Source of the DNA: an uncultured Mucispirillum sp.
GTDB taxonomy: Bacteria > Chrysiogenota > Deferribacteres > Deferribacterales > Mucispirillaceae
Assembly: GCA_944325215.1 (NCBI GenBank)
Contig: CALUZC010000006.1
Span: 1 to 64,000 of the forward strand
Reading direction: 5' to 3'
Length of the DNA: 64,000 bases
Shown: piece by piece, positions 1 through 64,000 of the stretch
Position numbering within the stretch: position 1 is the first letter of the stretch
Layout of the letters: every line of letters begins with the position of its first letter
Notes under the pieces: model-generated
What the model was told of the DNA's origin: nothing
Seen by the model: the letters and a program-made list of their open reading frames with translations, nothing else
Database searches by the model: none
Position numbers and translations under genes: made by a program

Positions 1-198
1 ATCACGCAAGCTTTCCATAAATAATTCTGACATATCTGTTATTTTACTTGTATCAATATCACCTAAACTTATACTTTTATTATCTACTAATGCTTTTAAT
101 TCTTCCTTTGTTTCTGGTTTATAATTTTTCTTACAACCTGCTAAACTCAAAATTATCAATAAAACTAATAATACATTTAAAAAATAAACTTTTTTCAC
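1..198 (-). CDS. BspA-like (DUF285) lipoprotein, N-terminal part
   Basis: Only the first 66 codons are in the window; the gene runs off the left edge. Reading leftward from a GTG (196-198), the product has a basic start, a hydrophobic signal segment and a lipobox LAGC, then the N-terminal cap typical of its relatives here (ELKALVDNKSISLGDIDTS, then ITDMSELF). An AAGGA lies about 8 nt before the GTG. It should be an outer-membrane or surface lipoprotein. The repeat region itself is outside the window. It is too short for an ORF list and its GTG start is inferred from the Shine-Dalgarno spacing and the signal peptide. Confidence 0.75.
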   Translation of the reverse strand, partial: MKKVYFLNVLLVLLIILSLAGCKKNYKPETKEELKALVDNKSISLGDIDTSKITDMSELFMESLRD

Positions 199-286
199 AC
201 CCTTTTCCTTATAAAAAAGGGTGTATAAAAATGAGGCGAACACATTTATTTGTCCAAAAATTTGGGTTCGCCTCAAAATACACCCT
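197..286 (-). terminator. Terminator hairpins after the atp operon
   Basis: A 10-bp stem (TGAGGCGAAC, 232-241, with its complement at 266-275) sits inside a second stem (GGGTGTA 219-225 with TACACCC 279-285). Read on the minus strand, the hairpin is followed by a T6 run. An overlapping alternative stem joins 197-206 with 214-224. It most likely ends atp operon transcripts just before the lipoprotein gene at 198. Confidence 0.7.
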
Positions 287-311
287 TTTATATATTTAAT
301 ATTTTCAAATA

Positions 312-704
312 TTAATTATTTAGTGCTAATTCGTAGAATTTTAAATCAGCCTCTTTTTCTAAACGCTCTTCCTCGCTTATTTCAGCATTTAGTTCGGAAG
401 TAAGAGCATCAAAAGCACTTTGATATTTTGCTTTATCAATATCTTTTACGAATACTGCTTTTTCTGCTAAAACGTTTACTTTATTATCAGCCACTTCAAG
501 AAACCCTTTAGATACTATGACCTTGTATGTTTCTTGTCCTATTGCATAGGTAAGCACACATGGCACTAAGGCTGTGCAAAATGGAGAGTGGTCTGGGTAT
601 AAACCAAATGCACCACCTGCTCCTGCTGCAAATACATTATCTACATCTGATGAAACAAGTAATTTTTCAGGTGAAACAAGTTCAAGAAACAATTTATCAG
701 CCAT
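312..704 (-). CDS. atpC: F1F0 ATP synthase subunit epsilon
   Basis: 130 residues, normal for bacterial epsilon, the small subunit of the central stalk that couples rotation to catalysis and can inhibit ATP hydrolysis. The N-terminal beta-sandwich is recognisable (LELVSPEKLL, GLYPDHSPF, SKGFLEVADNKVNVLAE), followed by a helical C-terminal hairpin rich in Glu and Lys. It is the last gene of the minus-strand atp operon, 4 bp after atpD. A terminator-like double hairpin follows downstream. Confidence 0.97.
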   Translation of the reverse strand: MADKLFLELVSPEKLLVSSDVDNVFAAGAGGAFGLYPDHSPFCTALVPCVLTYAIGQETYKVIVSKGFLEVADNKVNVLAEKAVFVKDIDKAKYQSAFDALTSELNAEISEEERLEKEADLKFYELALNN

Positions 705-708
705 AATA

Positions 709-2987
<2,279 letters not shown>

Positions 2988-3051
2988 TAAAAGCTCCTAA
3001 TCTCCTAAAAATTATCAGTGAGCATACACTAAATAATTTAATCAGCTAATT

Positions 3052-4560
3052 TTATGCAGTAAACTGCTTTTTAAAAGTATCTAAAGCTGATTTCATTTTA
3101 GCTGTTAAATCATCAGAAATAGCTTTCTTCTCAACAATTTCTTCTAATATACCTAAACCACTTGATTTAAGATATGCAAGATAGTCAGCTTCAAATTTTC
3201 TAACATCTTTCACTTCTATATCATCAAGATACCCATTAATTGCTGCAAAAATAACTGCAACTTGTTCTTCAACTGGGAATGGTTTATTTTTATTTTGTTT
3301 TAAAAGTTCCATTAAACGGCTTCCACGAGTAAGCTGTTTTTGCGTAGCAGGGTCTAAATCACTGCCAAACTGAGCAAATGCTGCCATTTCTCTGTATTGA
3401 GCAAGTTCAAGACGAAGTTTACCTGCAACTTGTTTCATAGCTTTAATCTGAGCAGAACCACCAACACGAGATACAGAAATACCTGCGTTAACTGCTGGAC
3501 GGAAACCTGAGTTAAAAAGGTCAGTCTCTAAGAATATCTGCCCGTCTGTAATAGAAATTACGTTAGTAGGGATATATGCAGAAACATCACCTGCTTGTGT
3601 TTCAATAATTGGTAATGCTGTTAAAGAACCTGCACCTAATTCATCATTTAATTTAGCTGCCCTTTCTAATAACCTAGAGTGTAAGTAGAATACATCACCA
3701 GGGTAAGCTTCACGGCCAGGTGGGCGGCGAAGTAATAATGACATTTGCCTGTATGCTGTTGCATGTTTAGATAAATCATCATAGATTAATAAAGCATGTT
3801 TACCATTATCTCTAAAATATTCACCCATTGTGCAGCCTGCAAGAGGGGCAATAAATTGTAATGGAGCTGGGTCAGATGCTGTTGCTGCAACCACTATTGT
3901 ATAATCCATTGCACCATGTTCTTCTAATGTTTGAACAACTTGTGCAACAGTTGAACGTTTTTGACCAATTGCCACATAAACACAAATCATGTTTTGGCCT
4001 TTTTGGTTGATAATAGTATCAAGTGCTATGGCAGTTTTACCAGTTTGACGGTCGCCAATAATAAGCTCCCTTTGACCTCTGCCTATAGGTATCATAGAGT
4101 CAATTGCTTTAATACCTGTTTGAACTGGCTCATGAACTGGTTTTCTTAAAACGATACCGGGAGCCACTTTTTCGATAACATCAGTTTTTTTAGCATTAAT
4201 AGGGCCTTTACCATCAATTGGTTGACCAAGTGAGTTAACAACCCTGCCCACAAGCTCTTCACCAACAGGCACTGATGCGATTTTACCTGTGCGTTTTACA
4301 GTATCACCTTCTTTAATAGAAAGGTAATCACCCATAATAACAACACCTACATTGTCCTCTTCTAAGTTCAATGTCATACCAAAAATACCACCAGGAAATT
4401 CTACTAATTCCCCAGCCATAACATTGTCAAGCCCGTAAACCTTTGCAATACCATCACCTGCGCTGATTACGGTGCCAACTTCCTCCATAGCAACCTTTTT
4501 ATCAAAATCTTTGATTTGGTCGCGTATGATCTGGCTTATTTCTTCCGCTTTTATGTGCAT
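3052..4560 (-). CDS. atpA: F1F0 ATP synthase subunit alpha
   Basis: 502 residues, full length. Non-catalytic nucleotide-binding subunit of the F1 hexamer. The P-loop GDRQTGKT is at residues 169-176. The [20 protein letters not shown] segment and the SRVGGSAQ region near the C-terminal third are intact. It is preceded by atpH with a 66-bp spacer and followed by atpG. Confidence 0.99.
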
Positions 4561-4626
4561 AAAGCCATGCTCCTTGAAATATATATTCTTTTCCTTAAAC
4601 CTTTAAAAGGCAAGGTTTTATAAATT

Positions 4627-5169
4627 TTACATTAATGAAGCTTTTAATTTGTCTAACTGACCTTTAATAGTGGCATCAAATAATTTGCTGCCAAGCTTCA
4701 CTTTCACGCCGCCAATAACAGACGGGTCAACCTTTTCTTGTAATATAACTTTTTTACCTGTTAAATATTCTAAACGTTTAACAAGCTCTTTTTTAACGTC
4801 ATCTTTCGCACTGCTTGCAAAAACTGCTTCTGCTTCCACTTTGTTTTCAGCTTCCATAATAAGCTTTTTAACAGCCTTATCAATATCTGCAATTAAAATA
4901 AGACGTTTTTTTTCAATTAAGACTGCTATAAATTTAAAAAGCTCTTCACTGATTTTACCAGATTTTTTAAGGCTTTCGAAAATAGCATACTTATCTTCTT
5001 GAGATATAGTAGGGTTTTTCACCACATTAGTAAAGTCAGTGCTTGTGTGGTATAGGGAAGCTAAAGAAGAAAGTTCTTCCCATATTTTAGCAGCACTGCT
5101 TGAATGGTTTGCATTAATATGAGCGAAAAACGCTCCTGCGTAACGTCTTGCAATAGTATTATTACTCAC
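4627..5169 (-). CDS. atpH: F1F0 ATP synthase subunit delta
   Basis: 180 residues, the usual length. Delta (OSCP) ties the peripheral b/b' stalk to the top of F1. The start NNTIARRYAGAFF and the C-terminal region (KVDPSVIGGVKVKLGSKLFDATIKGQL) are family hallmarks. The gene starts 3 bp after atpF ends, which suggests translational coupling with the b subunit it binds. Confidence 0.96.
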   Translation of the reverse strand: MSNNTIARRYAGAFFAHINANHSSSAAKIWEELSSLASLYHTSTDFTNVVKNPTISQEDKYAIFESLKKSGKISEELFKFIAVLIEKKRLILIADIDKAVKKLIMEAENKVEAEAVFASSAKDDVKKELVKRLEYLTGKKVILQEKVDPSVIGGVKVKLGSKLFDATIKGQLDKLKASLM

Positions 5170-5172
5170 TTG

Positions 5173-5715
5173 CTACTCCCCGATACGCTTAACGTATTCA
5201 TCTAATATTTTAGCAGCTTTATCGCCACTTATTTCTTTTATAAGTTTTGCTTCTGCCTGACTTGTTGCAAGCTCTACAGCCTCATGGTGAAGTTCTTGTA
5301 TTGCACGTTCTTTTTCTGATTCTATCATATTAAGTGCAAATTGTTTCATTTGTTCCACATGTTTTTTAGCATCAGCTACCATGCTTTCACGTTCTGCCTC
5401 AGCAGTGCGTTTTGCATTTTCTTTCATAAGTTCTAGTTCTTTTTGCAACTGCTGCATTTTAGCTTCATATTCTTTTACTTTTTTAGCTGCCTCTTCTTTT
5501 GCAAGTTCTGCTTCAGCTAATGCGGCTTTGATTTCTTCTGTTTTTTTAGTAAGAATATTTCTAACAGGTTTTGCTGCTAGTAAATATAAAAGAATAGCAA
5601 ATACAACAAACATTGCAACACGGTAGCCAAAAGTTTTCCAGTCTAGCTCACCACCTGCTGCAAAAGCATATAATGGAAAAGTTAGTATTAAAAATAATAA
5701 AATTATTCTTTTCAC
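5173..5715 (-). CDS. atpF: F1F0 ATP synthase subunit b
   Basis: 180 residues. A signal-like hydrophobic N-terminus (residues 1-20) is followed by a second membrane segment (about 30-48), then a long charged coiled coil to the C-terminus, as in b-type peripheral-stalk subunits. Together with the upstream b' gene it probably forms a b/b' heterodimer rather than a b2 homodimer. The extra N-terminal hydrophobic segment resembles a cleavable signal peptide, a variant known in several lineages with two b genes. It lies 11 bp after atpF' and 3 bp before atpH. Confidence 0.94.
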   Translation of the reverse strand: MKRIILLFLILTFPLYAFAAGGELDWKTFGYRVAMFVVFAILLYLLAAKPVRNILTKKTEEIKAALAEAELAKEEAAKKVKEYEAKMQQLQKELELMKENAKRTAEAERESMVADAKKHVEQMKQFALNMIESEKERAIQELHHEAVELATSQAEAKLIKEISGDKAAKILDEYVKRIGE

Positions 5716-5726
5716 AGATGCACCCC

Positions 5727-6158
5727 TTAAGCAATATTACCAGATACTGTTTTGTATATCATCTCACTAATATCGCCAACTTCTTTTTGAAGTGCAGCTC
5801 TTGCTTCTTCGCGAGATTTATTTAATTCAGCACGAGCTGAATCTGTAGTTTTTGCTATTTCTGCTTTAGCAGCTGAAATAATAGCGTCCACCTCTTTTGA
5901 AGCCTCATCTTGCATTTTAACTTGGTATGCAGACATTTCTGCTTTAACTGCAAGTAACTGTTCTTCATAAGCTTTTTTGGAATCTTCCACTGACTGCAGC
6001 TGGCTATCTGCTGTAGATTTAAGGCCGTTTATTTTCTCATTCCTGGCATTAATAGTCTTATTAACTGGGTTTAAATATAAAAACTTAGCCATAATAATAA
6101 CTATGATAAGAAGGAAAAGTTGAATAAACAGAGTAGTATCTAATTCAATAGAAATCAT
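5727..6158 (-). CDS. atpF': F1F0 ATP synthase subunit b' (second b-type)
   Basis: About 143 residues from the ATG at 6,158; a longer frame begins at 6,206. I choose the internal start because GGGAG lies 8 nt before it and the protein then begins ISIELDTTLFIQLF, directly at the membrane helix. The rest is an Ala/Glu/Lys-rich coiled coil. It is the first gene of the operon. Subunits a (atpB) and c (atpE) are not nearby, so the F0 membrane sector must be encoded elsewhere. Confidence 0.9.
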   Translation of the reverse strand: MISIELDTTLFIQLFLLIIVIIMAKFLYLNPVNKTINARNEKINGLKSTADSQLQSVEDSKKAYEEQLLAVKAEMSAYQVKMQDEASKEVDAIISAAKAEIAKTTDSARAELNKSREEARAALQKEVGDISEMIYKTVSGNIA

Positions 6159-6237
6159 TAGCCATGCTCCCTTTATAAGATTTACAGGATACCCTGTATA
6201 ATACATTAAGAATAAAATGTATTTTTGCTATAAATAT

Positions 6238-6266
6238 ACTTTATCAGTATTATTATAAAGTGTCAA
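6238..6266 (-). promoter_or_regulatory. Putative sigma-70 promoter of the atp operon
   Basis: On the minus strand, TTGACA (6,261-6,266) is followed after exactly 17 bp by TAAAGT (6,238-6,243), about 80 bp upstream of the chosen atpF' start. The leader contains the small palindrome TACAGGGTATCCTGTA. Confidence 0.55.
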
Positions 6267-6269
6267 GAT

Positions 6270-6620
6270 TAAAACACATTCAAAAGACAGCAAAAAGTAT
6301 TTAATTTATTTTTCTTTTACATTTGAAAATGTTTCTATTTTTCAATATGTTATAACATATTGAAAAAAATTATTATAAAGTTTTTTGAAAGCCTATACAA
6401 TGTCTAAAAAATATAACATTTTTATAGTGATTTTTAGTAGAGTTATCATATTTATTAAGTTATTCCATATATAATACTAAATTATTTTTAATGCTGCTGT
6501 TATTATATTTGCTTACATATTTTACTGCTGCAAATAATTAATAAAATCATTAATACTAAATATTTAGAAACATAAGCAGCATCTTAAATAAATTTTATAA
6601 AATAACTCTTTTATTTTGTA
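6270..6620. other. Non-coding, very AT-rich spacer
   Basis: About 350 bp with no credible ORF. Its right-hand part (about 6,540-6,620) is nearly the same as the sequence beyond the end of the gene at 9,138, so it belongs to a duplicated 3' flank (see the repeat entries). I see no other feature. Confidence 0.6.
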
Positions 6621-6760
6621 TTATTCCTTATACCAAGCTGGTGGGTTTGCATATAACGGGCTTTCATCAAAAATATAAATATATTCTTTCAAACTTTTTA
6701 CATTCCATGCAGATAAATCTTGATTAAAGCTTGATGCACCATAAAACATATTGGTCATAT
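6540..6760 (-). repeat. Duplicated gene end plus 3' flank, copy 1
   Basis: This stretch holds the 3' flank and last roughly 45 codons of the BspA-like gene at 6,621. It matches 9,058-9,280 closely, including non-coding bases beyond the stop codon (shared TAATAAAATCATTAATACTA and TTTTGTATTATTCCTTATAC). Conservation outside the reading frame points to a recent segmental duplication or gene conversion. Confidence 0.85.
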
Positions 6761-7415
6761 CGTCTACATTTGATACGTTCCACTTACTAATATCTTGATT
6801 AAAGCTTTTTGCATTAGCAAACATAGAAGCCATATCTTCAACATAAAATGTGTTCCATTTAGATATATCTTGATTAAAAGATTCTGCTCCACTAAACATA
6901 CCATTCATATTTTCCACACTGGAAGTATCCCATGATGATATATCTTCATTAAAAGTTTTCGCCCTTAAAAACATTCCACTCATATTAAACACATTTGATA
7001 CATTCCATGATGAAATACCAGCATATGATTTTCTACTAGAATATGCAAAAAGACTGTGCATATCTGTAATATTGCTTACATCAATATCACCTAGATTTAT
7101 GCTTTCATTATCAACCAGTTTTTTTAAATCTTCATATGTATATGGAGTATATTTATATGTAGACTTATTGCTGTTATCTATAATAACACTATTTTCTTGA
7201 ATATCAGATTCTGCAGTTTTATTATTTTCTTCCATATCCAATATTAAATCACTGTTGGAATCATTATAGCTTTCACTGCTTACACTATATGTATCATAAT
7301 TACTTTCTTCCTTATTATTTTTAACTACAATATCCACATAAACTATTGTCAGCAAAATAATAATCAATAACACTCTAAACCATTGTTTATTAAGCAGTTC
7401 TTTTATTTTCTTCAT
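6621..7415 (-). CDS. BspA-like (DUF285) repeat protein, membrane-anchored
   Basis: 264 residues. One hydrophobic N-terminal segment (about residues 14-32) with no lipobox, so probably a signal anchor. A Ser/Asn/Glu-rich linker leads to the family cap (LKKLVDNESINLGDIDVSNI), then about five 25-residue units of the type ISxWNVSNVxxMxxMF alternating with AxSFNQD. Relatives are called BspA-family or DUF285 surface proteins; the repeats fold as a leucine-rich-repeat-like solenoid and are linked to adhesion in some species. The C-terminus (LKEYIYIFDESPLYANPPAW) is nearly the same as that of 9,138. Confidence 0.85.
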   Translation of the reverse strand: MKKIKELLNKQWFRVLLIIILLTIVYVDIVVKNNKEESNYDTYSVSSESYNDSNSDLILDMEENNKTAESDIQENSVIIDNSNKSTYKYTPYTYEDLKKLVDNESINLGDIDVSNITDMHSLFAYSSRKSYAGISSWNVSNVFNMSGMFLRAKTFNEDISSWDTSSVENMNGMFSGAESFNQDISKWNTFYVEDMASMFANAKSFNQDISKWNVSNVDDMTNMFYGASSFNQDLSAWNVKSLKEYIYIFDESPLYANPPAWYKE

Positions 7416-7434
7416 ATTTTCACCTTATTATATT

Positions 7435-8919
7435 TTATTCAGATATTTTTGCTTTATCTTTATACCATAACGGTTCTCTGCCTTCTAATTTACTGCCTTT
7501 AAATACCAAACCATGCAACTCTGCCTTATCATTTAACTGCCATTTACTTAAATCCTGATTAAAATTTGATGCATTAAAAAACATACTGGTAAAATTTATA
7601 ACCTTTGACACGTTCCAGGAAGATATATCCTGATTAAATTTAAAAGCATCTTCAAACATGTCTGCCATATTGCTAACATTAGAAACATTCCATGAGCCTA
7701 TATTTTGATTAAAATAAAGAGCGTTACAAAACATTTTGCTCATATTAGTAACATTTGATGTATCCCATGATGATATATCCTGATTAAATGAGCTGCCTTT
7801 AAACATTCCTTCCATATTTTCCACATTAGAAACATTCCATAAAGATATATCCTGGTTAAAATCACTATTTTCAAACATATAAGACATATTATTTACATTT
7901 GCAACATTCCACTTGCTTATATCACATTTTACTTCAATACCTGCAAACATATATGACATATTTTCTACTTGTGATAAATTCCAGCTGCTTATATCACCAC
8001 TAAAACTTACAGCATGAGAAAACATATATGACATATTTTTAACATTAGAAACGTCCCAGTTTTTTATGTTTTGATTAAAGTTTACAGCATAGGAAAACAT
8101 ACTAGACATTGTATTAACCTGCGATACATTCCAGTTTGAAATATTTTGGTTAAAACTTTCTGCACCTGTAAACATTTTAGACATATCTTTTACATTACTA
8201 GTATTCCATTTACTTATATCTTGGTTAAAAGAAACTGCATTATAAAACATAAATGACATATTTTCTACATTTGAAGTATCCCATGTTGATATATTACCAT
8301 TGAAATATTTAACTCCATAAAACATAAAACTCATATCTGTAACTTTAGATACATTCCATTTATCTAGATTTTGATTAAACCTTTTTGCCTTACAAAACAT
8401 ATTGTTCATATTTTTAACATTGGAAACATTCCAAGAGCCTATATCCCTGTTAAATTTTACTACCCCATAAAACATGCTTTCCATATTTTCCACATTAGAA
8501 GTATCCCATGTTGATATATCTTCATTAAAAGTTTTCGCATTATAAAACATATATGACATATCTTTTACTTTTGATGTATTCCATGATGATATACCATCAA
8601 ACTTAACACGTTTACTGTCTTCAAACAGTCTGGACATATCATCTATTAAACTTACATTTATATATGAAAGTGGTATATTAATATCTTCCACTAATAATTT
8701 AAGTTCATCTTTAACATAAGGAACATATTGATTATTATACACTTTTATTTCAGAAATATTTTTTTTAGGAACATAATTTTCTATATCTTGACGTTCTTTT
8801 ATGATTTCATCTGGTAAAGTAACTTCCTGCTTTTTATTATCATTATTACAGCCTGCAACAATTATTAATAAAACAACATATATTGTGTGCTTTACCATAT
8901 TAGAAAAGTATTTTATCAT
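7435..8919 (-). CDS. BspA-like (DUF285) repeat lipoprotein
   Basis: 494 residues. The N-terminal signal ends in the lipobox VAGC (Cys 24), so this should be a lipid-anchored surface protein. A linker and the family cap are followed by 14 regular units (WNVSNVxNMxxMF / FNQDIS) and a shorter last unit. GGGGG 7 nt before the ATG supports the start. It lies 19 bp upstream of 6,621 on the same strand and may be co-transcribed. Repeat units differ mainly at solenoid surface positions. The ligand is unknown. Confidence 0.87.
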   Translation of the reverse strand: MIKYFSNMVKHTIYVVLLIIVAGCNNDNKKQEVTLPDEIIKERQDIENYVPKKNISEIKVYNNQYVPYVKDELKLLVEDINIPLSYINVSLIDDMSRLFEDSKRVKFDGISSWNTSKVKDMSYMFYNAKTFNEDISTWDTSNVENMESMFYGVVKFNRDIGSWNVSNVKNMNNMFCKAKRFNQNLDKWNVSKVTDMSFMFYGVKYFNGNISTWDTSNVENMSFMFYNAVSFNQDISKWNTSNVKDMSKMFTGAESFNQNISNWNVSQVNTMSSMFSYAVNFNQNIKNWDVSNVKNMSYMFSHAVSFSGDISSWNLSQVENMSYMFAGIEVKCDISKWNVANVNNMSYMFENSDFNQDISLWNVSNVENMEGMFKGSSFNQDISSWDTSNVTNMSKMFCNALYFNQNIGSWNVSNVSNMADMFEDAFKFNQDISSWNVSKVINFTSMFFNASNFNQDLSKWQLNDKAELHGLVFKGSKLEGREPLWYKDKAKISE

Positions 8920-9057
8920 TATATTACCCCCTACAATTTTTTTAATTATTTTCTATACATGAAAAATCCAACGGAATATTTCAACATCATTTAATAAAAT
9001 ACAGTAAATCTTATTTCTTCATATATTTATTTTTTTACACTGCATGCAAATATATTA

Positions 9058-9280
9058 ATAAAATCATTAATACTAAATATTTCAAAATCTAAGCAACATC
9101 TTAAATCAATTTTATAAAATAACTCTTTTATTTTGTATTATTCCTTATACCAAGCTGGTGGGTTTGCATATAACGGGCTTTCATCAAAAATATAGATATA
9201 TTTTTTCAAACTTTTTACATTCCATGCAGATAAATCTTGATTAAAGCTTTTAGCACCATAAAACATATTAATCATTTCTC
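9058..9280 (-). repeat. Duplicated gene end plus 3' flank, copy 2
   Basis: Partner of 6,540-6,760. It covers about 80 bp of non-coding 3' flank and the last codons of the gene at 9,138, with scattered substitutions. Confidence 0.85.
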
Positions 9281-9899
9281 TAACATTAGATACGTCCCAT
9301 GAGCTTATATTTTGGTTAAAACTTTCTGCACCTTCAAACATACTAGACATATCTTCTACTTTGGATACATTCCATGAGCCTATGTTTCGGTTAAAACTTT
9401 TTGCTCCCTGAAACATACCTTTCATAGTTTTTACATTAGATACATTCCAGATTCCTATATCTTGATTAAAACTTTCTGCATTAAAAAACATATCAGCCAT
9501 ATTTTCTACTTTGGATACATTCCATGAACCTATTTCCTGATTAAACCTTACTGCCTCCGCAAACATATCGTTCATATTTTCCACATTAGATGTATCCCAT
9601 GATGATATATCAGAATTAAAAAATGATGCATCATAAAACATATTTTCCATAGTTTTCACATTAGATACATTCCATTTCTCTATTCCTGAAAAATCTTTAC
9701 GGTCACAATTATAAAATAAATGAGACATATCTGTTATTTGACTAACATCTATCTCACCTAAACTTATGCTTTCATTGGTAACTAACTCTCTTAATTCGTC
9801 CCTTGTTTCTGGGTAATATTTTATTTCTTGATTTTTTTTATTATAAACATAAATTCCAATGATTAATATTGAAATTAATAAAATAAATACTTTTTTCAT
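9138..9899 (-). CDS. BspA-like (DUF285) repeat protein, membrane-anchored
   Basis: About 253 residues from the ATG at 9,899; the frame extends to 9,980, but the internal start follows AGGGGC and begins MKKVFILLISILIIGI, a signal/anchor sequence without a lipobox Cys. The cap (ELRELVTNESISLGEIDVSQ) and seven repeat units follow. Its last part and 3' flank are almost identical to 6,621, which points to duplication, while the middle repeats differ. The upstream frame belongs to a truncated relative (9,935-10,141). Confidence 0.82.
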   Translation of the reverse strand: MKKVFILLISILIIGIYVYNKKNQEIKYYPETRDELRELVTNESISLGEIDVSQITDMSHLFYNCDRKDFSGIEKWNVSNVKTMENMFYDASFFNSDISSWDTSNVENMNDMFAEAVRFNQEIGSWNVSKVENMADMFFNAESFNQDIGIWNVSNVKTMKGMFQGAKSFNRNIGSWNVSKVEDMSSMFEGAESFNQNISSWDVSNVREMINMFYGAKSFNQDLSAWNVKSLKKYIYIFDESPLYANPPAWYKE

Positions 9900-9934
9900 A
9901 TCATATGCCCCTAACCATCTTCTTTTAAATTTGA

Positions 9935-10141
9935 TTATGCAACCACATATTTCATATTTGTAACATGGCTTACATTCCATGACTCTATGCCTTTAAAATT
10001 TTTCCTTGTGCTTTGTTCAAAAATATTTGATAAATCAGATACTTTGCTGATAACTATAATTGATAGTTTGATTTTATTATTTTGTGCAATTTTTTGTAGT
10101 TCTTCATTATTTTCTAGAAAATATTTATATTTTCTATGCAT
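9935..10141 (-). pseudogene. Truncated BspA-like gene fragment
   Basis: 68 residues with a plausible start (GGGGAG 9 nt upstream). It encodes a signal-less version of the family cap (LQKIAQNNKIKLSIIVISKV, then FEQSTRKNFKGIESWNVSHV) and stops after TNMKYVVA, exactly where the first repeat should continue NMxxMF. All the solenoid repeats are missing. It looks like the 5' remnant of a gene whose body was deleted or replaced by the neighbour at 9,138. Confidence 0.7.
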
Positions 10142-10192
10142 CTAATAAACTCCCCTTAATATTTAATAAATAGCATTGATTAGTTATAAGAT

Positions 10193-11386
10193 TTATACTT
10201 TGTCATAGTTAATTTTCTTTTTTACTAATCGTTTATGATACCATAGTGGTGGCAGTTTTTCAACTGGACATTCAGAAAACATATCTGCCATATCATCTAC
10301 CATATCTATATTCCAGGCATTTAAATCCTGAGAAAATTTTTCTGCACACCAAAACATTCTCTGCATATTCAGCACTTTAGATGTATCCCATTGGGAAATA
10401 TTACTATTAAATCTTTTAGCAAAAGCAAACATACCCTCCATATTTTCTACATTAGATACATTCCATCTTGATAAATCCTGGTTAAAATGCTCCACAAAAT
10501 AAAACATAGAAAACATATTGGTTACATTTGATGTATCCCATGAGGATATATCACTGTTAAAATGACCAGCTGCCTGAAACATGCCTGCCATATTCTTTAC
10601 CTTTGATACATTCCACTTTGATAAATTAGCATCAAATAACCCAGCCTGACAAAACATATAACTCATATCTTCCACATTAGATACATTCCATGAGCCTATT
10701 TCCTGCCTAAATTCAAATGCCATATAAAACATATTATTCATATCTTTTACTTTTGATGTGTTCCATGTACATATATTTTTATTAAAATTTAAAGCCATAT
10801 GAAACATGCCTGCCATATTTTCCACATTAGACACATTCCATGTAGATAAATCCTGGTTAAATGCATAAGCTTTATGAAACATGTATGACATATCTTTTAC
10901 ATTAGATACATTCCATTTTAATAATTTTTGGTTATAACTTTCTGCTTCAGAAAACATTTTAGACATATTTTCTACATTAGACGTATCCCACTCTTCAATG
11001 TAGCCATTAAATCTTTTTGCACCAGAAAACATGCCAGCCATATTCTCAACTTTAGATACATTCCATCTGTTTAATGTTTGGTTAAATTTCTTTGCATTTT
11101 CAAACATATAAGACATATCTTCTACATTTGATGTATCCCATAAAGAAATATCAGCATTAAATTCTTCTGCTCCTGAAAACATACCTGCCATATTTTTTAC
11201 ATGGCTCACATTCCAGTGCTCTATACCTTTATATACTGTCCTTTTCGTATCTTTAAAAAGATATGATAAATCATCTACATGGCTAATATCAACAGATGCT
11301 AAATCTATATAAGTCACTGCTAATAACTCATGTAGTTCTTCTTTAGTTGTAGGAATATAAGCATATTTTCTATTTTTGTTATCCAT
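10193..11386 (-). CDS. BspA-like (DUF285) repeat protein without signal peptide
   Basis: About 397 residues from the ATG at 11,386, chosen because AGGAG lies 5 nt upstream. There is no signal peptide or membrane segment: the product begins MDNKNRKYAYIPTTKEELHE and goes directly into the cap and 13 repeat units, ending VKKKINYDKV. Other family members in the window carry export signals. This one may be cytoplasmic, use another export route, or have lost its leader. Confidence 0.83.
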   Translation of the reverse strand: MDNKNRKYAYIPTTKEELHELLAVTYIDLASVDISHVDDLSYLFKDTKRTVYKGIEHWNVSHVKNMAGMFSGAEEFNADISLWDTSNVEDMSYMFENAKKFNQTLNRWNVSKVENMAGMFSGAKRFNGYIEEWDTSNVENMSKMFSEAESYNQKLLKWNVSNVKDMSYMFHKAYAFNQDLSTWNVSNVENMAGMFHMALNFNKNICTWNTSKVKDMNNMFYMAFEFRQEIGSWNVSNVEDMSYMFCQAGLFDANLSKWNVSKVKNMAGMFQAAGHFNSDISSWDTSNVTNMFSMFYFVEHFNQDLSRWNVSNVENMEGMFAFAKRFNSNISQWDTSKVLNMQRMFWCAEKFSQDLNAWNIDMVDDMADMFSECPVEKLPPLWYHKRLVKKKINYDKV

Positions 11387-11468
11387 ATATTCTCCTAATA
11401 TCATAAGAATACATATTATAAAAAGAATATATTACTACAAATTTTTAAAAAAATAAATATCTGATATT

Positions 11469-13496
11469 TTATTCTTCTGTTTTAATTCTAATAAAAAAGC
11501 CATTATATTTACTATTATACCATTTTGGGATATATTCTTCATCTACCCCAACAAACATATCTTCCATATTTGCCACATTAGAAATATTCCAGTTATTTAT
11601 ATCACCATTAAAATCATCGCAGTCATAAAACATTTCATTCATATTTTTTACATGCTCCACATTCCATAATTCTATACCTTTAAAATCACTGCGTTCACTG
11701 TATTTAAAAAGCTCTGAAAAATCTGATACATGGCTTATATCTATATCATTTAGCGATATGCTGTCATTACCAACAAGTGCTTGTAGCTCATTTTTATTAA
11801 GTGGAACAAACCTATCTTTTATATGTTTTGTTTTTTCATTTTGCTTATTATAATATTCAATATTTGCATACCAGTATGGTTTATTATTATCTATTGGCGA
11901 GCCTATAAACATATTATCTGTGGCACATTCTCTGCTTATATGCCATGATGATAAATCATAATTAAAAAGTAATGCATAAGCAAACATATATGCAACACTT
12001 TTTACGTGTGATATATCCCAGCAGGATAAATCACAATTAAAATTTTCCGTTCTATTAAACATACTTGTCATATATACGACACTAGATATATTCCACCTGC
12101 TTATATCTGCACTAAATTTTTTTGCCTTCATAAACATAAATGATGTATTCTTCACTTTAGATATATCCCAGCCACTTATATCCTGATTAAAATTTTCAGC
12201 ATCATAAAACATTGCATGCATATTTTCTACATTTGATGTATTCCAGTTACTTATATTTTGATTAAAACTGCTTGCTCCATCAAACATACTGCACATATCT
12301 TTGACATTTGATGTATCCCATGTGCTAATATCACCATTAAAATTATTTGCCCACATAAACATACTACTCATATTTATAACATTAGATGTATTCCATGATG
12401 ATAAATCTTGATTAAAACTTTTTGCATAATGAAACATATAAGACATATTTTTTACACTTGATACATTCCATGATGATATATCTTGGTTAAAACTTTCAGC
12501 ACTATGAAACATTTCAGACATATCTTCCACACAGGATACATTCCACATACTAATATCTTCATTAAATGATTTATTATAATAAAACATTTTATGCATATTT
12601 TTTACATGGCTCATATCCCATAATTTTATACCTTCATACTCATTTCTTTCACTTCTAAAAACACAACTCATATCATATATATTACTTATATCTATATCTT
12701 TTAGTGAAATATTATCATTATTTACAAGTGCCTGTAATTCTCTATTTGTAAGTGGCATATATTTATCTTTTATATTTTTTGTCCTTTCATCTAAATTATT
12801 ATAATATTCAATATTACAATACCAAAAAGGTGGTTTTTTTTCTATTTTTGTTTTATAAAACATATAATTTATAAAACACTCTCTTTTTATTTTCCACTTG
12901 GATAAATCAGCTTTAAACTTCTTTGCATTATAAAACATAAGCTGAGCATCATTTAAAGAAGAAGTATCCCATAATGATAAATCTTGATTAAAGCTAAAAG
13001 CTTCACAAAACATAAAACTTGTATCTTCTACATTACTAATATCCCATAAAGATATATTCTGATTAAACTTTTTAGCACCATGAAACATACTTGCCATATT
13101 TGTAACCTGAGATACATTCCAAGAGCCAATAGGTTTATTAAACTTTACAGCACCATTAAACATACGATACATATCTTTTACATTTGATACATTCCATGAG
13201 CTTATATCTTGATTAAAACTACTTGCACCATTAAACATACTACTCATATTTGTAACATTAGATACATTCCACGAAGATATATTCTCATTAAAATATTCTG
13301 CGTAACAAAACATACTATTCATATCTTGAACATTAGATGTATCCCATAAATTTATGCCAGAATAATCTTTTCTTTCACAGTTAAAAAATAATTCAGACAT
13401 ATCATCAATTTCACTGGTATCTATATCGCCTAAATAAATATTAAAATCCCATACTAAATCATAAAGTTCACTATATGTTTTTGGTTTATATTTCAT
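11469..13496 (-). CDS. Triplicated BspA-like (DUF285) repeat protein, signal-less
   Basis: 675 residues built as three consecutive cap-plus-repeat modules: about residues 1-225, 226-560 and 560-675. Each later module is introduced by a linker of the type YWYANIEYYNKxxEKTKxIKD followed by a new cap (ELQALVNNDNISLKDIDISN and ELQALVGNDSISLNDIDISH). This suggests head-to-tail fusion of whole genes rather than only repeat expansion. There is no signal peptide; AAGGAT precedes the ATG by about 8 nt. Confidence 0.83.
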   Translation of the reverse strand: MKYKPKTYSELYDLVWDFNIYLGDIDTSEIDDMSELFFNCERKDYSGINLWDTSNVQDMNSMFCYAEYFNENISSWNVSNVTNMSSMFNGASSFNQDISSWNVSNVKDMYRMFNGAVKFNKPIGSWNVSQVTNMASMFHGAKKFNQNISLWDISNVEDTSFMFCEAFSFNQDLSLWDTSSLNDAQLMFYNAKKFKADLSKWKIKRECFINYMFYKTKIEKKPPFWYCNIEYYNNLDERTKNIKDKYMPLTNRELQALVNNDNISLKDIDISNIYDMSCVFRSERNEYEGIKLWDMSHVKNMHKMFYYNKSFNEDISMWNVSCVEDMSEMFHSAESFNQDISSWNVSSVKNMSYMFHYAKSFNQDLSSWNTSNVINMSSMFMWANNFNGDISTWDTSNVKDMCSMFDGASSFNQNISNWNTSNVENMHAMFYDAENFNQDISGWDISKVKNTSFMFMKAKKFSADISRWNISSVVYMTSMFNRTENFNCDLSCWDISHVKSVAYMFAYALLFNYDLSSWHISRECATDNMFIGSPIDNNKPYWYANIEYYNKQNEKTKHIKDRFVPLNKNELQALVGNDSISLNDIDISHVSDFSELFKYSERSDFKGIELWNVEHVKNMNEMFYDCDDFNGDINNWNISNVANMEDMFVGVDEEYIPKWYNSKYNGFFIRIKTEE

Positions 13497-13787
13497 TACT
13501 TTATATCCTTATAAAAAAAGCCCTTTACTTATAAATAAAGAACTTTAGCTTGTCGAAAAAATACATTTTTTCGACAGTCTTTTGCCAACTTAATAATGCT
13601 TGCCGCATTTTATTAGGCTACAAGGGTAACTAAACTTGGATACACGCTCCAAGTTTAGTTAAACAGATTAATTTTAATGTAGCTAAGATTTCTTATTTTA
13701 AATTAAAAAATAATCAATGACGTTTTAAATGGTCAAAGCCCTTTACTTGTAGATAAAGGGCTTTATATATTCTAGTTATATTTTTAA
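13497..13787. other. Hairpin-rich intergenic region
   Basis: No ORF. It holds three strong palindromes: 13,551-13,576 (TGTCGAAAAAA / TTTTTTCGACA), 13,628-13,660 (13-bp stem AACTAAACTTGGA) and 13,735-13,764 (AAAGCCCTTTA / TAAAGGGCTTT, just beyond pgk). A decayed copy of the last one is at about 13,518-13,546. The final hairpin may terminate pgk transcripts. The others have no obvious role. Confidence 0.6.
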
Positions 13788-14957
13788 TTATCTTAAAATA
13801 TCAATACCAGGCAGTGTGCCAAATTCTACATATTCTAAAGATGCACCGCCGCCTGTTGAAATGTGGGATATTTTATCAGCCACCCCTGCTTTTTTAACAG
13901 CAGAAACAGAATCGCCACCACCAACAATAACTGTAACACCTAAATCAGCAAGTTTTTTAGCAATAGAGAATGTACCTTCTGCATAAGCTGGCTGTTCAAA
14001 TACACCCATAGGGCCATTCCATAAAACAGTTTTGCAAGGCTCTAAAGCTGCAGCATATTCCTGCCTTGATTTTGGTCCAATATCGAGCCCCATATAACCA
14101 TCAGGTATAGCCTGCTCATTACATACTTTAGGCTCGCCGCCAAATTTATCAGAAATAATGTGGTCTACAGGAAGCATAATTTTAATGCCTGCTTTTTCTG
14201 CTTCAGCAAGAACATCACGCACTGTATCCATTTGCTCATCTTCCACTAAAGACGTCCCTGTTGATATACCTTTATATTTTAAGAAAGTATAAGCCATAGC
14301 ACCACCAATTAAAATAACGTCTGCTATTTTTAAAAGGCTTTTAATAACACCTATTTTATCACTTACCTTTGCACCACCAATAATAGCTGCTAATGGTTTT
14401 TCTGGGTTTTTAATAAGTTTATCAAAATATTTTGCTTCTTTTTCAACTAAAAAGCCTGCTGCTTTATCTTTAATAAGTTCAGCAACTCCGTAAACTGAAG
14501 CATGTTTTCTGTGGCATGTGCCAAAAGCATCGTTTACATAAACTTCAAATGGTTTTGCAAGTTCTTTAGCAAATTCTGGTTCGTTTTTTTCTTCGCCCTT
14601 ATAAAAACGAACATTTTCTAAAAGAAGCACTTCGCCGTCTTTCATGTTATTAACAGCTTCTGCCACTTTTTCACCTATGCAGTCTTCCACAAACTTAACA
14701 GGGAAAATATTTTTAGAATTAATATAATCAGCCACTGGTTTTAAAGAGTATTCCATTTTCTTTTCCCCTTTTGGCCTGCCAAGGTGGCTGCATAATGCAA
14801 CACGAGCACCCTGCTCTATAGCATATTTAATAGTTTTTGCTGCTTCTTGGATACGTGTATCATCACCTACAACACCTTCTTTTATAGGCACATTAAAATC
14901 TACACGGATAAATGTTTTTTTACCTTTTAAATTTAAATCTTTTATGCTTTTAACCAT
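13788..14957 (-). CDS. pgk: Phosphoglycerate kinase
   Basis: 389 residues from the ATG at 14,957, chosen because GGAG lies 6 nt upstream; the frame extends to 15,008. Converts 1,3-bisphosphoglycerate and ADP to 3-phosphoglycerate and ATP. Family motifs are intact: RVDFNVP near the N-terminus, LCSHLGRPKG, VNDAFGTCHRKHAS and the C-terminal nucleotide-binding segment GGGDSVSAVKKAG / STGGGASLEYVEFG. It follows gap by about 85 bp on the same strand, a classic glycolytic pair. Confidence 0.98.
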   Translation of the reverse strand: MVKSIKDLNLKGKKTFIRVDFNVPIKEGVVGDDTRIQEAAKTIKYAIEQGARVALCSHLGRPKGEKKMEYSLKPVADYINSKNIFPVKFVEDCIGEKVAEAVNNMKDGEVLLLENVRFYKGEEKNEPEFAKELAKPFEVYVNDAFGTCHRKHASVYGVAELIKDKAAGFLVEKEAKYFDKLIKNPEKPLAAIIGGAKVSDKIGVIKSLLKIADVILIGGAMAYTFLKYKGISTGTSLVEDEQMDTVRDVLAEAEKAGIKIMLPVDHIISDKFGGEPKVCNEQAIPDGYMGLDIGPKSRQEYAAALEPCKTVLWNGPMGVFEQPAYAEGTFSIAKKLADLGVTVIVGGGDSVSAVKKAGVADKISHISTGGGASLEYVEFGTLPGIDILR

Positions 14958-15041
14958 ATTCTGCTCCATAGTTTGAGTATATGAAATGATAAAAAAATGG
15001 GGGAGCAAAAAACTCCCCGCAAATTGTATATTATAATCAGA

Positions 15042-16070
<1,029 letters not shown>

Positions 16071-16221
16071 TTAATTTTTCAAGTATGTTATATGGTATAA
16101 TTTAAAATGAATGTTGTCAATAAAATTTAAAAAAAAAGATAAAATTACTCAAAATATGTAACCAGTAAAAATTTCGTGCGTCTTACTGTTATATAGACCA
16201 CAAAATAAAGGAGAATAGAAA

Positions 16222-16596
16222 ATGAAAAAATTTATTTTTGCATTAATGGCTGTAATGTTTACATTTGCTTATGCTGATGTTTCTATGGCTGATGACTGGG
16301 AAGACTATTATGTATATCAAAATATGAACAAAGTTCCACCTCCACCACCAATGAATAATGTGCCATATTATGTTATGGACGATTATGATGACTATGTGGA
16401 AGATTATTATAAATGTATGCTTGGTGTAGACTGGGATTCAGTTTGCATGTACTGGCATGATTATGCTAGAAAAAAAGGCATAAAAATACAGTCACCTTAT
16501 AATGCTCAATATGGTGCAGGTGCTTATCCTCAAGCACAACCAATGCAACAGGCTCCTGTTCAACAGGCTCCTGTGCAGCAAGCACCTGTTAACTAA
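16222..16596 (+). CDS. Small secreted Pro/Gln-rich protein
   Basis: 124 residues. The signal peptide MKKFIFALMAVMFTFAYADV is followed by a Tyr/Asp-rich acidic domain with two Cys (KCMLGVDWDSVCMYW), a PPPPP stretch, and a C-terminal low-complexity tail with the repeated unit QQAPV. It is probably periplasmic or outer-surface. I recognise no family. It has a good Shine-Dalgarno (AAGGAG) and a strong terminator downstream, so it is a self-contained transcription unit. Confidence 0.8.
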   Translation: MKKFIFALMAVMFTFAYADVSMADDWEDYYVYQNMNKVPPPPPMNNVPYYVMDDYDDYVEDYYKCMLGVDWDSVCMYWHDYARKKGIKIQSPYNAQYGAGAYPQAQPMQQAPVQQAPVQQAPVN

Positions 16597-16614
16597 TATC
16601 TCTCTCATATTTTA

Positions 16615-16650
16615 GTAAACTAAACTTAAGGTTTCTTAAGTTTAGTTTAC
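16615..16650 (+). terminator. Rho-independent terminator-like hairpin
   Basis: A perfect 16-bp stem (GTAAACTAAACTTAAG with its complement) around a GTTT loop, followed by ATTTTC, 18 bp after the stop codon of the secreted protein gene. Confidence 0.8.
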
Positions 16651-16726
16651 ATTTTCAATTTCCTCTTGCAGTTAATCTTTAATTATTATATATGATACAT
16701 ACATTAAATATTTCTCAGGTTATATA

Positions 16727-17425
16727 ATGAATAAAATATATTTTACTAAAGATGCTATATCCTTTTATGAAGCACTAAAACAAAATAATAATAAAGAATG
16801 GTTTGCGGAAAACAGGTATATTTATGATACAAAAGTTATACCACAGGCAAAAGAATATATTATGGATATGGGTCAAAAACTAAAAACTATTGTGCCTGAT
16901 ATTAATTACGCTCCAAAAATAGACGGCTCAATTTTTAGAATCCATAAAGACGCTCGTATAAATAAGGGCAAAGCACCATTTAAAACCCATTTAGGTATTA
17001 TATTTTGGTCTGGAAACTCAAGGCTTTCAAACCCATGCTTTTATCTGCATATTGAACCACCCTTTTACTATACAGGTGTTGGTATTGCAAGGTTCAGCCC
17101 TGAAATACTTTCTTCATACAGGTTTATGGTTAACAGCAAAAAATATCAGAATACTCTTATTAATATTAAAAATACTGTGCAGGCAAATTATTTTAATATA
17201 CTTGGAGATAAGCTAAAAAATGTTCCAAAAGGTATAGAGCCAGTAAACCATACTGCTGCAGAATTTTTAAAATATAAATCTATTTATATTAATGATGAAA
17301 TGCCTATAAATAAAGATTTTTATAGTGATGACTTTTTTTCCTATACTTTTGATATATTTAGTAAAATGAAAGATTTTTTTATATTTTTAGCAAATGTATG
17401 CAGAAATACTAAATCTTCACACTAA
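16727..17425 (+). CDS. DUF2461 (TIGR02453-type) protein
   Basis: 232 residues. The family pattern is clear: an N-terminal F(Y)EALKQNNNKEWFAENR, then the central IFRIHKDARINKGKAPFKTH and an aromatic-rich YLHIEPPFYYTGVG segment. DUF2461 proteins are widespread, cytoplasmic and of unknown biochemical function. It is convergent with motB and separated by about 110 bp. No partner gene suggests a role. Confidence 0.85.
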   Translation: MNKIYFTKDAISFYEALKQNNNKEWFAENRYIYDTKVIPQAKEYIMDMGQKLKTIVPDINYAPKIDGSIFRIHKDARINKGKAPFKTHLGIIFWSGNSRLSNPCFYLHIEPPFYYTGVGIARFSPEILSSYRFMVNSKKYQNTLINIKNTVQANYFNILGDKLKNVPKGIEPVNHTAAEFLKYKSIYINDEMPINKDFYSDDFFSYTFDIFSKMKDFFIFLANVCRNTKSSH

Positions 17426-17533
17426 TTAGTACAATTATCATTCAAAGTACAGCAAAGAATTTTATAATATTTTAGCTGACAAATAAATGGCAAAAAAATT
17501 ATTTTGTGATAATCTCTTTTATATATATTCTTT

Positions 17534-18319
17534 TTACCTATCCTTTAAAATAGTCACCTCTATACGCCTGTTTTCCCTCTTATTATATGTTGTAATGTTT
17601 GGGAGTAATGGTTTATATTGTGCATATCCTGCTATTCCAAAATTCATAGGGTTTAATTTAGGATTAATTTCAAACATATATTCCATAAAATTAATGGCTC
17701 TTTTTGCACTTAAATCCCAGTTACTTGAAAATCTGCTGGAACTTGCAACTGCCTCATTGTCAGTATGGCCTGCAATTAAAATATTTTGTGAATATGGCTC
17801 TATTTGTTTAGAAACAAACGCTGCTATTTCTTTTGCAGTAGGTGTAAGTTGTGCACTACCTGTCTCAAATAATGCAGTTGTTAAAATCTCTATAACAACA
17901 CCTTCTTCCGTTATATGAGTGCCAATTGCACCTTTCATATTATTATTAGCAATATTAGTATCAATAACTTTCTTGATAGAATTAAGCCTTATATTACCTT
18001 GATTATTGCTGTCAGATTTTGCATCATCAGATTTTGCATCATCAGGTTTTGCTGTATCTTCAGTTTTTATTTGTTTTTCTGATTTGCCACCCTGCTCAAT
18101 AGGTTTAACACCACCATCTAATATTCCCGGCATACCACCGCCATTAAATTCAATTGCAAAAGTCTGCATCATTTGTTCAAACTTTTTTGCGTCAATGGTA
18201 GAAGAAGCAAATAAAACTATAAATAATGCAAGAAGAAGAGTTAATACATCAGAATACGGGACAAGCCATGTTTCATCAGGATGTTCTTCTTCATGCTTTT
18301 TTTTATTTCGTTTTGACAT
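17534..18319 (-). CDS. motB: Flagellar motor stator protein MotB (OmpA-like)
   Basis: 261 residues. The N-terminal single membrane helix carries the proton-channel Asp (WLVPYSDVLTLLLALFIVLF), the plug region follows, then a charged linker with KSDDAKSD repeats, and a C-terminal OmpA-like peptidoglycan-binding domain (IAGHTDNEAV, NWDLSAKRA, NRRIEVTI). It begins 1 bp after motA. It anchors the stator to the cell wall and forms the ion channel with MotA, so the organism is probably flagellated. Confidence 0.95.
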   Translation of the reverse strand: MSKRNKKKHEEEHPDETWLVPYSDVLTLLLALFIVLFASSTIDAKKFEQMMQTFAIEFNGGGMPGILDGGVKPIEQGGKSEKQIKTEDTAKPDDAKSDDAKSDSNNQGNIRLNSIKKVIDTNIANNNMKGAIGTHITEEGVVIEILTTALFETGSAQLTPTAKEIAAFVSKQIEPYSQNILIAGHTDNEAVASSSRFSSNWDLSAKRAINFMEYMFEINPKLNPMNFGIAGYAQYKPLLPNITTYNKRENRRIEVTILKDR

Positions 18320-18320
18320 A

Positions 18321-19097
18321 TTATTTTTCCCACTCTTTTCTTAATATTTCTCTATCCTTTTCTTGCAGAAAAGCGAGCATTCTTTCTTGAATAACATATA
18401 TTGATTCGCCATTTTGTATAGCTTTTATCCCTGATATAATCATTCTTTTTATTTCAACTTCCTTAGCAGACATTTGTTTTAATTTATTAGAAAATGGGTG
18501 CCATAAAACATAACCAGAAAAAATACCAAAAAGTGTTGCTATAAAAGCAGCTGCAATAGAATGGCCTAGTTTCTCAATATCATTTAAATTACCAAGTGCT
18601 GCAACAAGACCAATAACGGCACCCATAACACCCAATGTAGGAGCATACATACCTGCCTGAGCAAATACCTGAGCTCCAACTCTATGCCTTTCTTCCATAG
18701 CTTCTAAATGCTGCTCCATAACATCTTCTAAAACTTCAGGGTCTACCCCGTCTACAAGCATAGAAGCTCCAAGTTTTAAAAAAGGCTCTTTAAATTCCAT
18801 TTTTTCTAAGGCAAGAATACCATCTCTTCTTGCTGTTTGAGCTAGAGAACAAAACTCTTTTGCAATATCAACTTCCTTAGGCTGTTTAGATGCTGTAAAA
18901 ATCAATTTAAAATATGTTGGCAGCTTTGCAATAGTGCTCATTGGAAAGGCATTTAAAAGGGCAGCAAATGTTCCAACAAATATAATAACTAAAGCCGCTG
19001 GGTTAACAAGAGCAGATAAACTAGAACCTTTTAAAACAATCCCACCAATAAGTGTTGCAAGGCCTACAATAATGCCTAGTATAGTAGATGTATTCAT
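18321..19097 (-). CDS. motA: Flagellar motor stator protein MotA
   Basis: 258 residues. Four hydrophobic segments, two at the N-terminus and two around residues 150-205 (APTLGVMGAVIGLVAALGNL and AFIATLFGIFSGY), with the large charged cytoplasmic loop between. It is the torque-generating stator subunit with MotB. The gene lies immediately upstream of motB (1-bp spacing). Confidence 0.95.
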   Translation of the reverse strand: MNTSTILGIIVGLATLIGGIVLKGSSLSALVNPAALVIIFVGTFAALLNAFPMSTIAKLPTYFKLIFTASKQPKEVDIAKEFCSLAQTARRDGILALEKMEFKEPFLKLGASMLVDGVDPEVLEDVMEQHLEAMEERHRVGAQVFAQAGMYAPTLGVMGAVIGLVAALGNLNDIEKLGHSIAAAFIATLFGIFSGYVLWHPFSNKLKQMSAKEVEIKRMIISGIKAIQNGESIYVIQERMLAFLQEKDREILRKEWEK

Positions 19098-19309
19098 TAA
19101 TATTCCCCTACTGCTTTTCTATAATTATGCTATTCTATACTTTAAATATATTAATGTCAATACAGGACTAGCCTTAATTTATATTTTTATATAATATTTA
19201 TTAATAAACATATAATTGACTTAATCAATTACAATTATTATGAATATATTTGGCATATTTTTTGCTTTTCGATTTAATATTAAATTTAATATTAGTAAGG
19301 AAGTGTGTT

Positions 19310-20521
19310 ATGGGTTTAAGTATTGAAGAAAGGTATGAAGAGTTTTTAAACGCCTGCCTTGACAGCAACTATGAACTTGTAGAAGATATTATTTTTGACA
19401 GGACATTTAGAATAAATATAAACCGTTCATTAAAAGACGGTGCAAATGCTTTAGTAATAGCTGTACAGCAAAACGATTATCAACTTGTAAAACTTTTACT
19501 GCTTAATGGTGCAGATGCTGATTCCAGAATTGAAAACGGCTGGAGTGCATTAATGATTGCCATTAGAATGGGTAGTTTTGAAATAGTTAAAATGATTGTT
19601 GATAAAGGTGCTGATGTTAATATTAAAAGCCCAGAAGGTTTATCACCATTAATGCTTGCTGCTTTTTGCAATAATTTAGAACTTTGTAAACTTTTATTAC
19701 AAAAAGGTGCTGATATTAATGCTGTATCAAAAGATGGTAAAACTGCTTTAAATCAAGCAAAATCAAAAGAAGTTAAAGAATTTTTAGTAGAAAATGGAGC
19801 TGAAGATATATCTACAGATACTAAAAATTACAAATATGTTGAAAAAGATTTAAAAACAGCTCAAGAAAATTATGATTTTGCACAAGAACTACTTATCCAT
19901 TGTTTATATGATAAATCAATTATTTATTTTGATAGAACTATAGAGCTGGATAAAAAATTTGCAAGAGCATATACTGGTAAAGGTTTAGCATTATTAATGC
20001 TTGATAAACCATATGATGCAATAGCTTATTTTACTAGAGCTACATATATGAACCCATATGATTCAGAAGCTTTTTTATATAAAGGCGATGCTTTAGTAAA
20101 AGTTGATAAATATTTAGAAGCTGTTACTTTTTATGATAGAGCATTAAGAATTAACCCATCATCTGCACTTATTTATATGCACAAAGCTGACTGTTTAGCT
20201 TTAATGGGTAAAATTGATGAAGCTGTTAAAGTTTATGAATCTGCTGCCATATTAAAACCTGATATGAGAGAAGTTTATACTAAAAAAGCTGCTGTTTTAA
20301 ATAAAATGAATAGATATGAAGAAGCAATTATAGACTATGATAAAGCTATAGAATTAAACCCATATATTGCTGTAACATATAATAATAAAGGTGTTGCAAT
20401 GCATAAATGTGGCAAGCTTGCTGAAGCTATTAAATGTTTTGAACAAGCTTTAGAAATTGACCCAGAATATGAAAAAGCAATGGAAAATAAAGAAGTAACA
20501 CTTAAATCTATGGCAAGTTAA
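19310..20521 (+). CDS. Ankyrin-repeat and TPR fusion protein
   Basis: 403 residues from the ATG at 19,310 (AAGGAAG upstream; the frame extends upstream without a good start). Residues about 10-165 form ankyrin repeats (DGANALVIAVQQNDYQLVKL, GWSALMIAIRMGSFEIVKM, GLSPLMLAAFCNNLELCKL). Residues about 195-400 form five or six TPRs (YLEAVTFYDRALRINPSS, YEEAIIDYDKAIELNPYI, LAEAIKCFEQALEIDPEY). No signal peptide is seen, so it is probably a cytoplasmic scaffold or a secreted effector using a cryptic signal. The partner is unknown. Confidence 0.88.
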   Translation: MGLSIEERYEEFLNACLDSNYELVEDIIFDRTFRININRSLKDGANALVIAVQQNDYQLVKLLLLNGADADSRIENGWSALMIAIRMGSFEIVKMIVDKGADVNIKSPEGLSPLMLAAFCNNLELCKLLLQKGADINAVSKDGKTALNQAKSKEVKEFLVENGAEDISTDTKNYKYVEKDLKTAQENYDFAQELLIHCLYDKSIIYFDRTIELDKKFARAYTGKGLALLMLDKPYDAIAYFTRATYMNPYDSEAFLYKGDALVKVDKYLEAVTFYDRALRINPSSALIYMHKADCLALMGKIDEAVKVYESAAILKPDMREVYTKKAAVLNKMNRYEEAIIDYDKAIELNPYIAVTYNNKGVAMHKCGKLAEAIKCFEQALEIDPEYEKAMENKEVTLKSMAS

Positions 20522-20526
20522 GGTTA

Positions 20527-20600
20527 AAGGAAGTTTTATACTAGCAGGTGGCAATTTTTTCCTATTGGGGAACTAATATGTTATAATATAAAACTTCCTT
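20527..20600. terminator. Long stem structure after the ankyrin-TPR gene
   Basis: A perfect 14-bp stem (AAGGAAGTTTTATA, 20,527-20,540, with its complement at 20,587-20,600) closes a 46-nt loop with a small inner stem. There is no clear T-run, so it may stabilise or process the 3' end rather than act as a simple terminator. Confidence 0.5.
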
Positions 20601-20697
20601 CATTAATAATAAGTTATCAAGTTTTTTAAAATAAGAAAATATGTATTTTTCTTATTCATAATATTGTTATATACTTTTTTATGTTAAATTTTTCCTA

Positions 20698-21360
20698 TTA
20701 CTTTGCAAAAACAAGCACATCAATTCTTCTTGCTCCTGCATTATATAGTGCTTTTACACACTGGTTTATGGTTGCTCCTGTTGTAAAAACATCATCTATT
20801 AACAATATATTTTTAATATTATCATTATATTTTTTGCAGAAAAAAGCATCTTGCACATTTTTATATCTTTCTTCTTTTGAAATATGGGATTGAAATGCAG
20901 TATAACGAACTCTTTTTAAATGGTGAAGCACTGGCACATTTAATTTATATGCCACATATTTTCCTATTACATCAGCAGGGTGATAAAACCTAACCAATCG
21001 CCTAAAAAAATGGCTTGGCACAATTTCAATACCGTCATATTGTGTAACAAAATTTGGAAGATTTATTAAGTGTTTTAAAGTGTAATTAAGCCTAATATTA
21101 TAATGAAACTTCATTTGTAAAATAATACTTCTTGCATATTTATTATAATGATATAATGCGTAAATATTTGTAATACGATTTGAGATTTTACCACTGCATC
21201 TGTAACAGGAAATGCCCTGCTTTGTAAGTGGAAAACCGCATTTGCCACAAAAATGAATATATGGTTTTAAATGCTCTCTACAGTTACAGCAAACTGGCTC
21301 ATTTAAAGCAGACGCCCCGCTGCATACGGGGCATTTACCTGAAAATATTTCTTTAAGCAT
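20698..21360 (-). CDS. ComF-family phosphoribosyltransferase-like protein
   Basis: 220 residues. The N-terminus has four CxxC-type zinc pairs (CPVCSG, CCNC, CGKCGFP, CYRC). The C-terminus has the PRPP-binding loop (LLIDDVFTTGATINQC). This is the ComF/GntX layout; ComF is involved in DNA uptake or later steps of natural transformation in some bacteria, and the exact reaction is unsettled. It ends the gene pair with gpmI (15-bp gap, same strand). Confidence 0.9.
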   Translation of the reverse strand: MLKEIFSGKCPVCSGASALNEPVCCNCREHLKPYIHFCGKCGFPLTKQGISCYRCSGKISNRITNIYALYHYNKYARSIILQMKFHYNIRLNYTLKHLINLPNFVTQYDGIEIVPSHFFRRLVRFYHPADVIGKYVAYKLNVPVLHHLKRVRYTAFQSHISKEERYKNVQDAFFCKKYNDNIKNILLIDDVFTTGATINQCVKALYNAGARRIDVLVFAK

Positions 21361-21375
21361 ATATGCTTTCTTTAT

Positions 21376-22893
21376 TTATGCTAATAAACTTTCCCCAGTC
21401 ATTTCTTTTGGCTGGGCTATATTTAAAGCCTGTAATATAGTTGGTGCAATATCTGCTAATTTTCCATGCTTGCCGTTTAAATTACCACTGTAATTGTAAA
21501 CTGCAAATACTACAGGGTTTAATGTATGTGCTGTATGTGGCTGGTTATTTTCATAATCCCACATTTGCTCTGAATTGCCATGGTCTGCTGTAACAAAAAG
21601 TATAGCATTCATATCTTTGGCTACCTGCATAACTTTACCAACACATTCATCAACTGCTTTACATGCTTTTGTAGCTGCATCTTCTACACCAGTATGGCCT
21701 ACCATATCAGGATTTGCAAAGTTCATAATCACCACATCAATATCGCCTTTTCTAAAAAGTTCTTCAAATTTTGATTCCACTTCGTAAACGCTCATTTGTG
21801 GTTTTAAATCATAAGTTGCCACATCTCTAGGGGAAGCGATTAACGCCCTTTCTTCATTATTAAACGGCTCTTCCCTGCCACCATTAAAGAAATATGTTAC
21901 ATGGGCATATTTTTCAGTTTCTGCAATACGTAACTGTTTTAAGCCGCTGTTACTTATTACTTCGCCTAATATATTAACTAAATCTTCAGGTGGATAAGCT
22001 ATTGGTAGACCAAACGATTTTTCATATTCTGTCATAGTTATAATATTTAAGTTTGGTTTTGCACCTCTATTAAAGCCGTCAAAATCATCTTGTATCATAA
22101 TGCTTACAAGCTCTCTAACTCTGTCTGCCCTAAAGTTCATCATAAATACGCTGTCGCCATCTTTTAAAGTGCCGTCTACCCCTGCTATTTTTACAGGTTT
22201 TACAAACTCATCTGTTTCTGTGCTTGCTTTCATAGCTTCAACTGGTGTAGCTGCTTCGCTTTCGCCTTTACCGTTTCTAAGTAAGTTCCAAGCTTTTTCA
22301 ACCCTGTCCCAGCGTTTATCTCTATCCATTGCATAAAATCTGCCTGTAATATCAGAAATTTGACCAGCATTGTTTTCTTTTAAGAAATTATCTAAATCAG
22401 TAATATAGCCTAAACCACTGTTTGGTGGAGTATCCCTGCCGTCTGTAAAAGCATGGATATATACTTCTTTTATGCCATATTCTTTTGCTATTTTGCATAT
22501 ACCTTTAAAATGGTCAATGTGAGAGTGAACTCCACCGTCTGATATAAGCCCTAAAAGATGAAGCCTGCCGCTGCCATTTTTTGTTTCTTCCATAAACTTT
22601 TTAATAACAGGGTTTTCTTTTGCACCACCATTATTTATATCATTTGTAATGCGAAGCAAGTCTTGGAAAACTATTCTACCTGCACCAATATTTGTATGCC
22701 CCACTTCAGAATTACCCATTTGACCAGCAGGAAGCCCTACTCGTTCTTCTGAAGCATCTATTAATGTCCATTTATTATCCTGCATAAGTGATTTGAAATT
22801 AACAGGGTTTGATTCTAATACTGCATTGTGTTCTGTATCAGTTCTATAACCCCAGCCATCAAGAATAAGAAGAATGACTTTTTGTTTATCCAT
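21376..22893 (-). CDS. gpmI: Cofactor-independent phosphoglycerate mutase
   Basis: 505 residues, standard for iPGM. It interconverts 3- and 2-phosphoglycerate through a phospho-Ser intermediate and two metal ions. The nucleophilic Ser lies in GQMGNSEVGHTNIGAGR. Other metal ligands are in LILDGWGYR, HAFTDGRDTPP and VTADHGNSEQMWD. This is the third glycolytic gene in the window, although not adjacent to gap-pgk. Confidence 0.98.
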   Translation of the reverse strand: MDKQKVILLILDGWGYRTDTEHNAVLESNPVNFKSLMQDNKWTLIDASEERVGLPAGQMGNSEVGHTNIGAGRIVFQDLLRITNDINNGGAKENPVIKKFMEETKNGSGRLHLLGLISDGGVHSHIDHFKGICKIAKEYGIKEVYIHAFTDGRDTPPNSGLGYITDLDNFLKENNAGQISDITGRFYAMDRDKRWDRVEKAWNLLRNGKGESEAATPVEAMKASTETDEFVKPVKIAGVDGTLKDGDSVFMMNFRADRVRELVSIMIQDDFDGFNRGAKPNLNIITMTEYEKSFGLPIAYPPEDLVNILGEVISNSGLKQLRIAETEKYAHVTYFFNGGREEPFNNEERALIASPRDVATYDLKPQMSVYEVESKFEELFRKGDIDVVIMNFANPDMVGHTGVEDAATKACKAVDECVGKVMQVAKDMNAILFVTADHGNSEQMWDYENNQPHTAHTLNPVVFAVYNYSGNLNGKHGKLADIAPTILQALNIAQPKEMTGESLLA

Positions 22894-23000
22894 ATTTATT
22901 CTCCCTTTTATAATATTTTTTAAATTTTAGTTTAGATTACTAAAAATTACAAGATAATTTTAAGAAATAACCACTATTACAATATATTTGTAATAAAAAA

Positions 23001-23024
23001 GGCACTAATTAAAAAATTAGTGCC
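23001..23024 (-). terminator. Terminator of the giant repeat lipoprotein gene
   Basis: A 10-bp stem GGCACTAATT / AATTAGTGCC. Read on the minus strand it is followed by TTTTTT. Confidence 0.8.
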
Positions 23025-23047
23025 AGTATGTGCATAAGGCTTATAAA

Positions 23048-26000
23048 TTAAAATCCACTATCGTATGAAAAAGTTAAAACTATACTACTGCCTGATGTAT
23101 TTATGGTATATTTATAAGATTCTTCACCTTGACCTTCGTTTGTGCTTATAATTATGCTGTCTCCTGCAAAATCAGTACCAATTTCAAACCACCTTAAACC
23201 ATAATCTTTTGAAAATGAATAATTTTCTTCTTTGTTTTGTAATTGTTTTATTATATTATAAAATTCTTGTTTTTGAAAATCATTGTTCTGTTCCAACTCT
23301 CTGCTTACTTTATCTGCTATTGTTTTTAGCACACCTTTATATACACTTTCCATTGAAACATCATCATTAAACACACAGCGATATTCATACCACATATCAG
23401 GGTCAAAGCCATCTTCACCAGCATCAGATAATTTTTCACATGCTGGACTATCTAATGTATTTTCATTAAATGCATATTCTTTTTTATCATCAGTTTCATC
23501 ATAAATCATATTGGAATACCACTGTGGCGGATTATTTTCAAGTGGTGAGTATGTAAACATATCTTCAACACTTCTGTCTTCTGGTCCAAACTCACTTGTC
23601 CACTCATTAATACTAGCCCATTTGCTTAAATCTTGATTAAAGCTTGCTGCTCCATAAAACATAGAAGAAAAATCTCCTACACCATATACATCCCAATTAT
23701 CAATTTTACCATTAAACTTTGATGCATATTCAAACATGTGGTCCATCTGATATACACGCCATGTATCCCATGGGTTAAGATTTTGATTAAAACTTTTTGC
23801 TCCTGCAAACATATATGACATATTTACCACATTTGATACATTCCAACTACTTATATCTTGATTAAAATTCAGTGCTCCTGAGAACATTTCACTCATATTC
23901 TCAACATGAGATACGTCCCATGAGCTTATATCTTCATTAAAATATGGTAAATCTTTAAAAAATCCCGAAAAATCCTTTATGTTTGAAATATCCCATGTAG
24001 ATATTCCTTTGTATGACCTTCTTTCTGTATCAAGTGGTATCCTTACAGTTGCATAATGAGTATCAATAGTAGCTAAATTATTATAGTATTTATCAGCCAT
24101 ATACCCATTAATGTCTAAAATAGAATATACTTGGTTTTTACCTACCATATGTTTATCTTTTATTTCTATTGTGCCATTATCATTATACCATTTTGGTTTT
24201 TCAAGAGTATAACCAGAGCCTGCAAATATATCATTATATAACACATTATTTTCAGTATCTATTTTTGGAAGCTCTTGATTAAAACTTTTTGCATTATGTA
24301 AAAGCCCTTGTATTATTTTTACATTTTTTAAGTTCCATTTTTTTATAGGCTGGTTAAAGCTTTCTGCATAGGCAAACATATTTGTAATATCTGTTACCTG
24401 TTTCATATTCCATTTGCTTATGTTTTGATTAAAGCTTTTTGCATGGGCAAACATTCCATGCATATTTACTACATTTTTTGTATTCCATTTACTTATATCT
24501 TGATTAAAACTATCTGTTCTTGCAAACATCCCTGCCATATCTTTTACATTTTTTGTGTTCCATTTTTCAAGGGGCTGGTTAAAAACTTTTGCACCATTAA
24601 ACATATCTGTCATGTATTGTACATTTTCAGTATTCCAGTTACTTAAATCTTGATTAAAACTTTCTGCTTCATAAAACACAGCTTTCATATTTGTTATATT
24701 ATCTGTATTCCATTTACCTACTGGCTGATTAAATTTTTTTGCATATGCAAAAACCACTGCCATAACTTTTACATTTGCTGTATTCCAGTTGCTAATATCT
24801 TGATTAAAATTTTCTGCTCCAAAAAACATATATGATATATCCTGTACATTTGATATATCCCACTTACTTATATCTTGATTAAAATTTACTGCATCTGCAA
24901 ACATTGCACTCATATCTTTAACATTTGATACATTCCAATTACTTATATCTTGATTAAAGCTTTTTGCACCTGAAAACATACTAGACATTGTTTTTACATT
25001 TGATACATCCCACTTACTAATATCTTGATTAAAGCTTTCTGCACCTGAAAACATATTTTCCATTGAAGATATAGCAGATACATTCCATTTACCTATATTC
25101 TGATTAAAATTTGTTGCTCCTGAAAACATACCAGTCATATTATACACTTGTGATACATTCCATTTACTTATATCTTGATTAAAGTTTTTTGCATTAGTAA
25201 ACATATTTTCCATTGAATATACATTAGATACATTCCATGAGCCTATATTCTGATTAAAATTTTTTGCACCAAGAAACATTTTATCCATGAGTTGCACATT
25301 TGATACATCCCAACTACCTATATCTTGATTAAAGATTGTTGCATTAGCAAACATACCATTCATTGACTGCACTTTTGATACATTCCAATGGCTTATATCT
25401 TGATTAAAAAATTCTGCTCCATTAAACATATTATCCATTGATTGCACATTAGATACATCCCAGTCTGAAATATCTCCATTAAAATTATTATTATCACGAA
25501 ATAAAGAATTCATATTCTTTACTTTGGATACATCCCAGTGCCCTATCTCCACATTATCATTACTTAATGTAAATCCATCCATATTTTCCACATTGGATAC
25601 ATCCCAGTATTCAATACCATCTAATTCTATCAAGTTGATATCTGATAAATCTGTTATTTTACTTACATCAATGTTTCCTAGATATGGGCTTTCCTCACTG
25701 TTATCTAAAAGTTCTTCAAGTTCATATTTATCTTCTGGTGTATATAATATTTTTGGTGGATTATCGTAATACCATGAAGGTGGATTTTTTTCTATTGGTG
25801 TGCCTTTAAAAGTATTATATTGTAAAACAGTTTGTGGCACATTCCAGCTTTCTATTCCATTAAAATCTTTTCTATTTGTGCCTTTAAATATATAAGATAA
25901 GTTTTTTATTAAACTAACATCAATAGTATCCAGTTTTATTGTTTCATCTTTTAAAAGCTCTTTTAATTCATATCTGTTTTTTGGTTTATATAGTTTTTCT

Positions 26001-26200
26001 ACAACTTGATTATCTGATGTATTATTATCATTTGTAATATTATCTTGGGTAGTGCTGTCTTTAGTAGTATTATCATTTTTTTCTACTGGTTTTGAAGTTG
26101 ATGTGTTTTCTTTTACTGCACTATCTTCTGCTTCTTTTTTACAGCCTAAAGGCAATATTACAAGCATAAGTAGTATTATTAATAGGCTTATTTTTTTCAT
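23048..26200 (-). CDS. Giant BspA-like (DUF285) lipoprotein with extra C-terminal domain
   Basis: About 1,050 residues from the ATG at 26,200, which begins a lipoprotein signal ending LPLGC (Cys 20). A Thr/Asn/Ser-rich low-complexity linker follows, then one cap with a partial repeat, a long block of regular units to about residue 640, a second cap, and a second shorter block to about 880. The last about 150 residues form a different domain (from [20 protein letters not shown] to [10 protein letters not shown]). The same domain stands alone in the next gene upstream (26,325). It is probably a surface-exposed adhesin-like protein. Confidence 0.88.
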
Positions 26201-26254
26201 ATATCCCCCCAAAGTTATAGATATCTCTAACAGCATAATATATTAAAAATAAAA

Positions 26255-26286
26255 AAACAAGCCCCGCATTACACAAAGCTTGTTTT
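26255..26286 (-). terminator. Terminator of the small secreted protein gene
   Basis: Stem AAACAAGC / GCTTGTTT. On the minus strand it is followed by a T-run. Confidence 0.75.
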
Positions 26287-26324
26287 ATATAGTAATATAT
26301 TTATAAATTTTAAGTTATTATAAA

Positions 26325-26816
26325 TTAAAATCCACTATCGTATGAAAATAAAAGTTTAACAGTATTATCATTATTTTTTTGGATAGTATAATTATAAAAT
26401 TCTTGCCCATATCCATCACATGTGCTAAATTTTACACTATTTTTTTCAAAAGTTACATATAATACAAAATTACCATATCCGTAGTCTGCATTCTTTTTTG
26501 TTTTTCTTAATTTATTTATCTCGTTAGTTAATTCTTTTTTGATTTGTTCTCGTTCTTCTTGAGAATATGATTTCCCTTCTTTTATCAGTTTTTCATTATA
26601 CGCAGCTTCTATATTATCTAATACATCATTATAAAGGCTGTCAAATGTAACACTATCACTAAAGCTGCATTCATATTCATACCAAAAACCAGCATCAAAA
26701 CCATCTTCTGATGCATCTGAAACTTTTGAACAAGATGCACCATTTAAGTTTTCCACATCAAATGCAAAAGCATTAAATGCTATAAAAGTGAATAATAATA
26801 CAAATATTTTTTTCAT
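26325..26816 (-). CDS. Small secreted protein, stand-alone C-terminal-type domain
   Basis: About 163 residues from the ATG at 26,816 (GGAGGGAGCAAGAA just upstream), beginning with the signal peptide KKIFVLLFTFIAFNAFA. The mature part matches the C-terminal domain of the giant lipoprotein next door: CSKVSDASEDGFDAGFWYEY against [20 protein letters not shown], and the shared ending FSYDSGF. The domain is unknown to me. The prophage begins only 40 bp upstream of this start codon, so the native promoter is probably displaced to about 63.9 kb (see findings). Confidence 0.8.
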   Translation of the reverse strand: MKKIFVLLFTFIAFNAFAFDVENLNGASCSKVSDASEDGFDAGFWYEYECSFSDSVTFDSLYNDVLDNIEAAYNEKLIKEGKSYSQEEREQIKKELTNEINKLRKTKKNADYGYGNFVLYVTFEKNSVKFSTCDGYGQEFYNYTIQKNNDNTVKLLFSYDSGF

Positions 26817-26851
26817 TTCTTGCTCCCTCCAAAATATAATGTATGTGTATA

Positions 26852-26856
26852 TATAT
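26852..26856 (+). repeat. Putative target-site duplication, left (TATAT)
   Basis: TATAT abuts the left inverted repeat and recurs directly after the right one at 63,894-63,898. Mu-type transposition makes 5-bp duplications. The sequence is of low complexity, so chance is not excluded. Confidence 0.5.
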
Positions 26857-26893
26857 CGGGGCGAGATAATTTCAATTAAAATGACGAGATAAG
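26857..26893 (+). repeat. Left terminal inverted repeat (transposase-binding region)
   Basis: The repeat reads CGGGGCGAGATAAT, 13 variable bases, then ACGAGATAAG. Its reverse-complement partner at the right end reads AGGGGGTGAGATAAT, 13 variable bases, then ACGAGATAAG. The identical spacing of two GAGATAA boxes suggests paired MuA-type binding sites. A further shared motif inside each end (AAATCTTAAAA then GTTTTAA) lies at 26,914-26,939 and 63,783-63,807. Confidence 0.7.
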
Positions 26894-26943
26894 AAAAAAT
26901 CGTTTCACATAACAAATCTTAAAATCGTTTTAAATTTTCAATA

Positions 26944-26973
26944 TAATAGGTGGCATTATTTTGCCACCTATTA
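26944..26973. terminator. Bidirectional hairpin at the left phage end
   Basis: A 12-bp stem TAATAGGTGGCA / TGCCACCTATTA just beyond the ancestral end of the methyltransferase. It probably insulates phage late transcription from the host. Confidence 0.7.
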
Positions 26974-27035
26974 TTTTAGTTAATTACATATTTTTTTGTT
27001 TAATTCTTTTTGTGCGTTAGTTATTCTCTCATGAG

Positions 27036-27977
27036 CTATTTTAAAGTAACCTTCATCTTTTTCAATACCAATAAATTAAAGTAACCTTCATCTTTTTCAA
27101 TACCAATAAAATTCCTACCAGTATTGATAGAGGCTACTCCAGTAGAGCCCGAGCCCATAGTCAAATCACACACTGTATCACCTTCGTTTGAAAATGTTTT
27201 AATTAAATCTTCAAGCAATTTAACAGGTTTTTGGGTGGGGTGGTATTTCTTACTATCTTTTGCATACTTTAATAAATTACTTTTATGACCTTTACCTTCC
27301 CATAGATTGAAAACACTTGTGCTTTTTATATTTGCTTTTGCCTGAATATCTAGCAGCTCTTGATAGGATTTAAAACCTTGCATTTTATCAAGTTTAAATA
27401 CATTAATAAGCTCTTCATACGTCTTGATAGTGCATAAAGCAAACTGTAGCCCATCATGGCATAAAAAGTGTTGTGTTTTTGCATGACCTAAAACCGTATT
27501 AATTTCCTTTGTGGTTTTATTGATATATTCTTTACAGCTTTTTGCATAAACTCTTAACGGATTGCCATCGTGCTTATCATGTAATTTTTTAAATACACAT
27601 ATTTCCTCTATATAAGACACTGGTGCAATTTTAGCACTTAATGGGTTACCAAAGTGATCTTTTTCCCAATACATTTGATATATATACTTTATACCATTAT
27701 GCTGTTTCTCTAATAGCTTTGTAGTAAATGGTTGTTGGGAAAACAAAAGCATTTTTGCATTTTTCTTTAATATGCGTGATGCAATTTTAAATATTTCATC
27801 TGTATCTAATGCTTCATCCCAATCGTAATTACCAGACTTAAATACACGGTTATACCTGTCAATACCTTTCATTATTCCATAGGGTAGGTCTGTAAGTATC
27901 AAATCCACACTAGAAGTGTTTATTTTATCAGCTTCTTTTAAACAGTCACCATTATAAATTTCAAAATTTTTAATCAT
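27036..27977 (-). CDS. DNA methyltransferase (beta-class, N4/N6) with frameshifted end
   Basis: 313 residues. The catalytic motif DLPY is at 30-33 (family form D/N-PP-Y), the conserved HPTQKPV block lies in the C-terminal third and the SAM-binding GSGSTG is at 275-280, giving the catalytic-before-SAM order of beta-class enzymes. It should methylate phage DNA and, like mom in Mu, is the last gene of the late arm. A perfect 35-bp tandem duplication (27,041-27,110) replaces the last residues after F300. With one copy the frame would continue KIAHERITNAQKELNKKICN to a stop at 26,980. All recognised motifs lie before the change. Confidence 0.88.
   Translation of the reverse strand: MIKNFEIYNGDCLKEADKINTSSVDLILTDLPYGIMKGIDRYNRVFKSGNYDWDEALDTDEIFKIASRILKKNAKMLLFSQQPFTTKLLEKQHNGIKYIYQMYWEKDHFGNPLSAKIAPVSYIEEICVFKKLHDKHDGNPLRVYAKSCKEYINKTTKEINTVLGHAKTQHFLCHDGLQFALCTIKTYEELINVFKLDKMQGFKSYQELLDIQAKANIKSTSVFNLWEGKGHKSNLLKYAKDSKKYHPTQKPVKLLEDLIKTFSNEGDTVCDLTMGSGSTGVASINTGRNFIGIEKDEGYFNLLVLKKMKVTLK
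27041..27110. repeat. Perfect 35-bp tandem duplication in the methyltransferase gene
   Basis: Two identical copies, 27,041-27,075 and 27,076-27,110, each starting TTAAAGTAACC and ending CAATACCAATAAA. 35 is not a multiple of three, so the copy number decides the reading frame of the C-terminus. Confidence 0.97.
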
Positions 27978-28025
27978 AGGTTAATTTCTCCTTTACAAAT
28001 TTTAATAAAAGCCGATATACCCAAT

Positions 28026-28120
28026 AAGCCATTCGCGAAAAGGCTAGGGGTAGCGGCTCTGCCGTACTGTTAGTAGCATAACAGTTCTTGCAAAGGGTTC
28101 GAGCCTATGTGGGATACCCC
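28026..28120. repeat. Nested palindromic structure of unknown role
   Basis: A small hairpin (AGCC / GGCT, 28,027-28,045) precedes a nested fold at 28,047-28,120. Outer stem GGGGTA / TACCCC, middle stem GGCTC / GAGCC, inner 7-bp stem ACTGTTA / TAACAGT with a 6-nt loop. It lies between the methyltransferase and the fibre-assembly gene, in about 185 bp without ORF, and is richer in GC than its surroundings. It is 74 nt long but cannot be folded as a tRNA. Confidence 0.6.
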
Positions 28121-28131
28121 GCTATACATGA

Positions 28132-28157
28132 AATGGGAGTAGTTTTCTACTCCCATT
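28132..28157. terminator. Hairpin after the tail-fibre assembly gene
   Basis: An 11-bp stem AATGGGAGTAG / CTACTCCCATT, loop TTTT, 6 bp beyond the gene's stop codon. The T-rich side is on the plus strand, so on the minus strand it is only a partial terminator, compatible with read-through to the methyltransferase. Confidence 0.6.
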
Positions 28158-28162
28158 ATTTT

Positions 28163-28741
28163 TTATTCTTTATTAGTATAAATAGGCATTTCTGACCATA
28201 CCACGTTTTCTGGAAAGCCTGCCTGTTCTGTCACATTTCTTAAATCTTCTTTATATTGCAGTAATGCAAGCCTATAAGTATCATCTTGTTTTTTAATACC
28301 CAGCTCTACCTGCTCTTGATATTTAAGCAGTAAAATATCAGCTTCAATAATAAGATTATCTCGTTTACTTCTAATAAAATTTTCTTTTTGTTCTAAGGTC
28401 ATTTCATTAAATAATTCTTCTTGGCTTTTTTGCAGCAACTTTCCTTCTTCTATTTTCATATTTGCAGGCATTTCTTCAATACCTGCTATCACTTTTTCAA
28501 TGTAAGTCATTTCTACTAACATATTATTTTCAAGCTTAAAGCCCGCAGGTATATCTTTTAAACCTAATTGCATAAGCTCTATATCACTTTTTCTTCTCCA
28601 GTCATTATTATAAAAAGCAATATTATCACCAACTCTTACTTCATGATTTTCTGGCAATATTATTACATTTTCTTTTTCATCTGCTTTACCACAATATATT
28701 GCTTCTATTATATTATTATTAATAATCATATACTCTGCCAT
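28163..28741 (-). CDS. Tail-fibre assembly protein-like
   Basis: 192 residues. The C-terminal half (KYQEQVELGI, YRLALLQYKEDLRNVTEQAG, FPENVVWSEMP) matches the end of phage tail-fibre assembly chaperones. The N-terminal half is family-variable. It lies 10 bp after the fibre gene, the usual place for its chaperone. Confidence 0.75.
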   Translation of the reverse strand: MAEYMIINNNIIEAIYCGKADEKENVIILPENHEVRVGDNIAFYNNDWRRKSDIELMQLGLKDIPAGFKLENNMLVEMTYIEKVIAGIEEMPANMKIEEGKLLQKSQEELFNEMTLEQKENFIRSKRDNLIIEADILLLKYQEQVELGIKKQDDTYRLALLQYKEDLRNVTEQAGFPENVVWSEMPIYTNKE

Positions 28742-28751
28742 ATTTCCCCCT

Positions 28752-29600
28752 TTACGCTATTTTTTTCCATATTCTAATTGCACTGTTATATGGTGTTACG
28801 TGGGTAGATGAGCCATAAATCAAATTATAATAAGATGCTTTAAACTCTACTGTGTTAAAATCAACTTGTGTAGATGCATTATGTGAAGGGTCATAATATT
28901 TAGTTCCTACTTTAAATGCACCACTGGTTCCTTTAAAAATATTTATCCCTGACTGAATACCACCATAGATTTCAGGCAGCCCTTCGTTTTGTGTTGTTCC
29001 AAAACTACCACTATTTCCACCAACAGCTCTAAAAAATTCGCCTGCATACTCTGCTGATACATCCTGCCATTTACCATCAGTTCCAAACAGAGTATCTGGT
29101 GTAGACTGATTTCTATACTGAACATAGATAAATCCAATAGGAATAATTTTGTTAACAAGATTTGTAAGAGTTATTTTTTTTACAGTATTATCTGCAAAAA
29201 TATATACATAATCTGTATTATTTAATGATGAATTTACAGCAACATTTTTCAAAATATTATCAGCTGCAGCTTGTTTATTATTTGCTCCTGTGCCGCCGTT
29301 TTCAATAGGTAATACATTTAATGCTTTTGTCATGTCAATTGGGAAACCAGCAGTTTCTGCGATTTCTTGTATTTCCTTCACAGCTGCATAAACAGAGTAA
29401 AATATGGCATTCAGTTGCTGCCTTTCAAAATATTCTCCACCATCTGTGATAGGTGTTTCATATTTAAACCCAAACCCATCAGTTTTATTTACTAAGCCTG
29501 TTGGCGAAGTGTCTGGAATATTAAACTTATCACCAGTTTCTGCAAAAGGAATTGTAATCTTGTGTTGTAAATCAAGTTCTTCTAAAACTTTTTTTTCCAT
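28752..29600 (-). CDS. Tail fibre / collar-type protein
   Basis: 282 residues. A middle segment ALNVLPIENGGTGANNKQAA is the common GGTGA-type fibre motif. It is followed by IPIGFIYVQYRNQSTPDTLF and FFRAVGGNSGSFGTTQNEGL, as in phage tail-collar domains, and a short C-terminal receptor-binding region. It is the probable host-recognition protein. There is only one fibre gene and no invertase, so the Mu G-segment switch is absent. Confidence 0.8.
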   Translation of the reverse strand: MEKKVLEELDLQHKITIPFAETGDKFNIPDTSPTGLVNKTDGFGFKYETPITDGGEYFERQQLNAIFYSVYAAVKEIQEIAETAGFPIDMTKALNVLPIENGGTGANNKQAAADNILKNVAVNSSLNNTDYVYIFADNTVKKITLTNLVNKIIPIGFIYVQYRNQSTPDTLFGTDGKWQDVSAEYAGEFFRAVGGNSGSFGTTQNEGLPEIYGGIQSGINIFKGTSGAFKVGTKYYDPSHNASTQVDFNTVEFKASYYNLIYGSSTHVTPYNSAIRIWKKIA

Positions 29601-29602
29601 AC

Positions 29603-30256
29603 TTAACCTCCATTTTTTATTGTATTAAAAATTGTTTTATATAAATTACTTGATAAACCTTGTCCTTTAAACCCAACAATATAATCTTCTTCTCTTTTAT
29701 GTAGTATTGTTCTATAAAAATTATCAGATAATTTTTGTCCTTTAAATCCTAAGATTTGATATACAGCTTCTCTATATCTAGTTCCAACTGCCATAGGATG
29801 TGGCAGTAAGTCATAATTATTAAATGCTTGTTTAAGATAATCAGGAATCTCCCAAAGGAATATAAAATTTACATAAGTCATATCTTGATTATCTACTGTA
29901 TAAGCTCTTGCATTATAGAAGGCAAATAACTCTTTTAATGTTTTATTGATACCTGGCACACTCATTTTTGTATAGAGTTTCAATGTTGCTATTTGTAAAA
30001 TTAATCTATACTCATCATCTTGTAAAGTTACTGCCGATTCCTTTCCTGTAGTTTCATCAATATATTTAATCGTTCGTGGAAAGTTTAATCTTTCACCCCA
30101 TAAGTCAAGACCAACACCTATTGCAGTATCTAAATTATATATATTATGATAAAATTCTTTTAATGGCTGCGAAACGAGTTTATCATACAAATCTGTTAAA
30201 GCATTAATAAGAGTTTCAATATTTGTATTTTTATACTGGTCTTGAATTTTATTCAT
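29603..30256 (-). CDS. Baseplate protein, DUF2612 / gp48-like
   Basis: About 217 residues from the ATG at 30,256, which overlaps the stop of the gpJ-like gene by 8 bp. The pattern YNLDTAIGVGLDLWGERLNF with a following DDEYRLILQIATLKLY is typical of DUF2612. It links the baseplate wedge to the fibre. The C-terminus has two GFKGQxLSxNxYxTI units, an internal duplication that may contact the fibre. Confidence 0.8.
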   Translation of the reverse strand: MNKIQDQYKNTNIETLINALTDLYDKLVSQPLKEFYHNIYNLDTAIGVGLDLWGERLNFPRTIKYIDETTGKESAVTLQDDEYRLILQIATLKLYTKMSVPGINKTLKELFAFYNARAYTVDNQDMTYVNFIFLWEIPDYLKQAFNNYDLLPHPMAVGTRYREAVYQILGFKGQKLSDNFYRTILHKREEDYIVGFKGQGLSSNLYKTIFNTIKNGG

Positions 30257-31406
30257 AAACAGACACCACAATATTTGCTGGCGATATAGTAGCTTCATCT
30301 GTAAAATTTAATTGGATAGGGTTATAGGTTGCTGTTGCAGAAACAAGCCCCATTTTAAAATCAGCCAGTTGCAGATTAGGCAGAGATATACCAGACGCCA
30401 CTTGAAATGGTATTATTTCATCATTAATATCATAAGCATCAATAATACTCATAATTTGATTTTTTAGCTGATCAGCATAATCTTGAGTAGTTAAATTATT
30501 GATAGCCACTTGCAGCTCTGCTTTTAAAGCTACTTTGGTAGGGCGGTATATTCTCATAGTTGATGTTTGTTTACTAATTTCTTCATAAACATTAATATCT
30601 ATATCACCCATAACATCAGCACCAACGGTTTTATTTTCAAGAATTACTTTGCCTATTGCCTGCAAATCTCCGCCTTTAACAACAACGGCAATACTGTTTG
30701 GCTCTAATATAATATTTTTATATGTTACTATATTTTTAGTATTATTTTCATAACCCGCAATTTTAGAGACACCAGAAAGCTGTAAAATCTGAGCAAGCAT
30801 TCCATCAAATATAGAGGTTGCTCTGTATGTAAGGCTGTTAGATGCTCTTAATCTTAGTTTATTATCTGTTTCGGTATCACTTCCAGAAACGCTTTCGTAA
30901 GGATTTGTAATGCGTTCTACCCCTGATACTGGTGTAATAATGGTTGTTAAGGTATCTGCATTAATACTAAAATCGCCATCATCTTTAGCAAAGAGTTCAG
31001 CATAAACATTGCCACTAGTAGCAATTATATATTCAGATATTGTTTCAAACTCATAATCACCAGATTTAGCAATAAATCCTGCGGGAATAACGGTGCCAAT
31101 AGCTCCAGAAATAAGTGCCGTCACAGAGCCTTTTGATGCTGTTTTTCTTATAATGCCAAAATTTGTTTTGCAATATGCATCAAGCCAAATTCCAGTTCCA
31201 CCATTTAATATTACATTAGCAAACTCTACAATATCTGTTTGTGCCTTTGTAAAAAGTTCTGTAATAGCAGTTATTATCTGTCCTTGTGGTGTTGAAGGTT
31301 CTACATTTAGATTAGGAAATGCTGTTAAAAATACATTCTGCACCTGCTGCAATATAGTAGATGTATCACTTAATTTTAATCCGTTATCTGATTTAGTCCA
31401 GCTCAA
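30249..31406 (-). CDS. Baseplate J-like protein (Mu gp47-like)
   Basis: About 385 residues. I favour a TTG start at 31,406, because AGGAGG lies 6 nt before it; an ATG at 31,424 is also in frame but has no such site. Family features: N-terminal TPQGQIITAITELF, the central ANVILNGGTGIWLDAYCKTN region, and SGSDTETDNKLRLRA. It is the main baseplate wedge component. It overlaps gpW upstream by 14 bp and gp48 downstream by 8 bp. Confidence 0.88.
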   Translation of the reverse strand: MSWTKSDNGLKLSDTSTILQQVQNVFLTAFPNLNVEPSTPQGQIITAITELFTKAQTDIVEFANVILNGGTGIWLDAYCKTNFGIIRKTASKGSVTALISGAIGTVIPAGFIAKSGDYEFETISEYIIATSGNVYAELFAKDDGDFSINADTLTTIITPVSGVERITNPYESVSGSDTETDNKLRLRASNSLTYRATSIFDGMLAQILQLSGVSKIAGYENNTKNIVTYKNIILEPNSIAVVVKGGDLQAIGKVILENKTVGADVMGDIDINVYEEISKQTSTMRIYRPTKVALKAELQVAINNLTTQDYADQLKNQIMSIIDAYDINDEIIPFQVASGISLPNLQLADFKMGLVSATATYNPIQLNFTDEATISPANIVVSVYE

Positions 31407-31725
31407 AAGACACCTCCTCACCACCTGTAATAGTTAAAATAACTTTAAGATTATTACTTTCTTTAGCTGTTTCAAAAGTCACATTAGACACTCTTGAATC
31501 TTCTAATATTCTGGACTGAATTGCAGCAAGCAACCCTTGTTCGTTATTTTTACTCATATAATCTATATAATCTATGCCTAGATTTTTATTATAAACATAT
31601 TCCCCTTTATACATATAAAGGCGAGTCTTTATATCTTGAATTAAAGCAGCTTTATATGATACAAGAATAAAATTACTGTTATTAATAATATTGTTATTTC
31701 TATCAAGTTTAAATGATGAGCTCAT
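31393..31725 (-). CDS. Baseplate wedge protein GPW/gp25-like (Mu gp46)
   Basis: About 110 residues from the ATG at 31,725. The pattern LIQDIKTRLYMYKGEYVYNK, NLGIDYIDYM and a C-terminal VILTITGGEEVSFELD is typical of gp46/gp25-like wedge proteins. It lies directly before gpJ, as in Mu-like phages. Confidence 0.82.
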   Translation of the reverse strand: MSSSFKLDRNNNIINNSNFILVSYKAALIQDIKTRLYMYKGEYVYNKNLGIDYIDYMSKNNEQGLLAAIQSRILEDSRVSNVTFETAKESNNLKVILTITGGEEVSFELD

Positions 31726-31955
31726 AATATTTTCCCTGTTCCAGTGCCAGCGATAGGTCCTGTAGAGCATGTTCCTGTTACAGTTGTTTGCACCTGTGCA
31801 TTTGATACAATATGATTTATAACAGCTTTTGCTATCCCATCACATAAAGTATCTAAATAAGCATCACTATCTCCGCTTTCATAGCTGACTGTCGCCTTTT
31901 GAAAAGCTGTTTTTATCAAAGTTTTCAGGGCTGCATCACTTCCTGTTAATGGCAT
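31722..31955 (-). CDS. Small conserved baseplate-module protein
   Basis: About 77 residues from the ATG at 31,955, chosen because AAGGAGGAG lies just upstream. Helical N-terminus, then a Thr/Gly-rich tail ending GPIAGTGTGKIL. Similar small proteins with a G-rich C-terminus occur beside gpV in other phages. The function is unknown; a spike-associated role is my guess from position. Confidence 0.6.
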   Translation of the reverse strand: MPLTGSDAALKTLIKTAFQKATVSYESGDSDAYLDTLCDGIAKAVINHIVSNAQVQTTVTGTCSTGPIAGTGTGKIL

Positions 31956-31965
31956 ATTCTCCTCC

Positions 31966-32712
31966 TTATGTGCCAGGGGCAAACACTTTAGTTGAACCTT
32001 TGCTGTGTGTGCCTGTTAAAGGGCATGGGCTTCCAACAGCAACTGCACCTTGTGCAGCAGTTGCACCGCAAAAAGCAACAGTTGCACCATCCACCGTAAC
32101 ATTTCCACTTGCTTTAATCTCTGCATTTGCTTGTGTTTCAATACTTGCATTATTACATGTAATATTTATATCTTTTTGTGTATCAATAGTAATATCGCTT
32201 TCACAAGTAACAGCTAATCCGCCTTCTTTGTTTATTAAAAGACTTGCTTTGCCATTAGTGACAGATATTTCATTATCCTTATTAATAGTGATATTTACTA
32301 TGCTATTAGTAATCACTATATCTTCACTTATTGCAGGCTGTTTAAATAAAGCAAACGGCACAAATACTCCATTGTTTTGAGAGTAAGGTGAAAGTGATTC
32401 CCCGCTAAATTCTCCAGTTGATTTATAATTACTTATCTCATATTTTGTGAAAAATACTATACCTGTATCGTCTTGTTTTATGGGTAAAGATATAGTCCAG
32501 CCGTTAAAACTGCTAGCACAAAGTGGCACATTGATTACTTTATCACCATTCAAAAGCTCTAAATCTACAGTATTTTCATTTACTGCTGTAACACGAGCAA
32601 TAGATGAAGTATTTACCATATTCTCAATACCTAATCGAATAGCTGCATTAATAATATCATCAGGTGTTGCAGCTTCTGTCCAATCAAAACTTGAATAATC
32701 TCTTTTATCCAC
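31966..32712 (-). CDS. Baseplate spike protein gpV-like (Mu gp45)
   Basis: About 248 residues from a GTG at 32,712, supported by AGGAG 5 nt upstream and by the end of the preceding gene at 32,733. N-terminal OB-fold-like part (SSIARVTAVNENTVDLELLN), then a repetitive beta region of alternating VxITxxxxIxV units (NIKxIT-like, 150-240), typical of the needle. The C-terminus (SPCPLTGTHSKGST) resembles the tip-adjacent region of PAAR-like segments. It pierces the host outer membrane. Confidence 0.82.
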   Translation of the reverse strand: MDKRDYSSFDWTEAATPDDIINAAIRLGIENMVNTSSIARVTAVNENTVDLELLNGDKVINVPLCASSFNGWTISLPIKQDDTGIVFFTKYEISNYKSTGEFSGESLSPYSQNNGVFVPFALFKQPAISEDIVITNSIVNITINKDNEISVTNGKASLLINKEGGLAVTCESDITIDTQKDINITCNNASIETQANAEIKASGNVTVDGATVAFCGATAAQGAVAVGSPCPLTGTHSKGSTKVFAPGT

Positions 32713-32732
32713 ATTCACTCCTTCATATTTTT

Positions 32733-33593
32733 TTACATCCTTATTGCAAACACATTGCAAAAATAAGGGTTGCTTCTGTTTCCTCCCTGCATTTGCAATG
32801 TTTGTATTTTATAAAGTCCATCTAATAATGGTATTTTCCTACTTTTTATATCAACCATACAGCCTACTTTTAATCCTGGCATCAGTAAGCATTTAAAATT
32901 AATACCTTGCATAGATGCTTGTGGTGTTCCAATTAGTCCGCTTTCACCACTTATTAGAATAACATCACTACTAGGTATCGCAGTATCTTCAACATGCAAT
33001 ATATTATCGCTGTAATATATTCTTTTTGTGTAAGGCGCTGTTCTTTGTAAATTACTTAAAAGCTGAAACACTGTGCCTTTAAAGTTATATTCAGAAAATG
33101 TTTTATCTTCTGCGGTAAAATTAAGTGGTGCTTGTAATACATCTGCTGCTTTTTGGCATATACTCATAAGTGTAGCTGGCTTTTCATTTATTTCTATTTG
33201 AGAAATTCTTGAGGCATCATATCCCGGTTTTAAATCAAGTGTTACACTCATATCTGGAGTATCTAAATTAGATGATACTTTAAATACTCCACCCGTAAAA
33301 ATAACTCCGTAATCTGATTCATAACCTGCCATAAGCTGTACATAATTTCTCAATGGTTTTTCTTTGCCAATATTCATCATACATGTTGATAATGCACCAG
33401 CATCTTCCAAGGGCAGCCCTGTTATTGTTATTGTGCCTCTATCTCCAAGACTACCCATTGTTTTTGTAATATTGAAATCTATCTTTAAATTAAACTTATC
33501 TACAAGTGCATCAGAGTATGTTTTAATAACATTATTAACTTGTATATCTAGTGCTACTTTTCTTTTAAAAAGGGCAGAATATGATAAATTCAT
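32733..33593 (-). CDS. Baseplate hub protein (gpD / Mu gp44-like)
   Basis: 286 residues. The beta-rich start (FNLKIDFNITKTMGSLGDRG), AGYESDYGVIFTGGVF and a late SGLIGTPQASMQGINFKCLL followed by LKVGCMVDI fit baseplate hub proteins of contractile phages. Its position between the plug and spike genes supports this. Confidence 0.78.
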   Translation of the reverse strand: MNLSYSALFKRKVALDIQVNNVIKTYSDALVDKFNLKIDFNITKTMGSLGDRGTITITGLPLEDAGALSTCMMNIGKEKPLRNYVQLMAGYESDYGVIFTGGVFKVSSNLDTPDMSVTLDLKPGYDASRISQIEINEKPATLMSICQKAADVLQAPLNFTAEDKTFSEYNFKGTVFQLLSNLQRTAPYTKRIYYSDNILHVEDTAIPSSDVILISGESGLIGTPQASMQGINFKCLLMPGLKVGCMVDIKSRKIPLLDGLYKIQTLQMQGGNRSNPYFCNVFAIRM

Positions 33594-33604
33594 AAATCAC
33601 CTTA

Positions 33605-33904
33605 TCAGTTTACAATATAATATAATTTGTAATCACTGCCAAAGCCTGTATAGTAAACATCTGCTGCACTTTCTGTATAAAATACTAATGCTCCCTTAAT
33701 CCCTTTATACATATAACTCTCAGTTAAATTTACATTTGCATCACATCTTAAACCTTGAAAAATAACATTATTATTTACTGATAAATCCATATAAGTTTTG
33801 CTGTTTAATGAGCGTATTCTTATTCTTAAATTTTCATCACCAATAACAGTGGTTATTTCAAAATTCGGTGTATTCTGTGGTAAACTTATTTCATATATGC
33901 TCAT
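33605..33904 (-). CDS. Baseplate plug-like protein
   Basis: 99 residues, nearly all beta: IYEISLPQNTPNFEITTVIG, LRIRIRSLNSKTYMDLSV, then IFQGLRCDANVNL. The length, fold pattern and place between hub and Dit-like genes match the baseplate plug family of small contractile phages. Assigned by pattern and context only. Confidence 0.6.
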   Translation of the reverse strand: MSIYEISLPQNTPNFEITTVIGDENLRIRIRSLNSKTYMDLSVNNNVIFQGLRCDANVNLTESYMYKGIKGALVFYTESAADVYYTGFGSDYKLYYIVN

Positions 33905-33905
33905 A

Positions 33906-34460
33906 TCAATTTACCCCAGTAATCATATTTACAAACTTCAGAGCAAGAGTTTTATTATCTTTAACTTCTTTTGCCTGAACCTGACCTAATAAACTTGTTT
34001 CAGCATCCTGCACACTGGCAGCTTGGGCAGCTGTAATAGCAGTAGTTAGTGGCATAACAAAAGGTATCTGTTGCATTTCTATTTGTAACTTATAGCTAGA
34101 AGCATTATCTGCATTAGCCACTTTAGATAGTGATAAAAATTGCATATTTTCATATACTCCACCCATATAGTAGATAGTAAATAACTGATTAGCTTTTAAC
34201 GCACTATCTATCAGTTGCAGCACAAGTTGATACTTCATAATAGATACATACCCAGTAAATGATAATCTTGCTGGCGTAGACCATATTGTATCACTAATTT
34301 TCATGTTCGCATCTACTGGGTGCTGTGGTATCTCCCACACACAATCTTCTTTATCTTCAGTAAATATTATAGGAAATATTACCCCATTGTTTTCAATCCT
34401 AATCGCTCTTCTAATAGATGCTATTGATTGCAAGGAAAATCTTGGTAAAGTAAAAGCCAT
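33906..34460 (-). CDS. Dit-like baseplate/tail protein
   Basis: About 184 residues. Two adjacent ATGs are possible; the second has better spacing from GGAG. The segment VWEIPQHPVDANMKISDTIW followed by PARLSFTGYVS is the Dit-like signature (HPVExGAxISDH). The C-terminal Ala/Gln-rich helix is unusual. The start overlaps the end of the tape-measure gene, so the two are translationally coupled. Confidence 0.7.
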   Translation of the reverse strand: MAFTLPRFSLQSIASIRRAIRIENNGVIFPIIFTEDKEDCVWEIPQHPVDANMKISDTIWSTPARLSFTGYVSIMKYQLVLQLIDSALKANQLFTIYYMGGVYENMQFLSLSKVANADNASSYKLQIEMQQIPFVMPLTTAITAAQAASVQDAETSLLGQVQAKEVKDNKTLALKFVNMITGVN

Positions 34461-35869
34461 CATTGAGCTCCATTTATAAGCAATGCTGATGAAACAGAAT
34501 TAGCTTTATTTATGCCAGTCTCCACAGCATTTGTAATATTTGTTAAACTGTCAGTTCCGCCAGGCATATTTATTGTAATATTATTATTTTGGGTGTTATT
34601 ATTTTCACTATTACCTTTGATATAATCAGAATATACAGGCATTGCTTTTGTATCTAATTTTTTTAATTCTAAATCAATAAATGATAATTTATTTAATACA
34701 TCTATTAATGGGTTTACAATAAATGCACCAAGGTTTGCTCCAATAGTAGCAATTACATCTTTTACATAATCAAAAGTTCCTACAAACACATTTTTTATAG
34801 CATCAGCCATGTTATTTATTTTTTCTAAAAGTCCATCAAAAGAAAATCCAGATACTAAATCTTTTATCCAGGCAAAAGCACTTTGTATCTTTTGCACAAA
34901 CTCTTGTATTTTCTCATTTTCCAAAAATTTACCAAAAAGGCTTTCTTTACCATTAAAATACCCTACAATATCTTCAACTATTAAAAATAATATTGTTAAT
35001 CCTGTAATTAATGCTAATAGTGGCAAATTAGCTTTTAAAAAGCTTTTAGAAAAAATAGTCATAACACTTTGCAAGTTTTTAATAGCATACCCAACAACAC
35101 CAAAAGATGCAGCAAGCATAATAGTATATGTATCCAAGCTTCGCACCCACTCTACAGCTTTACCAAGCTGCTTAACAAAATCTATCACTGGAGGCATAAT
35201 ATCAACTGCAATACTTCTGCCTAAAGAGCTTAATGATTGTTTTAGTTTAGTCCATTCTACACTAAACTTTTTTGCTTCAAGAGCTTGCTGAGCATTCATT
35301 GCACCCATTTTCTGCTGTTCTTCAAGCAATGCTTTTATATTGGTTTTTCCTTGCTGTAATAATAAGATTGTGCTTTCATCAAGCCCTAACTGGCTGCCTA
35401 AAGTAAACTGCTGGGCTTTTGTGAGATGCCCGAAATCATCAGCTAATCCCATTAAAAGCTGTTGAGCATTTTTAAGTGAGCCGTCCTGGTTATAAAGCTC
35501 CACTCCATAAAGGGCAGCAGTTTCTAATAATTGCCCCTGCCCCCATTCAGCTTGAGAAAGTCCTTGCTGTAATGCTTGAAGCGAACTTTTAGCACTATCA
35601 ACATTACCACCAAACTGTTCTAATGCTCCACCAAGGGCTGTTATATCTTGTTCTGCAATACCAGTTAGTGATGAAAAATTACTAATATCAGTGCCAGCAT
35701 CTATAAACTTTTTAAATGCAAGTCCAAGAGAGCCCGCACCAAGCATAATTCCCATCTGAGACACAAAACTTTTTAACTGGCTACCCATATTTTTAAGCCC
35801 AGCAGTAAAATTATTATCTTTTACACCAACACCAATGGTATAGTTTTTTAATGTATCACCAAGTGCCAT
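34460..35869 (-). CDS. Tail tape-measure protein (short)
   Basis: 469 residues, short for a tape measure, which predicts a short contractile tail. N-terminal FTAGLKNMGSQLKSFVSQMG and an Ala/Gln-rich alpha-helical region, then a hydrophobic block (about residues 255-315, including LIFLIVEDIVGYF) and amphipathic helices to a Thr/Asn-rich end. It follows the tail-chaperone genes, as expected. Confidence 0.85.
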   Translation of the reverse strand: MALGDTLKNYTIGVGVKDNNFTAGLKNMGSQLKSFVSQMGIMLGAGSLGLAFKKFIDAGTDISNFSSLTGIAEQDITALGGALEQFGGNVDSAKSSLQALQQGLSQAEWGQGQLLETAALYGVELYNQDGSLKNAQQLLMGLADDFGHLTKAQQFTLGSQLGLDESTILLLQQGKTNIKALLEEQQKMGAMNAQQALEAKKFSVEWTKLKQSLSSLGRSIAVDIMPPVIDFVKQLGKAVEWVRSLDTYTIMLAASFGVVGYAIKNLQSVMTIFSKSFLKANLPLLALITGLTILFLIVEDIVGYFNGKESLFGKFLENEKIQEFVQKIQSAFAWIKDLVSGFSFDGLLEKINNMADAIKNVFVGTFDYVKDVIATIGANLGAFIVNPLIDVLNKLSFIDLELKKLDTKAMPVYSDYIKGNSENNNTQNNNITINMPGGTDSLTNITNAVETGINKANSVSSALLINGAQ

Positions 35870-35926
35870 TATATAATCCTTATATATATATATTATAAAT
35901 CAAGCATAATACAGATATATTAAAGA

Positions 35927-35962
35927 TTACAGGCAATATAGATTATTAATTTTTATTATATA
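35927..35962 (-). promoter_or_regulatory. Putative late-promoter element, copy 1
   Basis: The most diverged of four related elements, 58 bp upstream of the tape-measure start. Read on the minus strand it has TATAATAAAAATTAATAAT, then a less conserved CTGTAAT. See 40,178, 46,277 and 53,086. Confidence 0.5.
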
Positions 35963-35996
35963 AAGGTATGATTTTTTTTTAAAGAAACAGGGCATA

Positions 35997-36517
35997 TTAC
36001 CTATGCCCCTTATTTAATTCTTTTTGATATTCGATATTTGATAATGCCACTGTAATATACGTATATACAGCACTTTCAAAACTCATATTCATTACTTTAT
36101 CATAATCACCAAACCCATTTAATATAAGGGTGGTGACTATGGCATTACATGGATAATTTATTTTTGAAGAGCTTGAGCTTGTAACTCCATAATTTTGCCC
36201 CTGGAAATGTTCAAGCTCCCTAAATAGGGGGCTATGTAGTTCTCAAACTCTTCTGCAATTTTAATGCTCATAAATGGGTTATCAAATATAGCATCCAGCT
36301 CAGCTAAACTTTTAATGTGTTGTTCTGTTCCTGTTTCTGGAATGATTAATACAAGATATTTAACTGCAATATTCACAAACTTATTAACAGCTGCTTCTTC
36401 TTGTTTTGCCATACCATCCGCAGTTGTTATGATTTTTAACCCATCTTCCATGGTAACTTTTTTAAAGTATGCTTGACGTGTAGTCTTGCCATCACTTAAT
36501 TCAAATGTATGTTTCAT
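35997..36517 (-). CDS. Tail assembly chaperone, -1 frameshift product (G/GT-type)
   Basis: The zero-frame gene (36,158-36,517) ends CTT CAA AAA TAA. A -1 slip on the A-run just before the stop gives AAA ATA AAT and continues 53 codons to a stop at 35,997-35,999 (INYPCNAIVTTLILNGFGDY, ending YQKELNKGHR). This second frame has no good start of its own and no other gene covers it. A -1 frameshift before the tape-measure gene is conserved in many tailed phages and has been described for Mu. I infer it here from the open frame and slippery run. Confidence 0.7.
36158..36517 (-). CDS. Tail assembly chaperone (G-type, short product)
   Basis: 119 residues beginning MKHTFELSDGKTTRQAYFKK, mainly helical with an acidic middle. 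It lies between the tail tube and tape-measure genes, the standard place for the chaperone that coats the tape measure before tube polymerisation. The frame ends at a slippery A-run (see the frameshift product). Confidence 0.75.
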   Translation of the reverse strand: MKHTFELSDGKTTRQAYFKKVTMEDGLKIITTADGMAKQEEAAVNKFVNIAVKYLVLIIPETGTEQHIKSLAELDAIFDNPFMSIKIAEEFENYIAPYLGSLNISRGKIMELQAQALQK

Positions 36518-36538
36518 TTTTTATCTCCAATATCCTAT

Positions 36539-36571
36539 TATAAAAATCTCGGGCGTGCACCTAAATTTTTT
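36539..36571 (+). repeat. Degenerate single hairpin of the F-type structured repeat
   Basis: TATAAAAATCTCGGGCGTG, then CACCTAAATTTTT, resembles only the first hairpin of the repeats at 48,787 and 50,397. It sits directly beside structured repeat E. Confidence 0.5.
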
Positions 36572-36577
36572 CTTTAA

Positions 36578-36702
36578 GGCTTAAAAATTTTTTTTGCAGG
36601 ACAAGGCGGCTTGGATTTTTGCCGAAGCGAGTTTACATAAAGCGAAGGTAAATGAGCGAGGAAAAATCCAAACAACAAAGTCCTGCGGAAAAAGATTAAG
36701 CC
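36578..36702 (+). repeat. Structured repeat family 1, copy E
   Basis: Outer stem GGCTTAA / TTAAGCC with AAA opposite GA, continued by GCAGGAC / GTCCTGC. Then the conserved GGCGGC, inner stem TTGGATTTTT / AAAAATCCAA, and the apical hairpin TTTAC / GTAAA inside GAGTTTACA...GGTAAATGA. AACAACAAAG follows the inner stem. The stop codon of the tail-tube gene is inside the outer stem. Confidence 0.85.
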
Positions 36703-37154
36703 GTTGGTCCGGTGGTAGTGAAAGTGCCAAACTTGAAGCTATACTGCTTATTTCCAAGCCTGTCTTGCTGCACTTTCATCCCTAGTTCACCACTACCAAT
36801 AATTCCATCTGTATATGTATCCACTTGCCCAGTGTGTGCATGGGTAACAACTACTGTCACTTGAAATGGCTCTGGACCAACACCCACATAGCTTTGCTGT
36901 GCAGCAACAGCCGCATCTAAAATAACTGCAATAGGGCTGGCAGGGGCAATAGTTAATGTCCTTTCTATAATCGCATTTTTTGTCCAAGCGTAGGTATGAC
37001 CATCAGGTGTTTTTACAATATCGGCTGTTTCTGTTGCACCACCAGTCCATACATCACTGCTATCTGCAAAATGGTCAACAGCACCAGCAGGGTATAATGG
37101 AAGTATAGATACTGCTATTGTAACAGCATTTGTACCTACAAAATTCATACTCAT
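36696..37154 (-). CDS. Tail tube protein
   Basis: 152 residues, a beta-rich protein beginning MSMNFVGTNAVTIAVSILPL, with GVGPEPFQVTVVVTHAHTGQ and a C-terminal KQYSFKFGTFTTTGP. Position directly after the DUF3383 sheath gene and before the chaperones identifies it as the tube. Its stop codon lies within structured repeat E. Confidence 0.78.
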   Translation of the reverse strand: MSMNFVGTNAVTIAVSILPLYPAGAVDHFADSSDVWTGGATETADIVKTPDGHTYAWTKNAIIERTLTIAPASPIAVILDAAVAAQQSYVGVGPEPFQVTVVVTHAHTGQVDTYTDGIIGSGELGMKVQQDRLGNKQYSFKFGTFTTTGPTA

Positions 37155-37174
37155 ATATTCACCTCAATTTTTAT

Positions 37175-39037
37175 TTATATTACAATATTTTGAACTACTA
37201 ACCTGTTCAGTGGCACATTTTTAGTATAAATAAACTGCACTCTCATCTGTTCGTTAGCAATATCATCAGCAGTTAGTGGCAGCACATTTATATAATACCC
37301 ATTACTTTCTATTAAGTTTACTGCATTAGCGTTACCTGTAATAGATACTATTTTAGCTTTTTCTGATGCTAATAATCCATCTGTGCCAACTGTCACTATA
37401 ATATCTGATGATTTAGCTAAAGCTATTATCTCTTGTAAGCTTGCTAAAATTAGTGATTTACCTTTGCCACCACGAAGAGCAATAAAGCCTTGAGAAATCA
37501 TAAGGTTAGCACCAGCAATTTCCATTTTTGCTTTTATCCATGAATTGCCAATATAGTTTGCTATGTTGTTAAAGTTTGTGCCAAAAATTTTACCTTCACC
37601 AAATAATGGCTGGCTCTGACCATAACCACCCATTATATAACAGCAGTTAGCTCGATTTGCATTAATGCCGTCTAGCTCCTCACTTGTGCCAATAGAATCA
37701 TTTAAAAATTCAGGTGTTTCTATAAAATTAAAGTTTGTCATACCATTAGGTACTGAAAAATCAACAGATGCAATAGCTGCTTGCATAAATGCTAACATAT
37801 TAATATTGCTGCCATAAATTAAAATAAATCCATCATTGCCAAATAGGCTTTCATATACAATCTGATTTGTTGCTTTTAATCTGGCATCGTCACTTAAAAC
37901 TATAAAAGCATATCTGCCACTACTGGCATTTACCCATGTAGCTATTTGCTCATAATCACTTGTATCTATTTTATTAATAGATGCAATAGAAACATAATCG
38001 CCATTAATAAGCCCAATATTATTTAACATCTCAGTTAAATTTTCACCATTTGTGCCTTTTGTAATATATCCGCCGTCTGTTAAAGAAAGCCCTAATACAG
38101 AAGCCATATCACCTGTAGCAAAATCAATAGTTTGTGATGCAGAGGCTATCGCACCTTGAATTATAAAACCTTTAGTTTGTGTAGAATATGTGCAGCCACC
38201 TAAATCAATGGCAGGCACTTCTGGTGAACCAGTTTGGGTTATAACATTATCTAATCCAAGTTTCATTTGTATATCTGATTCTGATATAAATATTTTTTCA
38301 GGTATTGTGTTAGTTGCTGAAGAATAATTTATCTGGCTTAATTTAAACACTCCACCATCATTACTCCAAACAAGGTTAGCATCACTTAATTCTTTAGTGT
38401 TTAATTTTGTTACTATTTCATCTACACCATCAGATGTATCTATTGTTATGCTTGAAGTGTATGTAAATATTGCTCCACTTTGATTATCCTGGATAACAAA
38501 TTCTGATGCATCAATAGTAGCAGATGCTGTAATCGGCAGTGCAGGTGTTGTGCCTTTAAGACTATATGGCACAGCATCTATTTTTGGCTGTTTTAAATTA
38601 TCATTAATAATATTTGCAGCATCTGTAAATGATGATATATTTTCTAAATTAATATTAAAATCATAACTATCACCATTTATGTTTAATGCTAATGAGCCTT
38701 GCTGCTTAATCTCATCAAGCATTGCAATAGCAGCTCCAACAAGGGCTGCTTTTTGTGCTTCGGGATAGCTGTTATAAAATGTTAGCTTTTGTGCCTTTGT
38801 TGCATTTTTTGAAGTATATCCAAAAAATTCTGTTGCATAGCTGTATTCTTGGCTTACAACTCCATATAATTTTGCAACAGCTTCTAAACTTCCAGCTTCT
38901 ACTGTTGCAGGCATTGGTATAAGTGGGGTAGTGATAGCTAATGCATTAAGTCTGTTAAATGTAAATGTATCACTAACACCAGAAGTTGTAATATTAATAA
39001 ACTTTGAAAAGGGTATTACTGTGTTCGGTTTAGTCAT
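37175..39037 (-). CDS. Tail sheath protein, DUF3383 family
   Basis: 620 residues. N-terminal INITTSGVSDTFTFNRLNAL, then the family segment KLYGVVSQEYSYATEFFGYT and a C-terminal half with INANRANCCYIMGGYGQS and ISQGFIALRGGKGKSLILAS. DUF3383 proteins are the contractile sheaths of a subset of Mu-sized myophages. The size implies an extra decorating domain compared with Mu gpL. Confidence 0.85.
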   Translation of the reverse strand: MTKPNTVIPFSKFINITTSGVSDTFTFNRLNALAITTPLIPMPATVEAGSLEAVAKLYGVVSQEYSYATEFFGYTSKNATKAQKLTFYNSYPEAQKAALVGAAIAMLDEIKQQGSLALNINGDSYDFNINLENISSFTDAANIINDNLKQPKIDAVPYSLKGTTPALPITASATIDASEFVIQDNQSGAIFTYTSSITIDTSDGVDEIVTKLNTKELSDANLVWSNDGGVFKLSQINYSSATNTIPEKIFISESDIQMKLGLDNVITQTGSPEVPAIDLGGCTYSTQTKGFIIQGAIASASQTIDFATGDMASVLGLSLTDGGYITKGTNGENLTEMLNNIGLINGDYVSIASINKIDTSDYEQIATWVNASSGRYAFIVLSDDARLKATNQIVYESLFGNDGFILIYGSNINMLAFMQAAIASVDFSVPNGMTNFNFIETPEFLNDSIGTSEELDGINANRANCCYIMGGYGQSQPLFGEGKIFGTNFNNIANYIGNSWIKAKMEIAGANLMISQGFIALRGGKGKSLILASLQEIIALAKSSDIIVTVGTDGLLASEKAKIVSITGNANAVNLIESNGYYINVLPLTADDIANEQMRVQFIYTKNVPLNRLVVQNIVI

Positions 39038-39052
39038 ATATATCTCCTTATT

Positions 39053-39616
39053 TTAATTTGTTTTTAAGTATTTATCTGCAAAAGTTGTATATGCGGGGTT
39101 AGCTTTTAATGAGTCTACTTCATTAACTTCAACTATTACTTTATTTAATGCAGTATCGCTTAATTCTACCTTGCTCATTTTTGTAATAAATATCTCAAAC
39201 TGTGCAATCTGCACCCATTTTTTATACGTATTAAAATCTGCTTGAAATGTTATATCTGCCCATATAGGCATAAGCTCATACTTATAATCGTTATAAAATT
39301 TATCTCTTGCTTGTGAGCTTTTTAAATATGTTTGCAGTCTTTCAGCTATATCAAAAGCTGATATGCTATTATCATTCCAGCTAATGCTTTTATAAATATC
39401 TACTTGAAAACATATTCTAGCAACACTATCTACTAACAAACTTCCATCTGCCTTCAGCTCTTCTCCAGCAAGTGTTAAATTTTCAATCTTTACTGGTGCA
39501 AATGTAACAACACCATTATCAACATCTGCCTCTATATCTTGGTATGGATATAAAGTTTTAAACGGTGTAACTATATCTGCCACAGCTTCATATATTGATT
39601 TAATCATTTCATTCAT
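39053..39616 (-). CDS. Neck/tail terminator-like protein
   Basis: About 187 residues from the ATG at 39,616 (AAGGAG upstream). The longer frame to 39,781 is only structured repeat F1 being read through. The protein is alpha/beta with YEAVADIVTPFKTLYPYQDI, FDIAERLQTYLKSSQARDKF and YKKWVQIAQFEIFITKM. It sits between neck genes and the sheath, where the tail terminator belongs. Family assigned from context and pattern. Confidence 0.65.
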   Translation of the reverse strand: MNEMIKSIYEAVADIVTPFKTLYPYQDIEADVDNGVVTFAPVKIENLTLAGEELKADGSLLVDSVARICFQVDIYKSISWNDNSISAFDIAERLQTYLKSSQARDKFYNDYKYELMPIWADITFQADFNTYKKWVQIAQFEIFITKMSKVELSDTALNKVIVEVNEVDSLKANPAYTTFADKYLKTN

Positions 39617-39638
39617 AAAAGCTCCTTCATCAATACTT

Positions 39639-39755
39639 ATTATAAAAACTATCCGATTTATTCGGGAGTTTTTATCCCTTATGAATTTTAAACGGTGAGT
39701 TTTAAAATTCGGCATTAAGGGGTAGGTGGAAGGGGCGAGTCCCCCTTCCAGACAT
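39639..39755 (+). repeat. Structured repeat family 2, copy F1
   Basis: Three hairpins in a row. (1) ATAAAAACT / AGTTTTTAT around ATCCGATTTATTCGGG. (2) CCCTTATGAATTTTAAAC / GTTTTAAAATTCGGCA plus TTAAGGG, with conserved loop GGTGA. (3) GGAAGGGG / CCCCCTTCC. Stems differ from F2/F3 in a compensating way. Hairpin 3 encodes the last residues of the gene at 39,715. Confidence 0.85.
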
Positions 39756-40119
39756 TTTTTATGCCGTAAACTTTTATCCATGAATCATTTTGCCACTCTA
39801 TTTTGCCATAAATTGAATATTCTTTATTATCCCAAATAATTATAGAGTTTGAAGCATCTTTATTTTTAAAAAAATCAACTATTTCTGCCTTATCCCCCAT
39901 AATGTAAAATTTTAAAAGGGTAGATGATTTTTCTAGCTTTCCGAATGTTTCAAGCTCTTTCATTGTTAGTGGTTGAGCATGAACTCTTGCTTGAATATCT
40001 ATTATATTATAATTTGCTATACCATCATTAATAACTGAAACTTTATTATAGATTGTTGTTGTAACTGTTTTTTGGATACCAGAAACCGCAGAAAGAGCGG
40101 CATTTAATACATTTATCAC
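39715..40119 (-). CDS. Head-tail connector-region protein
   Basis: 134 residues. Contains SGIQKTVTTTIYNKVSVIND, VHAQPLTMKELETFGKLEKS and NKEYSIYGKIEWQNDSWIKV, a beta-rich profile seen in small neck proteins of similar phages. The last 10-12 residues (KGDSPLPPTP) are translated from hairpin 3 of structured repeat F1, so the repeat has replaced the natural C-terminus. A putative late promoter lies 59 bp upstream. Confidence 0.65.
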   Translation of the reverse strand: MINVLNAALSAVSGIQKTVTTTIYNKVSVINDGIANYNIIDIQARVHAQPLTMKELETFGKLEKSSTLLKFYIMGDKAEIVDFFKNKDASNSIIIWDNKEYSIYGKIEWQNDSWIKVYGIKNVWKGDSPLPPTP

Positions 40120-40177
40120 AATCTTATCTCCACAATACGTATTATTATGATAAAATTGTATTAAGTTTTAATAGATA

Positions 40178-40213
40178 TATACAGCTAAGGTATATTATTA
40201 ATATTTATTATAT
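40178..40213 (-). promoter_or_regulatory. Putative late-promoter element, copy 2
   Basis: On the minus strand: TATAATAAATATTAATAATA, TACCTTA, GCTGTAT. Near-identical to copies 3 and 4 and placed 59 bp before the gene at 40,119. Confidence 0.65.
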
Positions 40214-40242
40214 AGTGAAGTATTATTTTAGATAAATTTTTA

Positions 40243-40322
40243 GGATAAAAACTCTTTAGTAAGTGCGGGAGTATTTACTACGACCAAACGCTAAATAAAA
40301 AATACACGGATGTATTTTTTAT
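40243..40322 (+). repeat. Structured repeat family 3, copy G1 (CsrA-like hairpin)
   Basis: TTTAG / CTAAA enclose AGTAA / TTACT, followed by the hairpin AAAAAATACACGGATGTATT (40,302-40,313 is ATACACGGATGT). The loop has GGA but one mismatch to the CsrA consensus. Copy G1 lacks the first AGGA hairpin present in G2-G4. Confidence 0.75.
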
Positions 40323-40780
40323 TATTGTTTTGGAGGTCTTAATTTCCATTTAACACTTTTTCGCATATCACCCGTATCAATAAGCGGATTTGATGAACCT
40401 TTTTTTTCTATTGTATAAGGTGAGTTAGGTGGTTCTTTTAAATTAGTTATTTCTTTTTGAATAAATCCAACAAAAAGTTCACCAGCTTTTGATAATGCCT
40501 GCTGTTCATCCATGCCACCAAAAATACTTTGGACTGTAATATTTATAGTTTTGTTAGCTGCTTTATTTCCTGCTGGTATCATAAAAGGTCGCTCAGGTAT
40601 TCTTTTGGTGCCTTGGTCATTATCTCTTGCCACAGTAGTTACATCTTTACCATTAGGGTAAGTATGTGTGCCTTTAAAAAAGCCCACATCCACAGTGCCA
40701 AACTGTAATTTCAGCTTTTCAAGCACTGCCGTCAATAAATCATTTTTATTTACTTTTGGAGTGTTTGTATTTATGTCCAT
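40322..40780 (-). CDS. HK97 gp10 / Mu gpG-like tail completion protein
   Basis: 152 residues. VDVGFFKGTHTYPNGKDVTT followed by IPERPFMIPAGN, and the C-terminal NPLIDTGDMRKSVKW, are the typical features of head-tail joining proteins of this family. Its stop codon touches structured repeat G1, and a type I toxin-antitoxin locus begins about 20 bp upstream of its start. Confidence 0.8.
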   Translation of the reverse strand: MDINTNTPKVNKNDLLTAVLEKLKLQFGTVDVGFFKGTHTYPNGKDVTTVARDNDQGTKRIPERPFMIPAGNKAANKTINITVQSIFGGMDEQQALSKAGELFVGFIQKEITNLKEPPNSPYTIEKKGSSNPLIDTGDMRKSVKWKLRPPKQ

Positions 40781-40798
40781 GATACCACCATTTTTTAT

Positions 40799-40827
40799 TT
40801 GAATAATTATAAAAAGTTTGATATATT
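40799..40827 (+). promoter_or_regulatory. Promoter of the type I toxin mRNA
   Basis: TTGAAT (40,799-40,804), 17-bp spacer, TATATT (40,822-40,827). The message would start near 40,834 with GCAGTTGGG, complementary to sequence at its own 3' end (41,033-41,044). An identical promoter faces it at 41,047-41,075. Confidence 0.75.
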
Positions 40828-40879
40828 AGCGGTGCAGTTGGGAATAGGTGGTTGCCTACTTTTTTAGGAGGCAGGCTTT

Positions 40880-40957
40880 ATGATATATGAAAGCTGGGTG
40901 TCAATCATTGCTCTAACTTTCATAATTGCCTTTGCTTTAATTATTATAAAGCGATAG
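40880..40957 (+). CDS. Putative type I toxin peptide (25 aa, hydrophobic)
   Basis: 25 residues: MIYESWVSIIALTFIIAFAL, then IIIKR. One membrane helix and a basic end, the layout of small type I toxins (Fst, Ldr, TxpA/BsrG types). AGGAGG lies 8 nt before the ATG. It reads opposite to the late genes around it, has its own consensus promoter, and is faced by an antisense RNA gene with an identical promoter. It is probably kept silent by that RNA and, when made, would depolarise the membrane. No sequence family is assigned. Confidence 0.75.
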   Translation: MIYESWVSIIALTFIIAFALIIIKR

Positions 40958-40963
40958 CGTTCA

Positions 40964-41040
40964 TAAAAAAACCGCCTAAGTGAGCAGACTTCGGCGGATT
41001 AAAAAAAATATTTTAAATCTCTGAGGCAATCACCCCAACT
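40964..41040 (-). ncRNA. Putative antitoxin antisense RNA
   Basis: On the minus strand a promoter TTGAAT (41,070-41,075), 17 bp, TATATT (41,047-41,052) would start an RNA near 41,040. It ends at a strong terminator: CCGCC / GGCGG hairpin (40,972-40,997) followed by T7 (40,965-40,971). The RNA, about 77 nt, is antisense to the 3' part of the toxin message, as in TxpA/RatA and BsrG/SR4 systems. Late-operon read-through has the same polarity and would also act as antitoxin. Confidence 0.7.
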
Positions 41041-41132
41041 GCACTTAATATAAACTAGTTTTCCATTTCATTCAAGTAAAAAGTTAAAATGATTTTAAAT
41101 TTTTTTATTATTTTTACTTACTATTTTTTAAA

Positions 41133-41254
41133 GGTTATAAGATTTTTGGCTAGTTCTAGGCGGCTTTTAAATCTGGCAAAGGAGTTTACACAAAAAGGTA
41201 AATGACTGAAGACAGATTAAAAAACAACAACGAAATAGCCAAAAAGATATAACC
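41133..41254 (+). repeat. Structured repeat family 1, copy B
   Basis: Outer stem GGTTATA / TATAACC with AGA opposite GA, continued by TTTTTGGCTA / TAGCCAAAAA. Conserved CTAGGCGGC. Inner stem TTTTAAATCTG / CAGATTAAAA. Apical GAGTTTACA...GGTAAATGA. AACAACGAA follows the inner stem. It starts at the stop codon of the gene at 41,256. Confidence 0.88.
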
Positions 41255-41255
41255 G

Positions 41256-41636
41256 CTAATTAATGAGTGTTATTCCGCCGACACTCGCCAACCACGCAAG
41301 AAAATCTCTCCCATACACCGTTGACGCCATAAAATCCTCAAACATATCATTTATAGGTTTTGCCTGCATACCCACAGATACATCACCCACAGATGCAGAG
41401 TTGATTATACCGCCACTATTTCCACTGCTCCCTGCTGTTGCATCTTCTGGCATTTCATAAATCATTAGATAATGAGCTACAACTAAACATGCTGCATCAG
41501 TATTATAGCAATTATCTATATTTAATACAGGAAAACGACATTTTACCTGATTATAATAATCTGCGATTTTATCTTTTACTATTTCAAACTGTGGGAATTT
41601 CTTTAAAAAATAATCTATAAACTCATTATTTGTCAT
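41256..41636 (-). CDS. Head-tail adaptor, DUF4054 family
   Basis: About 126 residues from the ATG at 41,636. NNEFIDYFLKKFPQFEIVKD and NTDAACLVVAHYLMIYEM, then a Gly/Ser-rich loop and YGRDFLAWLASVGG, is the DUF4054 pattern found between capsid and tail genes. The longer frame upstream is structured repeat F4. Confidence 0.78.
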   Translation of the reverse strand: MTNNEFIDYFLKKFPQFEIVKDKIADYYNQVKCRFPVLNIDNCYNTDAACLVVAHYLMIYEMPEDATAGSSGNSGGIINSASVGDVSVGMQAKPINDMFEDFMASTVYGRDFLAWLASVGGITLIN

Positions 41637-41647
41637 AATATTCTCAT

Positions 41648-41748
41648 GTAATAATCTTATTGCAAAATTATCCGACAAGTGCGGGAATTTTGCTCCTTAC
41701 AGCAAAGGGGGAGTTGGGAGGGGGAACGGCTGCGGAGTTCCCACCCCA
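41648..41748 (+). repeat. Structured repeat family 2, copy F4 (variant)
   Basis: Hairpin 1 is GCAAAATT / AATTTTGC around ATCCGACAAGTGCGGG, so its stem sequence differs while the loop resembles F1. Hairpin 2 is shortened (CCTTACAGCAAAGG). Hairpin 3 is a GC-rich GGGGGAAC...GTTCCCACCCC. Confidence 0.7.
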
Positions 41749-41759
41749 GTATTTATCTG

Positions 41760-42062
41760 TCATTTTTTCTCTACTGCCTTTTTTACAGTTTCTACTGCCT
41801 GATTTACTGCTTTTTCATTTCTTTCTATTTCTTTCTTTTCATCATTTATTGCATTATCTGCTTTTAAATTATCTTGTTTTTTATCATCAAAAGTAATAAA
41901 CCCTTTTTCTTCCCATATTTTTAAATGTGGGTATTCTGCAAGTAAACTATTAAAATCATCATTATTTAATTCATTTATTTCATGATGTCCTTTCAATGTT
42001 ATTTCTTTTCCATTTTTTAATCTAAAAGAACAACTATCGTTATGTAATATTATTATTTTCAT
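41760..42062 (-). CDS. Small head/neck-module protein, unknown
   Basis: About 100 residues from the ATG at 42,062. Beta-rich N-terminal half (IIILHNDSCSFRLKNGKEIT, then LKGHHEINELNN) and a Lys/Glu-rich helical C-terminal tail. It lies between capsid and DUF4054 genes. Function unknown; proteins like this often bridge capsid and connector. Confidence 0.6.
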   Translation of the reverse strand: MKIIILHNDSCSFRLKNGKEITLKGHHEINELNNDDFNSLLAEYPHLKIWEEKGFITFDDKKQDNLKADNAINDEKKEIERNEKAVNQAVETVKKAVEKK

Positions 42063-42110
42063 GTTAGCATCACCTTTTAAAAAAAATAAGTGCATTTTTA
42101 TCTATAGTAA

Positions 42111-42313
42111 GGCAATAAGATTTTTGTGCTGGTTCTAGGCGGCGAGCGGTTTTCAGCGAGGACACTTTTTCCCTAGCGAGTAGCGTAGGAAACAGAAAAA
42201 GTGGCTGGGGCAGTTGTTCCAGCGGGATTTTTTATTTCCTCCTTACTCAGTCGGAAAAATCCCACCTCGTAAAATGCACTCGCCAACACCGAAACAGCCA
42301 AAAAGATATTGCC
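42111..42313 (+). repeat. Structured repeat family 1, copy C (expanded)
   Basis: Outer stem GGCAATA / TATTGCC with the same AGA/GA mismatch, then TTTTTG...CAAAAA and CTAGGCGGC. The inner part is expanded: stem GGCGAG / CTCGCC holds two hairpins, ACTTTTTC / GAAAAAGT capped by CCTA/TAGG, and GGGATTTTT / AAAAATCCC. It begins next to the stop codon of the capsid gene. The compensating outer stem makes it clearly the same family. Confidence 0.85.
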
Positions 42314-42315
42314 GA

Positions 42316-43353
42316 TTATGCCGTGAAATAACTTCTAGCTATCATGTAAGGCTTATACACAATAGTTCCAAAACTTCCGCTTGAAAATTTTTGTGATGAG
42401 TAAGTCTCATATCGCACAACAGGGCTTGCAAGTGCAATTTCAGAAAAACCCAGCACAGCAGTTTCTGCTACATTTGCAGCTTCTGTATTTTCTATGCGGC
42501 ATACCATCACATCATTACTGTTATAAGCAGCGTCAAGCTCTGGAGAGTTTACTATTTTCAAGTTATGAAATGTTTTCTTTAACACTTCTTCTACAGTTTG
42601 CCCGTATTGGTTTACAACAGAAAAGTTCATAGCTCTTGCATTAGCAATACCTATTGTAATATTGCTGTCACTTGATGCCCAGCCACGAGCTTTTGTTATA
42701 ACATCCTGTATTAAATCTCTAACATCTTTAAAAAATGTATCAAATGTAGTATTAGCAATAGTTGAGCTTGCTGTTTTATAAACATCTAATGATGGATTAT
42801 TTAAAAATCCATAAACAGGGTATGCTCCACTTTGCTTTGTGGTACCAAAAAAAGCAGTGTTATTAAACTCAATAGCAAGAGTTTCAAGTGCTGCTGCATA
42901 CATTTCTGCTTCGTTTGAGATGTTAGCAAGTGCCATTTGGGCTGATTCTAAATCGCCAGGCTGAGCTTTTACTGAAAATCTATAATGTCCCGCATATATA
43001 AACTGTGGGTTTAATGATACTGTTGGGGCATTATCTTTATCCGTATATGGTTTTGTTTCACCAAGCTGTTCAAGGTTGCGTGTTAATATATCATTCTGCT
43101 CCCACATGCCCAGTTTTTTACGGTTACCTATGATTTCATCAGCCGTTCTTTTTCTTGTAATAATTCTCACTAAATCAGCAGAGATTTTTGTAAGAATACC
43201 AGCAGGCATATATACATTTGATGGTGTAATACCAGCAGGACCACCATCCATCACCTGCACTTTGGCAGTGTTAAATATACCTTTTCTGTTAAGTTCGTCC
43301 ATTATGGCTTTTTTGCCATCCATTGTTTTCATTTTGTCTTTTAATCCATTCAT
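42316..43353 (-). CDS. Major capsid protein (DUF2184-like)
   Basis: 345 residues. DLVRIITRKRTADEIIGNRK, the aromatic FIYAGHYRFSVKAQPGDLES, and the C-terminal ASPVVRYETYSSQKFSSGSF followed by KPYMIARSYF fit DUF2184-type HK97-fold capsids. It follows the decoration and protease/scaffold genes. No cleavage site was evident to me. Confidence 0.82.
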   Translation of the reverse strand: MNGLKDKMKTMDGKKAIMDELNRKGIFNTAKVQVMDGGPAGITPSNVYMPAGILTKISADLVRIITRKRTADEIIGNRKKLGMWEQNDILTRNLEQLGETKPYTDKDNAPTVSLNPQFIYAGHYRFSVKAQPGDLESAQMALANISNEAEMYAAALETLAIEFNNTAFFGTTKQSGAYPVYGFLNNPSLDVYKTASSTIANTTFDTFFKDVRDLIQDVITKARGWASSDSNITIGIANARAMNFSVVNQYGQTVEEVLKKTFHNLKIVNSPELDAAYNSNDVMVCRIENTEAANVAETAVLGFSEIALASPVVRYETYSSQKFSSGSFGTIVYKPYMIARSYFTA

Positions 43354-43362
43354 TATAAACTC

Positions 43363-43824
43363 CTATCGTGTTACAAATACAATACCATTAGGCTCTGCAC
43401 CTTGTTTTACTGCCCAGCCAGTGTTTTTAGCATCTGCCACATCGCTGTCACTAAATGCAAGTGTGTTATCAGCACTTTTTATAAATACTTTATTATTTAC
43501 AGTTGCACTAGCAGAGTATGTATTTTCAACGGCTACCACACCGAACACACATACAGTTACAGTTTGCCCTGCGGGGATACTCATTCCTGATTCCTGCCCT
43601 GTAAAATAACCGTCTTTGATTATGATGCCTAAAACAGCACCATCACCTGCAGCACCTGTTACTTTACCATCAACACTGCCTTTTTTAACAAATCCGCCAA
43701 CTGTGCAGGTATCATCTTCTGTTACAAAATGCTCTAAAAGTTTATAACTTTCAGCAGCTTCTACCAGTGTTCCTGGCACTGCTACTCCTAACCCATTTCC
43801 TACTGTTGTTTGAAACTTATCCAT
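43363..43824 (-). CDS. Capsid decoration / structural cement protein
   Basis: 153 residues, Gly/Val/Thr-rich with TEDDTCTVGGFVKKG, AAGDGAVLGIIIKDGYF and an SIPAGQTVTVCVFGVVAVEN segment, typical of small beta-tulip capsid stabilisers of the DUF2190/gp24 type. It lies between DUF2213 and the capsid gene. Confidence 0.75.
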   Translation of the reverse strand: MDKFQTTVGNGLGVAVPGTLVEAAESYKLLEHFVTEDDTCTVGGFVKKGSVDGKVTGAAGDGAVLGIIIKDGYFTGQESGMSIPAGQTVTVCVFGVVAVENTYSASATVNNKVFIKSADNTLAFSDSDVADAKNTGWAVKQGAEPNGIVFVTR

Positions 43825-43835
43825 AGTTTTACCTC

Positions 43836-45122
43836 TTATTTTATATAATCAAAAAATTCACTATCATTACTGCTTTCATATTTAAAGCCGCTATCCTGCA
43901 CCCTAGCTTTCACATATGCTTTAAAGCTTGCTTTAGCATCACTAACTCTAACTCTTTCACCGCTCACAACTTCATAAGCATACTGATAAATTTCATCAGA
44001 GCTCATTCCTGCCATATTAAATGAACCTGTAAAACGTTCTACATCATGGTATGCAGCTATTGCATCTTGAGTACGTTTTCTTTCATTCAAAATCGCCTTA
44101 TTGATTTCAGCATCCATTGTTTTTTTAGAAATAGAAGGGCGGGCATCACCTACCTGTTTTTTCTCTTCTTCCTGTTTTTTTTCTAATGCGTCATCATCTT
44201 CAGTGTGAGCTTCTTCCGTTTCTTCTTCACTTAAAAAGTTATTAAAAAGCGAAGCAAAACTATTAAAGGCTTCTTTCATTGCAGCCACATCGCTGTCTAC
44301 TGTTTTTTCATCTACCACATCTTCATCATCTGTTTTTGATGTTTCTGACGGCTCATACCCAAGCTCCTCCGCCTTTTTTAAAATGGTTTCAAATTTTTCT
44401 TCTTCGCCACCTTCAAAGTCAGTATCAGGTTTTACTGCAATGGCTACTATTTCCCTGATAAGCTCTCGCTTATCTGTGTCATCTGTTTTGTTTGTAATGC
44501 ATTCATCATATACTTTTTTCGCATGTGATAATGCATACAACGCATCTTGTTTTAAATTTTTTGGCATATTATTTACCTCTCTATTTTTACTGCCTTGCGG
44601 CATTTCATCTGCTATACGCACTTCTTTTCCACTTCTACCATTTTCCACAACCGCTAGATGATTATATTTAATACCTTCCTGCTTAAACTCATATTTTTCC
44701 CCATTATATTCACCAGCTTCTTTTTTATAATAAGCTTTATATCCTGGCGATAAATCTACAATACCTTTTGCTGTTATTTCTTCTATTGCATCTTTGTCAT
44801 ATATCTTTATATCAGCTATTAAATAAGGCTCTTCAAGCCTTACTTCACCAGAAATTGCTCCAACTTTTAAATCTCTTTTTTCAGGTTCTACCCATTCATG
44901 CCCAAGCTTAACTGGCATACCTTCAAAGTCCTTCGCAGTCTTTTCAAGCTCTGCCCATGGTCTATAAACTTTATAAATTTCACTATCTTGCAGCTCATCG
45001 CTAATCTCTCTTCCCAAATATTCAAACACTCCAGCCTTTGCTATTTTATTGTCTTTAATTACCAAATATCCGTTTTCATCAAAATATCTATTACTCTTTG
45101 TATCTAATGTTATTTTTTTCAT
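43836..45122 (-). CDS. DUF2213 prohead protease/scaffold-like protein
   Basis: 428 residues. N-terminal domain (about 1-170) with AGVFEYLGREI, LKVGAISGEVRLEEPYLIAD, IVDLSPGYKAYY and YNHLAVVENGRSG, the DUF2213 signature. The C-terminal half is acidic and Glu/Lys-rich (scaffold-like), ending with a capsid-binding type tail (GSFNMAGMSSDEIYQYAYEV). It probably combines maturation protease and scaffold, like Mu gpI/Z. Confidence 0.82.
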   Translation of the reverse strand: MKKITLDTKSNRYFDENGYLVIKDNKIAKAGVFEYLGREISDELQDSEIYKVYRPWAELEKTAKDFEGMPVKLGHEWVEPEKRDLKVGAISGEVRLEEPYLIADIKIYDKDAIEEITAKGIVDLSPGYKAYYKKEAGEYNGEKYEFKQEGIKYNHLAVVENGRSGKEVRIADEMPQGSKNREVNNMPKNLKQDALYALSHAKKVYDECITNKTDDTDKRELIREIVAIAVKPDTDFEGGEEEKFETILKKAEELGYEPSETSKTDDEDVVDEKTVDSDVAAMKEAFNSFASLFNNFLSEEETEEAHTEDDDALEKKQEEEKKQVGDARPSISKKTMDAEINKAILNERKRTQDAIAAYHDVERFTGSFNMAGMSSDEIYQYAYEVVSGERVRVSDAKASFKAYVKARVQDSGFKYESSNDSEFFDYIK

Positions 45123-45131
45123 ATATTATCC

Positions 45132-46247
45132 TTATTTTTTCTTAACTAATATATAACCATAACCATCTGGACTTTTTTTTATTTCTTCGTTTGTATCAGG
45201 TATCACACCAACAGCAATGCAGCGGCAGTTTGGTCTATCTCCTGGTTTTCCATAATAAAAGCCACGCTTTGCACTATGGCTAATAATTGCCTCATTGCTA
45301 CCATATTTAAATATGCGGTGGTTATTTTGAGCATGCCCGCCTATTCCAGACGACACTCTCTCATCATCAGCGGTCAGCCATTCATAATATTCAATACCTA
45401 GTGCTGTGTTTTGCACTTGCTTAAAACTTTCTACTGCTTTATGTATCTGGTCTCTTGCAATAAATACAGCTCTGTCTTTACTTACACCCTTTATTCTTTT
45501 TAAATTTTTTATTAACTCTTTTTGATTTCCAGAGATAATACCCTGCGATAATGCTACCTGCATATCTTTTAATACTTCCTGCGGTATGCTTTTTATAAGT
45601 GTCAGATTTTCATTTATTACAGCATTCATTATCTGCTCATAATATTCACCACTAACCGACATGTTAGGGAAGCTGCTTTTGTAAGAGCCATAAACATATC
45701 TATATAAATTATTAAGTTCTTTATCAGTCCATTCACGAGCCAAAAGCTCAGCTCTGCCTGTATAATAATCAAAAAGGGAAGAAAGGCTGCTTGTGTAATC
45801 TACTATCTCTTTTTTCTTTTTAGGATATTTTGCGTCAATCTCTGATATTATTATACCCAGTAACTCTTTCCATGCTCGTTTACTTTCATCTGGGCTTTTT
45901 CTTTTCTTTCTGCCATAAAGCTGCCTTTCAATATCCGCTATCTCGCTCTCATGCTCTTTGAAAAAATTATCCCATTCGTCAAAAGAGCCTTCGTCCATAA
46001 CTCTCTCTCGTGTCATTCTGAACGCCTGCAAAGCAGGCAGTGAAGAATCTAAAACAGTATTTTTTACACCTTCTTCAGTTAGTTCAAAGATAGCTTCTAC
46101 TAAACTGCTAAAATTTTCCACAATATTATCTGTAAAATTTTTAAGTAGTCGTGCATACTGCACGGCATAGCTTTCACCATATATTTTTGGCACTTTTACT
46201 TTTACATGTTTTCTGTTGAGTTTCTCTTGCAGTTCTTTCAATTCCAT
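45132..46247 (-). CDS. Phage Mu F-like minor head protein
   Basis: 371 residues. The C-terminal Mu F/SPP1 gp7 domain is clear: FIARDQIHKAVESFKQVQNT, then YEWLTADDERVSSGIGGHAQ, and GKPGDRPNCRCIAVGV. It works at the portal in head morphogenesis. Near residues 66-79 the sequence LDSSLPALQAFRMTRE is translated from an inserted palindromic repeat (46,011-46,050) read in frame. A late-promoter element is 30 bp upstream. Confidence 0.88.
   Translation of the reverse strand: MELKELQEKLNRKHVKVKVPKIYGESYAVQYARLLKNFTDNIVENFSSLVEAIFELTEEGVKNTVLDSSLPALQAFRMTRERVMDEGSFDEWDNFFKEHESEIADIERQLYGRKKRKSPDESKRAWKELLGIIISEIDAKYPKKKKEIVDYTSSLSSLFDYYTGRAELLAREWTDKELNNLYRYVYGSYKSSFPNMSVSGEYYEQIMNAVINENLTLIKSIPQEVLKDMQVALSQGIISGNQKELIKNLKRIKGVSKDRAVFIARDQIHKAVESFKQVQNTALGIEYYEWLTADDERVSSGIGGHAQNNHRIFKYGSNEAIISHSAKRGFYYGKPGDRPNCRCIAVGVIPDTNEEIKKSPDGYGYILVKKK
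46011..46050. repeat. CATTCTGA...GAAGAATCT palindromic repeat, copy H1, in frame in a CDS
   Basis: TGTCATTCTGAAC, a GCCTGC / GCAGGC hairpin, then GTGAAGAATCT, wholly inside the F-like head gene and read through without a frame change. Other copies: 52,622, 56,014 and 62,805. Confidence 0.85.
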
Positions 46248-46276
46248 GGTTTGATACTATATTAAAATGATTGGTA

Positions 46277-46312
46277 GATACAGATAAGGTATATTATTAA
46301 TCTTTATTATAT
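46277..46312 (-). promoter_or_regulatory. Putative late-promoter element, copy 3
   Basis: On the minus strand: TATAATAAAGATTAATAATA, TACCTTA, TCTGTAT. It lies 30 bp before the F-like head gene. Confidence 0.65.
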
Positions 46313-46546
46313 ATTGATTGATATATTTTTATGATTTTTTATTTTTTCTAAATTTTGGCTTGTAAGGGCTTTTTATGCTTGAAATGATAATTTATACACA
46401 ACCGCCATAAACTTTTAAAAATAAACATTTATAAACAGTAATTTTGGGGTATTATTAAATTTATGAGAGAAGCATTTTTAATTTAAAATACTTCTCTTAT
46501 TATTTTCCTTGATTATTTTTTAATTAGTTAGTATATTAACCATATC
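46313..46546. other. Non-coding spacer with a plus-strand hairpin
   Basis: No ORF. A hairpin AGAGAAGCATTTT / AAAATACTTCTCT (46,466-46,498) is followed on the plus strand by TATTATTTT and could terminate a rightward transcript. Otherwise I see nothing. Confidence 0.5.
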
Positions 46547-46623
46547 AAGATAAGGTTGTGTAAGGAGATGCCGTTACACAATTAATTTTAATCCGTGCAA
46601 GACTACGATTAAAGCCTTATCTT
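46547..46623. repeat. Three-way-junction structured element at the portal stop
   Basis: A 9-bp outer stem AAGATAAGG / CCTTATCTT encloses two hairpins: TTGTGTAA / TTACACAA with loop GGAGATGCCG, and TTTAAT plus CGT / ACG plus ATTAAA. The portal stop codon lies in the outer stem, as with family 1. Only one copy is seen in the window. Confidence 0.7.
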
Positions 46624-48740
46624 TTCTTTTTGTCTGTTTTATAATATCCACTTACAAGCCAGCATTGTTTTTCCCCTTGCCAGTCTAATGAAACCAAACC
46701 TTTCTTATCATTTGTTTCTACAAATAACTTTTTAGGCAATTTCTCATTTTTATTTTTTGGCATATTCATATAACTTGCTCCATTTTTTAGCAATGGTATC
46801 AACTCATTCTTTACAAATTCATTACCGTCAAATCCATCTTGGTTTCGCCGTTTTATAATATGTGCTAACCCATAACCTTTACTTGTATTTGTTTTAATTG
46901 TCCCATAAGGTATATCTACACCATAACCTGCAACAGTTATCACATCAGGCACATAACCTTCTTTTTTATCAAGTAAAAAATTTATTGCAACTTGCCCTTT
47001 GCCAGAATATTTTGTATATGCTGTTCCCCATTCTTCTGGTCGGACTCTTTGCTCATTTTCTATGTCGCCACCACCAAGAAGCAATTCCCCGGTTTCTCTA
47101 TCTATTAAAACCCTTTTACCATTTTTTAATGTCCGCCATTCTGCACCTTCAATATAAACATCTATATCATCATCTTCTATATATTTTTGGTTATCCTGTT
47201 CAGCACGAAAACCGACATGTGCGGGTGTAGTGCTGTCTGCTCCGTCAGGGGAAAGGTGGAAAGGGGAGAAACGGGATTCTCCACTTTCCAGAGAGTCCAT
47301 CCACTGATTAAATATTTCCTGTTCCACTTCACTATTTTCTGGTATTTTATAATCTTCTAAATCTATCCAATCAAATTTAAAATTATCTTCACTAATTGCT
47401 CTTATTGCATCTTTTCCTGTAACAACTCCGCTCATTATAAGTTTTGAAATGTAGTCAGCTTTTAAATTATTTATCTCTACCTGCTCTTTTTGTTTAATCT
47501 GTTTTCTTGGGTTAAACTCATATTTTGGTTCATCTAATATTCCAGCTTTAAAGCATAATACATACTCTGCGGCTTTTTCCATAACAGGTATAACTACTGA
47601 TTTTGCATAACCATCTATTACATCATAAAAATTATTTTCATCATATTCCCCAGTAGCATTAAAGCCCCTTGGAGAAAGCCCTAATAATTTTGTTACAGGT
47701 ATGCCACGAGTTGAAGCTGTCATAAGCTCATACATTTGTGATAGTAGATTATCCATACCAGATAAACTTGTAACAGTTTCAATCCATTCTTCATCTTTGG
47801 CAAGTAATAGTGTAGCAAGGTTATTGCTTGTAGCATTCATATATTTTACTCTTGCCTGTGTTTGTGGGTCTGCTATTTTTTGGGCAGTAGTTTTAATAAT
47901 TTTTGTGCGAAATCTAAGTATTAAATCACTTATACTCTGACGGACAGTATCAGCATTAGATACATAGTTTTTCATATAAAAGGAAAGGGGAAGTCCTAAG
48001 TAATTATAAAGTGGTTTTATTAAATCAGGCACAGAATAAAATACTATTGGTATAAGCCTTGTTTTATGCACTGTAGTAGAAGCACCCAGCACCCACCATA
48101 AATCAGGCTGCATATAGTTATTTTTTAATGGATTAAATGTATTTACCTGCACAGGTGCTGCCTGCCATGGCTCAATTACAGTAAGCCCAGTAATTTTATT
48201 TTTTTTAGAAGTTTTTTCATTAATATATAGTGGCAGGCTTAAATTAGTATCATCAGTATTTATATAAATAAATGCTCCGCCATATTCTAATGCTCTCTGC
48301 ACTGCAAGTCGTATTTTATTATAAAAATCAAGAGAATTTAAAACCATTTCAAAATTTTCTATATCCAAATGAGCTGATATCCATTTTCCGCCACTTTTAA
48401 ATATCTCTCTTGTAATCACATCTATTGCCTTGCTTATCATGCTGTCAGTTGCTAAATTCGCACATTCTTGATAGCTTAATCTATTTAATATATGATGTGA
48501 GTATTGCTGCAGTGAATTATTTACACCAATAGAAGCAGCATAATTCTGCCAGCTTGAAAAATTTCTATAAGCAAGCCCTGCCACATCAGCTGGCATATTA
48601 TCAAATGTCCTAATCGGTGCAATATCTGATAAATTAATATTCCTGCTTTCATAAGCTCGGCTGTCAATATACTGCACTTTATCTATATTACTGTCTTCAA
48701 CTTTTATTTTTTCACTTCTAAATATATCTAATAGTCCCAT
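46617..48740 (-). CDS. Portal protein (DUF1073-like) with C-terminal nuclease-like domain
   Basis: 707 residues. Residues about 50-450 form the portal core (SMISKAIDVITREIFKSGGK, GGAFIYINTDDTNLSLPL, GYAKSVVIPVMEKAAEYVLC). Residues about 482-509 are an in-frame insertion of structured repeat F5. The last about 150 residues, with GYGLAHIIKRRNQDGFDGNE and QCWLVSGYYK, resemble the phage-fused Barnase/EndoU/ColicinE5/RelE-like (PBECR) nuclease domains often attached to portal or minor-head proteins. If active, it would enter the cell with the DNA or act on host RNA. Confidence 0.82.
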   Translation of the reverse strand: MGLLDIFRSEKIKVEDSNIDKVQYIDSRAYESRNINLSDIAPIRTFDNMPADVAGLAYRNFSSWQNYAASIGVNNSLQQYSHHILNRLSYQECANLATDSMISKAIDVITREIFKSGGKWISAHLDIENFEMVLNSLDFYNKIRLAVQRALEYGGAFIYINTDDTNLSLPLYINEKTSKKNKITGLTVIEPWQAAPVQVNTFNPLKNNYMQPDLWWVLGASTTVHKTRLIPIVFYSVPDLIKPLYNYLGLPLSFYMKNYVSNADTVRQSISDLILRFRTKIIKTTAQKIADPQTQARVKYMNATSNNLATLLLAKDEEWIETVTSLSGMDNLLSQMYELMTASTRGIPVTKLLGLSPRGFNATGEYDENNFYDVIDGYAKSVVIPVMEKAAEYVLCFKAGILDEPKYEFNPRKQIKQKEQVEINNLKADYISKLIMSGVVTGKDAIRAISEDNFKFDWIDLEDYKIPENSEVEQEIFNQWMDSLESGESRFSPFHLSPDGADSTTPAHVGFRAEQDNQKYIEDDDIDVYIEGAEWRTLKNGKRVLIDRETGELLLGGGDIENEQRVRPEEWGTAYTKYSGKGQVAINFLLDKKEGYVPDVITVAGYGVDIPYGTIKTNTSKGYGLAHIIKRRNQDGFDGNEFVKNELIPLLKNGASYMNMPKNKNEKLPKKLFVETNDKKGLVSLDWQGEKQCWLVSGYYKTDKKKR
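47213..47297. repeat. Structured repeat family 2, copy F5, in frame inside the portal gene
   Basis: CCGACATGTGCGGG (hairpin 1 core), a short second part, then GGAAAGGGGAGAA...TTCTCCACTTTCC (hairpin 3). It is translated in frame as SGESRFSPFHLSPDGADSTT, a segment unlike the rest of the protein. Confidence 0.75.
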
Positions 48741-48786
48741 TGTAACTCCTAATATGTTAATAATTTATATTCCTTCATTAATAGTG

Positions 48787-48902
48787 ATTATAAAAATCAT
48801 GGGCGTGAACCGTGATTTTTATCCCTATGAAATTTTTATATGGTGAATATAAAAATTTTGCATTAGGGGAAAGATAGAAAGGGGACTTGTCCCCGTTCTA
48901 AA
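48787..48902 (+). repeat. Structured repeat family 2, copy F2
   Basis: Hairpins: (1) ATAAAAATCA / TGATTTTTAT with loop TGGGCGTGAACCG; (2) CCCTATGAAATTTTTATAT / ATATAAAAATTTTGCATTAG with loop GGTGA; (3) GGGGAC / GTCCCC. It is nearly identical to F3 in parts 1 and 2 and fills the spacer between terminase and portal genes. Confidence 0.88.
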
Positions 48903-48935
48903 AGCTCAACACAGAGTAAAGCCAAAAAGAAAAGC

Positions 48936-50375
48936 CTAGATATTCCATATCTTATTTACTTTCTCATAATCTACTTGCTCATAATTACCTAGCTCTGCTC
49001 TCGCATACACTCCCAGCAAACATGCAATAACACTATCTCCATGCCGTTTTAAATGGCTGTCCTTTTCATTTACTCTCTCCACTATTTTTGGCACACCTTT
49101 CACAAGCTTTACACTCCTAAAATCTGCCAAAATATCAGCCGATTTTGGAAGAGTTATAGTCTTATCTTCCAATGCTGCTTTCAATTTTGGAAAAGCATTT
49201 AAATAAAATGTCTCACTGGCTTTTACAGATATTATTAAATCTTCGCCATATCTCTCAGTGCAGCTTTCAGCCAGATATTCTCCATTACCCCTTGCATCAA
49301 ATCCGCCTCCATTAAAGCGGGGTAGCCTGTCTATTATATAATGGGCTATTCTCTCCTGCACCTTGTGTGGTGCATTTCTTATTTCAACTATAAATGGAGT
49401 AGATAGTGTTAAGTCCTTATTTTCAGATAATATCCAAAACACAGAAAGGTCACTGCTGCGTGCAAAGTCTTCACCAATAAAGTGTCTGTTATTTATGTTT
49501 AGATTCTTTAATAACTCAGATATATTATCATCTAAAAAATCACTTACATAAGAAGAACGTCTTGCCTCATTCCATGATGCAAAATCTTCACTTGGTGGGT
49601 TAAATCTCACTATTGGTATATCTGCCTGCATACAGCTTTCAACTAAGAATGATGTAAAATAAGCACCACCACTTTTTGAAGGTATGCAGCGTAACTCTTC
49701 ATCAGAGCTTTCGCCATAGTCTGCATATATCGAAGTTATCCATTCATCTTTTGCAGTCTTCATTTTTGTTATTTCTCTAACTCTTTCATAAAGACCATCA
49801 TTAATAGCATCATCAAAAGTAGTTCTATGTAATGAGTAGTTAAGTCTGCCTTTTCTTATATCTTCAATATACTCGTTAAAAATATTATCTTCGCCAAAAT
49901 GAGTGCTTATAACTGCTACTTTACCTCCCCATATTAAAAAGGCAAGGGCAGCTTTCATTGTCTCTTTTAAATCATCATGGAATGCTGCTTCATCTATTAC
50001 AGCTTTTCCTTGCTTACCACGTAAGTTTGAAGGGCGTCCAGAAAGGGCAGTGATTTTAAAGCCTGAATGAAATGTAATAGAGTATGATAATATTTTTTTA
50101 TCTTCATCTATTATTTCATTATCATATATTTTTGATACAGCTTGATTTAGTTTTTTTGCCCAGTCAGCACATGTTTCTATATATTCTTTTGCCATATCTT
50201 TATTATATCCTATATACCAAACATCCATGCCTTTATTACTGCAAGCAGTAAGCACATTATCAAGTGCCTCAGCCCATGTCACACCAATACGACGGCTTTT
50301 TTCATAGAATTTTACAGAAGCAGTATCTGATACCCACTTTTTCTGATATGGTAAAAGTATGCTGTCTATTTTCAT
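48936..50375 (-). CDS. Terminase large subunit (Mu gp28-like)
   Basis: About 479 residues from the ATG at 50,375 (GAAGGA upstream). ATPase Walker A-like EKSRRIGVTWAEA, Walker B GKAVIDEAAFHDD, and a nuclease domain (GEDFARSSDLSVFWILSENK, with acidic residues in FDARGNGEYLAE). It packages DNA into the prohead. It lies between the small terminase and portal genes. Confidence 0.9.
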   Translation of the reverse strand: MKIDSILLPYQKKWVSDTASVKFYEKSRRIGVTWAEALDNVLTACSNKGMDVWYIGYNKDMAKEYIETCADWAKKLNQAVSKIYDNEIIDEDKKILSYSITFHSGFKITALSGRPSNLRGKQGKAVIDEAAFHDDLKETMKAALAFLIWGGKVAVISTHFGEDNIFNEYIEDIRKGRLNYSLHRTTFDDAINDGLYERVREITKMKTAKDEWITSIYADYGESSDEELRCIPSKSGGAYFTSFLVESCMQADIPIVRFNPPSEDFASWNEARRSSYVSDFLDDNISELLKNLNINNRHFIGEDFARSSDLSVFWILSENKDLTLSTPFIVEIRNAPHKVQERIAHYIIDRLPRFNGGGFDARGNGEYLAESCTERYGEDLIISVKASETFYLNAFPKLKAALEDKTITLPKSADILADFRSVKLVKGVPKIVERVNEKDSHLKRHGDSVIACLLGVYARAELGNYEQVDYEKVNKIWNI

Positions 50376-50396
50376 AATAATTCCTTCATTAATAGT

Positions 50397-50517
50397 AATC
50401 ATAAAAATCACGGGCGTGAACCGTGATTTTTATCCCTATGAAATTTTTATATGGTGAATATAAAAATTTTGCATTAGGGGGAAGGTGGAAAGGGGGATAT
50501 ATCCCCCTTCCAGTTAT
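50397..50517 (+). repeat. Structured repeat family 2, copy F3
   Basis: As F2, with hairpin 1 ATAAAAATCACGG / CCGTGATTTTTAT and a longer hairpin 3 GGAAAGGGGGA / TCCCCCTTCC. It fills the spacer between the two terminase genes. Confidence 0.88.
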
Positions 50518-50963
50518 TATATCCCTAAAAGTTCTTTTCTAATTTCATCTATGTTTTCATGTTTTAACCCTGTATTTTTCTTTTTATCTTTAGGGTTGAT
50601 TTTATTTCTTAGGTTTATTAATTTTTCACAAAGCTGATTATAAACATACATTGCTTGGTTATCTACTTTACCAGCTGGTAGATTATCAAAATACACATCG
50701 TATCTTTCTTTTTGCTTTTGTAAATCCTGCAATAATGTTTCTTCAAAAGATATAGTAGTATCCTGTGCAGCTTGCTTTTTGATATCAATATTAGATGCTC
50801 TAGTATTCCAATCAAGCTTAACCCGCCAGGAAGCAATAGTTGTGCGGGTGATACTATAACCTGCATTGCTTAAAAGTCGCACAACTTCACTGTCATTTCT
50901 TGTATCATACCAAAAAAGAAAGGCTTTCTCTTTTACTTCATTAGAGTAGATATTTTTTGACAT
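50517..50963 (-). CDS. Terminase small subunit-like, DUF1804-type
   Basis: 148 residues. N-terminal helix-turn-helix region (EKAFLFWYDTRNDSEVVRLL, then SITRTTIASWRVKLDW), a coiled central part and a basic C-terminus (KINPKDKKKNTG). Its position directly before the large terminase supports DNA recognition during packaging. Confidence 0.75.
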   Translation of the reverse strand: MSKNIYSNEVKEKAFLFWYDTRNDSEVVRLLSNAGYSITRTTIASWRVKLDWNTRASNIDIKKQAAQDTTISFEETLLQDLQKQKERYDVYFDNLPAGKVDNQAMYVYNQLCEKLINLRNKINPKDKKKNTGLKHENIDEIRKELLGI

Positions 50964-51260
50964 TTACACATTTACTCCAATATCGCTTATTAAATTATCT
51001 AATAAATCAATACCTTTTTTAGATAGAGTGATTATAAGTATGTACTTTTGAAAATATGTTACTTTTACATAACCACCATCGTTTAAATACTCTATCAGAC
51101 TTGCTAACTCTCTTTTTGATAAGCTATGCCCTTGAAGCTCAAGGGCTTTTTGCAGCACAACAAAATCAACCCCTTCAGGATATTTTTGTTTTAAGTTTTG
51201 CAGGATAAGCCCACGACGATGTTGGTTTTCAATATTTTCTATTTCTGTTTTATTTAACAT
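50964..51260 (-). CDS. Small winged-helix-like phage protein (Mu gp26-region)
   Basis: 98 residues with a winged-helix pattern: LILQNLKQKYPEGVDFVVLQ, LSKRELASLIEYLNDGGYVK, and YILIITLSKKGIDLL. Similar genes lie just before the small terminase in Mu-like phages. No function is assigned. It abuts the next gene with no spacer. Confidence 0.65.
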   Translation of the reverse strand: MLNKTEIENIENQHRRGLILQNLKQKYPEGVDFVVLQKALELQGHSLSKRELASLIEYLNDGGYVKVTYFQKYILIITLSKKGIDLLDNLISDIGVNV

Positions 51261-51567
51261 CTTTATTATCCTCTAATCGTATTTTAATATAAGATATATC
51301 TTCACTTATTTTTTTTAGTGTCATTTCAACAGCGTCTTCTCTCTGTTTTGCTTCACGCAGATAGTGTTCTAATGCAGTAACACTTTTTACAAGCTCTTCA
51401 AAAGCAGATACCTGCCTTTCTTGCATATCTAAATATTTTTGACCTACTATTTTTAATACTTTATATAAAACAAACATTAAAAGCCCTGTAAAAAGCATAC
51501 CAGGAGCTAACATCATCACAAGTAAACTCTTATCTGAAAGTATTGTATTTATTAATCCTACATCCAT
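51250..51567 (-). CDS. Holin-like / membrane-coiled-coil protein
   Basis: About 105 residues from the ATG at 51,567 (GGAGAT upstream). One membrane helix (residues about 14-38, LAPGMLFTGLLMFVLYKVL), then a coiled coil ending in charged residues. Its place within the lysis module suggests a holin-like or packaging-associated role. It overlaps the next gene by 11 bp. Confidence 0.6.
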   Translation of the reverse strand: MDVGLINTILSDKSLLVMMLAPGMLFTGLLMFVLYKVLKIVGQKYLDMQERQVSAFEELVKSVTALEHYLREAKQREDAVEMTLKKISEDISYIKIRLEDNKDVK

Positions 51568-51603
51568 ATATTTATCTCCATATTTTAAAATCATTTTAAA
51601 ATT

Positions 51604-51630
51604 AACCTACCGAGAAAAACTCGGCAGGTT
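51604..51630. terminator. Hairpin upstream of the holin-like gene
   Basis: Stem AACCTACCGAG / CTCGGCAGGTT with one mismatched pair, followed on the plus strand by GTTTTT. On the minus strand it would sit in the late transcript leader. Confidence 0.6.
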
Positions 51631-51659
51631 GTTTTTACTGCTTTTTACTTTTTTTGGAA

Positions 51660-51750
51660 GGTGCAGGACGCACCGCCTTTAGTAAGTGCGAGAGCATTCA
51701 CTGCGACCAAACGCCAAATAAAAAATACAAGGATGTATTTTTTATTTTTT
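51660..51750 (+). repeat. Structured repeat family 3, copy G2 (CsrA-like hairpins)
   Basis: Hairpin GGTGC AGGAC GCACC (51,660-51,674), a middle AGTG / CACT stem, then AAAAAATACAAGGATGTATT. ATACAAGGATGT (51,725-51,736) matches RUACARGGAUGU exactly. The end overlaps the tiny membrane gene at 51,742. Confidence 0.82.
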
Positions 51751-51840
51751 GTTTTTAAAGTATTCAACTGTTTTACAGCCAAACCAGCCTACAATTAAGC
51801 CAAAAAGCAAACAAACAGTCATCCAGCCCCAACAAGCCAT
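51742..51840 (-). CDS. Tiny membrane protein of the lysis region (32 aa)
   Basis: 32 residues: MACWGWMTVCLLFGLIVGWF, then GCKTVEYFKNKK. One membrane helix and a basic tail. GAGGT precedes the ATG. Its setting between the holin-like and spanin genes suggests a lysis accessory (antiholin or second holin), but this is only inference. Its last codons lie inside the hairpin of repeat G2. Confidence 0.6.
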   Translation of the reverse strand: MACWGWMTVCLLFGLIVGWFGCKTVEYFKNKK

Positions 51841-51867
51841 AATTCACCTCATCATATTTATTTTTAA

Positions 51868-51987
51868 GGTAATAAGATTTTTTCTTTAATCTAGGCGGAT
51901 TGAGAAAATTACGAATGAGTTTACAAAATAGGTAAATGATTGAGTAATTTTTTCAACCAACAACGAATAAAGGAAAAAGATATTACC
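51868..51987 (+). repeat. Structured repeat family 1, copy D
   Basis: Outer stem GGTAATA / TATTACC with AGA opposite GA, then TTTTTTCTTTA / TAAAGGAAAAA. CTAGGCGGA. Inner stem TTGAGAAAATTAC / GTAATTTTTTCAA. Apical GAGTTTACA...GGTAAATGA. ACAACGAA. It includes the stop codon of the spanin gene at 51,983. Confidence 0.88.
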
Positions 51988-52225
51988 GTTTTTCAAAGCA
52001 TTTAATAGCTGCTTCTAAACTCTTTACATATGCCACTAAATCCGCAATATTCAGCATCAATATTGCTGTATTTTTTTCACTGCCAATATGGCTTTTATTA
52101 TCAAGCTGTTTTAACTCCACCCGTGCAGGCACAGCACACTGTTTATTTTTTACTATCACTTGACTGTGCTGTGAACATGCTCCAGTAATTATTAATATAA
52201 TTAATAGCAATATTACTTTTTTCAT
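51983..52225 (-). CDS. Rz1-like outer-membrane spanin lipoprotein
   Basis: 80 residues. Signal with lipobox ITGAC, then a short mature part of about 63 residues. The start lies inside the end of the Rz-like gene (83-bp overlap, different frame), the classic overlapped Rz/Rz1 arrangement. The Rz1 partner would bridge to the inner-membrane spanin and fuse the envelope at lysis. Confidence 0.72.
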   Translation of the reverse strand: MKKVILLLIILIITGACSQHSQVIVKNKQCAVPARVELKQLDNKSHIGSEKNTAILMLNIADLVAYVKSLEAAIKCFEKR

Positions 52226-52610
52226 AACTTATCACCTTTGATAGCATTGGGGCGGTGCGGTCTTCCGCCCCAGCTTTTGAGCCATTGTGCAAATTTATTT
52301 CGGAGGGAGTTTGTTTTTTACCAACATCATAAGTAGGCTCAATACTTAAAAATGTTAGTAAATTCTCTCTTGCTTTCAACCTTTCATTACATATACTTTC
52401 TGCTTCTAATACCTGCTCTTGCAGGCTTGCAATATTTTTATCTATTTCAGTAATAGCAACATCTCTTAACTTTATCATTTCAGTAAGCCTTGCATTTTCT
52501 TTTGTAAGTTTATTATTACTTGCTTTTTCAATACCTAAAAGCACAGATAAAACCACCAGCATAGCAAAAAGAAAAAGTATTATATATTTACTTAACGCAT
52601 TTATATTCAT
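52143..52610 (-). CDS. Rz-like inner-membrane spanin
   Basis: About 155 residues from the ATG at 52,610. N-terminal membrane helix (YIILFLFAMLVVLSVLLGI), then a coiled-coil periplasmic part (NKLTKENARLTEMIKLRDVA) and a less ordered tail. It directly follows the endolysin and overlaps the Rz1-like gene. Confidence 0.75.
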   Translation of the reverse strand: MNINALSKYIILFLFAMLVVLSVLLGIEKASNNKLTKENARLTEMIKLRDVAITEIDKNIASLQEQVLEAESICNERLKARENLLTFLSIEPTYDVGKKQTPSEINLHNGSKAGAEDRTAPMLSKVISYEKSNIAINYINNYWSMFTAQSSDSKK

Positions 52611-52621
52611 ATCACATACCA

Positions 52622-52657
52622 TGTCATTCTGAGCCTGATTTATCAGGCGAAGAATCT
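52622..52657. repeat. CATTCTGA...GAAGAATCT palindromic repeat, copy H2
   Basis: TGTCATTCTGA, hairpin GCCTGA / TCAGGC, then GAAGAATCT. It fills the spacer between endolysin and spanin genes and touches the endolysin stop. Confidence 0.85.
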
Positions 52658-53039
52658 ACTCACTCTCTTTATCGCTGGCTAATTCAAAGTGAGGATAGTC
52701 AACTAAACCTTTAAAATTTTTACCCCATTTTATTTTGATACCCAGTTCTTCTGCTTTTGCCATAATTTTTTCACCTAGTTTTTCAAAAGCTGGTATATCT
52801 TCCCAGTTCAGTGGCAGCGGCACAACATCTACAGCTAAAGATGGTTTATGATTATGTTTAGACTGTCCCCAGCGAGCTTTACTTGCCCCACTATTATATG
52901 CTTTTTCCTGCTCTGCTTTACCTCTATGGCCACAAATTACGGCACATTTTTCCGTTTCTGCCACAGCTTCTATTAGTTTTATTAAATCACTATGGCAGGT
53001 GTTTAATTTGGTTTGACTTTTTGTAGATAATTTTGGCAT
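52656..53039 (-). CDS. Endolysin, peptidase M15 (L-Ala-D-Glu type)
   Basis: 127 residues. Zinc-site signatures: SKHNHKPSLAVDVVPLP (HxxxxxxxD) and DYPHFEL (final His). This fits M15 phage peptidases that cut the peptidoglycan stem peptide. It has no signal peptide, so release needs a holin. It is the first gene of the late arm, 47 bp after a late-promoter element. Confidence 0.92.
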   Translation of the reverse strand: MPKLSTKSQTKLNTCHSDLIKLIEAVAETEKCAVICGHRGKAEQEKAYNSGASKARWGQSKHNHKPSLAVDVVPLPLNWEDIPAFEKLGEKIMAKAEELGIKIKWGKNFKGLVDYPHFELASDKESE

Positions 53040-53085
53040 ATAATCAACTCCTTATGTGTTGATTATAGATAATTAGATAATATTA

Positions 53086-53120
53086 ATACAGATAAGCTGT
53101 ATTATTAATATTTATTATAA
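53086..53120 (-). promoter_or_regulatory. Putative late-promoter element, copy 4
   Basis: On the minus strand: TATAATAAATATTAATAATA, CAGCTTA, TCTGTAT. It is 47 bp upstream of the endolysin gene, the position of Plys in Mu. Confidence 0.65.
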
Positions 53121-53123
53121 AAA

Positions 53124-53306
53124 AGGGTAAAAAGAGACCCTGCCATAAAAGCAGGGCGTACCCTATTTATATTTCATAAGCATATAGTGCTTATATTATT
53201 TTTCCATTGTTATTCATATTTCTTTATTATATAACTTTTAAAATGATAAATTTTTATACATCATTTTAAATTTCTCTTTAATAATATACAGGGCGAAAGC
53301 CCTGTA
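53124..53306. terminator. Hairpins between endolysin and membrane-protein genes
   Basis: A nested hairpin AGGGTA / TACCCT with CCCTGC / GCAGGG (53,124-53,164), and a second TACAGGGC GAAA GCCCTGTA (53,287-53,306) directly after the stop of the gene at 53,308. They would end the repressor/membrane-protein transcript before the late arm. Confidence 0.7.
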
Positions 53307-53307
53307 A

Positions 53308-54573
53308 TTATTTATTATTAACATATTTGTATAAATTCATTATTTCTTGGTCTGTCCAATTACGATTTTTTAAAACATCTTCTATATCTCTATCATCTTC
53401 TATAATATTATCTTTTGGTGCTGTTCTATTAGGATATTTTTTATAAATAATACCAACTTCATCATAATCATTCACATCAATTTTTGGTGTATTAATAATA
53501 TCTTGAATTATACGGCATACATTTTTATAAGAATAGTAAGAAAATGGAAGTTGTGGAATAAATCCTTGTTTTTCATACTCAAACCCATAATTTTCGGCAA
53601 ATGTATTTGTATTCATATTTAATGCTTTTATACATTTATTGATACCCATGAATACATATTTAGGTATAACTACTAAGTCAATATCATCTATAAAAAGCAT
53701 TGCATAACTCTTATTGTTTAGACCACTAGCACAAATATAAGCTGCCAATGTATAACAAATCAAAGCTTTATCATACATATTATTTTTTTCAAAAAAATAT
53801 GCATAATTCATTACAGTATTTTCATATGTTTTATATTGTTTGGTTTGTAATAATTGATGCATTCTAATTTCATATAGTTTGCTCATTTTTATAAAAGCAT
53901 TTTCATTTTTATATTCTTTTTTAATAATACTTAATTCATTTTTACTAACATCAAAATTATCTTCAAAAGCCATAATTTCAAATTCATATTTATTTAATAA
54001 TTGTTGGGCTTTTACTGTTGGAAAATAATATATTCTTCGCACATACTGTCCTATATTTTCAGAACTTATTGTATTATATAAACTATCTACAATTTCACTT
54101 TTTTTTGTTCCTGTGTTTATATTATATTTTTTTGTAATTTCTTTTAACTCATCAACTTTATAATGCTCAAATGCTTCTGTATGTTCATTTATAATACCCT
54201 GTGATTGAAGTTTTTTTAATATAGATTTTATTGTATATTGGCTAGGTTCTTTATAACCATATTTTTTTGATAATCGTCCATAATATTGCCAGTATTTTTG
54301 ATTAATAATAAACTTCTTTTTTAATACATCATAAAAAGTATTTTTATCAGTCATCATTAAGATATCCATTATATTTTTTGGAATACCTTGCTTTTGCTCA
54401 TACTTACTTTTTCTAAACCACATAAAATACAATGGTAATATTCCTAACAAAAAGATAACCAATAAGCTAGATACAATATTATTATTTTCAAAAATAGCGG
54501 CTAAACCAGCTAAAATAATTATACTAGAAAATATTGTTATAATAATTTTTATAAGTTTTACTATAAAACTCAT
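53308..54573 (-). CDS. Membrane protein with SAP-like region (prophage cargo)
   Basis: 421 residues. Two N-terminal membrane helices (about 5-27 and 34-52), then a soluble part. Residues about 138-170 (YKVDELKEITKKYNINTGTK, KSEIVDSLYNTIS) resemble a SAP helix-extension-helix, and the rest is helical. I recognise no full-length family. It lies beside the repressor on the same strand and outside the lytic modules, so it may be expressed in the lysogen as cargo, for example in phage exclusion. This role is inferred from position only. Confidence 0.65.
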   Translation of the reverse strand: MSFIVKLIKIIITIFSSIIILAGLAAIFENNNIVSSLLVIFLLGILPLYFMWFRKSKYEQKQGIPKNIMDILMMTDKNTFYDVLKKKFIINQKYWQYYGRLSKKYGYKEPSQYTIKSILKKLQSQGIINEHTEAFEHYKVDELKEITKKYNINTGTKKSEIVDSLYNTISSENIGQYVRRIYYFPTVKAQQLLNKYEFEIMAFEDNFDVSKNELSIIKKEYKNENAFIKMSKLYEIRMHQLLQTKQYKTYENTVMNYAYFFEKNNMYDKALICYTLAAYICASGLNNKSYAMLFIDDIDLVVIPKYVFMGINKCIKALNMNTNTFAENYGFEYEKQGFIPQLPFSYYSYKNVCRIIQDIINTPKIDVNDYDEVGIIYKKYPNRTAPKDNIIEDDRDIEDVLKNRNWTDQEIMNLYKYVNNK

Positions 54574-54599
54574 ATTTTCTCTCCTTTTTCATATTATTT

Positions 54600-55292
54600 T
54601 TAATTTATTTCCCGCATAAATATGCCTTTAAGTCTGCCAATAATAGCACTATTATCATCTTTATCTAATATAATACTTGGGTATTTTGTATTATCACTGG
54701 TAAATATGCACATATTATTATTACAGTCATTGTACCTTTTTATATAAAGCTCATTATCTTTTCTTATTACATATATTTTATTCTTTTTAAGAGTATATTT
54801 ATCATTAGTATCTATTATTATTTTATCTTTATTAAGTATAGCTGGCTCCATACTATCCCCCGAAACAGCTAATATTACAAGCCCATAAGCATTTTTTATT
54901 AACTTTTTACTTACCTGCACCATTTCTGATACTTCCATACCCACAAATGCCCCAGTGCCAGCACTAGCCTTTATATCTAAATATGCAGGTATTTCTACAT
55001 AGTCATATTTGTCTTTTTCTTTTGGAAACGCCAGCAAATCTTTATCTGCATTAGATGCAGTGCTTTCTTTTTTATCATCAGAGAGAAACATACTGCCTTG
55101 ACCCGTGCGGAGCCAATTTGGATTAATATTATATTGCATTTCTATCAATTTTAAAGTTTTTTCTCCAATTTTTGCACCTTTTTCCCATTTTAAAAAAGCA
55201 ACATGGGAATACCCTAAATCTTTCATAAATTGCGATTTGTTCATACCTTTAACTTTAATAATTTCTTTTATTCTCTCAATTTCTGTGCTCAT
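54600..55292 (-). CDS. LexA/CI-like phage repressor (HTH plus S24 peptidase)
   Basis: 230 residues. N-terminal helix-turn-helix (MNKSQFMKDLGYSHVAFLKW), then the S24 domain: likely self-cleavage site ASAG (about 109-112) and catalytic Ser 147 in GDSMEP. This repressor type, unlike Mu c, is normally cleaved during the SOS response, so DNA damage should induce the prophage. It is divergent from ner across three 15-bp operators. Confidence 0.92.
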   Translation of the reverse strand: MSTEIERIKEIIKVKGMNKSQFMKDLGYSHVAFLKWEKGAKIGEKTLKLIEMQYNINPNWLRTGQGSMFLSDDKKESTASNADKDLLAFPKEKDKYDYVEIPAYLDIKASAGTGAFVGMEVSEMVQVSKKLIKNAYGLVILAVSGDSMEPAILNKDKIIIDTNDKYTLKKNKIYVIRKDNELYIKRYNDCNNNMCIFTSDNTKYPSIILDKDDNSAIIGRLKGIFMREIN

Positions 55293-55370
55293 TGTAACCT
55301 ACTTACATATTTTATATTAATAAAAATGTAATTTAGTTACAATTTCAGCTTGACATGTAACTAAGTTACA
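55293..55370. promoter_or_regulatory. Three phage operators and early promoter
   Basis: Three near-palindromic 15-mers: TGTAACCTACTTACA (55,293-55,307), TGTAATTTAGTTACA (55,327-55,341) and TGTAACTAAGTTACA (55,356-55,370), consensus TGTAAnTnAGTTACA. The early promoter TTGACA (55,350-55,355), 17 bp, TATATT (55,373-55,378) has the third operator as its spacer. On the minus strand TTGTAA, 17 bp, TAATAT overlaps operator 2 and could drive the repressor. Confidence 0.85.
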
Positions 55371-55489
55371 TATATATTATACTTATCAAGTTAATCATTT
55401 ATATATTTTTTAAATAATTAATAAATTTATTTAACTAGTTTAATAAGTTTATTGATTTTTGTAAACAAAAAAATATTTAGGAGGACACA

Positions 55490-55708
55490 ATGTCACAACA
55501 TCAAGACATTATGGTATTGCTCATCCACTTGGGTATTACCCAGAGAGACATCGCAAAAAAAGCAGGTGTAACGCCTGCGGCAGTCAGCTCTATAATTCAT
55601 GGTAGAGCTAGAAGTTATAATGTTGAAAAAATTATAACAGAACTTACTGGGTATCAATTCCCTGCATTTAAACAAGTTCCACGCACATTAAGTGCTGCAA
55701 ATAATTAA
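55490..55708 (+). CDS. Ner-like DNA-binding regulator
   Basis: 72 residues. The HTH LGITQRDIAKKAGVTPAAVS, then SIIHGRARSYNVEKII, is the Ner/Nlp pattern. It is the first gene of the early arm, with GGAGG upstream, about 110 bp after the early promoter. In Mu, Ner turns down early transcription and the repressor. Confidence 0.88.
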   Translation: MSQHQDIMVLLIHLGITQRDIAKKAGVTPAAVSSIIHGRARSYNVEKIITELTGYQFPAFKQVPRTLSAANN

Positions 55709-55719
55709 GGAGGTATATT

Positions 55720-56124
55720 ATGATAACAAGTGTAGAGATTTTAAAAATAGTTAAAAAAAAAGAAGTAACACCAAAAATGCAAAGAGCTATTTGCACACAA
55801 GTTTCAGCTTTTTTTGCAAAAGCAGAAACTCATGTAATTGATTATAATTTATATGACAAAGTAAAAGCATATAAATCATTTAACCCGCTTGAAAAAGCAA
55901 AAATAGCTTATGAGACTTTAAGCAGGTTATATGCTGGTATAGTTTTTAATTTAGGTTTTTTAGACCACTGGGAAGAAGAATTAAGGGAATTTTTAGAAGA
56001 AGTAGATACAGTCTATCATTCTGACCGAAGCGAAGAATCTAATCCACAAATGCAGGTGGTAGGCTTTATTTCTTATGGTGATTTAAATATCCGTGTGTTG
56101 AAGAAAGCAGAATTGGGAGCATAA
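55720..56124 (+). CDS. Early phage protein of unknown function
   Basis: 134 residues, helical in its first 100 (KVKAYKSFNPLEKAKIAYET, LGFLDHWEEELREFLEEVD). Residues about 99-107 (YHSDRSEES) are translated from an inserted palindromic repeat (56,014-56,040). Strong AAGGAGG before the ATG. No family recognised. It lies 11 bp after ner, so it is in the same early transcript. Confidence 0.75.
   Translation: MITSVEILKIVKKKEVTPKMQRAICTQVSAFFAKAETHVIDYNLYDKVKAYKSFNPLEKAKIAYETLSRLYAGIVFNLGFLDHWEEELREFLEEVDTVYHSDRSEESNPQMQVVGFISYGDLNIRVLKKAELGA
56014..56040. repeat. CATTCTGA...GAAGAATCT palindromic repeat, copy H3, in frame in a CDS
   Basis: TATCATTCTGACCGAAGCG, then AAGAATCT, inside the early gene at 55,720 and read in frame as YHSDRSEES. 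Confidence 0.8.
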
Positions 56125-56125
56125 C

Positions 56126-56326
56126 ATGGCATTAGTAATTGAAACAGAAAAATACAGAAACAAAGTAGATAAGGACTTTATTATCATTGTGTTACAGCTT
56201 GATGCAGAAGATGAAGATTATAGAGAACCTGCATTTATTTGGAAGCAGGTAGACCTTGGCGAATGCTGGTATGTATCTTTAAATCATAACTTTTTAGATG
56301 ATTATGAAAAATTGGAGGAAGAATGA
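56126..56326 (+). CDS. Small acidic early protein
   Basis: 66 residues, acidic, alpha/beta (ALVIETEKYRNKVDKDFIII, then ECWYVSLNHNFLDDYEKL). It starts 1 bp after the previous gene and overlaps the next by 4 bp. No family recognised. Many Mu-like phages have such small early genes. Confidence 0.65.
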   Translation: MALVIETEKYRNKVDKDFIIIVLQLDAEDEDYREPAFIWKQVDLGECWYVSLNHNFLDDYEKLEEE

Positions 56327-56583
56327 TGAGTAGTCTGGAGGTTAGAGATATTATTATATGCCCGCAATGTGGTCATACAGAATTTACAGCGAAAATGGAA
56401 TGTTCAGTATCCGTTAAATTTTATATTGATAACAATATAATTTATCCCAAAACAAACGTGTTTGATACAGATGATGACACACTAATAGATATTGAATGTG
56501 CGAACTGTAACTACACTCTTGCAAGCTCTTTTAAAGATTTAATAATATTAATAAATACTGTGAGGAAGTGTTATGCCAAATAA
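56323..56583 (+). CDS. Zinc-ribbon-like early protein
   Basis: 86 residues. Two Cys pairs (ICPQCGH and ECANCNY) separated by a beta-rich segment suggest a zinc ribbon. It overlaps both neighbours (4 and 11 bp), so it is translationally coupled. Function unknown; it may bind nucleic acid or a protein. Confidence 0.7.
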   Translation: MMSSLEVRDIIICPQCGHTEFTAKMECSVSVKFYIDNNIIYPKTNVFDTDDDTLIDIECANCNYTLASSFKDLIILINTVRKCYAK

Positions 56584-56785
56584 ATTTCAACACCTTTGTT
56601 TTAATAAAATCATTGCAGTTATTCGCAGTTGTGTAACCTTTGAACATTTAGAAAATACAAGGCAGTGGTTTGATACTGTTATACGTTCAAACAAACTACC
56701 AGCTAGATATGCAGATGATATTATGAAAGCTTATAGAGCAAAAAAGCGACAAATCCAAAATGGACTTGCCGCAAAATACCAATAA
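56573..56785 (+). CDS. Small basic early protein
   Basis: 70 residues, basic C-terminus (YADDIMKAYRAKKRQIQNGL). A Shine-Dalgarno (GAGGAAG) lies within the end of the previous gene. No family recognised. The following 300 bp have no gene but hold repeats G3 and A. Confidence 0.65.
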   Translation: MPNKFQHLCFNKIIAVIRSCVTFEHLENTRQWFDTVIRSNKLPARYADDIMKAYRAKKRQIQNGLAAKYQ

Positions 56786-56796
56786 ACTTTTATTCA

Positions 56797-56890
56797 AAAA
56801 TACATCCCTGTATTTTTGAAACCACGCACTTACGGAGTAAATCCGTTTAAGTGCTTACGCAAGCGACGGTGCATCCTGCACCTTTTGCAC
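56797..56890 (-). repeat. Structured repeat family 3, copy G3 (CsrA-like hairpins)
   Basis: On the minus strand: GGTGC AGGAT GCACC, CGCTTGCGTAAG, stem GCACTTA / TAAGTGC, then AAAAATACAGGGATGTATTT. ATACAGGGATGT (56,802-56,813, minus) matches RUACARGGAUGU exactly. It is the only copy on the minus strand, opposite to the early genes. Confidence 0.85.
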
Positions 56891-56948
56891 CACCGCATGC
56901 ATATATAATGACTATATTTTTAAAAAAATGCAAGAAAAAACAATACAA

Positions 56949-57069
56949 GGTTATAAGATTTTTTGCATAGACAAGACAGACGGCTTTTTTAAAAACGGAG
57001 TTTACAAGATTAGTAAATGAGTATTTTAAAAAAGGCGGATAACAAAGTATAGGCAAAAAAGATATAACC
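56949..57069 (+). repeat. Structured repeat family 1, copy A
   Basis: Outer stem GGTTATA / TATAACC with AGA opposite GA, then TTTTTTGC / GCAAAAAA. ACGGC. Inner stem CTTTTTTAAAA / TTTTAAAAAAG. Apical GAGTTTACA...AGTAAATGA. ATAACAAAG. Its end is 19 bp from the start of the next gene, so it forms much of that gene's leader. Confidence 0.87.
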
Positions 57070-57088
57070 GACAAGGAGTTTTAAAAAT

Positions 57089-57463
57089 ATGAGTAAAACT
57101 TACACCAAAATTTCCGCCCTTTCAAAAGGGCTTGCAATCTTAAATATAATAGGTTCTTCACCAATTCCTGTAATGGTGAAAGATATAGCAGACCAGGCTG
57201 GTATTACTTACTCAACAGCTATGAATAATATCATAACTTTGGAAGATGCTGGCTTCATAGAAAAACAAGGCTCAGGCTACATTGGCAGTTTTAAATTGGC
57301 AAGTATTTGGACTAACCGTATGAGTTACCTTAAACGGCGTAAACAGATAATACAGGACGAAATAGAAGTGTTAGAAAGGGGCGAGCAAAGCGAGGACTGC
57401 CAAATTCCCGACCGAATAGGGAGGAATCAGAATTTGCACAGGCTGGAGATGCAGAATGAGTAA
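57089..57463 (+). CDS. IclR-type winged-helix early regulator
   Basis: 124 residues. KISALSKGLAILNIIGSSPI, then VMVKDIADQAGITYSTAMNN and LEDAGFIEKQGSGYIGS is an IclR-like winged helix without the effector domain. The last about 27 residues (GEQSEDCQIPDRIGRNQNLH) come from an inserted repeat (57,379-57,449) that recurs in the gene at 62,546. AAGGAG precedes the ATG. Confidence 0.8.
   Translation: MSKTYTKISALSKGLAILNIIGSSPIPVMVKDIADQAGITYSTAMNNIITLEDAGFIEKQGSGYIGSFKLASIWTNRMSYLKRRKQIIQDEIEVLERGEQSEDCQIPDRIGRNQNLHRLEMQNE
57379..57449 (+). repeat. Structured repeat family 4, copy I1, in frame in a CDS
   Basis: GCGAGGACTGCC, AAATTCCCGACCGAATAGGG, AGGAATCAGAATTTGCACAG. Nested stems GCCAAATTC / GAATTTG and ATTCC / GGAAT. 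Near-identical to 62,599-62,669, and both are read in the same frame. Confidence 0.85.
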
Positions 57464-57536
57464 TAAAGAAATGCTATCAATAATTGGAATATATGCATTA
57501 GTCCTTTTTGCCTGCTGGGCTACTTTATGGGGGTAA
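57456..57536 (+). CDS. Tiny hydrophobic early protein (26 aa)
   Basis: MSNKEMLSIIGIYALVLFAC, then WATLWG. One membrane helix. The start overlaps the end of the previous gene and the stop is 4 bp before the next. No antisense promoter or 5'-3' complement is seen, so I do not call it a toxin. Whether it is translated is uncertain. Confidence 0.45.
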   Translation: MSNKEMLSIIGIYALVLFACWATLWG

Positions 57537-57539
57537 CAA

Positions 57540-57779
57540 ATGAATGAGGTAACCTTTTCTTTAAGAAAAAATTTTAATGGTGATTATTCTGTTTATTCAC
57601 CGCAGGATTTAACAAAACTAACAGGCAACTTTAGGTTTTTAATTATAAAAGAGATTATGAAGTCCACTGCAAAAAACTACAAAGCCAGGGGGCAGCCTAA
57701 AAGTGAGTTTGTTAAAAAAATAAGTGATTTTACAATAAATCATGTGCTTGAAATAGCAGATGAAATCTTTGGAGGGTAA
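57540..57779 (+). CDS. Early phage protein of unknown function
   Basis: 79 residues, basic and helical (FRFLIIKEIMKSTAKNYKAR, then DFTINHVLEIADEIFGG). It ends 1 bp before the next gene's ATG. No family recognised. Confidence 0.65.
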   Translation: MNEVTFSLRKNFNGDYSVYSPQDLTKLTGNFRFLIIKEIMKSTAKNYKARGQPKSEFVKKISDFTINHVLEIADEIFGG

Positions 57780-57780
57780 T

Positions 57781-58932
57781 ATGAGTAAAAAAGAAATAAC
57801 AGCAGAAACTGAAAAGAATATTAAAATTAATTCTGTTGGAGCGGAGCCGAGCGTGTATCGGCACAGCGACACCTTACCGATGGGGGAAGATGGAAAGGGG
57901 GAAAGCGGAATTTCCCCCTTACAAGATAAAATTGATACTTTTAAGTTAGAAAGTGAAATGCAGGCAGCCACCAGTTTAGTAGAAGCAAACATGGCAGAAT
58001 TCCATGCAGAACAGCAGGAATTAAAAGTTAAACAACAGCAGGAAAGAGAAACGCTCATTGCAGAAGCAAGCAGGCTTACTGGCAGAGTGGAAGCGTTTAA
58101 TTTTATATCAAAACTCACGACCGTCGGGAGTTTGATGATTATTAAAAAAATAAAAGAAAGTGGTGTTTATAAAGAGCTTCCAAATATTAAAACTTGGGCT
58201 GATTACTGTAAAAGTATAGGTTTTTCAGTAAATAAGATAGATGAAGATTTATTAAATTTAAACACTTTTGGAGAAAATTTACTCACGACCGTCGGGGATT
58301 TTAGTTTAGGATATAAAGATTTAAGAGAGCTTCGTAAACAAGTCAAATCTGGCAGTTTAGAAATTAAAGATGCTGAAGTTATCATTGATGGTGAAGTAAT
58401 ACCATTAGATGATAAAGACGAGCTTCGTGATGCACTAGATACTCTTTTAAAATCTAAATATAAAAAAATAGAAGAATTAAAAGATGAAATCAAAAATAAA
58501 GAAAGCATTATTGAAGATAAAGAGCATGATATTAAACGTTTGCAGGCTTCCAATAACACATTTTTCAAAGAAAAAGAGCAGGCAGAGCGTGAGCTTAAGT
58601 ATTTAAAAGCAGAAGGCTCAATTAATGGTGTAGAGCTGGAAGATAATCCAGACTTTCAGGCTATTAAACAATGTGAAAATGAAAACAGCATTTTAATAGA
58701 ACGGCTTACAAGGCTTGCTGAAAAAGATTTATCAAAATTTAATAAATCTATGCTTGGCAGCACTGTTATTAAAATTATGAATGATATGCACAACCTGCAT
58801 CAAGAGTTATGCAGCCTTGGTATTTCTGATTACTTTGGTGATGCTTTTGTTGATGATGATGTTATTGATGCAGAAGATGCAGTCATTACGCCAAATATGT
58901 TTTTAAAACAACAAGGTAATGAATATGAATAA
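57781..58932 (+). CDS. Coiled-coil early protein carrying three inserted repeats
   Basis: 383 residues from the ATG at 57,781 (GGAGGG upstream). Residues about 60-100 and 220-285 are coiled coils, and a more globular part lies at 110-215 (KELPNIKTWADYCKSIGFSV). Residues about 20-48 come from structured repeat F6; two short palindromes (58,111-58,133 and 58,281-58,300) are read in frame as LTTVGS and LTTVGD. It overlaps the MuA gene. Its function is unknown; the position before MuA suggests a DNA-binding or partition-like role. Confidence 0.7.
   Translation: MSKKEITAETEKNIKINSVGAEPSVYRHSDTLPMGEDGKGESGISPLQDKIDTFKLESEMQAATSLVEANMAEFHAEQQELKVKQQQERETLIAEASRLTGRVEAFNFISKLTTVGSLMIIKKIKESGVYKELPNIKTWADYCKSIGFSVNKIDEDLLNLNTFGENLLTTVGDFSLGYKDLRELRKQVKSGSLEIKDAEVIIDGEVIPLDDKDELRDALDTLLKSKYKKIEELKDEIKNKESIIEDKEHDIKRLQASNNTFFKEKEQAERELKYLKAEGSINGVELEDNPDFQAIKQCENENSILIERLTRLAEKDLSKFNKSMLGSTVIKIMNDMHNLHQELCSLGISDYFGDAFVDDDVIDAEDAVITPNMFLKQQGNEYE
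57838..57925 (+). repeat. Structured repeat family 2, copy F6, in frame in a CDS
   Basis: GCCGA GCGTGTA TCGGC, then GACACCTTACCGATG, then GGGGGAAA GCGGAA TTTCCCCC. Same three-part order as the intergenic copies, translated in frame as GAEPSVYRHSDTLPMGEDGK. Confidence 0.78.
58111..58300 (+). repeat. Pair of short ACGACCGTCGG palindromes in a CDS
   Basis: AAACTCACGACCGTCGGGAG then TTT at 58,111-58,133 and ACTCACGACCGTCGGGGATT at 58,281-58,300. Shared core CTCACGACCGTCGGG. Both lie in the same reading frame and are GC-rich compared with surrounding sequence. Confidence 0.75.
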
Positions 58933-60724
58933 GTCAGAAATAAAAAACTATCTTGAAACTGCTGATAATATAAAAGAAGCCATGGAATATTTAGCTTTTA
59001 AACTGGGTGTATCTTATAAAAGAATGCAGTCCATAGCTCTTGATGCAGGCTTTAGAAGAAGACAGGAAAGGAGTAATAAAGGCGAAACTTCATGCCCTAC
59101 AGATGTTATTGATTTAATAGCTGCCCGTGTTCGTATTTCTATCAAAAAAGGGGCTAAAGATGCTTTTGATATTAATACTACCATAAAAAAAGAGTATGAA
59201 ACTTTAATTGAAGAAGGTGTTGATATACCTGTTAGCTACGAAAGAGTATGCACTCTTTTAAGAAACATGCAGCTTGATAGAAAGAGCCTTACAACTGCTA
59301 CTCCATTTGTGCGTTTGGATAGCCTGCATGTAAACCATGTACATTTGTTTGATATTACTAACTGCCTGCAATGGCACTTAGAAAAAGGGCATGGCATGAA
59401 TGAGGAAGACATATCTAAATGGTTATATCCTAATAAAGTATTGGAAGAAGCTCGTAAAAGAGATATGAAACCTAAACTATTAAGATATGTTATGATAGAC
59501 CATAAAAGCCGTGCTTTTTACTTTCAATATTTTTATACATCAGGCGAACGAGCTGAAAATGGTGCTGAGTTCTTTTATAACGCATGGGCAGATAAACGCC
59601 CTTTAATTGAAAAAACACTTGGCATTGCAGATTATGATGGCATGTATCAGTTTTCAGGCATACCAAAGATTATCTATACTGATGGCGGTCCAATTTTTAA
59701 AGATACTGCCATTAAAAACTTAATGGCAGCTCTTGGTATTGAAGTGCTTATCCATAAAACACATAATCCAAGGGCAAAAGGTATGGTTGAACGCCATATG
59801 AAAATCATAGGTGATAATTTTGAAAGCAATTTAAGACGCTTTAAAATTGAAACCTTAGAAGAATTAAATGCTTATGCTCTTGACTGGTGCATAAAGTTTA
59901 ATAATGAGAGAGAAGTGGCTAATACTAATAAAACTAGAAGCCAGCTGTGGCGAACTATTAAGCCTAATGAATATACACTACTCCCAGGGCTTGATATTTA
60001 TAACACTCTTATTTCCAAAGAAGATGAAACAAGAGTATTAAATGGCAACTGTGAATTTAGCTATAAGGGGCAAGACTATATTTGTGATAATCCAAATTTC
60101 GCAGGGCAAAAAGTAGTAATTAAAATACATTTATCAGATTTCCCAGCACTGCACCTACACTTTAATGGCACTGTTGAAAAAGCATATCCTTTCAGCCGTG
60201 ATGAATATGGCAGACCACAAATCGCCCGCACTGGCATTATCGGTGAAAAATATGCATGCCATATTGTAACAGATGCGGAAATTTTAAAAGAACATATTGA
60301 GCAGGTTGCAGAACGTGTTGATGGTGTAGTGTTTAAAGGGAATAATGATAAACGTATAGCTAAACCTACCCTAAATGCAGCAGCTAAACCAGCAGTGAAA
60401 ACTAAAAAAGAAACTGTAGCATATTTACAGCCACAAGGTGAAATAGTTAAAACAGAAAACCCATACAAACCTGTTACTAATGAACTAATTAGTAACAAAT
60501 CCCCTGAAGTGCTAAGCAGCAGCGATGACCATGCTCCATTGCTGCTGCCAGTATCTTCTGCAATCGGGATGTTGATTGCTGAGTATGGCTCAATATCACC
60601 AGTGCAAAATAAAAGATTAAAAGCCATGTTTAAAGATGGTGTGCCTAATAACCTATCTGCTACAGAGCTTTATAATATGATTAATGCCCCATATATGGAG
60701 GTGGATAATGAAAAACTCGCATAA
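58925..60724 (+). CDS. MuA-like DDE transposase
   Basis: About 599 residues; I prefer the second ATG (58,925), with AAGG 8 nt upstream. N-terminal DNA-binding helices, then an RNase H-fold core with DDE residues (numbered from 58,919): D145 in HLFDITN, D255 in IIYTDGGPIF and E291 in AKGMVERHMK. A beta-barrel and a C-terminal MuB-interaction region follow. It cuts and joins phage ends, both for integration and replicative transposition. It overlaps MuB by 17 bp. Confidence 0.93.
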   Translation: MNKSEIKNYLETADNIKEAMEYLAFKLGVSYKRMQSIALDAGFRRRQERSNKGETSCPTDVIDLIAARVRISIKKGAKDAFDINTTIKKEYETLIEEGVDIPVSYERVCTLLRNMQLDRKSLTTATPFVRLDSLHVNHVHLFDITNCLQWHLEKGHGMNEEDISKWLYPNKVLEEARKRDMKPKLLRYVMIDHKSRAFYFQYFYTSGERAENGAEFFYNAWADKRPLIEKTLGIADYDGMYQFSGIPKIIYTDGGPIFKDTAIKNLMAALGIEVLIHKTHNPRAKGMVERHMKIIGDNFESNLRRFKIETLEELNAYALDWCIKFNNEREVANTNKTRSQLWRTIKPNEYTLLPGLDIYNTLISKEDETRVLNGNCEFSYKGQDYICDNPNFAGQKVVIKIHLSDFPALHLHFNGTVEKAYPFSRDEYGRPQIARTGIIGEKYACHIVTDAEILKEHIEQVAERVDGVVFKGNNDKRIAKPTLNAAAKPAVKTKKETVAYLQPQGEIVKTENPYKPVTNELISNKSPEVLSSSDDHAPLLLPVSSAIGMLIAEYGSISPVQNKRLKAMFKDGVPNNLSATELYNMINAPYMEVDNEKLA

Positions 60725-61868
60725 AAATAAATGCATACTGCTTAAAAAAATCATTGAAGAAAGTGATACATCATTAAGTAAATTTGCAGATTTATTTTTA
60801 AATTATACAGGCTTTAAAATTAGCCGCAGTGCTATTTTTAACCTGTTAAATCAAGGCATTATGCCTAAAAGAATACCTGATTTTAAATATCATATTGAGA
60901 AGATTGTAAAAGAAAACTTCCACCAGGTATTAGAAAAATTAAACATAAAAATAGAAGATATATGGAACATATCTAAAGAAATGGAGGAAACAACTATGGA
61001 AAAATGCGAAGTATTAACAAGCGATGCAATGGCTCATTTTGGGTTAAATTCAGACCCATTTATGCCAGTTCTCACAAACGAAAATCAAGTATTAATGTTA
61101 CAGGCTCATTATTATGCTCTTGAAAATATGCGTATAACAGCAGAAATGGGCTTAATGACAGCAATAACAGGGCAAGTTGGCAGCGGAAAAACAACTGTCT
61201 TGGCTAAGTTTAAAAGAACTATCAACAAGCAGGATAAATATATTATTATTCAGCCAAAAACAAGGGAAATCGGCAGAATTACCACTCGTGAAATATTAGA
61301 AGCTATACTGAATAAATTATCAGATGATAAACCAAAAAGAAATTTGGAAGCATTAAGTCGCCAGGTTGAAGAACTACTGCAAAAAACAAGCAACAGTGGT
61401 AAAAGATGTATCTTGATAATTGAAGAAAGTCAAGATTTACATACAAACACTATCAAAAAACTTAAAAGATTGTGGGAAATTGGTGAAGATGAGTTTAATC
61501 CGCTGCTTGCTATTATTTTGATAGGTCAAACAGAGTTAGCATATAAGCTCTATGGAAGTCAAAATATGAACTTGCGAGAAGTTGCATCTCGTATGACTCA
61601 TGTGGAGCTTGGGGCAATTAATCATGAATTATATGATTATATCAAGCATAAATGTAAAATGGCAGGCTTACAGGTAGAAAAAATCATAACAAAAGATGCG
61701 GTAGATGCATTATCTGCTCGCTTTATATCAAAAGATGTAAATGGCAAAATTAGCTATATAGCATATCCAAATAAAGTAAACAATGTGATGAAACTTTTAA
61801 TGAATACCGCAACAGCAGCTGGTGAAGATATTATCAATAATGAAGTTATTGATATGGCTGGAATATAA
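60708..61868 (+). CDS. MuB-like AAA+ ATPase
   Basis: About 386 residues from the ATG at 60,708 (GGAGG upstream). An N-terminal HTH domain (LSKFADLFLNYTGFKISRSA), linker, then AAA+ core: Walker A GQVGSGKT at 155-162, Walker B CILIIEESQD, and sensor ILIGQTELAY. It captures target DNA for the transposase and gives target immunity. A minimal C-terminal domain is present. Confidence 0.9.
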   Translation: MKNSHKNKCILLKKIIEESDTSLSKFADLFLNYTGFKISRSAIFNLLNQGIMPKRIPDFKYHIEKIVKENFHQVLEKLNIKIEDIWNISKEMEETTMEKCEVLTSDAMAHFGLNSDPFMPVLTNENQVLMLQAHYYALENMRITAEMGLMTAITGQVGSGKTTVLAKFKRTINKQDKYIIIQPKTREIGRITTREILEAILNKLSDDKPKRNLEALSRQVEELLQKTSNSGKRCILIIEESQDLHTNTIKKLKRLWEIGEDEFNPLLAIILIGQTELAYKLYGSQNMNLREVASRMTHVELGAINHELYDYIKHKCKMAGLQVEKIITKDAVDALSARFISKDVNGKISYIAYPNKVNNVMKLLMNTATAAGEDIINNEVIDMAGI

Positions 61869-61883
61869 TTATAAGGAGTGAAT

Positions 61884-61972
61884 CGCCACAGGAAGTGGCA
61901 TCGCTTGCGTAAGTATAGACGAATTTACTTCGGCTATGCGTATTTTAAAAAATACAGGGATGTATTTTTTAA
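61884..61972 (+). repeat. Structured repeat family 3, copy G4 (CsrA-like hairpins)
   Basis: GCCAC AGGAA GTGGC (61,885-61,899), CGCTTGCGTAAG, stem ATAG / CTAT around CGAATTTACTTCG, then AAAAAATACAGGGATGTATT. ATACAGGGATGT (61,952-61,963) matches RUACARGGAUGU exactly. It lies in the 159-bp leader of gam, on the coding strand. Confidence 0.87.
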
Positions 61973-62027
61973 TAAAAATAAACAGATGAAAAAATTGTAT
62001 TTATTACAATTTTTGAAGGAGTGAAAT

Positions 62028-62549
62028 ATGTATGTAAAATTATCAGATATTGAGCAGGCAGCAAGAGATTTCTCTGCAAAAAGCAAAACTTTAAGGAACT
62101 ATCATGAACAATTAAACAGTGAGATAGATGCTATTAAATCTAAATATTTAGAAGATATTAAAATAGCATCAGTGGAAGCTGGTGAAAGCTATCAAATGCT
62201 TTTAACTCTTATTAATGACGCATCAGATTTGTTTAAAGATAAAAAATCTATGACAGTATCAGGTGTTAAGTTTGGCTTTCAAAAAAAGAAAGGTAAGTTA
62301 GAAATCATTAATGAAGATGCTACTATTGCAAAATTAAAAGAGCTTTATGGGGAAAATGTAGCTCTTTATATCAATACTAAAACATCTATCGTAAAAAAAG
62401 CATTAGACAGCCTGCCAGCATCTGACTTGAAAAAATTAGGTGTAAACATAGTGCAGGATACAGATGTAGCATTTGTAAAATTAACTGATGATGAAGTGCA
62501 AAAATTAATAGAAGCAATGATAAAAGAAAGTGCAAAGGTGGCAGAATGA
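62028..62549 (+). CDS. Gam-like host-nuclease inhibitor
   Basis: 173 residues. N-terminal coiled coil, then KSMTVSGVKFGFQKKKGKLE and VALYINTKTSIVKKALDSLP, the Gam pattern. Mu Gam binds DNA ends and protects them from exonucleases such as RecBCD. GAAGGAG precedes the start. A hairpin AAAAATTGTA / TTACAATTTTT lies directly before this ribosome site and could affect initiation. Confidence 0.88.
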   Translation: MYVKLSDIEQAARDFSAKSKTLRNYHEQLNSEIDAIKSKYLEDIKIASVEAGESYQMLLTLINDASDLFKDKKSMTVSGVKFGFQKKKGKLEIINEDATIAKLKELYGENVALYINTKTSIVKKALDSLPASDLKKLGVNIVQDTDVAFVKLTDDEVQKLIEAMIKESAKVAE

Positions 62550-62749
62550 TTGTAAAGTTTTTTCCTTTGCTGCTTATGATATTAGATTTATGTGCCGCAG
62601 GTGAGCATAGCGAAGACTGCCAAATTCCCGCCCGAATAGGAAGGAATCAGAATTTGCACAGGCTGGAAGTTTACCTGTGGCACGGTGACATCAGGCATTT
62701 TATTTACTGGATTGCAGCTGCCACACTAACTGCAACCGTTACTTTTTAA
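62546..62749 (+). CDS. Small protein largely made from an inserted repeat
   Basis: 67 residues with hydrophobic N-terminus (VKFFPLLLMILDLCA) and C-terminus (IYWIAAATLTATVTF). The middle third (GEHSEDCQIPARIGRNQNLH) is read from repeat I2. The two hydrophobic parts may be an older small membrane protein interrupted by the repeat. It overlaps gam by 4 bp. Confidence 0.55.
   Translation: MIVKFFPLLLMILDLCAAGEHSEDCQIPARIGRNQNLHRLEVYLWHGDIRHFIYWIAAATLTATVTF
62599..62669 (+). repeat. Structured repeat family 4, copy I2, in frame in a CDS
   Basis: Near-identical to 57,379-57,449: GCGAAGACTGCC, AAATTCCCGCCCGAATAGG, AAGGAATCAGAATTTGCACA. Stems are preserved and both copies are read in the same frame. 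Confidence 0.85.
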
Positions 62750-62776
62750 CATTATAGGGGGAACAGGTTTGCTCCA

Positions 62777-62833
62777 TTGTTATTCTGAGCCTACCCATTC
62801 CCCTTTGTCATTCTGAGCGATAGCGAAGAATCT
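62777..62833. repeat. CATTCTGA...GAAGAATCT palindromic repeat, copy H4
   Basis: A partial copy TTGTTATTCTGAGCC, then a complete one: TTGTCATTCTGAGCGATAGC, GAAGAATCT (62,805-62,833). It is intergenic, just before gemA. Confidence 0.85.
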
Positions 62834-62846
62834 ATATAGGTGATAT

Positions 62847-63401
62847 ATGAAAAAAATGGCAGATAAAAAACAGATACAATTAATTCATGTTGCAAAAACA
62901 CAGCTTGCTTTAGATGATGAAACTTACAGAGAAACACTAGAATATAGATATAATGTAACATCTGCTAAAGATTTAACTTATAATCAAGCAAGTAATTTTA
63001 TTGGTTTTTTATCAGAAAAAGGCTTTAAATTTAAAAAGAAAGTAAAACCTTTAAAGGCAAAAAAAGCTGATAATGTAATAGAACTTGCAACTACCCGCCA
63101 GCATAAATTAATTGAAGTTCTTAAAAACAATATAGTCTGGAAAGTTGAAAATGGTTATGAACTTTACATTCAAAAAAGGCTTAAAATCAATAAAGTAATA
63201 ACAAAAGCTGATGCATTTAAAGTGATTAATGCATTAAAAGGTATGTTAGGTATTAATACTAAAATTATTGAATTGCAGGCATTGCCATTTCCATGGAATC
63301 CTGAAATAAAATGGTTTAACAAACATGGCTGGGCTTGGTTTTTTGATATTTCAAAAGGCAGGCTTATCAAACTAAATCTCCACGGGGAGGAAGTAATATG
63401 A
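62847..63401 (+). CDS. GemA / gp16-family regulator
   Basis: 184 residues. KKQIQLIHVAKTQLALDDET, then YRETLEYRYNVTSAKDLTYN is the family start; the C-terminal half has a second conserved domain (KRLKINKVITKADAFKVINA). GemA of Mu changes host gene expression and DNA topology. It overlaps mor by 4 bp. Confidence 0.88.
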   Translation: MKKMADKKQIQLIHVAKTQLALDDETYRETLEYRYNVTSAKDLTYNQASNFIGFLSEKGFKFKKKVKPLKAKKADNVIELATTRQHKLIEVLKNNIVWKVENGYELYIQKRLKINKVITKADAFKVINALKGMLGINTKIIELQALPFPWNPEIKWFNKHGWAWFFDISKGRLIKLNLHGEEVI

Positions 63402-63715
63402 GTAATTATGATTATTCACTGCTTACTATTGAAGACTTTCCAGAAGGTTTTAGAGATGTAGTTGTAGCTATCGGAATGGAAGCAGCATATAAACTTTGTA
63501 CTGCTGCTGGTGGCAATTATGTATATGTTCCTAAAACAGATAGCATTCAAAAAAGGCTGCGTGACTTATCTATAAAAAATGACTATAAAAACGGCATGAG
63601 TATTGAGCAGCTATGTAAAAAATACAATTTAAGTTTTAATCAAGTTAGAGCTATATGTAGTATGGCATATATGCGGCAGTTATCTATCAATGAATATTTA
63701 GATGAAAGCAAATAA
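63398..63715 (+). CDS. Mor-type transcription activator
   Basis: 105 residues. LTIEDFPEGFRDVVVAIGME, then AYKLCTAAGGNYVYVPK (dimerisation part) and a C-terminal HTH (MSIEQLCKKYNLSFNQVRAI). Mor activates middle or late transcription by binding near -40 with sigma-70 RNA polymerase. No second (C-like) activator is seen, so this protein probably acts directly on the four late elements of the other arm. Confidence 0.88.
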   Translation: MSNYDYSLLTIEDFPEGFRDVVVAIGMEAAYKLCTAAGGNYVYVPKTDSIQKRLRDLSIKNDYKNGMSIEQLCKKYNLSFNQVRAICSMAYMRQLSINEYLDESK

Positions 63716-63719
63716 AAAA

Positions 63720-63745
63720 GGTGGGCTTGATGAAAGCTCACCTCA
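63720..63745 (+). terminator. Terminator-like hairpin after mor
   Basis: AGGTGGGCT / AGCTCACCT around TGATGAA, followed by a T-rich stretch. It would end the early transcript. Confidence 0.6.
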
Positions 63746-63855
63746 ATTTATGTTTTCCAATTTAAAAAAACAATCCCACTTAAAATCTTAAAACAGTTTT
63801 AACTTTCTACTCAAGTGCAAGTATTTGCACAGTAACTGCACATATCTGTAACAAA

Positions 63856-63893
63856 CTTATCTCGTTATTCCATTATATATTATCTCACCCCCT
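63856..63893 (-). repeat. Right terminal inverted repeat (transposase-binding region)
   Basis: Read on the minus strand: AGGGGGTGAGATAAT, 13 variable bases, ACGAGATAAG. Partner of 26,857-26,893. About 140 bp separate the mor stop from this repeat. The spacer contains the palindrome GTGCAAGTATTTGCAC and the second AAATCTTAAAA motif. Confidence 0.7.
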
Positions 63894-63898
63894 TATAT
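63894..63898 (+). repeat. Putative target-site duplication, right (TATAT)
   Basis: TATAT directly after the right inverted repeat, matching 26,852-26,856. Confidence 0.5.
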
Positions 63899-64000
63899 GT
63901 ATACTATACCTTAACTACTTATGCAACCATATTTTATAAGATGAAATAAGTAATATAATACTAAGTAATGGAATAAGTATATTATCACTGATGATGCCAA
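63899..64000 (-). promoter_or_regulatory. Host flank; displaced promoter candidate
   Basis: On the minus strand TTGCAT, 17 bp, TATACA lies at about 63,901-63,929, pointing into the prophage. In the unoccupied chromosome it would stand about 40 bp before the secreted-protein gene at 26,816. No ORF is visible in the rest. Confidence 0.45.

Follow-up and report, generated by a model that had tools for sequence, protein, structure and literature searches.

A candidate family of type I toxin-antitoxin-like modules with covarying mRNA ends in prophages and other elements of Mucispirillum

Introduction

Several described type I toxin-antitoxin systems share parts of the organisation considered here. 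In Bacillus subtilis, bsrG/SR4, txpA/RatA, bsrE/SR5 and yonT/SR6 are prophage-borne and associate a membrane peptide with a convergent antisense RNA lying over the 3' part of the toxin mRNA (PMC6562991). SR4 binds the 3' end of the bsrG mRNA and thereby, from far downstream, tightens the stem hiding the Shine-Dalgarno (SD) sequence, which grows from 4 to 8 bp (PMC6562991). In Helicobacter, the aapA/IsoA systems combine a short membrane peptide with a basic C end, a long-distance pairing of the mRNA 5' and 3' ends, SD-hiding leader hairpins and several copies per genome (PMC6733600, PMC10537873); there, the anti-SD is supplied by the 3' end and trimming yields the active mRNA (PMC6733600). Up to the description of a cyanobacterial example, Proteobacteria, Firmicutes and Tenericutes were the only groups known to have type I systems (PMC12390103, 2025). 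In hok/Sok, the mRNA 5' and 3' ends also pair and a role in stabilising the carrying element has been proposed.

The locus described here lies at positions 40799-41075 of the window, i.e., the whole stretch of 64,000 nucleotides analysed, from an uncultured Mucispirillum sp. As judged by sequence comparison, it is a member of a family of type I toxin-antitoxin-like modules that had not been named before and is perhaps the first of type I in Deferribacterota. It shares with the B. subtilis systems the prophage location, the membrane peptide and the convergent antisense RNA over the 3' part of the mRNA; a tightening of the SD-hiding stem by the antitoxin is, for the module, a prediction of the energy model. 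It differs from them in a peptide of 24-26 aa without Pfam or NCBIfam relationship, in an overlap of about 75-80 nt against 100-140, in mRNA ends paired over 20-32 bp and in the phylum of the host. The likeness to aapA/IsoA takes in the short membrane peptide, the end-pairing, the leader hairpins, several copies per genome and the basic C end, the window peptide ending in KR, but whereas the aapA 3' end carries an anti-SD, that of the module carries an SD-like segment, pairs with the anti-SD strand and is predicted to lower the opening energy of the ribosome-binding site (RBS) in 15 of 16 loci. Paired mRNA ends and a proposed element-stabilising role are common to hok/Sok, from which the module is distinguished by a peptide without Hok homology and an antisense RNA placed at the 3' UTR. 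The module peptide is about half the size of Hok. The msoT1/msoA1 system of Microcystis belongs to another phylum, and end-pairing is not mentioned in the description consulted. The modules would add a conserved, mobile type I-like family in the Deferribacterota, a lineage of gut mucus whose biology is poorly known.

Elements of the locus in the window

An earlier note on this DNA had proposed a complete type I locus comprising a 25-residue peptide, two identical facing promoters and an antisense RNA with its terminator. All these elements, together with the inverted 5' and 3' ends, are present within 40799-41075 as described, and the same architecture recurs in 21 other loci. The features are as follows.

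40799..40827, plus strand: predicted toxin promoter, TTGAAT-17-TATATT with TG extension; counterpart in relatives loosely kept
40832..40857, plus strand: 5' arm of the toxin mRNA, pairing with 41024-41044; its inner end doubles as anti-SD strand
40855..40871, plus strand: SD-hiding hairpin of the predicted leader fold, 40855-40861 pairing with the SD at 40866-40871
40866..40871, plus strand: Shine-Dalgarno sequence AGGAGG
40880..40957, plus strand: ORF of the proposed toxin, a single-pass membrane peptide of 25 aa, MIYESWVSIIALTFIIAFALIIIKR
40965..41044, minus strand: proposed antitoxin RNA (about 75-80 nt), its antisense overlap confined to the 3' UTR of the toxin mRNA
40965..40997, minus strand: intrinsic terminator of the antitoxin, CCGCC/GGCGG stem at 40972-40997 and U7 toward 40965
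41024..41044, plus strand: 3' arm of the toxin mRNA; inner end SD-like (GAGGC), complement equal to the antitoxin 5' end
41075-41047, minus strand: antitoxin promoter, TTGAAT-17-TATATT without TG; best-conserved element of the family
41083..41099, no strand: AT-rich palindrome at the cassette border, possibly a weak terminator of the toxin mRNA

The two promoters are thus identical in hexamers and spacer, only that on the plus strand bearing the TG extension. The predicted antisense RNA (40965-41044) would fall entirely inside the 3' UTR of the toxin mRNA, the ORF ending at 40957. The inverted repeat joins GTGCAGTTGGG (40832-40842) to CCCAACTGCAC (41034-41044), and the mRNA 40833-41045 is predicted to fold at -73.2 kcal/mol, compared with -47.1 +/- 4.1 for shuffles (z = -6.4), its two ends being joined in a helix of 20 bp.

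Taken singly, each promoter match is weak (10 matches versus 6.5 expected in shuffles), and single consensus promoters as well as 25-aa ORFs are frequent by chance. That ORF, promoters and palindrome are nothing but accidents of AT-rich phage DNA is nonetheless refuted by the family of 22 homologous loci with covarying arms reported below, which leaves this explanation a vanishingly small probability.

Of note, the AT palindrome TTTAAAATSATTTTAA is found at 26918-26934, 41083-41099 and 51584-51600, one copy lying at the module border; with up to two mismatches, it has eight matches against 1.8 expected. It could possibly act as an operator, a terminator or an insertion site.

A family of homologous loci

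A DNA search of related genomes returned a 99% copy and several diverged ones from the same genus, and peptide-profile and promoter-pattern searches brought the set to 22 homologous loci, with peptides of 24-26 aa falling into two subfamilies, namely M[ILV]xES[WYC] and MxYE[HN]H-like. Nearly all are from Mucispirillum (Deferribacterota), with one in a sister genus and none in the other genera searched. In a profile scan of 290 genomes from 242 genera, nine genomes matched at E <= 0.001, all in the bacterial family of the window's genome, and no match was obtained beyond Mucispirillum and the one sister genus. One contig (L078) carries the label Clostridiaceae; since its neighbouring gene is common to a Mucispirillum locus (G004C68), it is probably mis-binned.

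All the peptides possess a hydrophobic core, the best 17-residue hydropathy ranging from 1.9 to 3.4 across the 22 loci, and most a basic C end. Over six pairs of loci, a larger share of synonymous sites (22/91) than of nonsynonymous ones (44/359) has changed (Fisher p = 0.007), purifying selection being visible in some pairs and not in every pair. One copy (G006_1471) has its ORF end frameshifted near the stop. On the opposite strand, TTGNNN-17-TATATT occurs 82-99 nt past the stop codon in 20 of the 22 loci, the toxin promoter being much less regular among loci than this antisense promoter. In the relatives read, a hairpin equivalent to the terminator lies directly 3' of the stop codon with its U-run on the antisense strand. 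An antisense RNA directed at the 3' part of the toxin mRNA, as the earlier note had it, is thus supported by a conserved promoter and terminator, and the type I toxin-antitoxin-like nature of the locus is strongly supported by the conserved family. On these sequence grounds, the module is probably a type I toxin-antitoxin-like system whose antitoxin targets the 3' UTR.

The family went without counterpart in the collections searched. The window has no match in Rfam at gathering thresholds, and the module peptides have no credible match in PHROGs, Pfam or NCBIfam, including no Pfam or NCBIfam match pointing to BsrG/TxpA homology and none to Hok up to E = 10. Public phage and plasmid records yielded no match by DNA or tblastn. 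In IMG/VR, there was no exact DNA match, a peptide pattern matched 17 stretches of which none was confirmed, a DNA pattern gave seven matches, all in unrelated reading frames, and further patterns gave none or unrelated ones. A literature search combining Mucispirillum or Deferribacter with toxin-antitoxin found no report. Among rejected candidates, BLAST matches on two contigs (G000 C11 and G001 C62) are non-members, the match being limited to a promoter-like stretch upstream of an apparent Lrp-type regulator, and seven of the 17 matches of one pattern search were not module loci.

The ends of the toxin mRNA covary

The 3' arm directly precedes the antisense -10. In 21 of the 22 loci, a duplex search using short arms showed it to pair with the arm at the mRNA 5' end over 20-32 bp; one locus (G009C137) is without end-pairing as anchored. 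In 21/22 loci, the pairing exceeds that of shuffled sequences (z from -3.8 to -10.3), at most one in 300 shuffles being as good. Arm sequences have diverged widely among loci, yet remain matched inside each locus. In subfamily A, cognate arms pair best in nine loci out of nine, which none of 100,000 permutations equalled. Changes on both sides, i.e., covariation, are observed at 28 of 33 positions, a count that used fold-derived pairs and so leans to structure, unlike the shuffle and permutation tests. In the prophage of genome G007, which holds two modules, the arms scarcely cross-pair (-16 versus -37 to -41 kcal/mol). Such strong covariation argues, from sequence comparison, that the mRNA 5' and 3' ends co-evolved to pair, and bears out the earlier proposal that the toxin mRNA can pair its own ends.

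Genome G006, a single contig, contains five module copies, at 517k, 1471k, 1715k, 1753k and 1770k. As the arms of its subfamily B copies cross-pair strongly, the antitoxins of this genome may act on one another's toxins.

Leader hairpin, end-pairing and opening of the ribosome-binding site

Alone, the leader is predicted to fold into an SD-hiding hairpin in 22/22 loci. The anti-SD strand of this hairpin and the 5' arm overlap by 4-13 nt in all 16 non-redundant loci; the hairpin and the end-pairing therefore compete. When the 3' arm was swapped for shuffles, the opening energy of the RBS predicted by the energy model rose in 15/16 loci, by a mean of 3.1 kcal/mol (Wilcoxon p = 9e-5, an optimistic value as the loci are related). 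Predicted mean opening amounts to 9.4 kcal/mol at full length and 12.6 with the antisense target removed. The effect is only partial, since the SD stays mostly paired in full-length folds, its mean unpaired fraction being 0.23 versus 0.19 without the 3' arm. For the window locus, the shift is modest, 7.7 kcal/mol at full length versus 9.2 or 6.7 for two truncations.

Such pairing could be understood as a lock of the hok/aapA kind, in which the end-paired full-length mRNA would be inert, 3' trimming would activate it and the antitoxin would catch the trimmed form. The same 5'-3' long-distance pairing and co-transcriptional SD-hiding hairpins are known from aapA (PMC6733600), and the full-length fold is very stable. 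However, in aapA it is the 3' end that hides the SD as an anti-SD, whereas here the 3' arm is SD-like and pairs with the anti-SD strand, trimming it would also lose part of the antitoxin target, and its removal is predicted to make the RBS harder to open in 15/16 loci. A lock is accordingly an unlikely account: because the 5' arm overlaps the anti-SD strand and loss of the 3' arm hinders RBS opening, it is doubtful and, under the energy model, less likely than the opposite effect. Of the hok-type control put forward in the earlier note, the end-pairing stands, while the effect predicted for it runs opposite to a hok/aapA lock.

An antitoxin that only forms a 3'-UTR duplex cut by RNase III, as with TxpA/RatA, the end-pairing merely shielding the mRNA ends from exonucleases, would agree with an antisense RNA limited to the 3' UTR as in the RNase III-cleavage systems of B. 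subtilis (PMC6562991). It would leave unexplained both the overlap of 5' arm and anti-SD strand in 16/16 loci and the predicted start of the antitoxin exactly at the 3' arm, and is rated improbable, to about the same degree as the lock.

Given that overlap, and given that a shuffled 3' arm raises the opening energy, opposite to aapA, preference goes to the reading in which end-pairing opens the message for translation, which is held tentatively on model predictions. In that case, the toxin mRNA 3' end would serve as an activator that exposes the ribosome site, and the antitoxin, a small RNA copying the leader, would compete for that end; this account is plausible at best and short of an even chance. 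Worded as a sequence of steps, (i) the peptide would be a membrane toxin, (ii) the leader hairpin would hide the SD, its upstream strand belonging to the 5' arm, able to pair with the 3' arm instead, (iii) end-pairing would loosen the hairpin and allow translation, (iv) the antitoxin would compete for the 3' arm, because its 5' end repeats the 5'-arm sequence, (v) once the antitoxin has taken the 3' arm, the hairpin would reclose, comparable to the action of SR4 on bsrG (PMC6562991), and RNase III would remove the duplex, and (vi) upon loss of the element, the antitoxin would decay first and leftover mRNA would be translated, thereby stabilising the element. If true, type I control would here operate by mimicry of the mRNA 5' end and would mirror the lock of hok/aapA. 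Thanks to the strong natural covariation, the role of end-pairing as lock or opener is testable by comparing natural loci.

Genomic context and mobility

Around the module, the late genes of the window all lie on the minus strand, namely tail sheath, neck (phrog_222), head protein (phrog_302), major head protein and head morphogenesis protein. These structural genes are common to six orthologous prophages (G000, G007, G003, G002, G004 and G008). At their head-neck junction, G000 and G007 carry the module, G003 and G002 lack it, and G004 and G008 have a replacement. Where the tail-region gene (36158-36517) adjoins the tape-measure gene, another version is found in G007 and G004 but in none of the other four; the G007 prophage thus carries two modules. 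Short type I cassettes would hence enter, and disappear from, set positions between the late genes of phages. The remaining copies adjoin a TrbB-like type IV secretion ATPase and ParA, a NikA-like mobilisation protein and an integrase, or chromosomal genes. Judging from these positions, the module moves between prophages and putative conjugative elements.

The earlier note had reasoned that an antitoxin sharing the polarity of late transcription would let lytic growth silence the toxin. Orientation is not conserved: both toxin genes on contig C50 of G005 run parallel to the tail genes, so polarity is not the working principle, and other copies lie outside phages. The toxin might be freed upon loss of the prophage.

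The peptide might also be a harmless membrane regulator, e.g., of a phage or host membrane complex, merely under antisense control; among six predicted type I toxins of cyanobacteria, no more than two reduced the growth of Escherichia coli (PMC12390103). Yet the modules are self-contained cassettes, mobile and patchily distributed, which bring their own antisense gene and sit in prophages as well as conjugative and mobilisable elements; this better fits addiction modules, and a harmless role is considered quite unlikely.

Some further observations concern the surroundings of the modules. The window's own genome holds a second module (G000:C2:3924-3998, L085), MVYEHHLTIFILMLVTATIIFYIKK, flanked by genes for a TrbB-like ATPase and for ParA, in what is likely a conjugative element. 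At the head-neck slot of G008 and G004 (L119, L120), the replacement is a 130-aa membrane/coiled-coil gene (phrog_11227), and as this gene fills the slot of the module, the junction has the appearance of a cargo site. Between late genes, intergenic elements in the form of long imperfect palindromes occupy 41143-41245 and 42171-42301; the G003 prophage has a relative of the latter at its head-neck junction (L122), which points to a palindrome that is mobile and repeated. Finally, a conserved promoter-like sequence unrelated to the module, CTTAATATAACATAATTTATGTTTTATTCAAG, stands beside one same gene in three Mucispirillum genomes (L059, L061, L071), with a near-copy in a fourth.

Follow-up and report, generated by a model that had tools for sequence, protein, structure and literature searches.

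Three phage systems serve as precedents for the reading of the locus proposed here. TP-J34 carries the gene for Ltp in its lysogeny module and transcribes it as a prophage; Ltp keeps DNA from being injected (PMC3952083). SieA of P22 is an inner-membrane protein that blocks DNA injection (PMC10883804). Fc02, a transposable Pseudomonas phage, owes exclusion to an ORF that lies upstream of the repressor gene, apparently on the repressor transcript (PMC9936078). A reference point of another kind is FAN1, in which a DNA-binding SAP domain and a VRR nuclease module go together with a TPR region that serves dimerisation and contacts with other proteins (PMC12078616). All four descriptions are those of the available portions of the papers. 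Against this background we have examined a 421-residue protein encoded in a 64,000-nucleotide stretch of DNA (hereafter, the window; positions 1 to 64,000 of contig CALUZC010000006.1) from an uncultured Mucispirillum sp.

The original prediction had noted a 421-residue ORF following the repressor on the same strand, and we can confirm it: the gene occupies positions 53308-54573 of the minus strand (ATG at 54573, stop codon ending at 53308) and begins 26 nt behind the stop of the repressor gene (54600-55292, minus strand), which encodes a phage repressor with helix-turn-helix and S24 parts (Peptidase_S24, E 1.7e-20; phrog_4, E 1.4e-37). The gap contains a ribosome-binding site, AGGAGAG, at 54579-54585 (minus strand) ahead of the ATG. 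A hairpin scan found none between the two genes and strong hairpins only downstream, at 53287-53306 and, in a terminator-like form, at 53137-53157 (minus strand); the description of the gene as "bounded by strong hairpins" is thus borne out downstream and fails on the repressor side. The absence of a hairpin between the genes favours co-transcription, and the two look like one operon of which the repressor gene is the first member, in agreement with the lysogen-expressed position proposed earlier; read with the repressor, the 421-residue protein is probably made in the lysogen. The GC content of the gene is 22.4%, as compared to 31-36% in most of the flanking kilobases. The left border of this variable interval is an M15-type endolysin gene (52656-53039, minus strand; Pfam and PHROG scans). 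Three TGTAACTNAGTTACA-like palindromes (55293-55307, 55327-55341 and 55356-55370, with no strand assigned) lie between the repressor and the early genes, the last of them inside a promoter-like TTGACA-17-TATATT site that points towards the early genes (55350-55378, plus strand), and a small HTH protein is encoded in a Cro/Ner-like position (55490-55708, plus strand). Palindromes with three or fewer mismatches are not above chance in the window (6 found, 6.26 expected); the clustering of the three best within 78 nt is the sole point hinting at operators, and is suggestive. From its Mu-type transposase gene (58919-60724, plus strand; phrog_310, E 1.3e-43), the prophage is classed as transposable and Mu-like. 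Elsewhere in the window, a Phage_portal_3 portal protein (46617-48740) carries a PBECR1 nuclease-like domain fused at its C-terminus.

Transposase relatives in genomes of the phylum were found in eleven places, the window's own and ten others. Six of the ten fetched regions show the repressor and the genes beyond the interval, while L033, L034, L039 and L042 end before the lysis genes and were excluded from the slot count. One more locus (L064, G046:C1) was added through its 3' element, which brought the related prophages to seven and the number compared, with the window, to eight; this locus could be the part lacking from the prophage that has its transposase on G046:C157 (L033). The contents of the interval, which has a GC content of 24-27% in the related prophages, differ from one to the next: a 287-aa gene and small ORFs in G044; genes of 110, 329 and 129 aa in G043; of 145, 274 and 188 aa in G042; of 145, 236 and 146 aa, with small ORFs, in G046:C2; of 110, 274 and 190 aa in G046:C1; of 224, 189, 304 and 145 aa in the second prophage of the window's own genome (C14); and no ORF of at least 45 aa on that strand in G035. 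The gene next after the interval in G035 is not similar to the window's endolysin and, as read from its sequence, would be an amidase. That all seven related prophages have unrelated genes or none in this place marks the 421-aa gene as exchangeable cargo, and the earlier statement that it has no place in the Mu gene plan holds good. Thirteen other cargo proteins showed no resemblance to the 421-aa protein at E 1e-3; ten of them were scanned with Pfam, with none above the cut-off, and with PADLOC, which gave one weak match (ZorA, E 0.004, for a four-helix membrane gene of G042).

Nucleotide comparisons draw the limits of the exchange. DNA similarity between the window and its relatives mostly stops at about 53057, the endolysin start, resumes in some of them at 53163-53306, and is absent beyond 53306 until the early genes, except for 250 nt of the repressor gene in common with the C14 prophage. 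The stretch at 53163-53306 (minus strand) is a conserved structured non-coding element that begins 1 nt past the stop of the 421-aa gene and opens with the hairpin at 53287-53306. In five of the eight prophages, an element of this kind, ~144 nt long, ends a first slot that comprises one or two genes. It is of full length in the window, G042, G044 and G046:C1 (1, 8, 54 and 41 nt, respectively, from the stop of the first cargo gene) and of half length in G046:C2, where it lies 8 nt past the second cargo gene; searches of G043, G035 and C14 did not detect it. The other three full-length copies are 85-88% identical to that of the window, and the first hairpin, CAGGGCTTTCGCCCTG, is identical in all four aligned sequences. 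Taken with the second hairpin (181 nt in all), the element has a folding z of -5.7, and its region gave only one sub-threshold match in Rfam, on the opposite strand. A terminator array, a small RNA and a recombination border are all candidates for what it is. G046:C1 and G043 have the 110-aa first gene in common (98%) and differ in the genes that follow, and G046:C1 and G042 have the second pair in common (99% and 95% identical) and differ in their first genes; by this comparison, what precedes the element and what follows it reassort. In the second slot of two prophages (L037 6979-8317 and L064 1833-3177), the 274-aa gene overlaps a ~190-aa four-helix membrane gene, and the recurring pair is a candidate two-gene system. 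A separate observation concerns the C14 prophage (L040 5918-8554, G000:C14), in which the last of four unrecognised cargo genes has three hydrophobic segments. The slot in these Mu-like prophages is precisely defined, more than ten further unrecognised cargo genes occupy the same interval in the relatives of the window's prophage, and its contents can be read as candidate exclusion genes.

Homologues of the 421-aa protein were difficult to find. Direct searches returned no homologue in viral contigs or genome contigs, nothing by tblastn against phages and plasmids at E 0.01, nothing in NCBIfam, and one chance-level SAP match (E 0.82) among PDB sequences; the gene is present in a single copy in its own genome and had no match in the 49 other phylum genomes searched. 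The lead came from a fragment (aa 67-206), without a match among plasmids, that matched SAP-domain proteins from two Latilactobacillus phages at a sub-threshold level (E 1-2); these two proteins are 99% identical to each other where aligned. Further members were found in Streptococcus phage Javan617, Latilactobacillus phage TMW 1.46 P2, an Apilactobacillus plasmid, a Staphylococcus plasmid and three viral contigs (L013, L044 and L047), L047 being the weakest (tblastn E 2e-5 across 63 residues, with no SAP insert). Of five tblastn queries against 50,697 phage records, three returned the identical four records each and the other two returned three and two of these; searches seeded by single relatives gave only self-matches or nothing, and a genome-contig scan with profile A3 gave no relative. 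The Gram-positive family that emerges takes in plasmid and viral-contig members besides four phage records in which the protein bears the label "SAP domain protein" or hypothetical, and as far as we have found it is uncharacterised and has been known until now only under those labels. The literature searched, a coverage that leaves out most subscription papers, held no recognisable account of a winged-helix/SAP/TPR family; the word SAP is absent from a paper on Latilactobacillus sakei prophages (PMC9641780), and the subject of a SAP-related paper, in its available part, is an 84-aa capsid-region protein (PMC10221047).

Membership of the window protein in this family was assessed with profiles. 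Run against 49 phylum genomes, the window's own included, profile A4, made from six members (Gram-positive phage and plasmid proteins and one viral-contig protein) with the window protein excluded, gave E 4.1e-10 for the window protein (aa about 119-327) and, up to E 10, no further match except a SAP protein of G010. With L044 added (profile A11) the window protein scored E 2.7e-13, and among 20 genomes the G010 protein scored E 4.7e-11, with three more matches at E 0.05-0.8. L044 and the window protein also align by BLASTP (E 1e-10 in a single comparison, 24% identity), and the alignment extends over aa 4 to 252 and takes in the membrane hairpin. Most of the profile score is supplied by the winged-helix/SAP part. 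A profile of the C-terminal region left the window protein unreported with six sequences and gave E 5.1e-4 with seven; its dependence on P0012, a Photobacterium protein with a zinc ribbon and a similar C-terminal motif that serves as anchor for this profile only, and without which the window protein is not reported, counts against full-length homology. Masking of the SAP segment left the window protein in first place among 3001, but with a domain E of only 0.044. On account of this distribution of the score and the weak C-terminal and SAP-masked results, we regard the placement of the winged-helix/SAP half in the family as firm by sequence and that of the C-terminal half as likely. The statement that the family could not be recognised has been overtaken by the homologue search, which places the protein in a winged-helix/SAP/TPR-like family with most of its members in lysogeny modules. 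Homology to core lytic proteins was also looked for, and no PHROG matched below E 0.079, the one at that value being of unknown function; PHROG 10777, likewise of unknown function, matches four of the seven relatives scanned and does not match the window protein at E 1. Two further proteins deserve mention in their own right. The G010 protein (L002 1264-2139), from the same bacterial order, is a 291-aa SAP protein with one N-terminal hydrophobic segment (4-22), and is possibly a third membrane-anchored member. The Photobacterium protein (L017 3587-4357, on a replicon of Photobacterium sp. DA100) is zinc-ribbon-like, has no SAP domain and carries in its C-terminal part a similar AL..Y.EV..DLNGPNN motif; the domain with this motif may be widespread and unnamed.

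The architecture of the window protein can be sketched from its own sequence and from the models of its relatives. The two N-terminal membrane helices seen earlier recur, by Kyte-Doolittle hydropathy scan only, as hydrophobic stretches at aa 10-28 (54490-54546) and aa 33-51 (54421-54477; these and the following features are all on the minus strand). Basic residues before helix 1 and after helix 2 suggest that both ends are cytoplasmic and that the helices form a hairpin anchor, in which case the approximately 366 residues past the hairpin would face the cytoplasm. The SAP-like segment is likewise matched by the Pfam SAP motif (PF02037) at aa 135-165 (54079-54171), with E 4.5e-4 and 20.2 bits in the protein scan, below the gathering cut-off of 23.9, and 24.2 bits in the genome scan, above it; Cdc6_C, a winged-helix family, matches weakly at aa 96-134 (E 0.012). 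Alignments and the fold modelled for the relative P0011 delimit a putative winged-helix region around the SAP motif (approximately aa 77-195; 53989-54345), and a low-confidence model delimits a TPR-like helical region (approximately aa 211-343; 53545-53943). Structure prediction, which the original prediction had proposed as a check, gave a mixed outcome: AlphaFold2 modelled the window protein poorly (mean pLDDT 52.7, with the SAP blocks at 76-83), and residues from about 195 to 346 of this model do superpose on TPR proteins (Z at most 8.9). The model of P0011 is better (mean pLDDT 64.1, SAP blocks mostly 88-91). Its SAP helices sit between short strands at 119-121 and 176-178, which would form the wing in a winged-helix fold with the SAP domain inserted; residues from about 52 to 197 superpose on SarX-type winged helices (Z 9.1, rmsd 3.5, 100 aligned) and those from about 203 to 368 on TPR proteins, with Z at most 9.8 in either case, and all of these Z values lie in a range common for helical folds. 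L047, as read from its sequence, appears to possess the winged helix and to lack the SAP insert. From these models we infer that the family build is a winged helix into whose wing a SAP domain is inserted, followed by TPR-like helices, and the relatives and low-confidence models suggest the same build behind the membrane hairpin of the window protein, with the winged helix and SAP as its DNA-binding modules. The hydropathy scan predicted two N-terminal helices in L044 as well (aa 11-29 and 33-51), none in P0001, P0002, P0004, P0005, P0010, P0011, P0012 and L047, and in P0009 only an internal hydrophobic segment (299-317), so that the predicted anchored form is a variant within the family.

The relatives outside this bacterial group were placed at nine loci, and at six of these, two of which involve near-identical genes, the relative follows a CI/HTH-type repressor gene of the same strand at a distance of at most three genes. 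One HExxH or M78/ImmA-like gene intervenes between the two in both Latilactobacillus curvatus phages (the neighbourhood of the second being read from its viral-contig copy, L007), in Javan617 and in L047; the ImmA-like label is a reading of the sequence, except for one gene annotated as Peptidase_M78. Two genes intervene in TMW 1.46 P2, and in the Apilactobacillus plasmid the relative is directly behind the repressor. The relative on the Staphylococcus (S. pettenkoferi) plasmid has a recombinase and IS257 upstream and no adjoining repressor in the stretch seen. In L013 (5725-9645), the relative, P0011, overlaps the start of qatA (E 6e-229) and lies directly before it and qatB (E 9.5e-80), again with no adjoining repressor in the stretch seen; upstream of it are genes that read as DNA methyltransferase-like and serine-recombinase-like. 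L044 (426 aa; IMGVR_UViG_3300002501_000015) stands alone opposite an antirepressor-like gene, with tRNAs nearby and no repressor ahead in the part seen. As judged from these neighbourhoods, the family sits mostly in lysogeny modules.

What such a protein might do is open to several readings. Superinfection exclusion, or a related anti-phage effect at the inner membrane, is in our analysis the most likely action, and one that we put forward tentatively as something less than probable. The gene would be swappable cargo between the repressor and the structured 3' element and, to judge from the layout, would be read with the repressor; its product would be an inner-membrane protein with about 366 residues inside the cytoplasm, in which the TPR-like helices, going by the relatives and the low-confidence models, would serve self- or partner binding; and the tethered module would bind foreign phage DNA, or the proteins that deliver phage DNA, at the inner membrane, and the infection would be stopped there, during DNA entry or shortly afterwards. 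The steps of location and architecture are supported, and the anti-phage step is one that we infer. Association of the family with defence is confined to the L013 relative upstream of qatA and qatB; PADLOC matched no family to the window protein at E 10 and, among six relatives, matched only P0009 (Cas2_IIIa, E 0.02). More doubtful is a narrower version, in which a tethered DNA clamp resembling the non-catalytic half of FAN1 captures entering phage DNA, as one of many swapped guards in a slot closed by an RNA-like element. The exclusion function proposed originally is plausible, and the DNA-binding domains also allow a regulatory role that had not been considered, which the position beside CI/ImmA genes in unrelated phages suits equally well. 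A lysogeny regulator would bind the operators or the repressor and tune maintenance or induction, with the anchor sensing envelope stress or the state of the host. The presence of DNA-binding modules, the 26-nt spacing from the repressor and the same-strand position downstream of CI/ImmA-type genes at six of the nine outside loci all speak for it, but related prophages of the same host group have unrelated genes or none in place of the gene, which indicates that the lysis-lysogeny switch needs no such gene; moreover, the S. pettenkoferi plasmid and L013 relatives have no adjoining repressor in the stretches seen and L044 is alone opposite its antirepressor-like gene. We consider such a role rather unlikely, though it is the chief alternative to exclusion.

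Also unlikely is some other form of lysogenic-conversion cargo, one that tethers DNA of the prophage or the chromosome to the membrane, or alters a host process, with no anti-phage role. A membrane anchor joined to DNA-binding domains would suit a tether, and the scanned slot contents of the related prophages have no recognisable defence function; against this, Pfam, PHROG, NCBIfam, PADLOC and PDB searches found no host-process domain in the window protein, and the patchy distribution of the family, on mobile elements where seen, fits tether and defence alike. The TPR matches include RapH, PlcR, NprR and the Rap of phage Phi3T, which would accord with a Rap/AimR-type, arbitrium-like peptide receptor made of HTH and TPR parts, but these matches tie with eukaryotic TPR proteins and are generic. 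When the small downstream ORFs were listed for the window and five relatives, those of the window on that strand proved to be of 28 and 13 codons, without evident signal-peptide character, and on the Apilactobacillus plasmid there was a single hydrophobic ORF of 34 aa, which bears the annotation holin-like toxin; we hold a peptide receptor to be very improbable. Least credible of all is a chance or decaying ORF, to which the low GC content (22.4%) might point, and which is refuted by 421 open codons, the strong ribosome-binding site and profile matches at E 4e-10 to 3e-13.

We return to exclusion at the inner membrane as the preferred reading and to the systems with which the locus was compared. 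The likeness to FAN1 would lie in the order of SAP and then TPR, on which the inferred family architecture and the P0011 model agree, and the 11 best PDB matches of that model in Foldseek are FAN1 chains (E 1.4e-3 to 0.05). The TM-scores of these matches are low (0.17-0.24 of the query), FAN1 ranks only 19 for the low-confidence window model and reaches only E 0.55 by PDB sequence, it is absent from the matches listed in the structural re-alignment of P0011, though it may be among the others, and, in a clear difference, a VRR-type nuclease family was not found in the window protein by Pfam at E 1 or below. We treat FAN1 as a resemblance in build, not as a case of membership. A scan of 49 phylum genomes for the FAN1 TPR family gave one weak match with an internal stop, which was dropped. 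Closer to the window protein is the Gram-positive family, which is like it in domain order, type of position and approximate length, whereas the hydropathy scan predicts no membrane helix at the N-terminus of its phage, plasmid and L013/L047 members; L044 is like it in having both the two N-terminal helices and the winged-helix/SAP region, and unlike it in having no repressor ahead in the part seen. A family hitherto labelled "SAP domain protein" or hypothetical gains an identity in this way, with at least two members (the window protein and L044) that have a predicted two-helix anchor. The exclusion proteins differ in other respects. Family scans (Pfam, PHROG, NCBIfam and PADLOC) matched no exclusion-protein family to the window protein. 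In the available portions of the papers, Ltp and SieA are not described as DNA-binding, unlike the predicted modules of the window protein, and a link to a nuclease-type domain is made only for Olg1 of Fc02, the gene of which lies upstream of the Fc02 repressor, where the window gene lies downstream of its own. If the anti-phage role is true, a DNA-binding domain at the face where DNA enters would represent a mode of exclusion not described in those portions of the exclusion papers cited. The likenesses, drawn from the same portions, are in placement and expression: Ltp, SieA and Olg1/Sie1 are all expressed by the prophage, as the position of the 421-aa gene behind its repressor suggests for its own product; Ltp and SieA act at the membrane; and the genes of Ltp and Olg1 lie in the lysogeny or repressor region.
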